Assembly: GCA_035515795.1 (NCBI GenBank)
Contig: DATJAY010000038.1
Span: 1 to 51,604, forward strand
DNA from: Candidatus Acidiferrales bacterium
Lineage (GTDB): Bacteria; Bacteroidota; Ignavibacteria; Kryptoniales; JAKASW01
DNA: 51,604 bases
Direction: 5' to 3'
The first letter of the stretch is position 1. Every line of letters starts with the position of its first letter. This document shows, piece after piece, positions 1 through 51,604 of this stretch. The position numbers and the translations under genes are program-made. Below the pieces are notes generated by a model. That model was not told the origin of the DNA and did not search any database. It saw only the letters and a list, made by a program, of their open reading frames with translations.

Positions 1-1
1 C

Positions 2-133
2 GATTTTGGCGTCGGGTCTGGATTTCTAACCTTTGTTGCAGGCAACCGGGGTCAAAAGATTTTTCTAGATAACCAATTGGTTCCGGCAACGGTGCCGGTC
101 CGTTATGTCCAACTAAACAGTCATCCATTATGA
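2..133 (+). CDS. C-terminal end of a PstS-like substrate-binding protein (partial)
   Basis: An open frame runs from the window edge to a TGA at 131-133, giving 43 residues of a C-terminus. It contains the segments GSGFLTFVAG, GQKIFL and LVPATVPVR, which resemble the end of phosphate-type (PstS-like) periplasmic binding proteins, where a helix ending in GQ(K/R)I is followed by a strand with VP..(M/V)PVR. The stop overlaps the ATG of the next gene as ATGA, so the two are probably translationally coupled. The 5' part lies outside the window. In this family such proteins may bind phosphate, but the ligand cannot be read from this fragment. The identification rests on a short remembered family signature. 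Confidence 0.5.
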   Translation, partial: DFGVGSGFLTFVAGNRGQKIFLDNQLVPATVPVRYVQLNSHPL

Positions 134-1848
134 AAAAATTGCATTTGTATGTCCTATTAGTCGTCGCGGTTAACTTAGTTACCTTTGTATGGATCCCTTC
201 GGGACAGGTTTTCGCGCAGGATCAGTTGAACCATGGTGCCAGTCTTCTCGATAATAAGGATTGCGCCGGAGCGCTGCCTTATCTTGTGAAGGCAGTCGCC
301 GCCGAGCCAAAATCCGAGAAAGCAAATCTCTACCTCGGGAATGCCTATCTATGTCTCGGAAAGTTGGATAGTGCGGAATTGTATTTGACAAAGACGATTC
401 AGATAAACGACGAATCGGCGCCGGCATACTATGGTTTGGGCAGAGTTCTGCAGCAGAAGAAAAAATATGCGGATGCCCTTAAGAATTTAGAGTCCGCCAT
501 AAACTATGATGCCAAGAATGTGGGCTACGTGGTTGCGCTTGGACAGATTTACTTGGATGCGGACTCGTTGGACTTGGCGACGCAGGCTTTTTACAAGGCA
601 AAGGACATGAACGATAAAGACCCGCGCGCCTTTGAGGGGATCGGTGACGTTTATCGCAAACAAAACATTTTCGAGACGGCGATAGATAATTATAAATCTG
701 CAATCCAATTGGATTCTATGAACATACCGCTCCGGTTGAAGCTCGCCAATACTTACATGCAGGACAACAACGGCGGTGCGGCTTACGAGGAATTTGCAAA
801 GATATCCAAACTTGCGCCAAACAATCCCGATGCACAATACCAAGCTGGCGAGCTCCTTTATATCAACAAACGGTATCACGATGCTTTTACTTTCCTTGAA
901 AAATATCACCAGCTTGCTCCGAGCAATGATAAAGCACTTCTACAACTTTGCGAAAGTGCAATAAAAGGCGGGTTCTACCCCGAAGCGATAAAGTACAATC
1001 AGGAATACCTTTCGCGCTATCCTAAATCAGTTGATGCCAAGAAAAATCTCGGCGCAGCATTTTATTTTGTGAAAAAATACTCGGATTCATATAATACGTT
1101 CAAATCGCTTCCCATTGACTCTCTTGCCATAAATGATCTTGTGAGGTTCGGGATGTCTGCAAACGCTGTCCATGATACGGTTGCTTCAATAGATGCTTTG
1201 ACGCGCGCCGTAACAAAGGATACAACCCTTTCCCAAATTGAGAACTTATTGGCCGGGCTTTTGTTCGCCGACAAGAGATATGAAGATGCGATAACGCACT
1301 TCAAGAAACACCTTGCCGCGGAGCCTAAGGATGCTGGGGCCTGGCTTAACATGGGGTTGTGCTCTTTCATTCTCAAAGACTACGATAATGCAATTGAGGC
1401 ATTACGAAACGTGACACGTCTGAAGCCCGATAACGTTCAAGGATGGCTCTGGCTTGGCCGCTCTTATGTTTTTGCCGACTCGCTTCCCGAAGCGAAAGGT
1501 GTTTATGAAAATGTCATAAAGATCGCAAAGGATGATACGTCTGCGGACAATCCACAAGTGATGAGTGAGTCATACAGGCAAGTGGCTTATTCACAGATTA
1601 TTCCTGGCACAAAGCTCCAAAAGGACAACCCGGATGCGGCAAAAAAATATTATAATGATGCCCTGCCGAATTTACTCCTGGCGTTGAAGTATGATTCGAA
1701 AGATACAAAGACGCACATTCTGCTTGCACAGGTTTTTGCACTCTTGGGTAAGATGGATGATGCATGCAGGGAGTTAAAGAATGTTTTGAAGTCTGACCCC
1801 AAAAACGAACAGATGCTGAAGCTCCAGAAATCATTGAATTGCGAGTAG
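130..1848 (+). CDS. Secreted tetratricopeptide-repeat (TPR) protein
   Basis: This 572-residue protein starts with a signal peptide (charged MKK, hydrophobic core, likely cleavage after VFA near residue 29) and is then almost entirely TPR-type helical pairs. Repeats with the A/G-Y-Y/L-G-L-G and P-x-x pattern are visible from about residue 35 to the C-terminus (for example around residues 60-75, 95-110, 385-425 and 530-565). TPR solenoids bind other proteins; the partner is unknown. The ATG overlaps the stop of the upstream PstS-like gene (ATGA), and there is no separate Shine-Dalgarno sequence, so translation is probably coupled. A hairpin with a T-rich tail follows at 1863-1904. It probably acts in the periplasm or at the outer membrane. 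Confidence 0.8.
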   Translation: MKKLHLYVLLVVAVNLVTFVWIPSGQVFAQDQLNHGASLLDNKDCAGALPYLVKAVAAEPKSEKANLYLGNAYLCLGKLDSAELYLTKTIQINDESAPAYYGLGRVLQQKKKYADALKNLESAINYDAKNVGYVVALGQIYLDADSLDLATQAFYKAKDMNDKDPRAFEGIGDVYRKQNIFETAIDNYKSAIQLDSMNIPLRLKLANTYMQDNNGGAAYEEFAKISKLAPNNPDAQYQAGELLYINKRYHDAFTFLEKYHQLAPSNDKALLQLCESAIKGGFYPEAIKYNQEYLSRYPKSVDAKKNLGAAFYFVKKYSDSYNTFKSLPIDSLAINDLVRFGMSANAVHDTVASIDALTRAVTKDTTLSQIENLLAGLLFADKRYEDAITHFKKHLAAEPKDAGAWLNMGLCSFILKDYDNAIEALRNVTRLKPDNVQGWLWLGRSYVFADSLPEAKGVYENVIKIAKDDTSADNPQVMSESYRQVAYSQIIPGTKLQKDNPDAAKKYYNDALPNLLLALKYDSKDTKTHILLAQVFALLGKMDDACRELKNVLKSDPKNEQMLKLQKSLNCE

Positions 1849-1862
1849 AGATACTTACTAAC

Positions 1863-1904
1863 GGCTTTCTGATTAGACTGGGACTTACTCGGAAAGCCTT
1901 TCTT
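1863..1904 (+). terminator. Probable rho-independent terminator after the TPR gene
   Basis: A 7-bp inverted repeat (GGCTTTC at 1863-1869, GAAAGCC at 1892-1898) is followed directly by TTTCTT. The loop is long (22 bases), so it is weaker than a textbook terminator. Confidence 0.5.
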
Positions 1905-1929
1905 ATCAATTAACCGAAAATGAAACTTT

Positions 1930-1971
1930 TCCCGAAGGCCAAGAAGGAGTTCTTCCGGAATCCCTTCGGGA
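1930..1971 (+). promoter_or_regulatory. Stem-loop in the 5' leader of the pyrophosphatase gene
   Basis: A perfect 9-bp inverted repeat (TCCCGAAGG at 1930-1938, CCTTCGGGA at 1963-1971) encloses a second small hairpin (AAGAA at 1941-1945 with TTCTT at 1950-1954). It ends 11 bases before the ribosome-binding site at 1983. There is no T-run, so it is not a simple terminator. A role in mRNA stability or leader control is possible but untested. Confidence 0.35.
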
Positions 1972-1997
1972 GAGTTGTATAGAAAGGAGAAATCATA

Positions 1998-4124
1998 GTG
2001 GAGTTATCACTAATATTAACGATTAGCGTGCTTTCACTTTTGTTTGCGGTATATCTTGCTTTTAGAATTTTGAAACAGGATCGTGGAACGCCTGAGATGC
2101 AGAAGATTGGCAACGCGATCCAGCAGGGTGCTGAGGCATTTTTGAAAAGGCAATACTCTACGATAGGAATGTTGACGGTGTTGCTTGCCGCTATAATCTT
2201 TTTGCTCTACGCTTTTGTCAGGAAGCCCATGCCCAACGATCCTGTAGACCCGATAAAGATGGCGTCTTACACCGCACTTTCGTTTATTCTTGGAGCATTG
2301 TGCTCCGGAATTGCGGGGTTCATCGGGATGTTTGTTTCGGTGAGATCAAATTCGAGAACAGCGAATGCGTCGCTCAGTTCTCTCAATCGTGCACTTCAGA
2401 CCGCGATGCGGGGCGGTGCGGTGTCGGGATTGTTTGTGGTGGCGATGAGTCTACTCGGAGTCGGGGGACTCTTCGGAATATTGCAGTCTTTAGGTACACC
2501 GGTTGAAAAAATCCCGTTCATGATCGTCGGATTCGGATTTGGAGCGTCGTTCGTAGCGCTGTTTGCGCAGCTCGGCGGCGGAATTTATACAAAGGCTGCC
2601 GATGTCGGCGCCGATCTCGTTGGAAAAGTCGAGGCAGGAATTCCCGAGGATGATCCGCGGAACCCAGCGGTGATTGCAGACCTCGTCGGCGACAATGTCG
2701 GCGATTGCGCGGGTCGTGGTGCGGACCTTTTCGAATCAACCGCAGCTGAAAATATCGGGGCCATGATACTTGGCGTTGCCCTCTTTCCGTTCTTCGGCGT
2801 CAAAGGCGTTATGTTCCCGTTGGTAGTGCGTGCATTCGGTCTCATAGCGTCCATCATAGGTGTAATGTTTGTACGCACGCGTGAAGATGCTGATCCGATG
2901 GCAGCTTTGAACAAAGGTTATTATGTTGCCGCCTTTCTTGCAGCAGTCGGATTTTTCATCGGTTCAAAGTGGATGTTATATACCGACGCGGCTCCCAATG
3001 CGTGGATGAATTTCTTTGCCTGCGGCGTAGTCGGAATACTTACCAGCGTCGCTTTCGTTTACATTACACAATATTTCACGGAATACAAATACAGACCTGT
3101 CAGGTCAATCGCTGAAGCTTCCCAAACAGGTCCTGCGACGAACATCATTACCGGGTTTGCAGTCGGTCTTGAGTCAACATGGATGCCCGTCATTACGATC
3201 TCTATCGCTATCGTCGGATCATATTACCTCGGCCTTGCAACAGGAATTCCTAATGCAGGGCTGTTCGGAACTGCGGTTGCTACTATGGGAATGTTGGGAA
3301 CTGCAGCATATATTCTGGCTATGGACACGTTCGGCCCGATCACCGATAACGCCGGCGGGATTATTGAGATGAGCCACCAACCCGAAGAAGTGAGAAGAAA
3401 GACGGATCGACTCGATGCCATTGGAAACACGACAAAGGCGTTAACCAAAGGCTATGCGATCGGTTCTGCAGCGCTTGCTGCATTTCTTTTGTTCTCCGCT
3501 TACCTCGATGATGTCAATGTCCTCTTGAAAGAAAAAGGGCTTCCAGCATTGACTTCTGTGAATATTGCCAGGCCAGAAGTGTTCATCGGCGGGTTGCTTG
3601 GAGCTGCCCTGGTTTTTCTCTTCAGTTCACTTGCGATCAAAGCGGTCGGGAAAGCTGCTTATTTTGTCATAAATGATGTGCGGGCACAGTTCAAGGAGAA
3701 GCCGGGGATCCTGGCCGGGACAGAACAACCTGACTACGGTCGTACCGTGGATATTGTCACGCGTGGTGCCTTACGCAGCATGGTCGGACCCGGACTTCTT
3801 GCAGTCGGAACGCCGATTGCGGTCGGGATAGTTTTTAGATTGTTCAATGTCGGCGCAGAGGCGGTTGCTGCACTTCTTATGGTTGGAACAATCGCGGGCA
3901 TTTTAGTCGCGATACTTCTCAATAATGGCGGTGGTGCATGGGATAATGCGAAGAAATTTATCGAGACGGGTGCTTTCGGCGGCAAGCGCGGCGAGCCTCA
4001 CAAGGCAGCAGTTGTCGGCGATACAGTCGGCGATCCGTTCAAGGATACGGCAGGACCTTCGCTGCACGTTTTGATAAAACTTCTTGCGACGATCACGCTC
4101 GTGCTAGCCCCGCTGTTTGTGTAA
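1998..4124 (+). CDS. hppA: Membrane-bound proton-translocating pyrophosphatase (K+-independent type)
   Basis: The protein hydrolyses pyrophosphate and pumps protons across the cytoplasmic membrane. It has 708 residues, within the usual range, and about 16 hydrophobic segments. The catalytic loop DVGADLVGKVE lies at residues 202-212, followed by the acidic GDNVGDCAGRGADL stretch, with the matching C-terminal GDTVGDPFKDTAGPS motif near the end. The GNTTKA segment has Lys at residue 480, where K+-dependent enzymes have Ala, and Thr three residues later. By the known family rule this marks the K+-independent H+-pumping class. The start is GTG at 1998, supported by AAAGGAG at 1983-1989; no nearby ATG fits better. 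A strong terminator follows, so it is probably transcribed alone. It would recover energy from pyrophosphate made in biosynthesis. Confidence 0.96.
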   Translation: MELSLILTISVLSLLFAVYLAFRILKQDRGTPEMQKIGNAIQQGAEAFLKRQYSTIGMLTVLLAAIIFLLYAFVRKPMPNDPVDPIKMASYTALSFILGALCSGIAGFIGMFVSVRSNSRTANASLSSLNRALQTAMRGGAVSGLFVVAMSLLGVGGLFGILQSLGTPVEKIPFMIVGFGFGASFVALFAQLGGGIYTKAADVGADLVGKVEAGIPEDDPRNPAVIADLVGDNVGDCAGRGADLFESTAAENIGAMILGVALFPFFGVKGVMFPLVVRAFGLIASIIGVMFVRTREDADPMAALNKGYYVAAFLAAVGFFIGSKWMLYTDAAPNAWMNFFACGVVGILTSVAFVYITQYFTEYKYRPVRSIAEASQTGPATNIITGFAVGLESTWMPVITISIAIVGSYYLGLATGIPNAGLFGTAVATMGMLGTAAYILAMDTFGPITDNAGGIIEMSHQPEEVRRKTDRLDAIGNTTKALTKGYAIGSAALAAFLLFSAYLDDVNVLLKEKGLPALTSVNIARPEVFIGGLLGAALVFLFSSLAIKAVGKAAYFVINDVRAQFKEKPGILAGTEQPDYGRTVDIVTRGALRSMVGPGLLAVGTPIAVGIVFRLFNVGAEAVAALLMVGTIAGILVAILLNNGGGAWDNAKKFIETGAFGGKRGEPHKAAVVGDTVGDPFKDTAGPSLHVLIKLLATITLVLAPLFV

Positions 4125-4140
4125 GCTGGATTAGTGCTGT

Positions 4141-4157
4141 GAGGCATCCAAAGCCTC
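4141..4157 (+). other. Small hairpin downstream of hppA
   Basis: GAGGC at 4141-4145 and GCCTC at 4153-4157 form a 5-bp stem with a 7-base loop. It has no T-run and lies just before the strong terminator at 4176; it may protect the mRNA 3' end. Confidence 0.25.
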
Positions 4158-4175
4158 ATGATGTTGGAGTCAAAG

Positions 4176-4207
4176 GAGGCGACCCGTAGTGGCCGCCTCT
4201 TTTTTTA
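4176..4207 (+). terminator. Rho-independent terminator after hppA
   Basis: GAGGCG at 4176-4181 pairs with CGCCTC at 4194-4199, with two further C-G pairs inside. A run of seven or more T follows from 4200. This is a typical intrinsic terminator. Confidence 0.85.
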
Positions 4208-4293
4208 TTGCCACCGTGTGAAACCTTGGAATGTGCCAGCCGTAGATAGGTGTGTGGTTGTTTAACTCTGAAGTGATTGGAGAAGGAGACAAA

Positions 4294-5085
4294 ATGAAAA
4301 AGTTTGTATTACTAACTTCGACTTTCTTTCTTCTTGCCCTCTCAACTGCATCGGCAAGAACATATTCCAAGACGGAGGTGAGGACCTTCGATATTTCCCC
4401 GAACGGCAAAGTTGTCGTCGATAATGTGAACGGGGCAATCAAGGTTGAATCGTGGGACAAGGATCAGGTAATGCTGCAGGCGACAAAAACGGTGCGGGCG
4501 GGCGACCAGGAAGAAGCGGACGAATATTTAGATCGTCTCAGGATTGAAATTGACAATGAGAAAGACTATTTGGAAGTTCGCACTCATTATCCTCATGAGG
4601 GATGGGGTGGATTCTGGGATTGGCTTTTCCATGGCGGATCAAGATATGCCGGAGTAGAGTACGTCTTGAAAGTTCCCAAGTCAGTCAACCTTGAAGTCGA
4701 AACCACGAACGGAAACGTCGATGTCTCTTCCGTTGCGGGAGGAGTCAAAGCGGGCTCTACTAACGGTCAGGTCAATCTGAACGATGTCGGAAGAAGCGTG
4801 GATGGTTCGACTACCAACGGGGATATCAGTGCGTCTATCTCAGACGAAGTTGAATTCAGAGATCTGAAGTTAACGACAACCAACGGCTCTATAAATGTGT
4901 CATGTCCGGAAAATATAAACGCCGACGTTTCCGCGCATACGACGAACGGGAATATCAGTTCCGAATTTCCTGTCACTATCCAGGGGAGCTTCAACAATAA
5001 GTCGTTCGAAGGGCAGATAAACAAGGGCGGCAGCCACATTTATCTCCATACCACAAACGGCAGCATAGAAATCAACAAACGATAG
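4294..5085 (+). CDS. Secreted DUF4097-like protein with six TNG repeats
   Basis: This 263-residue protein has an N-terminal signal peptide (MKKFVLLTS and a hydrophobic stretch, likely cleaved near SASA at residues 18-21). The C-terminal half carries TNG six times (residues 138-140, 156-158, 174-176, 196-198, 217-219 and 254-256), each followed by a beta-strand-like segment. This is the pattern of DUF4097/adhesin-like right-handed beta-solenoids. The function is unknown; many relatives are exported or surface proteins near sensors. ATG at 4294 was preferred over an upstream in-frame start at 4252 because AGAAGGAG (4281-4288) sits just before it and the signal peptide begins there. It stands alone between two terminator-like hairpins. 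Confidence 0.75.
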   Translation: MKKFVLLTSTFFLLALSTASARTYSKTEVRTFDISPNGKVVVDNVNGAIKVESWDKDQVMLQATKTVRAGDQEEADEYLDRLRIEIDNEKDYLEVRTHYPHEGWGGFWDWLFHGGSRYAGVEYVLKVPKSVNLEVETTNGNVDVSSVAGGVKAGSTNGQVNLNDVGRSVDGSTTNGDISASISDEVEFRDLKLTTTNGSINVSCPENINADVSAHTTNGNISSEFPVTIQGSFNNKSFEGQINKGGSHIYLHTTNGSIEINKR

Positions 5086-5099
5086 CATATTCCTGATCG

Positions 5100-5145
5100 G
5101 CTGACCTTGCAGAGGTCTTGTGTCTCTTCAAGGTCAGCACTGTTT
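5100..5145 (+). terminator. Inverted repeat / probable terminator after the DUF4097-like gene
   Basis: A perfect 10-bp inverted repeat (GCTGACCTTG at 5100-5109, CAAGGTCAGC at 5129-5138) with a 19-base loop is followed by a short T-rich tract (ACTGTTTCT). The stem is strong but the T-run is poor. Confidence 0.5.
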
Positions 5146-5252
5146 CTCCTGCTAGCATCCTTTCATGTGCAATCTGAAACGCCAGAGCGGGCTCGTATAT
5201 TACCTTTTCTCACATTGTTTTTTCTTCCCCGTCTCGGTATTTTCCCTTCGGT

Positions 5253-6116
5253 ATGAGGAAGGTTCTTGGACGGATAATTACATTCGGAAGGATGATAAGG
5301 TTTTCACACACGCTTTTCGCGATGCCATTTGCGCTGACAAGCATTGTGATGGTTTCGTTTTCTCACAAAGTAACTCCGGACAAACTGCTCTGGATAATTG
5401 TCGCCATGGTCGGTGCGCGGTCGGCAGCAATGGGGTTTAACCGGATTGCAGACCGCGAGTACGATGCGAAGAATCCGCGGACGAGGCATAGGGAGCTTCC
5501 CACAAGACAGATTTCTCTTCGCGAGGCTTCTTTGTTCGTTACCTTCGCTGCGCTGGTCCTTGTCTTTGCCGCGCACGAGTTGAACTCGCTCTGTTTCTAC
5601 CTCTCACCCGTTGCGCTTGCAGTCGTTTTCTTTTACTCGCTCACGAAGAGATTCACATGGCTTTCTCACATTTTTCTCGGATTGGGAATGGGACTTGCGC
5701 CGGTCGGTGCGTGGCTGGGAATCGCCGGACAATTTTCCTCCGCTTCGATTTTGCTTGGATTGACCGTGGTGGCGTGGGGTGCGGGCTTTGACATAATTTA
5801 TTCCTGCCAGGATCTCGAATATGATGATGAAGTAAATCTCTATTCAATGCCGCGATCGTTGGGTGTGAGAAAAGCGTTGAGGGTTTCATCACTTCTTCAT
5901 TTCGTCGCGTTTGTGTTGCTGCTTTCCTTGAAATTTATTTTGCCACTTGGGAATATCTATCTGTTTGGACTTGCGCTGGTGGGACTCATGCTCGTCTATC
6001 AGCATCGGATCGTCAGGCCGGATGATCTGGACAGGATAAATATTGCTTTTTTCAATTTGAACGCATATCTGAGCGTAGGATTGTTCCTGTTTACGCTTAT
6101 AGATGTTATCGCATGA
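5253..6116 (+). CDS. UbiA-family prenyltransferase (MqnP/4-hydroxybenzoate polyprenyltransferase-like)
   Basis: This 287-residue integral membrane protein has about eight or nine hydrophobic helices. It carries the two aspartate motifs of UbiA enzymes: N63-RIA-D67-REY-D71 followed by KNPRTRHR, and D180-IIYSC-Q-D187-LEY-D191. These bind Mg2+ and the polyprenyl diphosphate. The N-terminal RFSHTLFAMPFAL segment matches the bacterial subgroup often annotated as 4-hydroxybenzoate polyprenyltransferase. In organisms that make menaquinone by the futalosine route this subgroup includes MqnP. Which quinone is made here cannot be told from the window. ATG at 5253 has no clear Shine-Dalgarno sequence. 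The next gene starts 48 bases later, so co-transcription is likely. Confidence 0.85.
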   Translation: MRKVLGRIITFGRMIRFSHTLFAMPFALTSIVMVSFSHKVTPDKLLWIIVAMVGARSAAMGFNRIADREYDAKNPRTRHRELPTRQISLREASLFVTFAALVLVFAAHELNSLCFYLSPVALAVVFFYSLTKRFTWLSHIFLGLGMGLAPVGAWLGIAGQFSSASILLGLTVVAWGAGFDIIYSCQDLEYDDEVNLYSMPRSLGVRKALRVSSLLHFVAFVLLLSLKFILPLGNIYLFGLALVGLMLVYQHRIVRPDDLDRINIAFFNLNAYLSVGLFLFTLIDVIA

Positions 6117-6164
6117 TAAAGCCCGAATCGGTAATTCATCTAATATCTCGGCGCACAATCTAAA

Positions 6165-7727
6165 ATGGGAAAAAAATATCACACGGACTCAGGGATCGAT
6201 ATAAAACAGGTTTACTCCGCCGGAGATTTTAATTATCAGGAAAAATCAGGTTTTCCGGGAGAGTATCCATATACTCGCGGCGTTTATGAGACGATGTATC
6301 GCGGCAAACTCTGGACCATGCGCCAATATGCGGGGTTCGGTGGGGCGGAAGAATCGAATAGACGATACAAATACCTGCTTGATCAGGGAATAACGGGACT
6401 TTCGGTGGCCTTTGACTTGCCGACGCAGATGGGGTATGACTCGGACCATCCACTTGCCGAAGGCGAGGTCGGAAGAGCGGGGGTCGCGATCGATTCGCTC
6501 GACGATATGGAATGGCTTTTTAACGGTATTAACCTTGAAAAAGTCGCGACTTCGATGACGATTAACGCAACAGCAGCAGTTCTTCTTGGGATGTACATTG
6601 CGGTCGCGAAGAAGCAGGGCGTCGACCTCGCAAAAATTTCAGGAACCGTGCAAAATGATATTTTGAAGGAATATATTGCCCGCGGAACATATATATATCC
6701 GCCGGAGCCGTCGCTGCGTCTGGTCGCAGATGTTTTCTCCTATTGCGCCGGAAATCTTCCAAGATGGAACGCCATTTCGATCAGCGGATATCACATCCGA
6801 GAGGCTGGCGCTACCGCGGTACAGGAGCTTTCATTCACCCTTGCGAATGCAATATCCTACGTAGAAGCGGCGTTGAAAAGAGGTTTAAGCTTTGATGAAT
6901 TCGGCCGGCAGCTTTCGTTCTTCTTCAACGCACACAATGATTTCTTTGAGGAGGTAGCGAAGTTCCGCGCCGCACGCCGTATTTGGTCAAAGATAGCAAA
7001 AGAGAGATTCAAAGCGAAAAACGCCGATGCGATGAAGCTTCGTTTCCATGCGCAGACGGGCGGGTCGACCCTGACGGCGCAGCAGATCGACAACAACGTG
7101 GTGCGCACTGCCATTCAGGCTCTAGCTGCAGTCATCGGCGGATGTCAATCGCTCCATACGAACAGCAGAGATGAGGCGCTCGCACTGCCGACGGAAGATT
7201 CCGTTCGAATCGCGCTGCGGACTCAACAGATCATGGCACACGAGATCGGTGCTACCAACACAATCGACCCCTTTGGAGGCTCGTACTTTGTCGAGACCCT
7301 TACTGATGAGATCGAGGAAAAAGTGAGGGAATATCTTGATAAGATTGAATCGATGGGCGGGGCGGTCAAGGCGATCGAAGCGCGATTTTTTCAGGATGAG
7401 ATTGCGAAAAGTGCTTATGAATATCAGCGTGCAATCGAAAGAAAAGAGAAAATAATTGTTGGAGTGAACGAGTACGTGACAGATGAAAAAGGGGAACGAA
7501 GGATTTTCGAGCTTGATGCTCACGTGAGGGATGAGCAGATAGAAAGGTTGAGAAGGTTAAAAGGGAAAAGGGACGGCAAGAAAGTGAAAAGGAGTTTGGA
7601 GAAATTGAAGCAAGAAGCAAGGGGCAACGGCAATCTGATGCCGGCGATAATTGATGCGGTGGAAAATTATGCGACTCTTGGAGAAACTTCTGACGCATTG
7701 AGGGAAGTTTGGGGAGTCCAGAGTTGA
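6165..7727 (+). CDS. Methylmalonyl-CoA mutase large (catalytic) subunit, stand-alone
   Basis: This 520-residue protein matches the acyl-CoA-binding TIM-barrel domain of adenosylcobalamin-dependent mutases that interconvert methylmalonyl-CoA and succinyl-CoA. Visible motifs are [55 protein letters not shown] and [13 protein letters not shown], ending in REVWG. The Tyr of RQYAGF and the Arg of PSLR, which hold the substrate carboxylate in known mutases, are both present; this favours methylmalonyl-CoA over isobutyryl-CoA. The C-terminal cobalamin-binding domain with its DxHxxG motif is absent, as in two-subunit enzymes, so a separate small subunit must be encoded elsewhere. It follows the UbiA-like gene by 48 bases. 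The ATG has no clear Shine-Dalgarno sequence. Confidence 0.93.
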
Positions 7728-7822
7728 TTGCACGTTGCCTTCGAGATCGGATCCTCTCGATGCCGAGAAATTCATTGACACAGTGTGAAGCCGCACATAA
7801 ATTGTGACAAAAAATTATTGAA

Positions 7823-10060
7823 GTGTTGTCAAGATCTGCAGTAAAATTCAGGAGTTTGTTCGTCCTCGTCATTTCTTCTGTCGTGTTCACCTGCAGTGTG
7901 GCGTTCTCCCAGGTGCTGCGCGGAAAGGTCGTTGATGAAGACTCAGTGACAATTGTAAGTGCTGAGGTTTCTATTCCGATGTTGCAGTTGACAACGGTTA
8001 CAGATGATAACGGAGAATTCATTTTCAAAAATGTTCCCAGGGGGTCATACCGGATAGACGCTCGACGAATTGGGTTCGATGTCGCCCCAGTCGAATTAGC
8101 TGTCTCTTCGGACTCGACATTTATCCAGATCGTCATGCATGGCAAACTTATGGTTCTCCACGATGTGACGGTAACGGCAGGTCCGCGACCATCGGATATT
8201 GCCAACTCGTCGCAGTCTGTATCTGTCGTTCAAGGAAGTAAGCTGCTCGAAAATATCGGCTCAAGTGTCGGATCGGAGCTTGAAGACCTTCCAGGCGTTT
8301 CAGTGGTGCACAGTGGTGAATTCAGCGAGAAACCGGTGATTCGCGGGCTTGGATACCAGCGTGTCGAAGTTCTTGAAGACGGTGAACGATACGAATATCA
8401 GGGATGGGACGACGACGATAGTCCCGGTATAGATGCGCTCAGCCTCAAGAGAATTGAAGTTGTAAGAGGGCCGAACAGTGTGTTGTACGGATCGGATGCT
8501 CTCGGCGGTGTGGTCAACTTCATTCATGACGACGGGAATTTGGGAAGCAAGGATACCAATGCTTTGCTAGGAAAATTCGAGTTGAACGGCTTCAGCAACA
8601 ACAACGAGGGCGCGGCCCATTTAGGACTAAATGGAGCGACCTCTCTTGCGCAATATTACGCCGACATAACGCTGAAAGACGCCGGAAACGTGAATACCCC
8701 GAAAGGAGTTCTTCCAAATACCGGCGCATCTGAGGTCGATTTCGAAGGGGCAGTTTCAACTCGTAGAACCTTTGGAAATTTTCTTCTCGGATATTCGCGG
8801 TTCGACCAGAACAGGGAAATCCTTCCTGTTGGCGAAGACTCGGGAAGTCTGCCGTACCAGCATACAATCCATGATCGAATCAGGCTTAGTTACGCGAGTG
8901 AACGGGATCCCCTTCAGGTCTCATTTGAAGGTGTCTATCAGCAGAACGATGCTGCCGAATACCAAAACAAAGACATCGCTTCTCTTCTAGATCGTTTACG
9001 GTTGCAATCGTTTTCTCTCGATACAAAGGTCTCTTATGACATATCCGATAATGACTACGCGACTGCCGGGATTTCTGCGTCGGACGAGCAAAACTCCACT
9101 CTCGGCCCGGAGCCGATAATTCCCGACTACCGGCAATCGACGGTCGCAGCATTCCTGTTCAATAATTACAGGGCCCAATCGATTGATGCATCTGCCGGCG
9201 CACGGTATGACTACCGAACTTTGAAAACGGCCGACAACGCAATTCTGAATCTTTTCGGCCAAACGAGAGTGGTTCAAGCGGTGACCGGATCTATCGGAAT
9301 GCTCTGGCATGTTTCAAGTGCAGTTTCGTTCGGTGCAGATGTTGGAAGCGGATGGCGCGCTCCGAATGTCGAAGAGCTCTTCATCACCGGCGTCCAGGAA
9401 GGAAGCTTCATGTACAAATTGGGAAATCCGAATCTTGCGCCGGAGCAATCGTTTTCGACCGACTGTGTCGTTCGGGTTGACGGTTCGCTGGCGGATGGAG
9501 AAGTTTCCGCTTATTACGACCGCATCAATCGCTACATCTTTCCTGGTCCAACAGGAGAAATTGATTCGGCAAGCGGATTTATGAAATACACGGAGCGGCA
9601 GGCGAACGCTACGCTTTCCGGAGTTGACGGACAGTTAAGCGTGAAGGTAACTAAGCGAGCGACTCTGACCATCGGTGGAGATTTCATGCTTGCGAGGAAC
9701 GACAATGCCGGGACCTGGCTGCCGCTCACGCCTGCGAATCGATTGACGTCCGAGGTGAGATATGATTTTTCTGACCTGTCATTTTTCAGGGAGGCGTACT
9801 GTTCTATCGGGGCCAATTTTGTATTTGACCAAGATCATTTCGATCCGTTGGAGACAAGGACCCCCGGGTACGCACTGTTTAACCTGGGGTTTGGTGGAAC
9901 TTTGAAGATCTTCGACCACGGCATGGATATTTACTGCAAATTGGACAATCTTCTCGACCGTGCGTACCATGATAACATGAGCTTGTACAAGCTCTATGCA
10001 TTCGAGCCTGGTTTCAATTTCTCAGTGACCATCAATGTCCCGTTTGTGATTATTCGGTGA
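7823..10060 (+). CDS. TonB-dependent outer-membrane receptor with carboxypeptidase-regulatory-like domain
   Basis: This 745-residue outer-membrane receptor imports an unidentified ligand using TonB energy. In order it has a signal peptide (to about residue 30, SVAFSQ), a CarboxypepD_reg-like beta domain (about 32-110: RGKVVDED to IQIVM), a plug domain (about 120-240, with LPGVSV, PVIRGLG, RIEVVRGPNSVLYGSDALGGVVNFI) and a 22-stranded-type beta-barrel. The start must be GTG at 7823 or TTG at 7826: an in-frame TGA lies at 7805-7807 and the signal peptide begins immediately. No clear Shine-Dalgarno sequence is visible. An acidic DDDDS stretch in the plug (near residue 197) is notable but does not define a ligand. 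It does not belong to the large SusC class, and no SusD partner is next to it. Confidence 0.92.
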   Translation: MLSRSAVKFRSLFVLVISSVVFTCSVAFSQVLRGKVVDEDSVTIVSAEVSIPMLQLTTVTDDNGEFIFKNVPRGSYRIDARRIGFDVAPVELAVSSDSTFIQIVMHGKLMVLHDVTVTAGPRPSDIANSSQSVSVVQGSKLLENIGSSVGSELEDLPGVSVVHSGEFSEKPVIRGLGYQRVEVLEDGERYEYQGWDDDDSPGIDALSLKRIEVVRGPNSVLYGSDALGGVVNFIHDDGNLGSKDTNALLGKFELNGFSNNNEGAAHLGLNGATSLAQYYADITLKDAGNVNTPKGVLPNTGASEVDFEGAVSTRRTFGNFLLGYSRFDQNREILPVGEDSGSLPYQHTIHDRIRLSYASERDPLQVSFEGVYQQNDAAEYQNKDIASLLDRLRLQSFSLDTKVSYDISDNDYATAGISASDEQNSTLGPEPIIPDYRQSTVAAFLFNNYRAQSIDASAGARYDYRTLKTADNAILNLFGQTRVVQAVTGSIGMLWHVSSAVSFGADVGSGWRAPNVEELFITGVQEGSFMYKLGNPNLAPEQSFSTDCVVRVDGSLADGEVSAYYDRINRYIFPGPTGEIDSASGFMKYTERQANATLSGVDGQLSVKVTKRATLTIGGDFMLARNDNAGTWLPLTPANRLTSEVRYDFSDLSFFREAYCSIGANFVFDQDHFDPLETRTPGYALFNLGFGGTLKIFDHGMDIYCKLDNLLDRAYHDNMSLYKLYAFEPGFNFSVTINVPFVIIR

Positions 10061-10478
10061 AGCGTCAATGAACGAAACCCATTGTTGCGCGCTGGATCTC
10101 CTCAGAAATGTGTTGCTGTGTCGAGCCTCAAGGAGTGCTTGACTTTCATTTTTTAATACATAAACTTATCTATCGAAGCAAAGATATGCATCAGGACAAT
10201 TACAGGTTGGGATGAACGCATCCACGGTATCTTGTTGAGAATAGAAATGATGTAGTTGTTCAATTTATAATATAGCCGGGACAATCAGGCGAAATTGATG
10301 GGCGCTGAAAGCCATGTTACCTCGGTATCGGAACCCGTCCGTCTTTCTACGTGGAAGGTTTGTTTGAGTCGATGAGATATGGACGTGTCCTCACAAAGAT
10401 AGAGATTGGTCAAGTTCGCAGGAAATACCGCCGCTCAAGGTGGTACTCAACAAGAGATACAAAAGGAACGGAGGAATT
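10061..10478 (+). other. 418-base non-coding stretch before citrate synthase
   Basis: I see no convincing gene here on either strand. A weak promoter candidate is TTGACT at 10139-10144 with TAAACT at 10161-10166 (16-base spacing, 4/6 match at -10). A TATAAT near 10265 lacks a matching -35. A minor hairpin (GGATG/CATCC) lies near 10211-10225. There is no terminator with a T-run behind the TonB receptor gene. Confidence 0.4.
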
Positions 10479-11771
10479 ATGTCGAAAGGCAGTCTCACCA
10501 TAACCGACAATCGGACGGGAAAACAATATGAGCTTCAAATTGAAGACGATGCCATAAGGACAAGCGATTTAAGACAAATTAAAGTTAAGCCGGATGACTT
10601 TGGCTTAATGGGTTACGACCCTGCATTTATGAATACCGCTTCGTGTAAGAGCAAGGTGACGTTCATCGACGGTGACAGGGGGATCTTGCGGTATCGCGGC
10701 TATCCGATAGAACAACTTGCCGAAGAGAGCAGCTATCTCGAGGTTGCTTACCTGCTTATGCGCGGGGAGCTTCCCAAGAAAGAAGAGCTTGTCGATTGGG
10801 AATACAATATCATGCACCACACGTTTGTCCATGAGAATGTCAAGAAATTTATGGACGGATTTCATTACGATGCTCACCCGATGGGGATGTTCATCAGCAC
10901 CATGGCAGCGCTTTCTACTTTTTACCCGGCTGCCAAAAACATATTCGACAAAGAATCCCGCCAATTACAGACTTACAGGCTCATTGGTAAAGTCGCCACG
11001 ATAGCGGCATTTGCATACAGGCACTCAATGGGTCTTCCTTATGCGTACCCTGATGACGATTTGAGTTACGCGGGAAATTTTCTGAACATGCTTTTCAAGA
11101 CGACGGAACAGAAGTATGTACCCAACGCGACACTCGAAAGAGCGCTGGATATCCTGTTTATCCTGCATGCTGATCACGAGCAGAACTGCAGCACAAATGC
11201 AATGAGGAGCGTCGGGTCTTCGCACGTTGATCCGTTCTCTGCGCTGGCAGCAGCGGCGGCGGCGCTTTATGGTCCGCTCCACGGCGGTGCAAACGAAGCA
11301 GTGCTCAAGATGCTGAAAGAGATAGGATCGAAGGAAAAAATCCCTGTGTTCATCGAAGATGTAAAGGAAGGTAAAGCCGAGAAACGTTTGATGGGTTTTG
11401 GCCACAGGGTCTATAAAAATTATGACCCGCGTGCGAAGATAATCAAGAAGCTTGCGGATGATGTTTTTGAGGTGACCGGAAAGAATCCGCTGCTTGATAT
11501 TGCGCTAGAGCTCGAAAGGATCGCACTCGAAGATGATTATTTTGTTTCAAGGAAGCTGTATCCGAACGTCGATTTTTATTCTGGACTGATTTATCAGTCG
11601 ATCGGGTTTCCTGTCGATGTGTTTCCGGTGCTCTTTGCGATCGGAAGGACGGCAGGATGGATTGCTCAATGGGAAGAGATGCTCCTCGACAACGAACAAA
11701 AAATTGCGCGACCGCGTCAGATCTATCTGGGTTACAATAAACGGGAATATGTGCCCATCGTAAGAAGGTAA
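10479..11771 (+). CDS. gltA: Citrate synthase (type I-like, hexameric-type sequence)
   Basis: The enzyme condenses oxaloacetate and acetyl-CoA to citrate at the entry to the TCA cycle. The 430-residue protein has the complete signature: LHADHEQN (His233), GPLHGGAN (catalytic His268), GFGHRVYKN (His309) and NVDFYSG (catalytic Asp364), ending in the conserved PRQIYLG segment. The N-terminal extension with a beta-rich domain (SKGSLTITDNRTGKQYEL) is typical of the Gram-negative bacterial form. ATG at 10479 is chosen because GGAGG at 10470-10474 precedes it; an in-frame upstream start at 10440 would add 13 unsupported residues. The gene converges on the dap operon, with about 106 bases between them and no clear terminator. 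Confidence 0.96.
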   Translation: MSKGSLTITDNRTGKQYELQIEDDAIRTSDLRQIKVKPDDFGLMGYDPAFMNTASCKSKVTFIDGDRGILRYRGYPIEQLAEESSYLEVAYLLMRGELPKKEELVDWEYNIMHHTFVHENVKKFMDGFHYDAHPMGMFISTMAALSTFYPAAKNIFDKESRQLQTYRLIGKVATIAAFAYRHSMGLPYAYPDDDLSYAGNFLNMLFKTTEQKYVPNATLERALDILFILHADHEQNCSTNAMRSVGSSHVDPFSALAAAAAALYGPLHGGANEAVLKMLKEIGSKEKIPVFIEDVKEGKAEKRLMGFGHRVYKNYDPRAKIIKKLADDVFEVTGKNPLLDIALELERIALEDDYFVSRKLYPNVDFYSGLIYQSIGFPVDVFPVLFAIGRTAGWIAQWEEMLLDNEQKIARPRQIYLGYNKREYVPIVRR

Positions 11772-11877
11772 GTGAAGTTTGATCTGATCACCCGGCGTCA
11801 TCCACCACCTTGAAAATCTAATTCTGCTACGGGCGACTCTTTGAGATCTTAACTTGCCGCGGTTCGAACTGTATTTT

Positions 11878-12726
11878 TTACCTGAGCCCCTCTTCCAGCA
11901 CCGTGGCCGCGTCGGTCTTTTCGTCTCTGTATTTCACGATGAGAGGTGCATATAACGAAAGCCCATGCAAACTGCCGAATTTAGATTTCTTAGAAATATC
12001 TCTCGATCCCGGCACCACCACCGCGCCTTCCGGAACTATCAGCGGCTGACCTTTTTCTCTCCTATAAATCTTGTTCTTGACCAAATCATAAATCGGCGTT
12101 GACCCGGTGATGATGCAGCCTGCGCCAATGACTGCCCGCCGCTTCACGATCGCTCCTTCGTAAATTCCGCAATTACCGCCGAGCATGACTTCATCTTCGA
12201 TGATGACGGGGAACGCGCCCACAGGCTCCAGCACTCCGCCAATCTGGGTGCCGGCGCTCACGTGGACTTTCTTTCCTACCTGTGCACACGAGCCGACGAG
12301 CGAGTGCGAATCCAACATTGTGCCTTCATCCACAAACGCGCCGACGTTTACATACGAAGGCGGCATGATAACGGTGCCGTGCGAGATGTATGCACCTCTT
12401 CTAATTGCCGTCCCGCCGGGTACGACCCGGATCTGGTCTTCGATTGAAATGTCTTTCACCGGCAAAGTGTGCTTGTCGAAGAACTGGTCGCTCCAGCCAT
12501 TTCCCATCTTGATGAGCTTGCCGATCCTGAAAGCCAGGAGAATCCCTTTCTTCACCCACTGGTTCACCTTCCAGCCTGATGAACATGAGGGATCGGGCTC
12601 GGCCGCACGGACTTCCCCGATGTCGAGAAGCTCGAGGAATCGCTCCACGAATGACTCGGACTCTGGATTTTTCCCGTCGGTGGAATAAAGCTTTTCGATT
12701 TCGGCAATAAGCAATTCGCGGCTCAT
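11878..12726 (-). CDS. dapD: 2,3,4,5-Tetrahydropyridine-2,6-dicarboxylate N-succinyltransferase
   Basis: DapD transfers succinyl from succinyl-CoA to tetrahydrodipicolinate in the succinylase branch of diaminopimelate and lysine synthesis. The 282-residue length fits the family. The central and C-terminal part shows the hexapeptide repeats of a left-handed beta-helix (VVPGGTAIRRGAYI, VGAFVDEGTMLDSHSLVGSCAQVGK and GGNCGIYEGAIVK), and the N-terminus is helical. The start lies only 2 bases after the dapA stop, so it is the third gene of a dapB-dapA-dapD operon read leftwards. Its presence indicates that the organism uses the acylated route rather than DapL or Ddh, as far as this operon shows. 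The later genes (dapC, dapE, dapF) are not in the window. Confidence 0.94.
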   Translation of the reverse strand: MSRELLIAEIEKLYSTDGKNPESESFVERFLELLDIGEVRAAEPDPSCSSGWKVNQWVKKGILLAFRIGKLIKMGNGWSDQFFDKHTLPVKDISIEDQIRVVPGGTAIRRGAYISHGTVIMPPSYVNVGAFVDEGTMLDSHSLVGSCAQVGKKVHVSAGTQIGGVLEPVGAFPVIIEDEVMLGGNCGIYEGAIVKRRAVIGAGCIITGSTPIYDLVKNKIYRREKGQPLIVPEGAVVVPGSRDISKKSKFGSLHGLSLYAPLIVKYRDEKTDAATVLEEGLR

Positions 12727-12728
12727 TT

Positions 12729-13673
12729 TCAGCTCATGATCGATTGTGCCGGAGGAATCCGTTCTGACTGATGTGTAACTGCAGGTATCAGTTCCAGTTC
12801 ATCCAGGATTTTTTTCAGTTTTGCTCGTGTCGCTTCGCCTGGAGAAACGAGAGGGAGTCGATAAACTTCTTCTATCATTCCCATCATTGCCAGAGTAGCT
12901 TTCACGGGGATCGGATTCGACTCGATGAAGTTTGCGTTCATGAGCGGCAAGAGTTTGTAATGAAGCCTTCTGGCGTTCTCCAGATCTCCGGCGAGGCAGT
13001 ATCGTATCATATCGCCGAACATTTTTGGAACCTGATTGGCAACCACGGAAATTATTCCGTCGCCGCCGAGCGACACGACGGTGAAAGCGATTTGATCATC
13101 GCCTGAGTAAACGGCGAAATCGTCCGGCCTGGATCTTAATATCTCCATGATCTGAGATATGTTTCCGCTGGCTTCCTTCACCGCGACTACGTTTGGAATT
13201 TCTTCCGCCATTCTCAATGTTGTTTCTGCATTTATGTTGGATCCAGTTCTCCCGGGGACGTTGTAAACGACGATTGGTATGTCGACGGCTTCCGAAATTG
13301 CGGCGTAATGCTGGAAGAATCCCTCTTGCGTCGGCTTGTTGTAGTATGGTGCGACGGACAGAACCCCGTCTGCACCGATGGATTTCGCGTGAACCGTCAA
13401 AGAGATCGCCTCGCGCGTTGAATTGCTCCCGGCGCCGACGATCACCGGAACGCGGCGATTGGCCGTATCCAGAACATTCTCCATTACGTGATGGTGTTCT
13501 GCATGCGAGAGCGTCGCGCTTTCTCCGGTGGTGCCGGCAGGGAGGATTGCCTCCGTCCCGTTAGTAATCTGGAATTCCACAAGTTCGCGGAGCCTTTGGT
13601 TGTCAATTGATCCATCCTTTTGGAATGGAGTTATGAGTGCGACGCCGGTCCCGCGAAATAGTTTCGACTTCAT
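12729..13673 (-). CDS. dapA: 4-Hydroxy-tetrahydrodipicolinate synthase
   Basis: DapA condenses pyruvate with aspartate semialdehyde at the first committed step of the lysine/diaminopimelate pathway. The 314-residue TIM-barrel protein shows GTGVALITPF, AGTTGES (residues 47-52), YNVPGRTG (Tyr138, proton relay) and VAVKEASG, with Lys166 forming the Schiff base. The C-terminus is about 20 residues longer than the E. coli enzyme. ATG at 13673 is preceded by AGGAG (13684-13680 on this strand) with good spacing. It sits 51 bases behind dapB and 2 bases ahead of dapD; the three are surely one operon. Whether the enzyme is lysine-inhibited cannot be judged here. Confidence 0.95.
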   Translation of the reverse strand: MKSKLFRGTGVALITPFQKDGSIDNQRLRELVEFQITNGTEAILPAGTTGESATLSHAEHHHVMENVLDTANRRVPVIVGAGSNSTREAISLTVHAKSIGADGVLSVAPYYNKPTQEGFFQHYAAISEAVDIPIVVYNVPGRTGSNINAETTLRMAEEIPNVVAVKEASGNISQIMEILRSRPDDFAVYSGDDQIAFTVVSLGGDGIISVVANQVPKMFGDMIRYCLAGDLENARRLHYKLLPLMNANFIESNPIPVKATLAMMGMIEEVYRLPLVSPGEATRAKLKKILDELELIPAVTHQSERIPPAQSIMS

Positions 13674-13724
13674 TATGGTCTCCTGTCCGGATATTTCCGC
13701 AAAGTTTTGCGCATTTGGACTTTT

Positions 13725-14456
13725 TTATGAAAGATCACCTAATATCTCTTTGAATTGGTAAAATCCTTTTTTGCCTAAAATCCATTCGGCCGCGATGACT
13801 GCTCCAAGGGCCAAACCGCGTCTCCCTCTCGATATATGTGTCAACTCGATGCGGTCGCTTTCCGAATCGAAGAAGACCGAGTGCGTACCGAACTCACTTC
13901 CGATGCGAATAGAATTTATCTGAAGTTCATCCTTCGCGATGCGTCCGTCAGGCAAGCCCGACCTTATTTTTTTCTTTGGGGGAAAGTTTGCGAGAATCGC
14001 ATCCCCGATAGTTAGTGCGGTGCCGCTGGGGGCATCGGCCTTCTGGTTGTGATGCAATTCAAGAACGGCACAGTCGAAGCCGTCAATTTGTCCGAACATC
14101 TTTGCTGCTTTCTCGACAATCGAGATGTATAAATTGACTCCCAGTGAAAAGTTTGATGCAAACACGGCTGCGTTGCCGCACTCACTCACGATATTTTTGA
14201 CTTCATCTAGATCTTTCTGCCAGCCGGTGGTACCGATAACTATCGCTTTCTTCAGTGCACCGGCATACTTGACGTGTTCCACTACGGCGGAAGGGATCGA
14301 AAAATCGACAAGGACATCGCATCTCTCGAATTGCTTTTTCATCTCGGACAAATTTGAATCGATATCGGCGGCAGCGGCGATCAAATGTGAACGCTGTTTT
14401 GCGACCGTCTCAATTTCTTTTCCCATTTTTCCGTAACCAAGCAAGCCTACGTTCAT
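13725..14456 (-). CDS. dapB: 4-Hydroxy-tetrahydrodipicolinate reductase
   Basis: DapB reduces the DapA product with NAD(P)H to tetrahydrodipicolinate. The 243-residue protein has the nucleotide-binding GYGKMG at residues 7-12, VIGTTGW at 73-79, and the signature ELHHNQKADAPSGTA with His135, His136 and Lys139. The length is slightly short but within the family range. It is the first gene of the minus-strand dapBAD operon. The spacing before ATG 14456 offers only a weak GAG-type ribosome-binding site. Its promoter should lie in the 376-base divergent region to the right. Confidence 0.94.
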   Translation of the reverse strand: MNVGLLGYGKMGKEIETVAKQRSHLIAAAADIDSNLSEMKKQFERCDVLVDFSIPSAVVEHVKYAGALKKAIVIGTTGWQKDLDEVKNIVSECGNAAVFASNFSLGVNLYISIVEKAAKMFGQIDGFDCAVLELHHNQKADAPSGTALTIGDAILANFPPKKKIRSGLPDGRIAKDELQINSIRIGSEFGTHSVFFDSESDRIELTHISRGRRGLALGAVIAAEWILGKKGFYQFKEILGDLS

Positions 14457-14880
14457 TCTGCAATTCTCAATTATAAATACCGATTTCAGATTTTTGATCT
14501 GGCTTTGAATTCTTTGGGGGAGGAATTAACTGACCGCGATGAGATGGTTGATCAGTTAAATAGCGCTCCACCCGCTGTTCCATGTTCAGCCAGATGACAG
14601 TCTGCAAACTTTTTGTCTCTCCCGGATCAACATTCTACTAGATTCGGGATCCCGAGCAACTTTCTAATTCCTGATCGGGGCAGCCCAACTGCAAATATCG
14701 AAGACGAACTTGCAGTTTCGGCGGCGACTCCTTTCCTCATGCTTCGCGGGCTCTTCGTGCCTCGACACAAGTACTAATAATCACCGCGCCTCTATTCAAC
14801 TACGGAACAAATATAGCCGTTCGTTGTTATAAATGCAAAGTATTCCTAAACTTGTCGTAAGAAAACAATCGGTGGATAGA
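14457..14880. other. Divergent intergenic region between dapB and the propeller/phosphoesterase gene
   Basis: No gene is supported here. On the minus strand a TATAAT (14475-14470) sits only 14-20 bases before the dapB ATG and lacks a good -35. The stretch holds a 12-bp palindrome (TCGGGATCCCGA at 14644-14655) and an 8-bp inverted repeat (AACTGCAA at 14687-14694, TTGCAGTT at 14710-14717), neither with a T-run. Either could be an operator or chance. Confidence 0.3.
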
Positions 14881-17295
14881 ATGTCAAAAAAAATTTTCTC
14901 CCTTCTCATTTTTCTCTTTCCGTCATCGAAGCTTCTCGGTTTGGTCCGGACATGTCTCAATGCTTATTCAAGATTGGTTGTCTCATCATTTCTGCTCGCT
15001 TGTTCGGGCCTGACGGCTCATGCTCAGCTTCCAGGCCAGAGAGATGGTCGCGTGCTTTTGCCGAACGGATGGTGGATCTCGCCGGCGGGTGAGTCGATCC
15101 CGCTGGACGATTTCCCGCTGAATGCCGCGGTGTCGACGGACCAGAAATTCTTGGCAGTTACCCATGCCGGCGTCTCGAAACCAGTTGTGCTTCTCGTCGA
15201 TCTGAAGTCACGTAAAGTGGTACAATCGATTCAGTTGAAAGACAGCTGGCTCGGTATCGCCTTCCGCAAGAACAAACTGTTCGTCTCAGGTGGGAATCAA
15301 AACTGCGTCTACACCATGGACTTAATAAATGGAAAATTGGCAAGCTCGGACACCGTAGATTTCCGATCATCGAAATGGGCCGCCGGACTCGATGTGAACA
15401 GGGATAATCTTGCAGTTGTCTTTCGAGGTGACAGCACATTGAGATATTTCCACCTTTCGACAAAAGAATTTCAGTCGGTAAAACTCGACGGGATGCCATA
15501 TTCATGTAAATTTATGACGAACGGAACGCTTCTGGTGTCGATATGGAGTTCGAAAAGAATTGAGGCTTTCAACGGAACGAGGTTGCTGTACCATGTTGTA
15601 ACAGGCGATCATCCGACAGAGATCGCAATAGGTAAAGAGAGCCGGTACGCCTATGTAGCGAATGCGAATGACAATAGCGTGACCGCTATAGATTTGAAAA
15701 CTCATCGCGCAGTCTCAAATGTTTCAACCGCGCTCTACCCCGATTCACCGGAGGGTTCCACCACTAATTCCGTCTGCGCGACCAACGACGGAAAATATGT
15801 CCTTGCCGCAAATGCGGATAATAATTCCCTGGCAATTATCGATGTTTCCGATGTCAAAGCGCCGAAACCGATCGGCTTTATTCCCGTCGGCTGGTATCCG
15901 ACAAAAGTTCTGGAACTAAAAGATGGGACGGTCCTGGTTTTGAACGGGAAGGGAAATCGTTCGCTTGCAAATCCACAGCATCAATACATCGGCACTTTGC
16001 TCAAAGGGACGCTGTCCTTTTTAGAATTTCCGAACGCCAAACAAATCTCAGCCTATACGAAACAAGTTTATGGCAATACCCCGTACAGGCCGGCAGAATC
16101 AAAGGAAGCGACGTTTGCATCGGGTAATCCGATTCCGCAGAAAGTCGGCGAGAAATCTCCTATAAAATATGTTTTCTATTTCATAAAAGAGAACAGGACT
16201 TACGATCAGGTTTTCGGCGATGTTCCTGAAGGGAACGGTGATTCGAGTTTGGTTTTATTCGGAGGGAAGATCACACCGAACATTCATGAAATGGCGAAGA
16301 ATTTTGTTCTGCTCGACAATCTTTATTGCGATGCGGAGGTCAGTGCAGACGGGCACAACTGGTCGACTGCGGCTTATGCAACCGACTACGTCGAGAAGAG
16401 CTGGCCGAATAATTACGGGGGGAGAGGAGCTCCCTACGAATTCGAAGGCGGGCAGCCAGCCGCTACTCCTAAATCGGGTTATGTCTGGGACCTGTGTGCG
16501 AGAAACGGAGTGTCGTTCAGGGACTACGGCGAGTTTGTTGAAAATACGACGGCTGACACGATGGAGAACATTGCCAGCGAGGAAATACTCCTGCCGCATT
16601 ATGACAAGGCATATCGAGGATGGGACCTGAGCTACTCCGACGTGAATCGTTTTGAAGAATGGCGGAGAGATTTCGGCAAACTGGTCGACAGCGGGAACGT
16701 GCCGCATTTCAATATCATCCGGCTTCCCAACGATCACACAGCCGGAACCGCCAGAGGCGCGCTGACTCCTCAAGCCATGGTGGCACAGAATGATTATGCC
16801 CTCGGATTATTTGTCGATGAAATTTCCCACAGCAAAATCTGGAAGCAATCTGCAATATTCGTAATTGAAGACGACGCTCAAAATGGAGCGGACCACGTTG
16901 ATGCGCACAGAACGGAAGGGCTCGTGATTGGCCCTTTTGTGAAGCGGCATTTCGTGGACCACACTCTTTACTCCACTTCGTCGATGTTGAGAACCATGGA
17001 ACTCCTGCTAGGGCTGCCTCCGATGAGCCAGTATGATGCTGCCGCGAATCCGATGTTCAATTCGTTCACAATGTCGTTAGATACTGCAAGCTACAACGTT
17101 GCCCAGCCGCTGATCGATATTACCGCTAAAAACAAATCGGGCGCTTACGGGGAGAATATCATGGAGCACATGAATTTGAAAGTGGCAGATGCCGTGCCGG
17201 ACAGATTGTTCAATGAAATTATTTGGAGATCAATAAAAGGATCCGATATGCCTACACCGAGGTATTCGATACTGTCGGCCGTAGTGAATAAGTGA
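14881..17295 (+). CDS. Exported YncE-like beta-propeller / phosphoesterase (alkaline phosphatase superfamily) fusion
   Basis: This protein of about 804 residues has two parts. After a hydrophobic N-terminus with a likely signal cleavage at AHAQ, residues of roughly 60-390 form YVTN/YncE-type propeller blades (RYAYVANANDNSVTAIDL and KYVLAANADNNSLAIIDV). From about residue 415 a phosphoesterase domain of the phospholipase C/acid phosphatase type follows: FYFIKENRTYDQVFGD, DNLYCDAEVSADGHNWS and IEDDAQNGADHVDAHR, which supply metal ligands. Substrate is unknown; phosphodiesters or phospholipids are possible. ATG 14881 (with GGTGG before it) is preferred over ATG 14833, which would add 16 residues ahead of the signal region. 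The gene is flanked by divergent dapB and a convergent flippase gene. Confidence 0.82.
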   Translation: MSKKIFSLLIFLFPSSKLLGLVRTCLNAYSRLVVSSFLLACSGLTAHAQLPGQRDGRVLLPNGWWISPAGESIPLDDFPLNAAVSTDQKFLAVTHAGVSKPVVLLVDLKSRKVVQSIQLKDSWLGIAFRKNKLFVSGGNQNCVYTMDLINGKLASSDTVDFRSSKWAAGLDVNRDNLAVVFRGDSTLRYFHLSTKEFQSVKLDGMPYSCKFMTNGTLLVSIWSSKRIEAFNGTRLLYHVVTGDHPTEIAIGKESRYAYVANANDNSVTAIDLKTHRAVSNVSTALYPDSPEGSTTNSVCATNDGKYVLAANADNNSLAIIDVSDVKAPKPIGFIPVGWYPTKVLELKDGTVLVLNGKGNRSLANPQHQYIGTLLKGTLSFLEFPNAKQISAYTKQVYGNTPYRPAESKEATFASGNPIPQKVGEKSPIKYVFYFIKENRTYDQVFGDVPEGNGDSSLVLFGGKITPNIHEMAKNFVLLDNLYCDAEVSADGHNWSTAAYATDYVEKSWPNNYGGRGAPYEFEGGQPAATPKSGYVWDLCARNGVSFRDYGEFVENTTADTMENIASEEILLPHYDKAYRGWDLSYSDVNRFEEWRRDFGKLVDSGNVPHFNIIRLPNDHTAGTARGALTPQAMVAQNDYALGLFVDEISHSKIWKQSAIFVIEDDAQNGADHVDAHRTEGLVIGPFVKRHFVDHTLYSTSSMLRTMELLLGLPPMSQYDAAANPMFNSFTMSLDTASYNVAQPLIDITAKNKSGAYGENIMEHMNLKVADAVPDRLFNEIIWRSIKGSDMPTPRYSILSAVVNK

Positions 17296-17341
17296 TAGTT
17301 CGGCGGCCGTCTACGCGATGAGAAGGCAACGAGAGCAATTA

Positions 17342-18826
17342 TCACGCCCGAGTGTTCTTGGCGCGAATCCTGAGACGGTTTTTTAAGAATTCCGTCTCTT
17401 CTTTGGATGCAAATCCGACCAGGAACAGTATTACAAAAAAACCCGCGAATGCAGAGACTTTGATCAATTGTTCGTTTAAGTTAGGCAGGAAAGTGTGGTG
17501 CGATGAGAAGGCAATGATCGTGATGCCTAATGCAATGCCGATCTTCAAAATTTTTCCAAGTTCATATTGAACCGGATAATATTTTTGGGAGACGATGTAA
17601 ATAGAAATTGCCATTCCTGCGTACGCAAGAAATGTAGCCCACGCAGCGCCGAACATTCCGAACTTCGGGATCAGAAGGAAGTTTGCTGCGACATTTATGA
17701 CCGCTCCTATGCCGGTGATATAAGGAAGGTGTGAAGTCTTCTTCTCGATGTAAATTCCTGCCATCAGGTTGACGTAAATCCCGTTGAACAGATAGCCGAG
17801 AAGAACGATAGGCACAATCCCGAGTCCCGACCAATATGCGGGGTTTATGATCGAACGGCCGTGATAAATATGGAGCTTCACGATATCGTCAATGTACAGC
17901 GAGATCAGTAAGACGATGATGGAGCTGATGAAAGTAAAATAGGTCAGTATTCTTGCGAAGAGCTGCTTTGCGTTAGGGTCGCCGGCATGTGTGAGAAAAA
18001 ACGGTCGCCACGCGTAATCGTACATCGAGACGACGAGCATCATAAAAATCCCGAGGCGGTAGTTGGCCTGATAGATTCCGACAGTGCTTTCGTTTGTGAG
18101 CGCGAGAAGAATCGGCCTGTCGATCACCTGTACCATCATAGCTGCAAGCCCTGCGGGAATGTATGGCAGACCGAATTTCAGCAATGCCGCGTAAAGATCG
18201 CCGACAAATTTTAACGAAAGTTTGCCGAGAATTTCCGGCAGAAGAAGCACCAGAGTGACGGCAGACGCTATCACGCCGCTTATGAAAATTCCCTCGACTC
18301 CAGTATGAAACTTCAAGAGGAGGATAACGTTTGCGGCAACGTTCACTATTATGTTGACCAGCTTTATTGCTGCAAAGGTTTTCACTTTTCTCTGAAGCCG
18401 CAGCGATGCAAACGGTATTATCGCGAGCGAATCCAAGAGGAGAATTATAGCGGAATATCTTATCGTGTCTTCAAATCTTAGAGGAACTTCGATAAAAACC
18501 GAAAGGTGATAGCTGTTGAAAAAGATTATTCCCGAAAAAATGATCGAAGTCAGCAAGATAGAAAAGAACGGGGTTGAAAAAATTTCTTTGTCGTTTCCAA
18601 TTTCTTTCGTCGATGCATATTTAAAGTACGCCGATTCCATCCCGTAGATATATATGATGTTCATGAATGCGATGTAGGAATAAATCGTGGCAACTATTCC
18701 ATACTGGGAAGGTGGAAGGACGTTTGTATAAAATGGTACGAGGAGGAAGTTGAGGAACCTGCCGATAATCGTACTGACACCGTAAACAGCGGTATCGGCA
18801 CCGAGGGATTTGATTTTATCTAGCAA
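17342..18826 (-). CDS. Wzx-like polysaccharide flippase (MOP superfamily)
   Basis: This 494-residue membrane protein has 12-14 predicted helices and the N-terminal arrangement of oligosaccharide flippases (ADTAVYGVSTIIGRFLNFLLVPFYTNVL followed by YGIVATIYSY). It would move lipid-linked sugar repeat units across the inner membrane for surface polysaccharide. The start has to be TTG at 18826: an in-frame TGA lies two codons upstream (18833-18835) and no ATG occurs until about residue 54. It begins 22 bases after the stop of the Trm112-like gene and lacks a clear Shine-Dalgarno sequence, so reinitiation after that gene is plausible. No glycosyltransferases are adjacent, so the glycan is unknown. 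Confidence 0.88.
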   Translation of the reverse strand: MLDKIKSLGADTAVYGVSTIIGRFLNFLLVPFYTNVLPPSQYGIVATIYSYIAFMNIIYIYGMESAYFKYASTKEIGNDKEIFSTPFFSILLTSIIFSGIIFFNSYHLSVFIEVPLRFEDTIRYSAIILLLDSLAIIPFASLRLQRKVKTFAAIKLVNIIVNVAANVILLLKFHTGVEGIFISGVIASAVTLVLLLPEILGKLSLKFVGDLYAALLKFGLPYIPAGLAAMMVQVIDRPILLALTNESTVGIYQANYRLGIFMMLVVSMYDYAWRPFFLTHAGDPNAKQLFARILTYFTFISSIIVLLISLYIDDIVKLHIYHGRSIINPAYWSGLGIVPIVLLGYLFNGIYVNLMAGIYIEKKTSHLPYITGIGAVINVAANFLLIPKFGMFGAAWATFLAYAGMAISIYIVSQKYYPVQYELGKILKIGIALGITIIAFSSHHTFLPNLNEQLIKVSAFAGFFVILFLVGFASKEETEFLKNRLRIRAKNTRA

Positions 18827-18848
18827 CGCGGATCAGAATGATGAGTAG

Positions 18849-19034
18849 CTATTTCTTAGCCGCGTTGGTTTCGGGATTATCCTCGATCAGCATAATTGGG
18901 ATATCGTTCTCGACTCTATAAACATGGCCGCACTTGCTGCAGGTCAGCGTGTTTTGATCCGGACTGTAATCCAGGTCGCCATGGCATTCCGGTTTCGGAC
19001 AGCAAAGTATGTCGAGCAGTTCTTTTTTAAGCAT
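18849..19034 (-). CDS. Trm112-family (YcaR/UPF0434-like) small zinc-ribbon protein
   Basis: This 61-residue protein begins MLKKELLDILCCPKPEC and has a second knuckle CSKCGHVYRV followed by the conserved acidic NDIPIMLIEDN. Four cysteines (CCPKPEC and CSKCG) fit a zinc ribbon. Eukaryotic Trm112 activates methyltransferases; the bacterial role is poorly known. A purine-rich AAAGG lies just upstream of the ATG. It is part of a minus-strand group accA, thioesterase, this gene, flippase. Confidence 0.88.
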   Translation of the reverse strand: MLKKELLDILCCPKPECHGDLDYSPDQNTLTCSKCGHVYRVENDIPIMLIEDNPETNAAKK

Positions 19035-19072
19035 TGCCTTTTCCCTTCGGAATTTTAAGTTTGAAATCGTTT

Positions 19073-19474
19073 TTATAGTTTTTCATCCAGCAAATCCAAG
19101 AAAATCTTGGGTGCCCGTACAGGCTTTCCTGATTTGACATCGACAAAACTGTGAACGGTGAATCCCTCCGTCATCTTTTCTTGGCCGCGAAAAATCTCGT
19201 AATCTATTCTGAGGCGCGCTGCAGGGACTTCTTTCAGTATGGTCACGACCTCGATCAGGTCGTCGTATTGTATCTGCCGCAGATATTTGGCGTACGCTTC
19301 TGTCAAAGGGAGGAAAAACCCTGCAGCTTCAAATTGACGATACGTCATTCCAAGCGATCGCATGAGATCGGCTCTGCCGACTTCAAAGTATTCGAAGTAT
19401 CGCCCGTTATACACACCGTGCATTTGGTCCGTGTCTGCATAACGGACCCTGATATTGCTTTTTGTGGAGTACAT
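19073..19474 (-). CDS. Acyl-CoA thioesterase, hotdog fold (YbgC/4-hydroxybenzoyl-CoA thioesterase-like)
   Basis: This 133-residue protein fits single-domain hotdog thioesterases. The N-terminal RVRYADTDQMHGVYNGRYFEYFEVGR contains the catalytic Asp (YADTD) and the YN..Y motif of the YbgC class. It would hydrolyse short acyl-CoA or acyl thioesters in the cytoplasm; the substrate is not known. ATG 19474 is used; TTG at 19480 in the same frame is a less likely start. It lies downstream of accA with about 85 bases between, which may link it to fatty-acid metabolism, but this is only proximity. Confidence 0.85.
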   Translation of the reverse strand: MYSTKSNIRVRYADTDQMHGVYNGRYFEYFEVGRADLMRSLGMTYRQFEAAGFFLPLTEAYAKYLRQIQYDDLIEVVTILKEVPAARLRIDYEIFRGQEKMTEGFTVHSFVDVKSGKPVRAPKIFLDLLDEKL

Positions 19475-19559
19475 TTTCAAATGTGAAGAATGAAAAACTC
19501 AAAATGTCCGGGGAGATGCCTTCGGCTAAAAGTGAAAAATCTGATCTTCAAAATTTGGA

Positions 19560-20534
19560 TTACTTCTCCGAGAACGAGCCCATCGAGCTGAACTTCTCGA
19601 TCCGGTTTTCGACAAGTTTGTTGGGTTTCATCTTAGTTAACGGTTCAAGCTCCTCGATCAAAATCTTCTTGAGAATGTCAGCGGCTTCCTTCGGATTTTT
19701 GTGCGCGCCGCCGATCGGTTCGGGCACTATCCTGTCGATGATTTTTTGCTGGAGCAGATCTTTTGCGGAGAGCTTCAATGCCTCGGCTGCCTGCTCCTTG
19801 TAATCCCAGGTCTTCCAGAGAATCGACGAGCATGATTCCGGCGCGATGACTGAATACCATGCGTTTTCCAGCATCAAAACCCTGTCGCCTACTCCGATAC
19901 CGAGCGCGCCGCCGGAGGCTCCTTCGCCGATGATGGCAACCACGATCGGAACTTCTAACTGTGCCATCTCGAAAAGATTCCTCGCAATCGCCTCGGCCTG
20001 TCCGCGCTCTTCTGCCTCTATGCCGGGATAAGCACCGGGGGTGTCGAGCAAGGTGACTACCGGCTTGCCGAATTTTTCCGCGATCTTCATGAGCCGCAAT
20101 GCCTTACGGTAGCCTTCCGGATTCGGCATCCCGAAGTTTCTATAAATGTTTGATTTTGTGTCTCGCCCTTTCTGCTGACCGATGATCATGACAGTTCTGC
20201 CGTTCCCGTGAGCAGGGTCCTCGACCAGCTTCGCAAAGCCGCCGACTATGGCATGATCGTCCCCGAAGTACCGATCTCCGTGGAGTTCGATGAAATCGGT
20301 TGTCATCAAGCTTATGTAATCCAAAGTGTACGGCCTTTCCGGATGACGGGCTAATTGCACTCGCTGCCAGCGGGTTAGATTTGAATAAATATTTGTCCGT
20401 AGCTCGCTGACTCGCGACTCAAGTTTCTTAATTTCCTCTTCAATGTCAAGATGGTCGGAGAGTTTTCGCATCTCTTCGATCTTTTGTTCAAGTTCGGCGA
20501 TTGGTTTTTCAAACTCAAGAATCTGTTTTGCCAT
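19560..20534 (-). CDS. accA: Acetyl-CoA carboxylase carboxyltransferase subunit alpha
   Basis: AccA with AccD transfers the carboxyl group from carboxybiotin to acetyl-CoA, making malonyl-CoA for fatty-acid synthesis. The 324-residue length is standard. The N-terminal helical region ([19 protein letters not shown]) and the core motifs [64 protein letters not shown] and [11 protein letters not shown] are all present. AccD is not in the window. It is divergent from the SppA-like gene; the 128 bases between hold AT-rich imperfect repeats. Confidence 0.96.
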
Positions 20535-20662
20535 AATGCCTAAAAAGGTAATAAGTCAAAGGACAAAAATCAAAATTCAAGGCTTAAAAAATGTCAATCT
20601 CTCTTATTGACTTTTTACCTTTGATTTTTGACTTTATATATCGTATACGAGTTAGGAGGAAC
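20535..20662. promoter_or_regulatory. Divergent AT-rich promoter region between accA and the SppA fusion
   Basis: The stretch contains TTGACA on the minus strand (20597-20592) and TTGACT elements on the plus strand, plus imperfect inverted copies of an AAAAATCAAA / TTTGATTTTT element. No pair of -35/-10 boxes with good spacing stands out. Both flanking genes must start transcription here. Confidence 0.35.
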
Positions 20663-23113
20663 ATGAAAAGAATCGTTGCCGTCATTGCGCTTATTTACGT
20701 GATTGCAGCGGCCGCTGCTTCCGGACAGGATATTTTAGTAAATCCGCAAAACCAGAAATATCTTTTCACTGCCGGAACGGATGAGACGCAGGCATTCCTC
20801 TACAACCCTGCATGCCTCGGTCTTTACAGCCGCGGCGGAGTCTTGGACGGATATTATTTTTATCCTACTAAAAGCATTCTCAATTATCCGAGCACTGTCT
20901 TCCATGATATCGGGATTTTCGGACAAGCTGGAAAGTTCGGGCTGGCATACAGAAATGCCGAGAATTCCGGCTCAACGGTATTCGGAATCCCGGGACCATT
21001 AGAAGAAAACTTGAACCAGTATTCTGTCGGACTCGGATTTGGAAATCAGGGGATTGCAGTCGGAGCTTCGTTGTCTCTTACGGATATCACCGGCGTTGGA
21101 TCAAGATGGCTTCCGGCTATCGGGTTGATCGTCCGTCCGGACCGATATATAAGTCTCGGCGCGGCTTACCATAATTTTTCGGATGCACCGTTTGGCGGGC
21201 ACGCGATCGAAAAAACGGCAAACCTCGGCGTTGGGATTCGGCCGTTTGGGACAGATTTTTTGACCTTAAGTGCAGATCTCATCACTCCCGTTCATAATAA
21301 CGGTTTCAAAATAGGTATTGATGTTGAGCCGATACCTGGATTAAAAGTCTATGGCATATATGACCTATCCGGGTACACACCATCCACGTATGTTCTTGGC
21401 TTTGGGGGTTCATACGGGAACCCCGACTACGTGTGGACAAATTCTGTTTCAATTGGTGTCAGCCTCAATTTTAGTCCGCATATTCATATTGAAGGTGCAT
21501 CGAGTTACCAGAGAGACAAATACGCTGCGACCTACGGACGCATCATGGTCACCTCGCAGGAGATGCCCACGATCTTGTTTGACCATAGAATTGCGGAGAT
21601 AGTCATAAGAGGAAATATTCCCGACGAACGTCAGCAGTCATTTCTGTTCTTCAAATCTCCGAAAAACCTTCTGGATTATATCGATGAGATAAAAAAATGT
21701 GGCGATGATTTATCTATCGACGCATTGATCCTGAAAATATATCCTTTCTCGACGCACGAATCCTTCTTTGCCCTCTCCAGTGAGACTCAAGAACTTGCAG
21801 ATGCAGTGGAGTATGTTCGCTCGAAAGGAAAGAATGTGTACGCCTACTTGACAGACGACAGCGGTGTGAACGAAGTCTATCTGGCGAGCGCTGCAGATAA
21901 AATCTACATGGCCCCGGTTGCTTTCATCAGCGGCTACGGTGTCAATATGGATTTGATAAGACTCAAGGGTCTGTTCGATAAACTTCACATATCGTGGAAC
22001 GCGCAGACAGCCGGCAAGTACAAATCTACTTTTCATACAATCTATACAGATTCCGCATCGCCGGAACAGGCAAAGCTCATTCAAGGGCTCGTCGACGATA
22101 TTTATTCGCAGATGATAAAGCAGATCGAAGTGAACCGCAACATTACCATGGATGATTCCTTCAAGGCTGCTATTTCCGGGATCCTTTCCTCGCGTGAAGC
22201 TGCGCGGCTTCACCTCATCGACCAGGTTGCTTACTACGATGAGTTCAAGAAAGATGTCAGCGCTGGTCTGCCTGAGGTCGATCCATCGAGGCTCTGCAGG
22301 TATGAGACGAGATGGGGGACAAGACCCGAAATTGCAGTGATCGGGGTTTATGGCAACATCGTAACCGGTGAGAGCGCACCGCCCTCTCCATTCCCGATTC
22401 CGTTTTTGGGAAGCGACCGTGCAAGCGGTTCCGAAACCGTAGCGGCGCAAATCAAGGCCGCGGCGGAAGATGCCGACATAAAGGCGATTGTTCTCAGAGT
22501 AAACAGCGGAGGTGGATCTGCGCTTGCGTCCGATGAAATTTATAACGCGATAAATGATGCTGAAAAGAAAAAGCCGGTTATCGCTTCCTTCGGTAACGTA
22601 GCCGCAAGCGGAGGATATTATGTGGCAGCGGGAGTCAGGAAGATTTTCGCCGAACCTGCAACGTTGACGGGAAGCATCGGAGTTGTAATTGCTTTTCCTG
22701 TGCTTACAGATTTTCTCGAAAAGGATCTCGGCAGTAATGTTGAGGAATACCGCGCGGGGAGAAACTCTGACATACTCTCGCCGTTCCATCGATGGGACGA
22801 TTCCGATTTGAAATACGTCGATAAATTTCTTAACGAGACCTATAATGACTTTAAAACGAAAGTTGCGGAAGGCAGGAAACTCAGCATGGATCGCGTCGAA
22901 GAACTGGCGCAGGGGAAAGTTTATACCGGAATACAGGCGAAAAGCTTTGATTTGATCGATGAGTACGGCGGGCTCGATAAAGCGATCCAATATGCAGCGG
23001 ATGCGGCAGGGATCTCGCGGGATTACACAGTCCGAATGTTCATGGTGCCCGGGATCGGATTTCCGAACCTGCTGGGAATTGATGCGATGATTTTGAAGAG
23101 CTTTTCAAATTGA
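20663..23113 (+). CDS. sppA: Signal peptide peptidase SppA-like S49 protease with N-terminal outer-membrane-barrel-like domain
   Basis: This 816-residue protein has a signal peptide (to about residue 22), then about 290 residues of alternating beta-strand-like segments (AFLYNPACLG, GIFGQAGKFGLAYRN, YISLGAAYHNF, SIGVSLNFSP) resembling PorV/FadL-type barrels. Two S49 domains follow. The first (about 320-560) holds the GKYKS motif with Lys454; the second (about 590-800) has NSGGGSALASDEI and VAASGGYY with Ser649. These are the expected Lys/Ser dyad of SppA. SppA normally clears cleaved signal peptides at the inner membrane. Here the barrel-like part suggests outer-membrane anchoring with the protease in the periplasm, which is inference. 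ATG 20663 follows AGGAGG at 20654-20659; a start at 20591 would add 24 residues and is less likely. Confidence 0.85.
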   Translation: MKRIVAVIALIYVIAAAAASGQDILVNPQNQKYLFTAGTDETQAFLYNPACLGLYSRGGVLDGYYFYPTKSILNYPSTVFHDIGIFGQAGKFGLAYRNAENSGSTVFGIPGPLEENLNQYSVGLGFGNQGIAVGASLSLTDITGVGSRWLPAIGLIVRPDRYISLGAAYHNFSDAPFGGHAIEKTANLGVGIRPFGTDFLTLSADLITPVHNNGFKIGIDVEPIPGLKVYGIYDLSGYTPSTYVLGFGGSYGNPDYVWTNSVSIGVSLNFSPHIHIEGASSYQRDKYAATYGRIMVTSQEMPTILFDHRIAEIVIRGNIPDERQQSFLFFKSPKNLLDYIDEIKKCGDDLSIDALILKIYPFSTHESFFALSSETQELADAVEYVRSKGKNVYAYLTDDSGVNEVYLASAADKIYMAPVAFISGYGVNMDLIRLKGLFDKLHISWNAQTAGKYKSTFHTIYTDSASPEQAKLIQGLVDDIYSQMIKQIEVNRNITMDDSFKAAISGILSSREAARLHLIDQVAYYDEFKKDVSAGLPEVDPSRLCRYETRWGTRPEIAVIGVYGNIVTGESAPPSPFPIPFLGSDRASGSETVAAQIKAAAEDADIKAIVLRVNSGGGSALASDEIYNAINDAEKKKPVIASFGNVAASGGYYVAAGVRKIFAEPATLTGSIGVVIAFPVLTDFLEKDLGSNVEEYRAGRNSDILSPFHRWDDSDLKYVDKFLNETYNDFKTKVAEGRKLSMDRVEELAQGKVYTGIQAKSFDLIDEYGGLDKAIQYAADAAGISRDYTVRMFMVPGIGFPNLLGIDAMILKSFSN

Positions 23114-23373
23114 ATCAAAGCAAATCTATGTCTAAATTAAAAGGGAGTTTACATTCGGGAAAAATGGACGATAGAACTGCCCGATACGTGCGAGGTTTCT
23201 GATAGTGCGGCGCGAGTGCGGGCGAAAATGATAAAATAATACGAAAGGTGAAATATCCCGACGATCTCATTTCCAATGGGATAGAAAGGATAAAATGAGT
23301 TGTAAGTTGATCAAATTGTGTTGAAACACTCTTACATCTGTCAATCGACCAAATAATAATTGGAGCAATTACT
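23114..23373 (+). other. 260-base intergenic region before the aminotransferase gene
   Basis: I see no gene. There is no terminator with a T-run after the SppA gene, and no promoter with two good boxes. TTGATC at about 23308 with TCTTAC 17 bases on is a poor match. GGAG at 23362-23365 serves the next gene. Confidence 0.3.
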
Positions 23374-24555
23374 ATGAAGAAAAGATTATTTACACCTGGG
23401 CCGACGCCGATTCCGGAGAGCGTTATGCTCGCTATGGCGGAGCCAATCATTCATCACAGGAATCCAGAATTTGTTTCAGTATTAACAAGTGTCAATGAAA
23501 ATTTAAAATATCTTTTTCAGACGAAGAATGAAGTACTCACGCTGACGAGTTCAGGCACGGGCGCGATGGAAGGATCCGTTGCAAATCTTCTATCCCCGGG
23601 GGACAAAGCAATATTTGTAAACCTTGGAAAATTCGGCGAGCGTTGGGGAGAAATCATGAAAGCTTACGGCGTCGAGCCGATAGAGGTCAAGGTCGAGTGG
23701 GGAACTGCTCCATCACCCGAACTTCTTCTTGACACGCTGAAAAAAAATCCAACTGCGAAGGCGGTTTTTTTAACTCACAGTGAAACTTCTACAGGAGTTT
23801 TCACAAACATCAAAGAAATAGCCGCGGCGATCCACGCCAAGTACGACATCGCCGTTGTGGTCGATGGCATAACCTCGGTCGGGTGCCATGAGATGCACTT
23901 CGATGACTGGGGATTGGATACGATTGTGACGGGCTCGCAAAAGGGTTTGATGATTCCACCCGGACTCGCGTTTGCCGCACTGAGCGAACGGGCGAAGAAG
24001 ATGATGGAGACATCGAAGCTCCCGAAGTTCTACTTCAGTTTCAAAAAAGCATTGAAAGCGCATAAGGACAACGATACGCCGTTTACTCCTGCGATCACTC
24101 TTGTAGTGGGTCTTGAGAAAGCATTGCGGATGATCCGGGAAGAAACCGTGGAACACATCTGGCTTCATCATAAGGTTTTGTCCGAGGCCGTGCGGAACGG
24201 ATGCGAGGCGATCGGGCTGAAACTTTTCGGTGCACCAGCGTCGCATGCCGTGACAGCGGTATGTGTTCCCGATGGAGTCGAGTATTCCAAATTCAATAAA
24301 ATTCTAAAACAGAAATACGGAATCACAACCGCCGGAGGCCAGGAGCATCTGAAAGGGAAAATTTTCAGGGTCTCGCACCTCGGATACTATGACGAGGTGG
24401 ACATAGTCGGAGTTGTCGCTGCGCTTGAGTGGACGCTCCATGATTTGAACTTCAAGTTTGAAGCGGGCTCGGGAGTTGCGGCCGTACAAAAGACTTTTGC
24501 CAAACACACGGCGGAAATGGCGCCCGTAGCGCAGACATCGGAGGTGGCAAAATGA
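23374..24555 (+). CDS. Class V aminotransferase (alanine-glyoxylate / serine-pyruvate / phosphoserine type)
   Basis: This 393-residue PLP enzyme begins with FTPGPTPIPESV and has IHHRNPEF, TSSGTGAMEGSVANLL, DGITSVG (Asp binding the pyridine nitrogen) and TGSQKGLMIPPGL, where the Lys forms the Schiff base with PLP. The family swaps amino groups among alanine, serine, glyoxylate and pyruvate. Its stop overlaps the serA start (ATGA at 24552-24555), which argues strongly that it works with SerA. It could transaminate 3-phosphohydroxypyruvate in place of SerC, as some relatives in archaea and deep-branching bacteria are thought to do. This is inference. The C-terminus has an extra Ala/Thr-rich tail. 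GGAG at 23362-23365 supports the start. Confidence 0.88.
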   Translation: MKKRLFTPGPTPIPESVMLAMAEPIIHHRNPEFVSVLTSVNENLKYLFQTKNEVLTLTSSGTGAMEGSVANLLSPGDKAIFVNLGKFGERWGEIMKAYGVEPIEVKVEWGTAPSPELLLDTLKKNPTAKAVFLTHSETSTGVFTNIKEIAAAIHAKYDIAVVVDGITSVGCHEMHFDDWGLDTIVTGSQKGLMIPPGLAFAALSERAKKMMETSKLPKFYFSFKKALKAHKDNDTPFTPAITLVVGLEKALRMIREETVEHIWLHHKVLSEAVRNGCEAIGLKLFGAPASHAVTAVCVPDGVEYSKFNKILKQKYGITTAGGQEHLKGKIFRVSHLGYYDEVDIVGVVAALEWTLHDLNFKFEAGSGVAAVQKTFAKHTAEMAPVAQTSEVAK

Positions 24556-26129
24556 AAGTCCTCGTCACAGATCCAATCGAGCAGATTTGCACGGATATTC
24601 TTCAGAAAGAAGGGATCCAGGTGGATGCTAAGCCCGGGTTACCTCCGGATGAGATTAAGAAAATCATCGCCTCTTATGACGGCTTGATCGTACGAAGCGG
24701 GACCAAAGTTACGGCGGATATTATTTCTGCAGCGAACGGTTTGAAAGTCATAGGCCGCGCCGGTGCGGGGGTCGATAATATCGATGTCCCTGCTGCGACA
24801 AGAAAGGGAATCGTGGTTCTGAACACGCCGGGCGGTAACACAATATCCACCGCCGAGCACACCATGGCACTCATGATGGCACTCGCGAGGAATATCCCTC
24901 AGGCATTCCGCGACCTTCAGGGCGGAAAATGGGAGCGGAAGAAGTACACCGGTACAGAATTGATGAGCAAGACTCTCGGTGTTATCGGTCTCGGCAAAGT
25001 CGGAAGAGAAGTTGCTACCAGGGCGAAGGCGTTCGGAATGAACATAATCGGGTACGATCCTCTTTTGGCTGCCGACATTGCTACCAAGCTGGGGATAGAG
25101 CTAGTTTCGTTAGATGAAATTTACAGGCGATCCGATTTTATAACCGTGCATACTCCTCTAACGGAAGAAACACGCGGCATCCTGGGAGACAAAGCCTTCT
25201 CGGCATGCAAGCAGGGCGTTCGCGTTATCAATTGCGCGAGAGGGGGGATCATCGATGAAGATGCACTTCTCAAGGCGCTCGAGAGCGGGAAAGTTGCCGG
25301 AGCCGCTTTTGACGTATTCGTGAAGGAACCGCCGGGTGATCATCCTCTTCTCAAACATCCGAAGGTTATCGCGACTCCTCATCTCGGTGCCTCGACGGAG
25401 GAAGCCCAGGAAAAAGTCGCGAAACAGATCGGCGAAGAGCTGGCCGACTTTTTCAAGGGAAGGGGAATTGTCGGTGCAGTAAACATCATCGACTACCAGA
25501 GCGCGGTAAGCGACGAACTGCGTGCGTATCTGGTCCTCGCCGAGAAGATTGGTTCGCTCCACGCGCAACTTTTGACGGGCAAGGTGAAATCTATAACGGC
25601 TTCTTATCGTGGTGCACTGCTTCAAAATTCCTGCGAGCTTCTTTCCACCGCGGTGCTGAAAGGGTTGCTTGATAAAATGATGTACGCGCCCGTGAACTTT
25701 GTCAACGCTGCCTTAATTGCGAAAGAGATGGGAATCAGCGTAAGCGAGAAAAAAGATCAGGACGGGAAGCATCATTCTCACCTTTTGAGTGTAGAAGTAC
25801 AAACCGAAGATGAGGAGAAAAATATTTCAGGAACGGTTTTCGGTACTTCCGAGATGAGAGTAGTTGGGATTGACGGGTTCCACTTCGAGATTGCTCCGGA
25901 AGGCCATTTGCTGTTCTATTCGAACAAAGACAGGCCTGGAATGCTGGCGGCGGTCGGCAGCTTGCTCGCGTCGGCAAATATCAACATAGCAGGCATGTCG
26001 TTAGGCAGGTCCGCTCCCGGTGAGAAGGCCCTTGCAGTTATGAGCGTTGACGGCGACATACCTGAACCGGTGCTGAAAGAAATCTCAAAAATCTCGGGAG
26101 TCTTTGAGGTGAAGGCAGTGAAGTTATGA
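24552..26129 (+). CDS. serA: D-3-phosphoglycerate dehydrogenase
   Basis: SerA oxidises 3-phosphoglycerate to 3-phosphohydroxypyruvate, the first step of serine synthesis. The 525-residue length fits the long form with an intervening domain and C-terminal ACT domain. Motifs are GRAGAGVDNID, NTPGGNTISTAEH, the NAD-binding GLGKVG, NCARGGIIDE (substrate Arg), FVKEPP (Glu) and ATPHLGAST (catalytic His). The ACT domain begins near residue 455 (FYSNKDRPGMLAAVGSLLASANINI) and in the family binds serine as feedback inhibitor. It overlaps the aminotransferase gene by 4 bases, so expression is coupled, and a branched terminator follows at once. Confidence 0.96.
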   Translation: MKVLVTDPIEQICTDILQKEGIQVDAKPGLPPDEIKKIIASYDGLIVRSGTKVTADIISAANGLKVIGRAGAGVDNIDVPAATRKGIVVLNTPGGNTISTAEHTMALMMALARNIPQAFRDLQGGKWERKKYTGTELMSKTLGVIGLGKVGREVATRAKAFGMNIIGYDPLLAADIATKLGIELVSLDEIYRRSDFITVHTPLTEETRGILGDKAFSACKQGVRVINCARGGIIDEDALLKALESGKVAGAAFDVFVKEPPGDHPLLKHPKVIATPHLGASTEEAQEKVAKQIGEELADFFKGRGIVGAVNIIDYQSAVSDELRAYLVLAEKIGSLHAQLLTGKVKSITASYRGALLQNSCELLSTAVLKGLLDKMMYAPVNFVNAALIAKEMGISVSEKKDQDGKHHSHLLSVEVQTEDEEKNISGTVFGTSEMRVVGIDGFHFEIAPEGHLLFYSNKDRPGMLAAVGSLLASANINIAGMSLGRSAPGEKALAVMSVDGDIPEPVLKEISKISGVFEVKAVKL

Positions 26130-26139
26130 ATGACGACGG

Positions 26140-26216
26140 AAACCTTGCGAAGGATTTGAGAACCAGATGAACTTTCTGGTTTCACGCACGCTGAACTTTC
26201 GCGAGGTTTTCTCTTT
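26140..26216 (+). terminator. Branched rho-independent terminator after serA
   Basis: A 12-bp outer stem (AAACCTTGCGAA at 26140-26151 with TTCGCGAGGTTT at 26198-26209, one T-G wobble) encloses a perfect 7-bp hairpin (AACCAGA at 26161-26167, TCTGGTT at 26175-26181). A T-rich tail runs to 26216. Confidence 0.75.
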
Positions 26217-26261
26217 ATAAAGTAAAGGCTGGGAATTTATGAAAAAAGATTTACTTTGCAC

Positions 26262-26290
26262 TTGACAAAGCGCACACGGCAGATTATATT
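26262..26290 (+). promoter_or_regulatory. Strong promoter of the SusC/SusD leader
   Basis: TTGACA at 26262-26267 and TATATT at 26285-26290 are separated by exactly 17 bases. The -10 can also be read as TATATTTC, 7 of 8 to the Bacteroidota TAnnTTTG element, with TTG 20 bases upstream. It is the best promoter in the window. Predicted transcription starts near 26297. Confidence 0.75.
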
Positions 26291-26356
26291 TCAGCGAAAT
26301 TTATGCTGGTGCCGGAGCGGAAAAAAGGGTTTCATTTACTTTTAGGCTTTTCAAAC

Positions 26357-26398
26357 GAGGGAGTATTATGAGAATTAATACTCCCTCATTTTTCTTTT
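26357..26398 (+). terminator. Perfect 12-bp terminator hairpin inside the SusC leader (candidate attenuator)
   Basis: GAGGGAGTATTA at 26357-26368 pairs perfectly with TAATACTCCCTC at 26376-26387 around a 7-base loop, followed by ATTTTTCTTTT. It lies about 60 bases behind the promoter at 26262-26290 and 150 bases before the SusC start, with no gene between promoter and hairpin. It should end most transcripts as a roughly 100-base RNA unless read-through is regulated. Confidence 0.8.
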
Positions 26399-26504
26399 AG
26401 CTTAATCCATCAACCATTGCGGAGGTTTATTGTTGGCTGATATTTCCTTTTGTTTCATTTTTTCATTTCTCACCTACTTACAAATCCCACATCAAGGAGG
26501 TAAT

Positions 26505-26555
26505 ATGACTCGTAGGAAAACTCTAACCACAAACTGCAAGGAGGTATTCAGATGA
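26505..26555 (+). CDS. Short leader peptide, 16 residues, coupled to SusC
   Basis: ATG at 26505 follows a near-perfect Shine-Dalgarno AAGGAGG at 26494-26500. It reads 16 codons (MTRRKTLTTNCKEVFR) to a TGA at 26553-26555 that overlaps the SusC ATG (ATGA). SusC has its own AAGGAGG at 26538-26544, inside this frame. The same frame is open further back to TTG at 26430 with GGAGG at 26421-26425, which would give 41 residues with a hydrophobic first half. The peptide matches no family I recognise. Threonine and basic residues are enriched, but there is no run of one codon as in classic amino-acid attenuators. A role in coupling or sensing translation is inferred. Confidence 0.5.
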   Translation: MTRRKTLTTNCKEVFR

Positions 26556-29500
26556 AGAAGAATCTACCGCTTGCTTCGTTACTTGTACTGTGTCTCCTTT
26601 CTTTTACCGCCGGTGTCTCACTGGCACAGACAGGTACAATCAAAGGAAAAATCACCGATAGTCAAACTGGTGATGTTCTCCCCGGGGCAACAGTCATTCT
26701 CGAAAAGACCGCTCTTGGTGCGGCGACTAACGCTACCGGAGATTACACGATTGAAGGCGTGCCCGCTGGTAGCTACCAGTTGACGGCTCGTTTTGTCGGT
26801 TATCAAAGCGGAACTGTAAGCATACAGGTCAAAGAGGGCGAAACAGCTACCCATGACTTTCAATTGTCACCGGTTGGATACACGACCAACCCCGTCGTCG
26901 TCAATGCGATCGGACTGCAGACTCCCCGTGAGCAGATGGGAACAGCCGTATCGTCGGTAGCTGGAAAGTCATTGACGTTGTCGGGTGCAACTGATATTGC
27001 CACAAGTCTTGCGGCGCAGGCTCCAGGCTTGAACACCTATGAGAGCAATGGAGACCCGGGCTCGGGAACGAGGATGGTTCTCCGCGGAGCTCGCACCCTT
27101 CAGGGAGATAACCAGCCGCTGATCATACTCGATGGCGAGCCGATAATTGACGCCTCGATATATAACCAGGTTACGTTTAACGCAAACTATACGAACGCCG
27201 GAGTTTCCGGATATTCCACACTCGATCAAATCAACCCCGAGGATATTCAATCCGTAGAGGTTTATTCCGGACCATCCGCTGCCGCTATTTGGGGATCAAG
27301 AGGAGCGAACGGCGTCATCGTAATAACAACGAAATCTGGAGTGTTCAATCCGAGCAAAAAAATAAATATCTCCGTGCGCGAGAACACTCAAATGGATGAA
27401 CTCCTTCGGGAGGAACCTCTCCAAGCCGATTTCGGACAGGGCGATAACGGTAATTATATTTGGAATAACAGATACAGCTGGGGAGATAGAATCTCGCAGA
27501 GGTCCGGCAAGCCGGATTCCCTCGCTATTCCCAGCGTTCCCACTTCCCAAATAATCCAGAAGAACTCAAAGACAGTGTATGATCATGGAACCGAGCTCTT
27601 TCATAAACCCATTTCAACTGAATATGGAGTAACTTTCAGTGGAGGAGATCAAGCAGGGACCTTCTACCTTGACGTCGATAGACTCGGCCAAACCGGAATC
27701 GTCCTTGCAAATTCTGATTTCTCGAGAACGTCTATAAAGGGTTCGGTGAGTCGGACGTTTAGCGAAAACGTCACTCTCCGTCTCGATGCGACGTATGTGA
27801 ACAGCGCCATAGACAGAACTCAGCAGGGTTCAAACCTCGCTGCACTTATGCTGGGCGCTTATAGATGTCCACCTGATTTTAACAACCAGCCTTACATCGT
27901 CAACTACGTCGATCCTGCAACCGGAATCGTTACCGCCAATTCGCAAAGGGGATTCCGCGATGGTAACGGAAGTCCATACGCGTCTGGAGTATATGACAAT
28001 CCGCTCTTCAGCGTCTACGAGGATCCGACGACATTCCTGGACAATCGGGTCATCGGTAATCTGCAACTTTCTTATGATCCGATGGATTGGCTGGACTTCA
28101 CTTATAGAGCCGGAGTGGACTATTTAGGCGACAGGAACACGAGCTTCCTGAATTATTTCGATTGGACGGCCCCGCAGTCTCCTCAGGCGCCTAACTTCTA
28201 TGCCGGCCAATACAGCGATAACGTCTTCTCCCAATACCAGATCAACACCGATCTCCAGGGCCGGGCAAAACACGATTTCAGCAGCGACTTCAGCGGAAAC
28301 CTGATGCTGGGAATCCACCTGGATCATCAGCAATACAACTCCATTACCAACATCGTTCAATCCCTGTTGATACCCACCGGTCCGCCATCTCTTGGCAACG
28401 CATCCACTCCGCTGCCTCCCTACCAGGGTTGGACGATGCAGCGCGATGCTGCAATGTACGGACAACTGGACCTGAGTATGTATAACGAGCTATTCGTAAG
28501 CTTGTCGGGAAGGGATGAAACCTCGAGCACGTACGGACCAGAAAGTGCAGGTCTGTATTTCTATCCATCCGTTAGTGCCGCTTGGCAGTTTACCCAGCTC
28601 CCACTATTTGAAGGGAACGACATTTTGTCCTTTGGCAAATTGAGATTGGCATATGGTGAAGCTGGCGTACCGCCTCCACTATATAGCTCGAACACGTACT
28701 TTATCGGGAATCAAGCTGTTACCAATGGTTGGGGATCCGGCTTGAATCCTCAATACTACGGTGGCGGTGCATCGATATACCCCGACCAAGGTCTCAACTT
28801 GATGGGTAATGCAGGGATAGCCCCAGAGAAAACTACTGAACTCGAAGGTGGTCTCGACCTAAGACTTTTTGGCGACAGGGCTACACTTTCTGTAAGTGAA
28901 TATAGCGACAAGACCACAGGTGCGATTGTTCCGATTACTGTGCCGCAGTCGACCGGCTTTGGATATATCTACAAGAACGCCGTCAACTTGACAAACGTTG
29001 GGACGGAAGTTCAACTCAACGTCGAATGGCTGCGCATCGGAGAGTTCTCCTGGTCAACGCTTTTGAATTGGTCAACCAACAAGAACAAAGTCACGAGCAT
29101 GCCTGCGGGAACGCAATACGTAATTCTAAATGGATTCACGGATCCATTTTCTGCCGCAGTTCTTAACCAGCCGGTCGGCGTGATCTTCGGGACGCATTGG
29201 ATGCGGACAGGTGACAGTGCGAATACCGCCAATGGTCTCCCAGTCACGAGTGGTAAGCTGATTCTCGATGCGAATGGCTTCCCACAGATAGGCAACACGG
29301 ATGCAATTATAGGAGATCCAAATCCGAAGTGGCGTGCCGGCATCGGGACTACATTCCGATACGAAAGACTGACGTTCAGCGTGCTGTTTGATATCAAACA
29401 TGGCGGCCAGGTTTGGGATGGAACAGAAGGCGCGCTTGACTTCTTCGGAAGATTCGGCGATCAGAACTGGTGGACCAAGATCAGCGCTCAGCAAGCTCAG

Positions 29501-29947
29501 ACTTTGGTGAATTGGAACGGACAGACTGTAGCTTCAATTGTGGCAGCCGGAACCTATGGCAATTCTTACGTTAAGAATTCGGATGGGACGTACAACTTTA
29601 GAGGGTACGTAAAAGACTTCGGAGGCGGACCGGTAATCATCGATGAGACGTGGTTCCGCTTTGGACCCGGTTCGAGTTTGACCGGAGGTCCTTCTGAACA
29701 ATTTGTCGAGGATGCGAGCTACGTCAGGTTAAGAGAGCTTTCGTTGTCATATCTGATTCCGCTGCATTCGCTAGGATTCGAAAGCCTGCAAATCAGTGTG
29801 GTTGGCAGAAACCTTGCTCTTTGGACGAAGTACAAAGGGCAAGATCCGGAAGTCAATCTGACGGGACCAACTACCGGTCAAGGTCTTGATTACTTTATCA
29901 ATCCGAGTATCAAGACATGGATTCTTTCACTGCAGGTTAATTATTAA
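26552..29947 (+). CDS. SusC/RagA-family TonB-linked outer-membrane transporter
   Basis: This 1131-residue receptor imports a ligand, usually an oligosaccharide or peptide, together with a SusD-type lid lipoprotein. It has a signal peptide (to about residue 26, SLAQ), a CarboxypepD_reg-like domain (about 28-110: GTIKGKITDSQTG, GATVILE, GSYQLTARFVGY), a plug (about 125-265, with MVLRGARTLQGDNQPLIILDG, NPEDIQSVEVYSGPSAAAIWGSRGANGVIVITT) and a large barrel with a C-terminal beta-signal ending LQVNY. The length and the next gene identify the SusC class. It is preceded by a promoter, an attenuator-like hairpin and a coupled leader peptide. No glycoside hydrolase, sulfatase or sigma/anti-sigma pair is next to it, so the substrate is unknown. 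Confidence 0.95.
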   Translation: MKKNLPLASLLVLCLLSFTAGVSLAQTGTIKGKITDSQTGDVLPGATVILEKTALGAATNATGDYTIEGVPAGSYQLTARFVGYQSGTVSIQVKEGETATHDFQLSPVGYTTNPVVVNAIGLQTPREQMGTAVSSVAGKSLTLSGATDIATSLAAQAPGLNTYESNGDPGSGTRMVLRGARTLQGDNQPLIILDGEPIIDASIYNQVTFNANYTNAGVSGYSTLDQINPEDIQSVEVYSGPSAAAIWGSRGANGVIVITTKSGVFNPSKKINISVRENTQMDELLREEPLQADFGQGDNGNYIWNNRYSWGDRISQRSGKPDSLAIPSVPTSQIIQKNSKTVYDHGTELFHKPISTEYGVTFSGGDQAGTFYLDVDRLGQTGIVLANSDFSRTSIKGSVSRTFSENVTLRLDATYVNSAIDRTQQGSNLAALMLGAYRCPPDFNNQPYIVNYVDPATGIVTANSQRGFRDGNGSPYASGVYDNPLFSVYEDPTTFLDNRVIGNLQLSYDPMDWLDFTYRAGVDYLGDRNTSFLNYFDWTAPQSPQAPNFYAGQYSDNVFSQYQINTDLQGRAKHDFSSDFSGNLMLGIHLDHQQYNSITNIVQSLLIPTGPPSLGNASTPLPPYQGWTMQRDAAMYGQLDLSMYNELFVSLSGRDETSSTYGPESAGLYFYPSVSAAWQFTQLPLFEGNDILSFGKLRLAYGEAGVPPPLYSSNTYFIGNQAVTNGWGSGLNPQYYGGGASIYPDQGLNLMGNAGIAPEKTTELEGGLDLRLFGDRATLSVSEYSDKTTGAIVPITVPQSTGFGYIYKNAVNLTNVGTEVQLNVEWLRIGEFSWSTLLNWSTNKNKVTSMPAGTQYVILNGFTDPFSAAVLNQPVGVIFGTHWMRTGDSANTANGLPVTSGKLILDANGFPQIGNTDAIIGDPNPKWRAGIGTTFRYERLTFSVLFDIKHGGQVWDGTEGALDFFGRFGDQNWWTKISAQQAQTLVNWNGQTVASIVAAGTYGNSYVKNSDGTYNFRGYVKDFGGGPVIIDETWFRFGPGSSLTGGPSEQFVEDASYVRLRELSLSYLIPLHSLGFESLQISVVGRNLALWTKYKGQDPEVNLTGPTTGQGLDYFINPSIKTWILSLQVNY

Positions 29948-29961
29948 GAAGGGAGCAGACA

Positions 29962-31377
29962 ATGAAAACAATTTGCAAATATGCAATTTCAGCCCTGTTG
30001 GTTGCGGCGGTTATAGCCGGCTGCAAATCATTTACCAAGGGTTACGAAAATAATCCGATTGCTTCGGCGTCGGCGCCTGCTTCCACCATATTCACCAGTT
30101 CGCAGGTTTCCTTCGATCTGTTTATGGAAGGCTTTTCCTCGTATGTCGCGGCATTGTGGTCGCAGGAAGCGACAGGCACCGTGTCCCAGTTTATCGGATA
30201 CTATGTTTACACCGCGTCAAGCCAGGACTTCAATAACGACTGGGGACTCGCCTACAACAATGTGGGATATGATCTTCGCCTGGTCGAAGCTCAGGCAGCG
30301 AAGGATGGTAATCCTACACTTGAAGGAGCTGCCAAAGTGGTCGAGGGAATCCAGATGGGAACGGTCGCGGATCTTTGGGGCGATGTCCCATATTCACAGG
30401 CGTTCCAGCCAACAGTTTACCTGCAGCCGAAGTACGACCCTCAGGATTCTGTGTATTCTCGGGTTCAGGCCACTCTCGATGCAGGCATTGCTGAGCTAAC
30501 GCAAGGTGCATCGGATGTTCCCGGAGATGCTTTTTCCTCTGCGGGAAGTAATCCAGAATGGGTCAAGGCGGCACACACTGCGAAGGCTAGATTCCTCATG
30601 CATTCCGCAAGGCATGGTGGCTACGCTGCCAACGCTGCTGTCCTGGCTCAGGTTATTGCGCAATGTCAGCAGGGAATCCTGGCCACCGACGGCTCGGAGG
30701 ATTTCACGTTCTTGCATACTGGCGGAGTCTGGAATGGCGACCTGAATCTCTGGAATTCATTCCTTACTGTGGACAGAGCCGGATACATGGATGCGAGTGC
30801 CACATTTGTGATTCCGATGATGAATGCTGCGAAACTCGATGGCAAAACAAACTACAGCGGAAGGTTGGCCTATTATTTCAACGCCGCAGGAACTGACTTC
30901 AACACTTCAGCGACGGGCGCTTATGGACCGACCACCAGCTTCCCGATCTTCAGAGCATCTGAGACCCATCTATTATGGGCCGAAGCAGCCGCAAGAACGG
31001 GGGACGATGCTACCGCACTTGCACAGCTGAATCTCGCAAGGGAATATAACAACGCTGTATTTGCTGAGACCTCTGCCGATTACGCTGCAACTGATGCCCC
31101 GGTGGCAACCTCCGCCGCGTTGCTGCAGACTATCGTCAATGAGGAATATGTATCACTGATGTCTCAGATCGAGGTGCTGAGTCTGATGCGCAGGGTGGAT
31201 TACCAAATCCAATATAAGGATTCGACAGGAGCGACTGTCAGCATTGCTCCGATTACCGGCGCACAATTCCCACAGCGTTTCATTTACCCGATCCAGGAAA
31301 TCAACGCGAATCCAAACGCTGCGGTTATTTCCACGACTGTAAATATGTATTCCAAGACCTGGGCGAATCAGCCGTGA
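29962..31377 (+). CDS. SusD/RagB-family nutrient-binding outer-membrane lipoprotein
   Basis: This 471-residue protein has a lipoprotein signal with lipobox VIAGC (Cys21). The body is helical with SusD features: a WG-rich segment near residue 140 (GTVADLWGDVPYSQAF), the helix AKARFLMHSARHGG, and the C-terminal LLQTIVNEEYVSLMSQIEVLSLMRRVDY followed by FPQRFIYP. SusD lies on top of the SusC barrel at the cell surface and captures the ligand. It starts 15 bases after SusC with GGGAG ahead of the ATG and ends at a strong terminator. It belongs to the SusD-like 2 type subfamily by appearance, which is not certain. Confidence 0.93.
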   Translation: MKTICKYAISALLVAAVIAGCKSFTKGYENNPIASASAPASTIFTSSQVSFDLFMEGFSSYVAALWSQEATGTVSQFIGYYVYTASSQDFNNDWGLAYNNVGYDLRLVEAQAAKDGNPTLEGAAKVVEGIQMGTVADLWGDVPYSQAFQPTVYLQPKYDPQDSVYSRVQATLDAGIAELTQGASDVPGDAFSSAGSNPEWVKAAHTAKARFLMHSARHGGYAANAAVLAQVIAQCQQGILATDGSEDFTFLHTGGVWNGDLNLWNSFLTVDRAGYMDASATFVIPMMNAAKLDGKTNYSGRLAYYFNAAGTDFNTSATGAYGPTTSFPIFRASETHLLWAEAAARTGDDATALAQLNLAREYNNAVFAETSADYAATDAPVATSAALLQTIVNEEYVSLMSQIEVLSLMRRVDYQIQYKDSTGATVSIAPITGAQFPQRFIYPIQEINANPNAAVISTTVNMYSKTWANQP

Positions 31378-31404
31378 TCTGTTGAAAAAATATTCTGATT
31401 AAAC

Positions 31405-31453
31405 AAAGCCTCGTCGAGGTCTTAATTGACAGCGACGAGGTTTTATTTTTTTT
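31405..31453 (+). terminator. Rho-independent terminator after the SusD-like gene
   Basis: CCTCGTCG at 31409-31416 pairs with CGACGAGG at 31433-31440. The stem can be extended by AAAG/TTTT, and TTTTATTTTTTTT follows. This ends the SusC/SusD transcript. Confidence 0.88.
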
Positions 31454-31516
31454 AGGTTTCTCTTGGTGACAAGGATAGATCGTTTCAAAAAAGTGTGTCG
31501 GGAGTCCCCTTGGGGC

Positions 31517-31548
31517 TTGACCTTGACCGACATCATGATTTACATTTA
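31517..31548 (+). promoter_or_regulatory. Candidate promoter of the orphan lipoprotein gene
   Basis: TTGACC at 31517-31522 lies 21 bases (from TTG) before TACATTTA at 31541-31548, 7 of 8 to the Bacteroidota TAnnTTTG element. It would give a leader of about 30 bases before the ATG at 31588. A second TTGACC directly follows the first. Confidence 0.4.
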
Positions 31549-31587
31549 CTTATGTTGAGCGTGTCGAAGCAAATCAGGCAGGCGACT

Positions 31588-32013
31588 ATGATTAAATTCG
31601 GTGGAGCGATTTTTTTTGTAATCTCGATGTTTGTTTGGAGCGGTTGTTATGACACCGTGCAAATAACGGGGGATCAGGTCGGACAACTGGATGGTTATCA
31701 AGACATTACGGCTGTTGTAGATACGCAGGGGACAGTCTCCTCTTATCATTTCGCACGAGGGATGTATAGAGTCGTGCGTGATACTCTGGTTGGGACGGGA
31801 ACTACAACGACGATGATGGGTGAACTAACTCAGAGCGGCATTTCAATTCCATCCTCAAGGATAGCATACGTCGAGGTCGATAAATTAAACATGCCCCGGA
31901 CATTACTCCTCGCAGGAGGCGTAGTGGCGGCGACAACCGCAATGGTGCTTTCGGCTGCTTCCAATTCCGGTTCACCCGGGTCCTCGGGCTCGGGTCCACA
32001 GCCGCCGCGCTAG
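31588..32013 (+). CDS. Small predicted lipoprotein of unknown function
   Basis: This 141-residue protein begins with MIKFGGAIFFVISMF and a possible lipobox VWSGC (Cys20; Trp at -3 is unusual). The middle is beta-rich with repeated V-E/V-D-T segments, a hydrophobic stretch (LLLAGGVVAATTAMVLSAA) lies near residues 104-122, and the tail is Gly/Ser/Pro-rich. The family is not recognised. ATG at 31588 is preferred because the signal sequence begins there; an open frame extends back to 31495 but would bury it. It lies between the SusD terminator and the leader of the PIG-L-like gene, probably as a separate transcript. Confidence 0.55.
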   Translation: MIKFGGAIFFVISMFVWSGCYDTVQITGDQVGQLDGYQDITAVVDTQGTVSSYHFARGMYRVVRDTLVGTGTTTTMMGELTQSGISIPSSRIAYVEVDKLNMPRTLLLAGGVVAATTAMVLSAASNSGSPGSSGSGPQPPR

Positions 32014-32166
32014 CGATACCACACGTGCGGATCTTTTAGAATCCCCCTGCCAAGAAGTCCGTCCCGGGAGCGCGGAAAAAGCATTCGCTGTTGGCGTACA
32101 CGTGAAAAGAGTTGCCGGTATAACCTTGACCTCGAATGAAATTTCTGAAAGCCATTTCAAGTTTAC

Positions 32167-32185
32167 ACTTTTCACTTGACAAAGC
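32167..32185 (+). repeat. 19-base TTGACA element shared with the SusC leader
   Basis: ACTTTTCACTTGACAAAGC at 32167-32185 matches 26253-26271 at 18 of 19 bases. In the SusC leader this element carries the -35 box. Here the downstream -10 is poor (best TAAACA at 32196-32201, 14-base spacing). Confidence 0.5.
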
Positions 32186-32200
32186 CAGCGTAGATTAAAC

Positions 32201-32237
32201 AAGGTCGTCTGAGGCGAACGGACGACCTTTTTTATTT
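32201..32237 (+). terminator. Terminator hairpin directly ahead of the PIG-L-like gene (candidate attenuator)
   Basis: AAGGTCGTC at 32201-32209 pairs perfectly with GACGACCTT at 32221-32229 around an 11-base loop, followed by TTTTTTATTTT. The T-run ends one base before the ribosome-binding site AAGGAG (32239-32244) of the next gene. It could end transcription from the lipoprotein gene or control entry into the next one. Confidence 0.75.
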
Positions 32238-32258
32238 TAAGGAGACAGCTTACAATAA

Positions 32259-34565
32259 ATGACGATGAATGCGTCACTTAAATGTTGTCTCATCTCTTTA
32301 TTGACCCTCTTTGCACGGCCAGTGGCATATTCTCGGGAGTCCCCGTACTTCTCCGGCGAAGGTGCCAAGGCGATCGCACAAGAAATTCGTGAGATTAAAA
32401 ACCCGAGCGTATATCTCGTGATCACGGTCGCCCCGGGCTTTGAGGATCTTGCTTCGATCGCGAATTTCAGGATAGGAAGGGGCGCCGCTGTTTCGGTCGC
32501 ATACATTACTAACGGCGAAGATATCCCCAGCGATCTGAACGGTGAAATGTTTTATCAACTGGCTTCGCGAAGAAAGGAAGAAGCATACAACGTCCTTTCT
32601 TATCTCGGAGTGCAGTCATTTTTTCTTAATGTTCCTGTCGACGAATTTTCTGCAGGAGAAGGATGCTTCCATCCTACTTCCCGTCTCGACAAAATATTGA
32701 ATGACCGTCTTGACAGTGTGATATCTGAAGTCAAACCTGACATCATAGTTCTTGATCATGATCCTCTTTCGGCTGGCAAACAGTCGTCGCGTTGTGCATA
32801 TTTTCAAGATCTCGTTCTAAGAAAAATAAGTGCGGAAAAGGAAGCGTCGTCATGGATAGTACCGCGTCTTTTCGCTCAGACAGATCAGCGAATAAGGACT
32901 GCCGGTATCCCTGTCGAACAAAGAGATCCGATCTGGTCGAAGAGCTATTCTGAAATGGCGCTCGAAGCAGAAAAATCCTACGAAAGTTTGAGGTACCAGA
33001 TCCGTTTGTGGGACGAGAATGAATCCCATTGTTATGTTCAACTTTATCCGACTGCAGCAAAATCGCCTTTCCCGTTAGACAATCGGTTACCGGAGATTGG
33101 AAAAGCATTGAGAACCTTGATTCCCGCCGTAAGATCAGTGTTCTCTATTGAGAAAGTTTCCGGCCGCGGAAAACAGCTTGTGATGCTTCATGGCGCAATA
33201 GCCAGGGTCGATAATTTTATTTCCCCATATGAGCATTCTCTCGGGAAAAGCGATCTTCGAGTGTTGGCAACATGGAAACTCGGGCTTGAGAGACTTCGAT
33301 GTGACATCTTAGGCGCATCAATCTCATGGTACGTAAGTGATACGGTCGTAACACCAGTCCAGGATTTTTTTCTTCGATTTGGGAAACTCGGCGGAGTATT
33401 ATTTAAAGGCAAAACACGGGTATTGTTTCCGGGAGTCATTCAGAAGCAATGGGTTGTGAATGAAAATCCAAAAGAATATTACGACTGGAATGATACTACA
33501 ACATTTAGGGTGCTTTCTCCTCGTTCGATAGCTCTGAATTCGGCCGAAACGCCGGAAGGGTTTGAGGCTATGCAGGTGAGGACCCCGTTCGTATTTATGG
33601 TGGCACATCAGGATTCAAATCCAAATTATGATTTCATGTACAGGCAGGAGATACCGCTTATCATCGCGCCTCTTCGCTCCGTTGAAGTGCTAACACCGCA
33701 GGTCGCTGTTTTCCGTGACACGAGTATCTGCGTCCGCTTTAAAAGTAACGTCCGGGATAAGTCAGGCGGAGTATTTTATGTGAGTGACCCGATCGTTTCA
33801 TCGCCTCAAAAGAGAGTGGAGTTGCCCGGGAAAAATTGCGCTGTAACGGATACTCTCCCATTGACATGGGATACGCTTTTGGTAGCTCCTCACGAAGTAA
33901 AGATCTGGGCAACCCATGGGATTCCGATCGGGAATTTTACAGCGCATTCCCTCGATGTAAAGGTAAACATCAAGGGAAATGTCGGACTCTGTTCGGTAGT
34001 CGAGAACAGCCCTGTACAAATCGCACTTCGCAGACTCGGTGTCCGTGCAATATTTTTTGACAAGACTGAATCTCTTGATAAAGATTTATCGAAATATTCC
34101 GAAATAATAATAGACCGGTTCTCTTTTCAAAAATTTTTCGAATTGTTTGAACGGCACGGGTTAATCGCGCAATGGCTCAACAAAGGAGGCAGGCTAATTG
34201 TCCTTCCGCAGTATGGATTGCAGCAACCGAGGTCGTTTGGCGATGATGAGGTAAAATTTCGTTATCTGCCTGCTGTCGGCTGTAACGAGAAATTAAATAT
34301 CTGTTCATCTGACAAAATGTTTCAGCTCCCGAATAAGATCAACAAAAGAAGTTTTGGCGACGGGCATTTCGTCGAGTCATACGGGGAAGTGGCAGGCAAG
34401 GCAGCCGGCTCGAGGGTTTTGATTAGTTTGGGTAAACGCGTTTTACTTTTAGAAAAAAAGATTGGGAACGGTGAAATTTTCTATTGCACCTTGAACCTCT
34501 ATCCGAGATTGCTTGAAATCAATCAGAGTTCTTATCGGCTCCTGGCGAATTTATTGAGTAATTGA
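32259..34565 (+). CDS. PIG-L (LmbE)-like protein with degenerate active site and large C-terminal region
   Basis: This 768-residue exported protein has a hydrophobic N-terminus, then a PIG-L-like Rossmann domain (about 48-270: VYLVITVAPGFEDLASI, VSVAYITNGED, PDIIVLDHDP). PIG-L enzymes remove acetyl groups from N-acetyl sugars using zinc bound by HPDD and a later His. Here HPDDE reads G60-F-E-D-L and the later HPDH position reads KQSS, so both histidines seem lost. The middle (about 270-580) is beta-rich, and the C-terminal 200 residues look like a GATase1/ThuA-type flavodoxin-like domain. It may bind rather than cleave glycans, or use another metal site. AAGGAG (32239-32244) is 14 bases before ATG 32259; ATG 32265 in the same frame is an alternative. 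Confidence 0.65.
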   Translation: MTMNASLKCCLISLLTLFARPVAYSRESPYFSGEGAKAIAQEIREIKNPSVYLVITVAPGFEDLASIANFRIGRGAAVSVAYITNGEDIPSDLNGEMFYQLASRRKEEAYNVLSYLGVQSFFLNVPVDEFSAGEGCFHPTSRLDKILNDRLDSVISEVKPDIIVLDHDPLSAGKQSSRCAYFQDLVLRKISAEKEASSWIVPRLFAQTDQRIRTAGIPVEQRDPIWSKSYSEMALEAEKSYESLRYQIRLWDENESHCYVQLYPTAAKSPFPLDNRLPEIGKALRTLIPAVRSVFSIEKVSGRGKQLVMLHGAIARVDNFISPYEHSLGKSDLRVLATWKLGLERLRCDILGASISWYVSDTVVTPVQDFFLRFGKLGGVLFKGKTRVLFPGVIQKQWVVNENPKEYYDWNDTTTFRVLSPRSIALNSAETPEGFEAMQVRTPFVFMVAHQDSNPNYDFMYRQEIPLIIAPLRSVEVLTPQVAVFRDTSICVRFKSNVRDKSGGVFYVSDPIVSSPQKRVELPGKNCAVTDTLPLTWDTLLVAPHEVKIWATHGIPIGNFTAHSLDVKVNIKGNVGLCSVVENSPVQIALRRLGVRAIFFDKTESLDKDLSKYSEIIIDRFSFQKFFELFERHGLIAQWLNKGGRLIVLPQYGLQQPRSFGDDEVKFRYLPAVGCNEKLNICSSDKMFQLPNKINKRSFGDGHFVESYGEVAGKAAGSRVLISLGKRVLLLEKKIGNGEIFYCTLNLYPRLLEINQSSYRLLANLLSN

Positions 34566-34662
34566 CTGAATTTTGAGGGTCGGAAGAACAAATATTTCTT
34601 TCATAGAATATTGATTAAATGTTTTTTAGTTTCTAAATTTCATTGAATTGTCGGAGGTAAAT

Positions 34663-35322
34663 ATGGCAGAAAAGAAATGGTACAACGTTTTTGTGTCGGT
34701 TGAAGATGAACAGAAAAAATCCGCAGCATCGGATGTTCAAACTTCCATAGCCACAACTCGATTGGAGGTGGCAGAACCTCAACTCGAGCAGCCGGTGGCG
34801 CGCATCGGTGAAGAGTTCCCGAGTTTTGAAGCCATCTATCAGGCATTCGGGATAAAAGACGCATCGACAGGCTTCACAATTTATCGGGTCGAAGAGCTTT
34901 TGAAAAGCGCGTACATTAAGAATGCTTCCGCTGAAGTCAAGCGAAGCGCACTTATGGTTGCGTTGGAAGCTCTTAGGGTCTCTCCTGAGGAAGTAATCCA
35001 GGATGCAGTCAAGCGCGACAAAGCTCTGACACAGTTCGAGAAGATTGAAGAGCGGCGTCTGCGCGAACTCGAGCAGAAAAAGAGCGAAGAAAACAAGCGG
35101 CTGCAGGAAGAGATGGAGAGAATCTTCAACGAGATCCGCGAGAAGATGGAAGACAATAATAACCTGATAAAAGAGACTCGAGACAAATTTCAGACTTGGC
35201 AACAAGAGAAGGAAAAAGAAGAGCAGAGACTTTCGAGTGTGCTCCAGTATTTTGTTTCGCAGGAGGTTCCTGAGCAGGCTCACGGAACAAGACGCAGGCG
35301 CACGACGTCTTCCGAAAATTGA
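34663..35322 (+). CDS. Coiled-coil protein of unknown function
   Basis: This 219-residue cytoplasmic-type protein has no signal peptide. Residues 50-115 form a helical domain (FPSFEAIYQAFGI, GFTIYRVEELLKS, EVKRSALMVALEALRV) and residues 118-195 a long charged coiled coil (many E/K/R heptads), followed by a basic tail with RRRRTT. I cannot name the family with confidence; similar two-part proteins occur as hypothetical genes in other phyla. ATG 34663 follows TCGGAGGT at 34651-34658. The OmpA-domain gene begins 8 bases after its stop, so the two are co-transcribed. Confidence 0.65.
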   Translation: MAEKKWYNVFVSVEDEQKKSAASDVQTSIATTRLEVAEPQLEQPVARIGEEFPSFEAIYQAFGIKDASTGFTIYRVEELLKSAYIKNASAEVKRSALMVALEALRVSPEEVIQDAVKRDKALTQFEKIEERRLRELEQKKSEENKRLQEEMERIFNEIREKMEDNNNLIKETRDKFQTWQQEKEKEEQRLSSVLQYFVSQEVPEQAHGTRRRRTTSSEN

Positions 35323-35330
35323 AGTAGGAA

Positions 35331-35930
35331 ATGGCTCGAGTAAAGATCGAACCAGGAGGCAAGGTGCTCGTCGCGGTCGTAGTCGTCGGCGCCTTGCTTC
35401 TTTTGTTTTTGAGAGTGAGAGCGTCTATAAGTAACAAAAACGCCAGCGCGCCTGAATCGGCGGTGATAGTGCAGTCGTCCCGTCAGCCGGTTTCCGAAAC
35501 GATTCAGCCGGTAGAAAAACCGCCGTCATACAGTTCCGAAAACAAAGTTTCACAGGAGTCTGCTCAAGAAAGACAGGCTGAATCACACCCCGGACCGATT
35601 AAAGTTTTTTTTGATTTCAACCGTGCAACGATTAACAGGAATGTTTATAGCATTTTTGATCGGATAGATGAAGCGGTACGCAACCTTCGTCGACAGAGTT
35701 TTCGAATAGTAATAGAAGGCAATGCCGATTCGATCGGACCATCACGGTATAATGTCAGTCTTTCGAAAATGAGAGCGACCCGTGTTGCCGATTCACTCTC
35801 CAAGCGTCTGGGAATCTCGCTGGAGAACATAGAACTAGTGGCGAATGGCTCGGCAAAGCCTGCCGCTTCCAATGAAACCCGTGAAGGAAGGGCAGAGAAT
35901 CGGCGAACGGAGGTTCACATCTACTACTGA
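35331..35930 (+). CDS. Membrane-anchored OmpA-domain protein
   Basis: This 199-residue protein has an N-terminal membrane helix (about residues 12-27), a Ser/Pro/Gln-rich linker to about 85, and an OmpA/MotB C-terminal domain (about 90-199): VFFDFNRATINRN, IEGNADSIGPSRYNVSLSKMRATRVADSL and a terminal ENRRTEVHIY. The domain binds peptidoglycan, with the Asp and Arg of NADSIG and RAENRR contacting diaminopimelate in the family. It starts 8 bases after the coiled-coil gene with GTAGGA before the ATG. A MotB-, TolR- or flotillin-like scaffold is possible; it is too short and lacks the plug of MotB. The radical SAM gene follows by 47 bases. Confidence 0.88.
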   Translation: MARVKIEPGGKVLVAVVVVGALLLLFLRVRASISNKNASAPESAVIVQSSRQPVSETIQPVEKPPSYSSENKVSQESAQERQAESHPGPIKVFFDFNRATINRNVYSIFDRIDEAVRNLRRQSFRIVIEGNADSIGPSRYNVSLSKMRATRVADSLSKRLGISLENIELVANGSAKPAASNETREGRAENRRTEVHIYY

Positions 35931-35977
35931 AGGCGGGGCGGCGACGTCTCGAAGGCATACAAGGTTTTGAAGATCAC

Positions 35978-37417
35978 ATGCGCGTCCTTCTGATACAACC
36001 GGGGAAAAGAGAAAAGTTTGCGGCGCCGTTCGGGTATGTCGAACCTCTCGGGCTTGAATCGGTAGCCGGGGCAATTACAGATATTTGCGATTTGGATTTC
36101 ATCGATCTCCGCTTCTCAACTCTCGAAGATCTGAAGAGGATTGTCGAATCTGAAAGAGTGGATGCCTGCGGGATCACCTCCTCCTTTACGATGGATTACA
36201 ACCAGGCCATAAAAGCCGCTGAAATCGTCAAGCAAGTTGATAGTCGGGTGTTCGTATTTGTAGGAGGTCATCATCCCTCGCTCATGCCTGACGATTTCAA
36301 TCTGCCGTCAATCGACGCAATCGTCATGGGTGAGGGAGAAGCAACGACCAGAGAACTTATCGAAGTTGTGAACAGCGGAAGTGACTTAGCCAAGGTTACC
36401 GGACTAGCGTTTAGGCGCCATGGTAAGCAATTGTTGACTCCGCCCAGAGCTCTTATCCATGATCTTGATTCACTTCCTTATCATGACTCAAGTATCGTTG
36501 AAGATTTCAGAAGAAGATATAGACTCTTCGTTGAAAAATCCGTGACTTCTCTTGAGACAATTAGGGGCTGCCAGTTCCAGTGTAACTTTTGCAGCGTATG
36601 GAAATTCTATCGGGGGAAAGTCCGAATGAAATCTCCCGAAAGAGTGATTAATGAGATAAAGAGCGTGAAAAGTGACAACGTGTTCTTTGTCGATGACAAT
36701 TTCTTTGCCAGCCCGAGGCGCGCCGACAGAATCGCTGACGCCATTAAGCGTGAGGGGATTATGAAGCGGTATCTGATTCAGGCCAGAAGTGATGCTATCG
36801 CCCTCCATCCGGGCCTCATAGACAAATGGGCTGGTATTGGACTGCGATCTGCATTTTTGGGATTCGAGAAGGTCAGCCAGTGTGGCCTTGATGCTGTGGA
36901 AAAACATAATTCGGTGCAGAGTAACGAAAAGGCATTGGAGATTTTGAGAGACCATGGTATCGAACCGGTGGTTTCATTTATCGCTGACCCCGAATTTCAG
37001 GGAGATGAATTCTTACTATTGAGAAATTACGTCAAGAAGCTGTCTTTGAAACTTCCATTCTTCACTATGCTGACTCCACTTCCGGGCACTGAGCTCTTTG
37101 ACAGCGTAAGAGAAGATCTCATGCGCAGCGACTATGATTTCTTCGACCTCATGCATCCGGTTCTGCCCACTCGATTGCCGACGAAAGAATTCATTCGACA
37201 GTTTTGCATGCTTTACAAGACAGGCTATCCAACTCCCATCGCTTTTGCCGGATCAATATTATTGCTTTTCGATGTAATGAGAGGAAGACTGTCGTTCTCC
37301 GATTGGAGAGAGATTGTAAGGGATTGGCGAATTGTTACAACGCCAGAAAAGTATTTGGCGGGACTGTCCACTTCAGCGCAGGGATCAAAATGGAAGGGCC
37401 AAGAAATCGTTGCGTAG
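35978..37417 (+). CDS. Cobalamin-binding-domain radical SAM enzyme (HpnR/BchE-like class)
   Basis: This 479-residue protein has an N-terminal Rossmann-type B12-binding-like domain (about 1-150: MRVLLIQPGK, FVFVGGHHPSL, IVMGEGE) and a radical SAM domain with the cluster motif C198-QFQ-C202-NF-C205 and downstream RVINEI and VFFVDDNFF. The C-terminal 80 residues contain a membrane-like helix (IAFAGSILLLFDVM), as in the hopanoid C-3 methylase and related enzymes. It probably methylates or rearranges a lipid or tetrapyrrole carbon; the substrate cannot be told here. It follows the OmpA gene closely on the same strand. There is no strong Shine-Dalgarno sequence at ATG 35978. Confidence 0.85.
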   Translation: MRVLLIQPGKREKFAAPFGYVEPLGLESVAGAITDICDLDFIDLRFSTLEDLKRIVESERVDACGITSSFTMDYNQAIKAAEIVKQVDSRVFVFVGGHHPSLMPDDFNLPSIDAIVMGEGEATTRELIEVVNSGSDLAKVTGLAFRRHGKQLLTPPRALIHDLDSLPYHDSSIVEDFRRRYRLFVEKSVTSLETIRGCQFQCNFCSVWKFYRGKVRMKSPERVINEIKSVKSDNVFFVDDNFFASPRRADRIADAIKREGIMKRYLIQARSDAIALHPGLIDKWAGIGLRSAFLGFEKVSQCGLDAVEKHNSVQSNEKALEILRDHGIEPVVSFIADPEFQGDEFLLLRNYVKKLSLKLPFFTMLTPLPGTELFDSVREDLMRSDYDFFDLMHPVLPTRLPTKEFIRQFCMLYKTGYPTPIAFAGSILLLFDVMRGRLSFSDWREIVRDWRIVTTPEKYLAGLSTSAQGSKWKGQEIVA

Positions 37418-37627
37418 TGCGTTTTTCTGTCGTCTGCTGATCACGCACCAGATGATTCTGCGTCGCTATACGAGACCACCGCAATAGAGGGATATTGAAT
37501 AGTCGCATCTAAATCCAGTTCCGGTCGGCACGATTTCTAAAGAACAGGTTGCGGCTCGGTGATTATGAACATAGCCTTCGAAGTCTTATCTTAGCGTGTC
37601 TTTTTTCTAACAACAATAGAATGATCG

Positions 37628-39280
37628 ATGAATAAGAGTTTTTTCGTTGTCTCTACATTTGCTTTTGTCTTCGCAGGGGTTTCCTTTGCCCAGCATAATT
37701 CTTCTATACCCGTCGACAGCTGGATTTACGAAGCAATTCGACAGCTCCAAACTCGCGGCTACCTCCTTGAACTCAGCCCGGGATTTAAGCCTTACCGTAG
37801 ACTCGAGGTGGAAGAAGCTCTGCGGAATTTTGAGAAGAAAGTCGACGTATCCACCTTGCCTCGGCCGGATCAATGGTTGATTAAAAAGCTCGATAGCGAA
37901 TTCTCTTATGAAACAAAGCTTGTGAATGCGGAGAAAGAAAATCCCGATACCTCTTTCACAGGGGTCGGATTCTCGGAAGAGGCGTTCTTTAATCTTGCTA
38001 AAGGTGATTACAAGACTTTCAAACATGCGGACAAGACTGAATTCCGTCCGACGCTCCGAAGTGAGTTTGGTTTCGATATCGGGAACCACCTTCTGTTGTA
38101 TACCGATGCGACTGTCGATCAGACTCTCCGCGATGACACACTTTATACCGGGACGACGAAATTCGGATTGAAGGCATTGCACCAACAAGCATATGTTCAG
38201 TACTCGGATCGTTATGTCGATCTGACTTTTGGCAGGGACTATCTATCGTGGGGATACGGGAACGATGGCGCTGTCCTTGTGTCGCCGACGGCAGGCGCCT
38301 TTGACATGATATCCGCTCTCGTCAAAACGCATGTAGTGAAATTCAATTGGTTTGTTGCCCAGCTTAATCAGATGTATGAGTACTACCCTGATACAAACAG
38401 CTACATGCCGGTTGGCGCAAGAGGTACCACCGGTCCGCTTGTGAATAGATACTTTACCGGTTCACGCGTCGAGTTCAACATATGCGACAAAGTTTTTCTC
38501 GGCGCTTACCAGGCTGCGACCTTCGGCGGCGTTAATGCGCCGATCGACCTCGAGGACATAAATCCCGTTCGCGTTACGTACGAGACCGAGACAAATGACC
38601 AGAAGGATTTGAATACATTTCTTGGTTTTGACTTTAGTATGTTCTGGCCTAAGAATCTTAATCCTTACGGGGATCTGATGATAGACGATTGGCAGGTTGA
38701 TCACAAGACAATAGGTGATTTGAAACCGAATCTCTATGCGTTCGACATCGGGTTGCGTGCATCAAATATCCTGGAAAACTTTGGTGTCAGCGGTACTGAT
38801 GCCAATTTGCAGTACATGATGGTACGGAATAGAGTTTATAATGAATATGATTGGGCGAGCTTCGAAAAACTGTTGCTGAGAAATTATCCGATTGCAGTGC
38901 CGTACGGTGACGATTTCTGGAATATTGATTTGCGTCTGTCGCACTGGCTCACTTACAACTGGAAGTTTGGAATTGAAGTGATGCACATTGAACATGGGAA
39001 TCAGAATATTTACGGTCCGTATACGATGCCGTGGCTGACCGATCCAAACATCACGGTTCAGACCGGCTACAGCGAGCCTTTTCCGTACAGGGTAATTCAG
39101 GAAACGAATTTGTTCGGGGCGAACGTAATGTATCAACCACAAGCCAACCTTTACGGACGGGCGATGATCAGCTATTCACAGAACAGGAACTACCGGTATG
39201 CTCCAGGTATTGATAAAGGAGTCATTTCGTTTCTGGTTACGATTTACTATGATTTTGCGACTGCTATCCAGTTCAAATAG
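37628..39280 (+). CDS. Outer-membrane beta-barrel, capsule assembly Wzi-like
   Basis: This 550-residue protein has a signal peptide (to about residue 21, SFAQ), a short N-terminal domain (VPVDSWIYEAIRQLQTRGYL, then PYRRLEVEEAL) and many amphipathic beta strands with aromatic ends, including the segment DRYVDLTFGRDYLSWGYG. This arrangement fits the Wzi family of capsule-anchoring outer-membrane proteins common in Bacteroidota. It would retain or export surface polysaccharide. It is preceded by 210 bases without a clear promoter and by the radical SAM gene. No Shine-Dalgarno sequence is obvious at ATG 37628. Another barrel family remains possible. Confidence 0.75.
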   Translation: MNKSFFVVSTFAFVFAGVSFAQHNSSIPVDSWIYEAIRQLQTRGYLLELSPGFKPYRRLEVEEALRNFEKKVDVSTLPRPDQWLIKKLDSEFSYETKLVNAEKENPDTSFTGVGFSEEAFFNLAKGDYKTFKHADKTEFRPTLRSEFGFDIGNHLLLYTDATVDQTLRDDTLYTGTTKFGLKALHQQAYVQYSDRYVDLTFGRDYLSWGYGNDGAVLVSPTAGAFDMISALVKTHVVKFNWFVAQLNQMYEYYPDTNSYMPVGARGTTGPLVNRYFTGSRVEFNICDKVFLGAYQAATFGGVNAPIDLEDINPVRVTYETETNDQKDLNTFLGFDFSMFWPKNLNPYGDLMIDDWQVDHKTIGDLKPNLYAFDIGLRASNILENFGVSGTDANLQYMMVRNRVYNEYDWASFEKLLLRNYPIAVPYGDDFWNIDLRLSHWLTYNWKFGIEVMHIEHGNQNIYGPYTMPWLTDPNITVQTGYSEPFPYRVIQETNLFGANVMYQPQANLYGRAMISYSQNRNYRYAPGIDKGVISFLVTIYYDFATAIQFK

Positions 39281-39346
39281 GATGATCCGTATCCGTTCAC
39301 AGTCGACGAATGATACATCCTCGCTGGGGTCGCGCTCGCCGGTGAG

Positions 39347-40330
39347 CTACTTCAACCACGCGTTTTCCTTGTACCACCTTATTGTATTTTCAATCCCAGC
39401 TTCGAGCGATAGTTTCGCTTTGAACCCAAGTTCGGCCTGGGCCTTCTTCGGACTACAAAGCCAGTTTGTCTGAACTCCGTCGCGTGCTTTCTCAATGTTG
39501 ATCAATGCTGCCTTACCCTGCAATCTGGCAATCGACTCGCTGATAGCCGCAATTGTATACAGCGCGAAGTGAGGGATCCTCACTTTGAATGTTTTCCGGC
39601 CGAGAACCTTCCCGGCTATGTTACCAAACTGCTCCCAATCGTATACTTCTTCATTTGAAATGAAATATACTTTGCCGGCACTTTTCGGATGCTCGGCGGC
39701 AGCGATAATTCCATCCACTAAATCGTAAGCGTGGACAAGGCTCAATACTTTTCTTTTGAAGCCGGAGAGCGGAATGAGATGTCCATTTACCGACTTGAAG
39801 AATGCGTAAATATCTTTGTCACGCGGACCATATACCGCCGGAGGCCTTATGATTGTTACGGGAATCTCGGAGACTCTAGAGAGACATTCCTTCTCTGCCT
39901 CCATCTTGCTTTTGCCGTAGGTTGTGACTGGATGGTAAGGCGTGGTTTCATCTACGGGGGTCATATCATGTCCGGGTCCCACTGCGGTCAGACTGCTGGC
40001 GAGGATGAATCGTTTGAGGTGCGGATTTTGTTTTAAGACAGCGGTAAGGAGGTTTTTTGTCGTTTCATGGTTCCCTTTAAAATATCCTTTCTTATCCTTT
40101 GATTTTGTGACTCCGCCGATATGGAAAACGTAGTCAACGGAATCGACCGCCGTCATCAATGATTCAATATCGTCGAAGTCGGAATGGACAAACTCCACGG
40201 GAAGATTGTTAATGTATTCAACTTTGGTTGTTTTTCTAATCAGACATCTGACTCTGTAACCGCGCTGGACTAGTTTTTCTACAAGATGGCTCCCTATGAA
40301 ACCCGTCGAGCCTGTAACAAGTGCTTTCAT
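39347..40330 (-). CDS. NAD-dependent epimerase/dehydratase (extended SDR)
   Basis: This 327-residue protein has the Rossmann motif GSTGFIGSHL at residues 7-16, SSLTAVG, and the catalytic YGKSK (Tyr-x-x-x-Lys) near residue 138, followed by IIRPPAVYGPRD. It belongs to the extended short-chain dehydrogenases that act on nucleotide sugars, or on steroid- or flavonol-like substrates. The C-terminal half has a helical segment (FALYTIAAISESIARLQG) typical of 3-beta-HSD/dihydroflavonol-reductase-like members. The substrate is unknown. It converges on the Wzi-like gene and is divergent from asnS. Confidence 0.87.
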   Translation of the reverse strand: MKALVTGSTGFIGSHLVEKLVQRGYRVRCLIRKTTKVEYINNLPVEFVHSDFDDIESLMTAVDSVDYVFHIGGVTKSKDKKGYFKGNHETTKNLLTAVLKQNPHLKRFILASSLTAVGPGHDMTPVDETTPYHPVTTYGKSKMEAEKECLSRVSEIPVTIIRPPAVYGPRDKDIYAFFKSVNGHLIPLSGFKRKVLSLVHAYDLVDGIIAAAEHPKSAGKVYFISNEEVYDWEQFGNIAGKVLGRKTFKVRIPHFALYTIAAISESIARLQGKAALINIEKARDGVQTNWLCSPKKAQAELGFKAKLSLEAGIENTIRWYKENAWLK

Positions 40331-40461
40331 AATGGCTGTAGTCCCTTTTTAAATCTCAATTTAATTCGACATGCTTCTGCAAAAAAGGCACAAGCGGAAG
40401 CGATATCGTTGTAAAATTTTTCACGCTGCTACCGGACCAAGTTTTTGTGTCCCTTACATAA

Positions 40462-40490
40462 TTGAACGCTTAGATGGATTGGATTATATT
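40462..40490 (+). promoter_or_regulatory. Promoter of asnS
   Basis: TTGAAC at 40462-40467 and TATATT at 40485-40490 are separated by 17 bases; the -10 extends to TATATTTT. A start near 40497 would leave a leader of about 22 bases before ATG 40519, which holds GGAGAA at 40509-40514. Confidence 0.7.
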
Positions 40491-40518
40491 TTAACCCAAA
40501 ACAACCATGGAGAACTAA

Positions 40519-41859
40519 ATGTCGGATCTCATCGAAGACAATCCAATTGGATCCAGCCGCGACATGCCGTTTGTGACGATAGATAAGCTTTCAGAACATA
40601 ATGACAGGTCTGTTACCGTTCGCGGGTGGGTTTACAACAAAAGGTCGAGCGGGAAGATCCATTTCATTTTAGTTCGGGATGGTTTCGGCATCGTGCAATG
40701 CGTCGTCGTAAAGAGTCAAGTTTCGCCGGAAATTTTTGCGGATTATGATTTGCTGACCCAGGAAAGCTCGCTTACTGTCACCGGCAAAGTTCACAAGGAC
40801 GATCGTGCTCCGGGCGGTTATGAACTCCAGGTTGAAGGTTTGAAGATTGTTCATGTCGCAAGAGAATATCCGATAACCCCGAAAGAACACGGCACTGAAT
40901 TCCTGATGGATCATCGGCATCTCTGGCTGAGATCTTCGAGACAGCATGCGATACTGCGCGTCAGGCACCAGATTATAAGGGCTGTTCGCGAATTTTTTGA
41001 CAATAAGAATTTCACACTTGTCGATTCGCCGATTCTCACACCGGCCTCCGTGGAGGGAACAAGCACGCTTTTCGAGACGGACTACTTCGATCTCGGCAAA
41101 GCATATTTGACTCAAAGCGGGCAGCTCTATGGCGAGGCCGCTGCCATGGCATTTGGAAAAATCTATTGTTTCGGACCGACATTTCGTGCAGAGAAGTCAA
41201 AGACACGCAGGCATCTTACCGAGTTTTGGATGGTTGAGCCTGAAGTTGCCTGGGCCGACCTGAGCGACGATATGGATCTGGCTGAAGAATTTGTCGAGCA
41301 CATTGTCCAAACGGTTTTAAAGAAAAATGATGAGGAACTAAAACTTCTTGAAAGAGACGTGTCGAAGTTGCAGCCCGTAAAGCGGCCTTTCCCGCGCCTC
41401 CATTATGATGAAGCCGTGGAATTGTTGAAGAAGAACGGCGTTGATTTCCAATATGGGAACGACCTTGGTGGAACCGACGAAACGATCATTTCTCAACAGT
41501 ATGATCGCCCGGTCATGGTGCACCACTATCCGGCAACGTGCAAAGCATTTTATATGAAGCGTGACCCGGATAGAAACGATTTGACGTTGTCTGTTGATGT
41601 GCTTGCGTCGGAAGGATACGGCGAAATTATCGGCGGCAGTCAGCGTGAGGATGATTATGACACTTTGGTGAAGCGCCTGGAAGAAAACAATCTTCCGCGT
41701 CAGCCGTTTGAATGGTACCTTGATCTGCGGAAATATGGAAGTGTGCCGCATTCCGGGTTCGGTCTCGGCATTGAGAGAACAGTCGCGTGGATCTGCGGAT
41801 TGGACCATGTCAGGGAGACAATTCCGTTTGCAAGAATGATTTACAGGAACACACCCTGA
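40519..41859 (+). CDS. asnS: Asparagine--tRNA ligase
   Basis: AsnRS charges tRNA-Asn. The 446-residue class II synthetase has the N-terminal OB anticodon-binding fold ([24 protein letters not shown]), motif 2 with [21 protein letters not shown], and motif 3 [25 protein letters not shown]. The [10 protein letters not shown] segment and FWMVEPE favour AsnRS over AspRS. ATG 40519 is supported by GGAGAA at 40509-40514 and a good promoter. Its presence means that direct Asn-tRNA charging occurs. The upstream gene is divergent, so it starts its own transcript. Confidence 0.95.
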
Positions 41860-41941
41860 GCGGAAAGTAAAGGCTGTCGATCTCCGATTCTCGGACTCCG
41901 GATTTGTTATTTCTGAAATTTACGACATTAGATGAGGTAGC

Positions 41942-42841
41942 ATGCTTCAAGTAAACGATCTCCGGAAGACTTACATGACCACGGTCGCATTAGACGGTGT
42001 GTCCTTTGAAGTAAAGCCGGGTGAAATATTTGGACTGCTCGGCCCGAACGGTGCTGGGAAAACGACGACAATTAGAATTTCACTCGGGATAATTGAACCC
42101 GACTCCGGTACCGTCCATTTTAATTCTAAGGAATTAACTCCGGAAATGAAAAATTTGCTGGCTTATCTTCCCGAAGAAAGGGGACTATATCGAAAAAGTA
42201 AAGTTATCGATGTCTTGGTGTATTTCGGAAGCTTAAGAGGTGTTCAGCCCGGTGACGCAAGGAAGCGCGCCGAAGCATGGCTTAAAAAGTTCGAGTTGTC
42301 GGAATATGGATACCGTAAAGTTGATGAATTGTCAAAGGGGATGCAGCAGAAGGTTCAGTTTATTTCTTGTCTCCTCCATGAACCAGAGTTTTTGATCCTC
42401 GACGAACCTTTTTCGGGACTTGATCCGGTTAATCAAATCCTGATCAAGGACATCATGCGTGAAATGAAACAGGCGGGGAAGACGATTGTTTTTTCAACAC
42501 ATCAGATGGAGCAGGCGGAGAAGCTCTGCGACAGAATCTGTCTGATAAATCACGGCAGGGTGATTCTTTATGGAGATCTGTCGGGAATAAAAAAAGATCA
42601 TGGAAGCAATGTCATCCATCTGGAATTTGACGGCAACTCTTCAAGACTGCGACAATTATCTGACATTGCTTCGATGGATTTGTACGAAAATTATGCTGAA
42701 ATAAAAATGAAAGATGGAACAAGCAGCCAGGAGCTGCTGAAAAGAGCAGTCGAACTCGTCGCCGTTACAAAGTTCTCCGTCCAAGAAGCATCCTTGAATT
42801 CTATCTTCATAGAAGCCGTCGGGGGAAAAATTGTCAATTAG
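41942..42841 (+). CDS. ABC transporter ATP-binding protein (NatA-like)
   Basis: This 299-residue ATPase has Walker A GPNGAGKT (residues 34-41), signature LSKGMQQ (130-136), Walker B FLILDEP (150-156) and the His switch STHQMEQAEKLCDRI. A C-terminal DUF4162-like extension fits exporters of the NatA/YhaQ type. It energises the permease encoded next, whose start overlaps this stop by 11 bases. GAGGT at 41934-41938 lies just before the ATG. The exported substrate is unknown; sodium, drugs and lipids are known for relatives. Confidence 0.93.
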   Translation: MLQVNDLRKTYMTTVALDGVSFEVKPGEIFGLLGPNGAGKTTTIRISLGIIEPDSGTVHFNSKELTPEMKNLLAYLPEERGLYRKSKVIDVLVYFGSLRGVQPGDARKRAEAWLKKFELSEYGYRKVDELSKGMQQKVQFISCLLHEPEFLILDEPFSGLDPVNQILIKDIMREMKQAGKTIVFSTHQMEQAEKLCDRICLINHGRVILYGDLSGIKKDHGSNVIHLEFDGNSSRLRQLSDIASMDLYENYAEIKMKDGTSSQELLKRAVELVAVTKFSVQEASLNSIFIEAVGGKIVN

Positions 42842-44069
42842 AAAAATAATCTCCGTTGCCCGCTGGGAGTTCATAGAGAAGGTGAAAACAAAAGCGTTCA
42901 TCATCTCCCTGATCATCACACCTCTCTTCATGATACTCATGAGCGTTGTCCCCACGCTCCTAATGACCAAGCCCGATACAACTACAACAAAAATAGGAAT
43001 CATTGACGAGACGGGAGAAGTTGCATCTGTCTTAAACAAGGTCATGTTTGAAAAATTTAAATTGCCTGATGGTAAACCTAATTATGAGATTGTGTCCATC
43101 CCAGCCGGCGCACGCGAGCAGGCTAATAAGATGGTACTGCAGGAGCAGATATCGTCATACGTTCTAATAACCCCTGACATTACCCGTTCCAGAAAATTTG
43201 AATATATATCGCAGAACGTTTCAAACTTCAAAGAGATTGAGAGATTACAATCGGCAGTGAAAGACATAGTGGTTTCAAATGAGCTGCAGCGAAACGGGGT
43301 AAATCCTCAGCTTGTCAAGGATGTTTCAAAGCCGATTGGCCTGGAAACGATTAGACTCTCGAAGACGGGGACGGCACAGAAAGCTGAAGCCGGTTCTGGG
43401 TTCATGCTGGGATACATTTTTATCTTCGTACTTGCTCTCTTCATTTTAACTTCGGGTCAGCTCCTGGTTAGAAGCGTGGTTGAAGAAAAATCTAACAGGA
43501 TAGTGGAAGTGCTCCTCTCATCCGCGAAGGCAGACGAGATAATGGCAGGAAAAATTCTCGGACTGAGTCTTCTTGGGTTGACTCAGCTTGCGGTGTGGGG
43601 AGTGATCGGCGTTGCATTTGCAGGGCAGCTTGCTGCCTTCATCACGATTCCGGATAACATATGGTGGGAGGTAATATTTTTTATCCTGGGATTCCTTTTT
43701 TACGCGTCGATATTTGTTATGGCCGGCGCGCCTGTAACGACAGAACAGGAAGCACAACAGGCGACACAATACGTATCGATGCTGCTGTTTTTCCCGATCA
43801 TCTTTGCGTTTCTAGTGATCCAGAATCCAACTGCCGGTTACTTGAAAGTGCTCTCTTTTGTCCCTCTTCTCACCCCGACTATGATGGCTTTCAGAATCCC
43901 TGTCCAATCACCGGAGACTTGGGAACTGGTCTCGTGTGCGATGGTCTTAATTATCTCAACGTATTTTTGCATGATTGCGGCGGGAAGGATTTTCAGAATA
44001 GGGATTCTCGTATATGGCAAGCGTCCGAATTTGAAGGAATTAATGCATTGGGCGATGAAGAATGGATAG
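42831..44069 (+). CDS. ABC-2 type permease (NatB/YhaP-like)
   Basis: This 412-residue membrane protein has one N-terminal helix (about 22-44, AFIISLIITPLFMILMSVVP), a periplasmic region of about 140 residues, then five or six helices from about 185 (FMLGYIFIFVLALFILTSGQLL, then VEEKSNRIVEVLLSSAKADEIMAGKILGL). This is the ABC-2 layout of NatB-type exporters. The frame begins at TTG 42831, inside the end of the ATPase gene, with a GGGGG stretch before it; the overlap suggests coupling. There is no terminator before cmk. Confidence 0.9.
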   Translation: MSIRKIISVARWEFIEKVKTKAFIISLIITPLFMILMSVVPTLLMTKPDTTTTKIGIIDETGEVASVLNKVMFEKFKLPDGKPNYEIVSIPAGAREQANKMVLQEQISSYVLITPDITRSRKFEYISQNVSNFKEIERLQSAVKDIVVSNELQRNGVNPQLVKDVSKPIGLETIRLSKTGTAQKAEAGSGFMLGYIFIFVLALFILTSGQLLVRSVVEEKSNRIVEVLLSSAKADEIMAGKILGLSLLGLTQLAVWGVIGVAFAGQLAAFITIPDNIWWEVIFFILGFLFYASIFVMAGAPVTTEQEAQQATQYVSMLLFFPIIFAFLVIQNPTAGYLKVLSFVPLLTPTMMAFRIPVQSPETWELVSCAMVLIISTYFCMIAAGRIFRIGILVYGKRPNLKELMHWAMKNG

Positions 44070-44141
44070 CAGGCCAGGAGCGCCTTTGTAAGGGGTCATC
44101 GCGTCACCTGATTGTCCTCGAGGTGCCCGGGACGTTGCTTA

Positions 44142-44206
44142 TTTCGAGCTCGAAAGTTAAATTAACATTCCTGTGCCGTGAGGCAAAGGAGTGCCCTTAG
44201 GGTACT
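44142..44206 (+). promoter_or_regulatory. Palindrome and hairpin between the ABC permease and cmk
   Basis: A perfect 14-bp palindrome (TTTCGAGCTCGAAA at 44142-44155) is followed by a 7-bp hairpin (AGTGCCC at 44190-44196, GGGTACT at 44200-44206, three-base loop, one G-T pair) ending 3 bases before the cmk Shine-Dalgarno sequence. Neither has a T-run. They might be an operator and a translation-control hairpin; function is not shown. Confidence 0.35.
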
Positions 44207-44219
44207 AAAAAGGAAAGGT

Positions 44220-44915
44220 GTGAAAAAGATACTCATAGCAATCGATGGTCCCGCTGGTTCCGGTAAAAGTACTACCGCGAAACTTGTCGCGCAGAAGCTG
44301 GGGTATATTTATTTGGATACAGGCGCGATGTATAGGGCAGTTACTCTGAAAGTACTTGAATCTCGCATCGATCTTTCAAATCAAAAAGAAATCGTAAAGT
44401 TGGCGGAGGAATCCGACATGGTTCTTAGTGACAATGGCGGCAAACTCCGAGTCTTTCTCGATGGAAATGATGTCACTGACAAGATAAGGTCGGAACAGGT
44501 CACTAAGAATGTAAGCCTGGTAAGTTCGTATCCTGGCGTCAGAACGGTCCTTGTCGAGAAGCAGCGCGCTATTGGCTCGAGGAAAGGTTGTGTCGTTGAT
44601 GGTCGGGATATTGGAACCGTTGTCTTTCCGGATGCCGATTTGAAATTCTACATGACTGCCGATATCATGGAACGCGCGCGACGGCGGCAAGCAGAACTTT
44701 CTCAAAGTGGAATTGAACTCCCGATCGTGCAGGTCGTCCGCGAGTTGAAGGAGCGGGATTTGAAAGACTCGACCCGCGAAGCGAGTCCATTGAAAAAAGC
44801 GGATGATGCGATTGAAATAGATACGACAAGCCTCACAATAGATGAACAGGTTGGAAAGATTCTAAGCTATGCGAATGATGCCATGGTAACGTTAGAAGGG
44901 ATCGAAAGGAAATGA
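44220..44915 (+). CDS. cmk: Cytidylate kinase
   Basis: Cmk phosphorylates CMP and dCMP. The 231-residue protein has the P-loop GPAGSGKST (residues 10-18), YLDTGAMYRA, VDGRDIGTVVFPDADLKFYMTA and the lid RARRRQAEL with RDLKDSTRE. GTG 44220 is chosen because AAGGA at 44210-44214 precedes it and the family normally begins only about nine residues before the P-loop. GTG 44178 is an in-frame alternative that adds 14 basic residues. Its stop overlaps the ispH start (ATGA). It is the first gene of cmk-ispH-rpsA, an arrangement also known from Firmicutes and Thermotogae. Confidence 0.94.
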   Translation: MKKILIAIDGPAGSGKSTTAKLVAQKLGYIYLDTGAMYRAVTLKVLESRIDLSNQKEIVKLAEESDMVLSDNGGKLRVFLDGNDVTDKIRSEQVTKNVSLVSSYPGVRTVLVEKQRAIGSRKGCVVDGRDIGTVVFPDADLKFYMTADIMERARRRQAELSQSGIELPIVQVVRELKERDLKDSTREASPLKKADDAIEIDTTSLTIDEQVGKILSYANDAMVTLEGIERK

Positions 44916-45811
44916 AGGTAACGGTTGACAGGAACGGCGGCTTCTGCTGGGGAGTCGTCAGAGCGATAGATTTTGCGGAAGAGGAGCTTGCTAATTCAAA
45001 CAAGCTCTATTCACTTGGAGACATAATTCATAATCCTTCGGAGATTGAGCGCCTGAACGAAAAAGGTTTGCAGACAATTTCGCATAAAGACTTAGAAAAT
45101 ATAAAGGACGCAAAGGTTTTAATAAGGGCACACGGCGAGCCGCCATCGACTTACGAAATTGCAAGAAAATATAATTTAGAAATTATCGATGCGACATGCC
45201 CCGTTGTCACGAAGCTCCAGGAAAGAATAAGAAAATTCCACGACGACGGCTATCAGGTCGTAATCTTCGGTAAAAAGGATCATGCTGAAGTGATAGGACT
45301 GCGGGGAGTCTGTAATGACGAGGCCATCGTAGTCAAGTCGGTGGAGGAAGCTCTGCTCCAGGTCAATTTCAACCGGAAAACGGTCCTTTTTTCTCAGACC
45401 ACGATGGATAAGCCGACGTTCTACGCAATCAAGGACGCGTTGTCGAGGAAAATTAAGGATCTTGTTGTCGGGACGATGGAAGACATAGCTAAGAATTTTC
45501 TTGCCAAGGATACAATTTGCGGACAGGTTTCCGGAAGAGACAAAAAACTCAGGGAGTTCGCCGCACAGAACGACGTCATCGTCTTTGTCGCCGGCAAGAG
45601 CAGTTCGAACGGAAAAGTGTTGTTCGAAATATGTAAGGAAGAAAATAAATCTTCCTACTTTATCGAAGATGAAAGTGAGCTTCAGGCATCGTGGTTCGAA
45701 AATGCGGAGACCGTCGGCGTCACCGGCGCGACTTCCACTCCGCAATGGCTCATGGAAAAGGTTAAAGACGCTGTCCTTAATCTTGAGCTCGCTGTCAATG
45801 ACACGAGATGA
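44912..45811 (+). CDS. ispH: 4-Hydroxy-3-methylbut-2-enyl diphosphate reductase
   Basis: IspH makes isopentenyl and dimethylallyl diphosphate in the last step of the MEP isoprenoid pathway, using a [4Fe-4S] cluster. The three cluster cysteines are Cys12 (GGFCWGV), Cys96 (DATCPVV) and Cys203 (TICGQVSGRD); substrate histidines are His40, His74 and His124. The 299-residue length is usual. ATG 44912 overlaps the cmk stop by 4 bases, with GAAAGGA upstream. The isoprenoid product would feed the quinone pathway of the UbiA-like protein elsewhere in the window. Confidence 0.96.
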   Translation: MKVTVDRNGGFCWGVVRAIDFAEEELANSNKLYSLGDIIHNPSEIERLNEKGLQTISHKDLENIKDAKVLIRAHGEPPSTYEIARKYNLEIIDATCPVVTKLQERIRKFHDDGYQVVIFGKKDHAEVIGLRGVCNDEAIVVKSVEEALLQVNFNRKTVLFSQTTMDKPTFYAIKDALSRKIKDLVVGTMEDIAKNFLAKDTICGQVSGRDKKLREFAAQNDVIVFVAGKSSSNGKVLFEICKEENKSSYFIEDESELQASWFENAETVGVTGATSTPQWLMEKVKDAVLNLELAVNDTR

Positions 45812-45891
45812 AGAGTTTGATAATCGAAAATGAACATTCAAATCAAGCCGCCCCAATGCCGCCTTGTAGTCAGCTGCACTTCATGGTCGGC

Positions 45892-45986
45892 ATCCCGCTA
45901 CATGTATTGAGAAATTGAGCGGGATTAACTGATGTCTAACAAAAACTGTTCGCTTTGCGTCGGACTTCCCCGCGGCTTCCGTCCGA
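45892..45986 (+). promoter_or_regulatory. Two stem-loops in the rpsA upstream region
   Basis: ATCCCGCT at 45892-45899 pairs with AGCGGGAT at 45918-45925 (18-base loop), and TCGGAC at 45960-45965 pairs with GTCCGA at 45981-45986. Neither has a T-run, so leader control or processing is more likely than termination. No strong promoter is seen in the 239-base gap; rpsA may be transcribed from upstream too. Confidence 0.4.
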
Positions 45987-46050
45987 TGTTTGGTGATAAA
46001 TTCTATCATGCGATTAGCGATTAGCTATTTGGCGTTTAAGGAGAAAATTA

Positions 46051-47946
46051 ATGGCTGAAGGAATCGAAAATCCTGTAAGCGGAGAAAACGTTTCTGAGAC
46101 TATGACAATTCAAAAGAATGATGAAACATCAACGAGGAAGGTGCAATCTGCAAAGGTCAGGCTATTGGCGGGCGAGGATTCGCCGTACAGCGAAGAAGAG
46201 CTGAAGGAAATGGTCGACCTTTATGATAAGAGCTTGAAGCAGTTCGACGCCGGCGAGATTGTGAAGGGGCGAGTCATAAGTTTTACGGATAATGATGTCA
46301 TCGTTGATATCGGATTCAAATCATCCGGCTTGGTACCGAAGATCGAGTTCCCGAACTTGGCGGAGTTGAAACCGGGCGATGAAGTGGAAGTTTTTCTCGA
46401 TAGCGTCGAGGATCAAGATGGACAGGTTGTATTGTCGAGACGGCGTGCTGATTTTATTAGGATTTGGGACCGGATTGTCAGCGCACATGACAACCAGACA
46501 GTGTTGCAGGGAACCGTGCTGAGGCGCGTGAAGGGCGGATTGATGGTAAACCTCATGGGACTCGAATCATTTTTGCCTGGGTCTCAGGTTGACGTTAAGC
46601 CCGTCAGGGATTTCGATTCTTACGTCGGCAAAACCATGGACTTCCGGGTCGTGAAGATCAATGAAGCCGCTGAAAATGTGGTTGTAAGTCACAAAGCTTT
46701 GCTCGAAGCGGAGCTCGAGGAGCAGCGGAAACGTATTTTGTCCGGACTTGAGAAAGGATTGATTCTCGAAGGAATAGTCAAAGCCATTACCGAGTTCGGC
46801 GTGTTTGTCGATCTCGGCGGAGTGGATGGATTGATTCACATCACTGATCTATCGTGGGGCAGGGTTAATCATCCTTCCGAAATCGTGAAACTCGATCAGA
46901 AAATACAAGTTGCGGTTACAGATTTCGATGAGGAGAAGAAACGCATCTCGCTTTCAATGAAAGCGCTGCAGCCGGAGCCGTGGAAGAATATCGAAGACAA
47001 ATATCATGTCGGCCAAAAGGTCAACGGGAAAGTCGTTTCTCTGACTGAATATGGAGCATTTATCGAGATTGAAAAGGGAATCGAAGGCCTCATCCATATA
47101 TCCGAAATGAGTTGGACTGAACACATCAAACATCCGTCACAGAAAGTCTCAATGGGTCAGACTGTGGATGCCGTCATTCTCAGCCTCGACATCGGGAACA
47201 AAAAGCTCTCCTTGGGACTAAAGCAGCTTGAGCCTGATCCTTGGGAACAACTCATTGAAAAGTATCCCACGGGCTCCAAACATAAAGGCATTGTACGCAA
47301 CCTCACCAACTTTGGAGTATTCCTAGAACTTGAGAGCGGTGTTGATGGGTTGATTCATATTTCAGATCTTTCGTGGACAAAAAAGATCCGGCATCCGGGT
47401 GAACTTGTAAAGCGCGGAGATGAAATTGAAGTTGTGGTACTTTCTGTGGACAAGGATCAAAGGAGAATCTCTCTCGGTCACAAACAAGCCCTCGATAATC
47501 CCTGGGATAAGTTCGAAGAAACCTTCAAGCTCGGTTCTGAAGCTGAAGGCAAAATTATCAGACATATCGAGAAAGGCGCAATCGTCGAACTTCCCGGAGA
47601 GGTCGACGGATTTGTTCCGCATTCTCACATGGCGCCTATGAGCTTGAAGAACTACGTAGCGCACTTTCCTGCAGATGAAAAACTTAAATTCAAAGTCATC
47701 GAATTTGACAAGGAGGGAAAGCGGATCGTTCTTAGCATCAACGAATATTTCAAAGACAAAGACCCGGAGTTGTACAAAGAGTTTCTTTCCGCTCATAAGA
47801 TAAACCCGGACGAAAGGCACGAGAGAAAGCCGCGGAAGTTCGAAAAAAAACCGAAGGATGCGATGACTGAGGAAGCACATCATGATGCACCATCGGAAGG
47901 AACCGTGACGGCGGAGTCCGCAAAAGGCAGCGACGAAGCACATTAG
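46051..47946 (+). CDS. rpsA: 30S ribosomal protein S1, six S1 domains
   Basis: S1 binds mRNA on the 30S subunit. The 631-residue protein holds six S1 (OB-fold) domains, beginning near GEIVKGRVISF, QTVLQGTVLRR, GLILEGIVKAITEFGVFVDLGGVDGLIH, GQKVNGKVVSLTEYGAF, GSKHKGIVRNLTNFGVF and GSEAEGKIIRHIEKGAI. Domains 3-5 have the best-kept GLIHI(S/T)DLSW signature. An acidic N-terminal extension (about 65 residues) and a charged C-terminal tail flank them. AAGGAG at 46038-46043 gives good spacing to ATG 46051. Six domains match the Gram-negative type of S1. It follows ispH after 239 bases with hairpins. Confidence 0.95.
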   Translation: MAEGIENPVSGENVSETMTIQKNDETSTRKVQSAKVRLLAGEDSPYSEEELKEMVDLYDKSLKQFDAGEIVKGRVISFTDNDVIVDIGFKSSGLVPKIEFPNLAELKPGDEVEVFLDSVEDQDGQVVLSRRRADFIRIWDRIVSAHDNQTVLQGTVLRRVKGGLMVNLMGLESFLPGSQVDVKPVRDFDSYVGKTMDFRVVKINEAAENVVVSHKALLEAELEEQRKRILSGLEKGLILEGIVKAITEFGVFVDLGGVDGLIHITDLSWGRVNHPSEIVKLDQKIQVAVTDFDEEKKRISLSMKALQPEPWKNIEDKYHVGQKVNGKVVSLTEYGAFIEIEKGIEGLIHISEMSWTEHIKHPSQKVSMGQTVDAVILSLDIGNKKLSLGLKQLEPDPWEQLIEKYPTGSKHKGIVRNLTNFGVFLELESGVDGLIHISDLSWTKKIRHPGELVKRGDEIEVVVLSVDKDQRRISLGHKQALDNPWDKFEETFKLGSEAEGKIIRHIEKGAIVELPGEVDGFVPHSHMAPMSLKNYVAHFPADEKLKFKVIEFDKEGKRIVLSINEYFKDKDPELYKEFLSAHKINPDERHERKPRKFEKKPKDAMTEEAHHDAPSEGTVTAESAKGSDEAH

Positions 47947-48044
47947 CCGGTTTACCGAATAGACCTTCGGCGATCGCGAAGGCGGCATCCTGATTTGCTT
48001 TTTGCACGGCTTGATTCTTCCGTGTTTGCCGCTAAATTTTTCTT

Positions 48045-49403
48045 ATGATGGAAAAGAAGCGAGTTGCGTTAGAAAACCTCGGATGCAAGCTGAACTATGC
48101 CGAGACGATCCAGATAGAAAAGGAATTTAGGCGTCGCGGGTTTGATATTGTTGATCCTTCTTCTTCTGCCGATATTTTTGTAATAAATACGTGTACGGTT
48201 ACTCAAAGCGCAGATAGCGACTGCCGCCAGGTGGTCAGGCGGGCACTTCGAACTTCTCCCCAGGCATTTGTCGTGGTCACTGGCTGCTATGCACAGGGCA
48301 AACCCGACGAGGTGGCACAAATAGAAGGTGTTGACCTTGTGTTGGGCGCGAAAGAAAAATTCGAGTTGTTCGACCACGTTGACGAATTTACCAAGAATTA
48401 TCATGCACGAATTTTCGTGGGACCGGTCGAAGATGCGGTAGAGTTTGGCGCTGCAGATTCAGCGGTCCATAATGCACGGTTGCCCGCTGCGAGAGGCGAG
48501 CGCACCGAAGCACGATCCGGGGTACAGGCACGTACAAGAGCTTTCCTAAAAGTTCAAGATGGATGCAGCTACAATTGTTCCTATTGTACAATTCCGAAAG
48601 TCAGAGGTGTTAGCCGAAGTCCATCAGTTGCGTTTCTTGTGACGCAGGCGGAAGAAATTGCCGCGAATGGATTTAAAGAGGTGGTCCTAAGCGGGGTCAA
48701 TGTCGGTGATTTCCAGAAGCGAGGCGGCGATTCGTTTTTCAAGCTACTGACCGAGCTTGAGAAGGTGGACGGGATTGAACGAATTAGAATCAGCTCCATA
48801 GAGCCGAATCTGCTGACAAAAGACATCGTAAAATTTGTTGCCTCATCGACAAAGTATTGCAAGCATTTTCACGTGCCTCTCCAGAATGGCTGCGATGAAA
48901 TCTTGAAGAAGATGCGGCGCCGATACGACAGTGTGCAATATCGGGAGATTGTCGAGTATGTGAAGGAGACTATACCTCACGCGGGGATAGGTGCGGATGT
49001 CATTGTCGGATTTCCCGGTGAGACACCAGAGTTATTTGAAAAAAGTCTCGGCTTCATAGAAAATTTGCCGTTGTCCTATCTTCATGTTTTTACCTACTCC
49101 GAGCGCGAAGGAACTGACGCTACAACGCTTGACGGAATTGTCGACTCGAGGGTTCGCAAGAAAAGGAGCGAAGCCCTTCGAATGCTTTCATCGCGAAAAA
49201 GATATGAGTTTAACAGGAAGCATGTGGGCAAGATAATGAAAGTCTTGATTGAAGAAGAAGTCAAGAATGGGAAAATGTTCGGGTTCACTTCTAATTACAT
49301 TCGAGTCGAGATCGAATCAAACCCCTCAAAAGTAAATGAAATATGCGATGTTCTCATAACCGGTGTCAGCGACAACACAGTCATGGGACGGGTGATTCTA
49401 TAA
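48045..49403 (+). CDS. mtaB: tRNA N6-threonylcarbamoyladenosine methylthiotransferase (MtaB)
   Basis: MtaB adds a methylthio group to t6A37 in tRNAs reading ANN codons. The 452-residue protein has the N-terminal UPF0004 domain with cluster cysteines in LGCKLN, NTCTVT and GCYAQ, the radical SAM motif DGCSYNCSYCTIPKVRG, and a C-terminal TRAM-like region. LGCKLN is the hallmark of MtaB rather than MiaB or RimO. A variable Ala/Arg/Glu-rich linker of about 25 residues precedes the SAM domain. ATG 48045 or 48048 are both possible. It follows rpsA by about 100 bases, containing only a weak CCTTCG/CGAAGG hairpin (47964-47982). Confidence 0.93.
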   Translation: MMEKKRVALENLGCKLNYAETIQIEKEFRRRGFDIVDPSSSADIFVINTCTVTQSADSDCRQVVRRALRTSPQAFVVVTGCYAQGKPDEVAQIEGVDLVLGAKEKFELFDHVDEFTKNYHARIFVGPVEDAVEFGAADSAVHNARLPAARGERTEARSGVQARTRAFLKVQDGCSYNCSYCTIPKVRGVSRSPSVAFLVTQAEEIAANGFKEVVLSGVNVGDFQKRGGDSFFKLLTELEKVDGIERIRISSIEPNLLTKDIVKFVASSTKYCKHFHVPLQNGCDEILKKMRRRYDSVQYREIVEYVKETIPHAGIGADVIVGFPGETPELFEKSLGFIENLPLSYLHVFTYSEREGTDATTLDGIVDSRVRKKRSEALRMLSSRKRYEFNRKHVGKIMKVLIEEEVKNGKMFGFTSNYIRVEIESNPSKVNEICDVLITGVSDNTVMGRVIL

Positions 49404-49463
49404 TGGGAAATGAGTGAAGAAGAGTTGGAAACGAGAAGTCGCAAGTCCAAAGTCGGGGGCCGC

Positions 49464-50204
49464 ATGTCAAAATTCAAGCTTAGTTCATTTTCTTTATTGC
49501 TTACACTTTGTTTCTCGTTATCGCTTGACATAAACACGTCGTTTTCTCAATTCATAAGTCCAAGCAAAGCTGTGACAAAACTCGACCTAAGCACGAGTCT
49601 TTTGAAAAGCGAAGAAGGGATCAATTCTCTTGATCAGGCTCCGGTCAGACGAAAATCTCCCGGACTTGCGGCATTTATGTCGTTGGCTGTGCCAGGATTA
49701 GGAGAACTCTATGCAGGCAGGTATGATGTAGGGAAATATTCCACGATAGCCGAAGTGTCATTATGGGTGTTCTACACTGCCGTAGAAGTTTATTCGGATC
49801 AGGTGCGCAGCGACGCGATCAATTACGCAAGGATCTATGCTGGTGCCCAGGTTGAGGGGAAATCCGATCAATTTTTTGTCGACCTTGGAAACTTTCTTAA
49901 TACCAACGACTACAATATTCAAAAAATCCATAATGGCGAGAACAATTTGATCTACTCGGCTTCTCTTTATCAGTGGCAATGGCAATCGGATGCTGACAGG
50001 GCTAAGTTCAAAAGCCTCAGAATCAAAGCTGATGAGTTTCTGAATTACGGCCGGTACGCAGCCGCCGTAATCATATTCAATCATATTGTCAGTGCATTCG
50101 ATGCCGCGCGGCTTGCCGTGGGCGTCAATGCTTCCGCCGCAACTTCTCTTGATAATTCTCCGAGGACAGAGGGAATTTATTTGAAGCTAGCAGCCTCGTT
50201 TTAG
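49464..50204 (+). CDS. DUF5683-like exported protein
   Basis: This 246-residue protein has a signal peptide (MSKFKLSSFSLLLTLCFSLSL) and, near residues 70-110, the segment SPGLAAFMSLAVPGLGELYAGRYDVGKYSTI, which matches the PGxGQ-YxGxxxKG pattern of DUF5683-type proteins in Bacteroidota. Two further hydrophobic stretches follow. Function is unknown. ATG 49464 is preferred because the signal peptide starts there and GGGGG precedes it; ATG 49410 in the same frame would add 18 charged residues. It is 60 bases behind mtaB on the same strand. Confidence 0.65.
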   Translation: MSKFKLSSFSLLLTLCFSLSLDINTSFSQFISPSKAVTKLDLSTSLLKSEEGINSLDQAPVRRKSPGLAAFMSLAVPGLGELYAGRYDVGKYSTIAEVSLWVFYTAVEVYSDQVRSDAINYARIYAGAQVEGKSDQFFVDLGNFLNTNDYNIQKIHNGENNLIYSASLYQWQWQSDADRAKFKSLRIKADEFLNYGRYAAAVIIFNHIVSAFDAARLAVGVNASAATSLDNSPRTEGIYLKLAASF

Positions 50205-50351
50205 GCGAAGCACATGTCGTCTATTGGGGCACTCGGGGATTGTTATCTTAATTGGCTGCAAGCGAGGCGTCATAAGCGTCTACGTCACTGCACCGTCCCA
50301 TCATCCAAGTATTCTTTCATTCTCACGTCGCTGCTATATTAAACCAGACAG

Positions 50352-51164
50352 ATGCGCAATATCGCCCTCTTAGTCGAATATGATGGTACAGCTTACAATG
50401 GCTGGCAGATACAAAAAAATGGCCGAAGCATTCAAGCTACTATTGAGAAGGCTCTGAGCAAGATTCTTCAGGAGAAAATCAAGATCATAGGTGCTGGGAG
50501 AACGGATGCTGGAGTTCACGCCGCGGGACAGGTTGCTAATTTCCATGCCCGTTCAAACATGGAAGCGGTAAAAATTGCTTATGCACTCAACGGGATCCTG
50601 CCGCAAGACATAGCGATTCGGAAGGCTGCCGATGTGTCAGATGATTTCCATTCACGATTCGACGCGAAATCGCGAGTATACGTCTACAGGATTACTCGTC
50701 GGAAAGCTCCACTCATGAGACACTATGCAGCTTTTTCCCACATCGACCTGTCGATTGACCTGATGAACCAAGCATCCGCATTTCTTATTGGTGAAAAGAA
50801 TTTCAAATCATTCACGAAATATGCGGATCAGCGAAAGCGCTTCGTTTGCGGTGTGACAAAGGCGGAATGGAGGGGAAAAAGAGGAAACAGGAGGGAGGAA
50901 CCGGAAGTCGGTGAATCAGGGGCCGTTCCCCTATCTCCTGGCTCTGTGCTTGTTTTCGAGATAGAAGCTGATCGGTTTCTTCATGGAATGGTAAGGGCCA
51001 TTGTGGGGACATTGATAGATGTAGGCCGCATGAAAATATCAGTCGAAGGTTTTAAGAATATTTTGAATTGTGAGGACCGCTCCATGGCACGAATGTCCGC
51101 GCCGGCATGCGGTTTGTGCCTCGAAGAGGTAAGATATGGGCTTGATATTTGGCGACAAAAATGA
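50352..51164 (+). CDS. truA: tRNA pseudouridine synthase A
   Basis: TruA makes pseudouridine at positions 38-40 of the tRNA anticodon stem. The 270-residue protein has VEYDGTAYNGWQ, the catalytic GAGRTDAGVHA (Asp near residue 52), and FHSRFDAKSRVYVYRI. The conserved final strand region EIEADRFLHGMVRAIVGTLIDVGR is intact. A charged insertion of about 20 residues (RGKRGNRREEPEVGES and more, near residues 175-198) lies before it, encoded by a purine-rich stretch at 50869-50920. ATG 50352 has no clear Shine-Dalgarno sequence. Confidence 0.94.
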   Translation: MRNIALLVEYDGTAYNGWQIQKNGRSIQATIEKALSKILQEKIKIIGAGRTDAGVHAAGQVANFHARSNMEAVKIAYALNGILPQDIAIRKAADVSDDFHSRFDAKSRVYVYRITRRKAPLMRHYAAFSHIDLSIDLMNQASAFLIGEKNFKSFTKYADQRKRFVCGVTKAEWRGKRGNRREEPEVGESGAVPLSPGSVLVFEIEADRFLHGMVRAIVGTLIDVGRMKISVEGFKNILNCEDRSMARMSAPACGLCLEEVRYGLDIWRQK

Positions 51165-51202
51165 AAACTGGCACATCCAGTTTCAAAAATCTCCTTCACA
51201 TG

Positions 51203-51223
51203 TTACCGCAAGGTAATTTTTAT
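51203..51223 (+). terminator. Weak terminator candidate after truA
   Basis: A 5-bp stem (TTACC/GGTAA) with a GCAA tetraloop and a TTTTTAT tail. The GNRA loop adds stability but the stem is short. Confidence 0.4.
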
Positions 51224-51373
51224 ATTGGCACGGAAAATTTTTCTTTAGACCTACCTTTAAAAAACACTATTTCTGCGGAAAAATACTGTTTAGCAACGTT
51301 AGCGTTATCGGCACCGCAGTTGCAGATATATTGAAGCATTTGCTTGGAAATTGCCCAAAACGGCCGAAAAAGC

Positions 51374-51403
51374 TTGACTTTCTGAGAGAATGGAATCTAT
51401 ATT
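51374..51403 (+). promoter_or_regulatory. Promoter of the final gene
   Basis: TTGACT at 51374-51379 and TATATT at 51398-51403 are separated by 18 bases; TATATTCG is 7 of 8 to TAnnTTTG. A start near 51410 gives a leader of about 54 bases with AAGGAGG at 51452-51458. Confidence 0.65.
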
Positions 51404-51463
51404 CGGTTGTGAAATGGCAATGAAGAATTTCTTATCATTTATAAAAACCCTAAGGAGGTTAGT

Positions 51464-51604
51464 ATGGGACAACAACAACTTCTTCTGATTGTTCTAGGAG
51501 TAATCATCGTGGGTATCGCCATAGCGGTCGGTATCTCGATGTTCAAGAGCAACGCACAAACGTCGAACCGTGATCAACTCATTAACGACTTGAATAACCT
51601 TGCG
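51464..51604 (+). CDS. N-terminus of a small single-helix membrane protein (partial)
   Basis: ATG 51464 follows a perfect AAGGAGG (51452-51458). The 47 codons before the window ends read MGQQQLLL, then a membrane helix of about 20 residues (IVLGVIIVGIAIAVGISMF), then a polar segment with NRDQLINDLNNLA. The start resembles a pilin-like N-terminal helix, but the charged leader and GFTLIE cleavage site of type IV prepilins are missing. I recall similar MGQQQLLLIVLG-type proteins in Ignavibacteria with no known role. The strong promoter and ribosome-binding site suggest high expression. The C-terminus lies outside the window. Confidence 0.6.
   Translation, partial: MGQQQLLLIVLGVIIVGIAIAVGISMFKSNAQTSNRDQLINDLNNLA

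Follow-up and report, generated by a model that had tools for sequence, protein, structure and literature searches.

The leader that separates serA from a SusC/SusD operon in the stretch of DNA analyzed here (the window, 51,604 nt, from a 4.08-Mb genome in 39 contigs) contains a near-consensus promoter and, shortly downstream, an intrinsic terminator whose hairpin is conserved by pairing among related genomes. We propose that this leader is a translation-gated attenuator, in which transcription would terminate by default and would be read through when a ribosome on a 22-codon upstream open reading frame (uORF1) covers the hairpin, a reading to which we give a probability of roughly 55%. The genes around the leader lie in the order serC, serA, leader, SusC, SusD, terminator (Table 1), with a hairpin downstream of SusD marking the probable end of the operon and another, just past serA, setting this gene apart from the leader.

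Table 1. Positions of the features in and around the leader, numbered from the first nucleotide of the window
Feature	Position	Strand	Remarks
serC-type aminotransferase	23374-24555		5′ of serA
serA (phosphoglycerate dehydrogenase)	24552-26129	+	TIGR01327, E 1.4e-201; Pfam
serA terminator-like hairpin, then CUCUUUAU	26138-26211	+	Fold z -4.81; 0/200 shuffles equally stable
Promoter TTGACA-N17-TATATT	26262-26290	+	Downstream TCAGCGAAATTTATGCTGG conserved along with promoter
Predicted transcription start	26297 (about ±2)	+	Inferred from -10 position
uORF1, 22 codons, MLVPERKKGFHLLLGFSNEGVL then stop	26303-26371	+	Homologous frame in relatives
Terminator hairpin GAGGGAGTATTA-TGAGAAT-TAATACTCCCTC	26357-26387	+	Perfect 12-bp stem (26357-26368 / 26376-26387), 7-nt loop
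T-run ATTTTTCTTTT	26388-26398	+	Completes intrinsic terminator
Possible uORF2 (weak), 41 codons	26430-26555	+	TTG start after GGAGG (26421-26425); in frame with uORF3
uORF3, 16 codons, MTRRKTLTTNCKEVFR then stop	26505-26555	+	Shine-Dalgarno AAGGAGG, 26494-26500
SusC/RagA TonB-linked outer-membrane protein	26552-29947	+	TIGR04056, E 9e-143
SusD-like lipoprotein	29962-31377	+	PF12771, E 1.6e-21
Hairpin CCTCGTCG...CGACGAGG, then T-rich run	31409-31440	+	Read from sequence; probable end of operon

The promoter is the top sigma-70-like site between positions 22000 and 32000, scoring 11/12 when its -10 element is compared with TATAAT. The start predicted from it lies about 60 bases before the hairpin and would yield a terminated RNA of about 100 nt, in agreement with the first-pass annotation of this DNA, which had proposed the same promoter and the same distances. 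That annotation had also remarked that SusC/SusD has no other visible promoter, and this holds: promoter-like pairs between 26388 and 26545 reach scores of just 8/12, the same interval contains no TAnnTTTG box, and a search by sequence for a separate start between 26398 and 26552, which the annotation had named as an outcome that would refute its proposal, recovered no second promoter.

To place the leader in a comparative setting, we used a sequence-only model, R1, built from the promoter and the start of uORF1. This model finds 24 leader copies in 13/13 genomes of the genus, with one to three copies per genome; its only match beyond the genus is weak, confined to the promoter, and located in a sister family. 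Each of the 13 genomes has one copy situated 3′ of serA, within about 20-600 nt. The operon that follows this serA-linked copy begins with SusC in the window and in genomes G003, G009 and G010; in G007 and G011 it consists of a small lipoprotein and a TonB/CarboxypepD receptor, and in G005 it encodes a different kind of receptor. Because the downstream operons vary, and because in G004 the SusC homologue, on contig 21, is preceded by another type of leader, we conclude that the leader belongs to the serA site rather than to SusC/SusD. The earlier description of a SusC/SusD element thus survives in that the element does precede SusC in the window, and fails in that its attachment is to the site 3′ of serA, where other outer-membrane operons follow it in relatives. 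Two broader assignments were rejected: a general feature of TonB genes, as the promoter-plus-terminator leader occurs only at this SusC among 20 CarboxypepD/TonB genes scanned in the same genome (1/20), and a repeat or mobile element, as the genome contains the region only once.

The terminator hairpin has a folding z-score of -5.46, with 0/200 shuffled sequences folding equally well, and its T-run ends 153 bases before the SusC start, which bears out the perfect 12-bp stem and T-run about 150 bases ahead of SusC described in the first-pass annotation. When a strict terminator is defined as at least 8 pairs, at least 4 of them GC, followed by a T-run and located in the first 125 nt, such a structure is found in 5/13 serA-linked leaders versus 0.32 expected from dinucleotide shuffles, and in 0/8 of the other leader copies, which are not serA-linked. 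A sixth serA-linked leader (G012) has a clear terminator whose stem includes 3 GC pairs, and all six intrinsic terminators occupy the same position. The other 7/13 serA-linked leaders, among them that of G007 with a hairpin and no T-run, are without a clear hairpin plus T-run, and the attenuator is thus not essential to the locus.

Alignment of seven hairpins (the six above and that of G007) retains 12 pairs, of which 8 exhibit at least one double compensatory change, counts that are biased towards structure since the hairpin sequences were cut by hand before alignment. The outer stems GA:TC, CCGCAAA:TTTGCGG and CGCA:TGCG are plainly unlike in sequence, and all are paired. In the six leaders the hairpin alone is worth between -9.4 and -21.8 kcal/mol, with T-runs likewise differing in strength. 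Loss of the hairpin or T-run in relatives had been named at the outset as grounds for abandoning the attenuator idea; several relatives retain both at this site, and that idea gains from a promoter and terminator conserved by position and a hairpin conserved by covariation. The order of promoter, intrinsic terminator and a gene with no other visible promoter is that of intrinsic-terminator attenuators in general, as is the maintenance of the terminator by pairing rather than by sequence. We therefore regard it as very probable, judging from sequence comparison, that a real conserved terminator resides in this leader.

The first-pass annotation had placed no gene between promoter and terminator, which is wrong in detail: uORF1, for which homologous frames are present in relatives, runs into the hairpin, and the annotation had overlooked this frame along with the chain of ORFs that continues to SusC and the serA terminator at 26138-26211. 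There is no Shine-Dalgarno sequence ahead of uORF1, and the 5′ untranslated region predicted for it is about 6 nt long. Its TGA stop codon (26369-26371) coincides exactly with bases 1-3 of the terminator loop, and in five other leaders, where the frame is fixed by homology, the stop is located 5, 5, 6, 10 and 13 nt 5′ of the hairpin. For single leaders the shuffle probability of such placement is 0.28-0.46, and the product over the six loci is 0.003, a value that is only suggestive because these loci are related and not independent. In 3/6 leaders with a terminator (G009, G003 and G012), the conserved frame starts with GTG only, with no ATG.

A stronger indication that uORF1 is probably translated comes from nine leaders without a terminator, in which it spans 32, 38, 38, 39, 39, 39, 39, 41 and 41 codons. 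Lengths of 38-41 codons are thus found in 8/9 copies, a clustering as tight as which arose in 0/2000 shuffles, whereas nucleotide identity past codon 10 is 21-62% for all pairs except one. A near-constant length despite divergent sequence speaks in favour of translation of the frame. Codon-position substitutions in two close pairs reveal no clear third-position excess of the kind expected from purifying selection, and we therefore do not claim that the peptides are conserved; the seven uORF peptides searched have no Pfam match.

The uORF1 frame also bears on whether the terminator might act as a passive attenuator, removing a fixed share of transcripts and holding SusC/SusD at a low basal level while uORF1 has no regulatory role. 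A conserved terminator that varies in T-run and hairpin strength and is missing from several relatives is what would be expected of a tunable, dispensable brake, but the frame and its stop at the hairpin recur across leaders of otherwise different sequence, and we consider the passive reading unlikely.

No competing antiterminator was found in the six leaders. Their best folds lacking the terminator are 12-23 kcal/mol worse and leave the hairpin arms unpaired, which argues against a switch made of RNA only and indicates that a bound factor or a ribosome would be needed to prevent the hairpin from folding. Thus, the alternative pairing across 26357-26387 that the first-pass annotation had envisaged was not recovered. 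The covariance-model search that it had suggested likewise yielded no Rfam family in the window leader (E values up to 5, the best matches being chance) or in 17 related loci, and a known riboswitch class is accordingly rejected.

For Escherichia coli, it has been reported that ribosomes almost completely suppress a terminator located several nucleotides past a stop codon, that bringing the stop closer to the terminator, from 28 to 5 nt, lowers termination efficiency from about 90% to less than 10%, and that beyond about 27-30 nt the ribosome effect is gone and the terminator acts at full strength (PMC4824070). Taken together with the recurring placement of the uORF1 stop, this distance effect makes ribosome occlusion the most likely route to read-through. 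Transcription would begin near 26297, and RNA polymerase would soon reach the terminator at 26357-26398. On bare RNA the hairpin would form, as no alternative fold competes with it, and most transcripts would be terminated at about 100 nt. A ribosome that started at the near-leaderless frame at 26303 and remained close behind the polymerase would run into the hairpin, since the stop codon lies in the loop (or, in relatives, just before the 5′ arm), and by holding one arm unpaired it would allow transcription to go on into SusC/SusD. The main weakness of this translation-gating model is the catch-up limit: over roughly the first 100 nt a ribosome is usually unable to draw level with RNA polymerase unless a pause site is present (PMC4824070), and the leaders yielded no pause site that is conserved among them.

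Downstream of the terminator, uORF3 has a strong Shine-Dalgarno sequence and ends in an ATGA overlap between its stop codon and the SusC start, and the SusC Shine-Dalgarno sequence (26538-26544) is located inside it. In relatives, SusC is likewise preceded by a 16-codon frame with the ATGA overlap (MKRRRTQITNRKEAFK then stop). This arrangement suggests that SusC is probably translated by coupling to uORF3, which would be the final step of the proposed pathway. The candidate uORF2 is put forward on the basis of a Shine-Dalgarno sequence and TTG that relatives have in a comparable position.

Alternatively, a trans-acting protein or ligand might govern read-through, either an RNA-binding protein such as CsrA or a specialised NusG of the LoaP/UpxY type. 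The genome encodes a CsrA homologue (E 8.3e-24) and a second NusG-like protein, AAGGAGG/GGA motifs are present at both start sites, and in several relatives GTCGTGC motifs are repeated on both sides of the terminator. However, the terminator loop contains no GGA, the window leader contains no GTCGTGC, and neither an Rfam family nor a competing RNA fold was found. The second NusG gene resides on another contig, between genes for a Wzz/tyrosine-kinase-like protein and an epimerase-like protein (identified by eye), and not beside the operon. We view control of this type as rather improbable. The GTCGTGC motif itself occurs up to three times around the terminator in loci L129, L112, L111 and L033: inside uORF1, immediately 3′ of the T-run, and within a small hairpin loop (GTACTACG-GTCGTG-CGTGGTAC in L129).

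A promoter and a terminator 60 nt apart are also what typically marks an intergenic small RNA, and such RNAs are known in Bacteroides (PMC7366714). The leader could then produce a free-standing RNA of about 100 nt, or the mRNA of a small peptide, acting elsewhere, with SusC/SusD transcribed from an undetected start. Against this stand the failure to find a second promoter 5′ of SusC and the wide variation of the promoter-to-hairpin RNA among relatives, which is unlike a typical trans-acting small RNA. Moreover, sister leaders keep the promoter without the terminator, and the promoter in those leaders probably serves the downstream operon. We thus consider a separate small RNA quite doubtful. 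Although terminator-like sites are common under loose criteria (8 found in 10 kb versus 11 expected), a chance hairpin or a second serA terminator is highly improbable, given the 12-bp stem with its z-score, a position and pairing conserved with compensatory changes, covariation that already contradicts chance, and the terminator that serA has of its own 5′ of the promoter, which makes the structure at 26357-26398 no serA remnant.

The translation-gated reading of the window leader may be one instance of something broader. On this less likely view, the window represents a branch of a lineage-specific leader family whose outer-membrane operons would be headed by a near-leaderless ORF of fixed length that has a constant start, M-L-A-x-E-L-x-K-D/N, and otherwise varies freely, with additional SD/TTG short ORFs behind it in several relatives. 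Ribosome passage along such a chain of ORFs, and not the peptides, might then govern both termination and how accessible the receptor gene is; the window would have swapped a long first ORF for a short, terminator-gated one.

Several other elements were observed. The genus also has another type of leader (L034:13382 onward, L032:6016, L008:846, L108, L109, L106 and L110), in which a uORF1 of near-constant length is followed by further short ORFs in series with Shine-Dalgarno/TTG starts (up to four by eye), several of the ORFs beginning M-x-x-x-E-L-x-K-D/N. SusC leaders of the sister family (L009, L010, L011, L012 and L014) are different: in them, pairing of GCACCT...GGAGGTGC masks a Shine-Dalgarno-like GGAGG. 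Three of these leaders (L009, L011 and L014) also contain, further 5′, GCGCACCT, which could serve as an alternative partner for this stretch. Within the window, a 172-aa ORF with no Pfam match (31495-32013, + strand) lies 3′ of the operon terminator, between SusD and a PIG-L-like gene at 32259. Ahead of the latter gene, the segment 32173-32240 contains CTTGACAAAGC, the same sequence as the -35 region of the leader promoter, without a proper -10 element and immediately 5′ of a strong hairpin and T-run (AAGGTCGTC...GACGACCTTTTTTATTTT); R1 gives no match there. A lysine riboswitch (Rfam RF00168, E 1.4e-21) is located at 14553-14802 on the - strand, 5′ of a minus-strand dapB, dapA, dapD-type cluster.

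SusC/SusD pairs rank among the major nutrient importers of Bacteroidota, and the control known for them relies mostly on sensor/regulator pairs, sigma/anti-sigma pairs and antisense RNAs. In the literature searched, coverage of which was partial, we found no account of such a leader ahead of SusC/SusD. If the proposal is correct, a conserved, promoter-proximal and probably translation-gated terminator would represent a cis-only, translation-linked control layer for SusC/SusD in a lineage known chiefly through metagenome bins. The short-ORF leaders of the genus would also provide a ready comparative set for asking whether ribosome traffic alone sets receptor expression.

Among systems of the same phylum, long 5′ untranslated regions with several short ORFs that recall leader peptides, for example that of BT_4401, have been described in Bacteroides thetaiotaomicron (PMC7366714), and structured 5′ regions in Flavobacterium psychrophilum (PMC9723704). 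The leader examined here resembles these in its short ORFs or structures, and leader-peptide attenuation is suggested there too; the available parts of the two reports present predictions based on RNA-seq and do not describe the layout of terminator and uORF seen here. DonS-type RNAs of Bacteroides are likewise small RNAs associated with a SusC operon, but they are divergently encoded and antisense to susC, whereas the RNA considered here has the sense orientation and lies in the leader. As in the leader-peptide attenuators of trp, his and ilv operons, a short ORF is followed by an intrinsic terminator; on inspection, however, uORF1 has no run of codons for a single amino acid, and no antiterminator pairing is present, and an attenuator of the trp/his type was rejected on the former ground. 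A further parallel is with the pyrBI attenuator of E. coli, in which a leader ORF reaches the terminator and the coupling of ribosome and polymerase decides the outcome. Both systems have an intrinsic terminator that a leader ORF enters (in the window) or just precedes (in five relatives), both do without an antiterminator fold, and in both a trailing ribosome would give read-through. The operon in the window serves outer-membrane uptake rather than pyrimidine synthesis and has no link to UTP. Of the U-rich pause tract of pyrBI, a possible counterpart is present in the window before the hairpin, at about 26329-26352, with none evident by inspection in the relatives.
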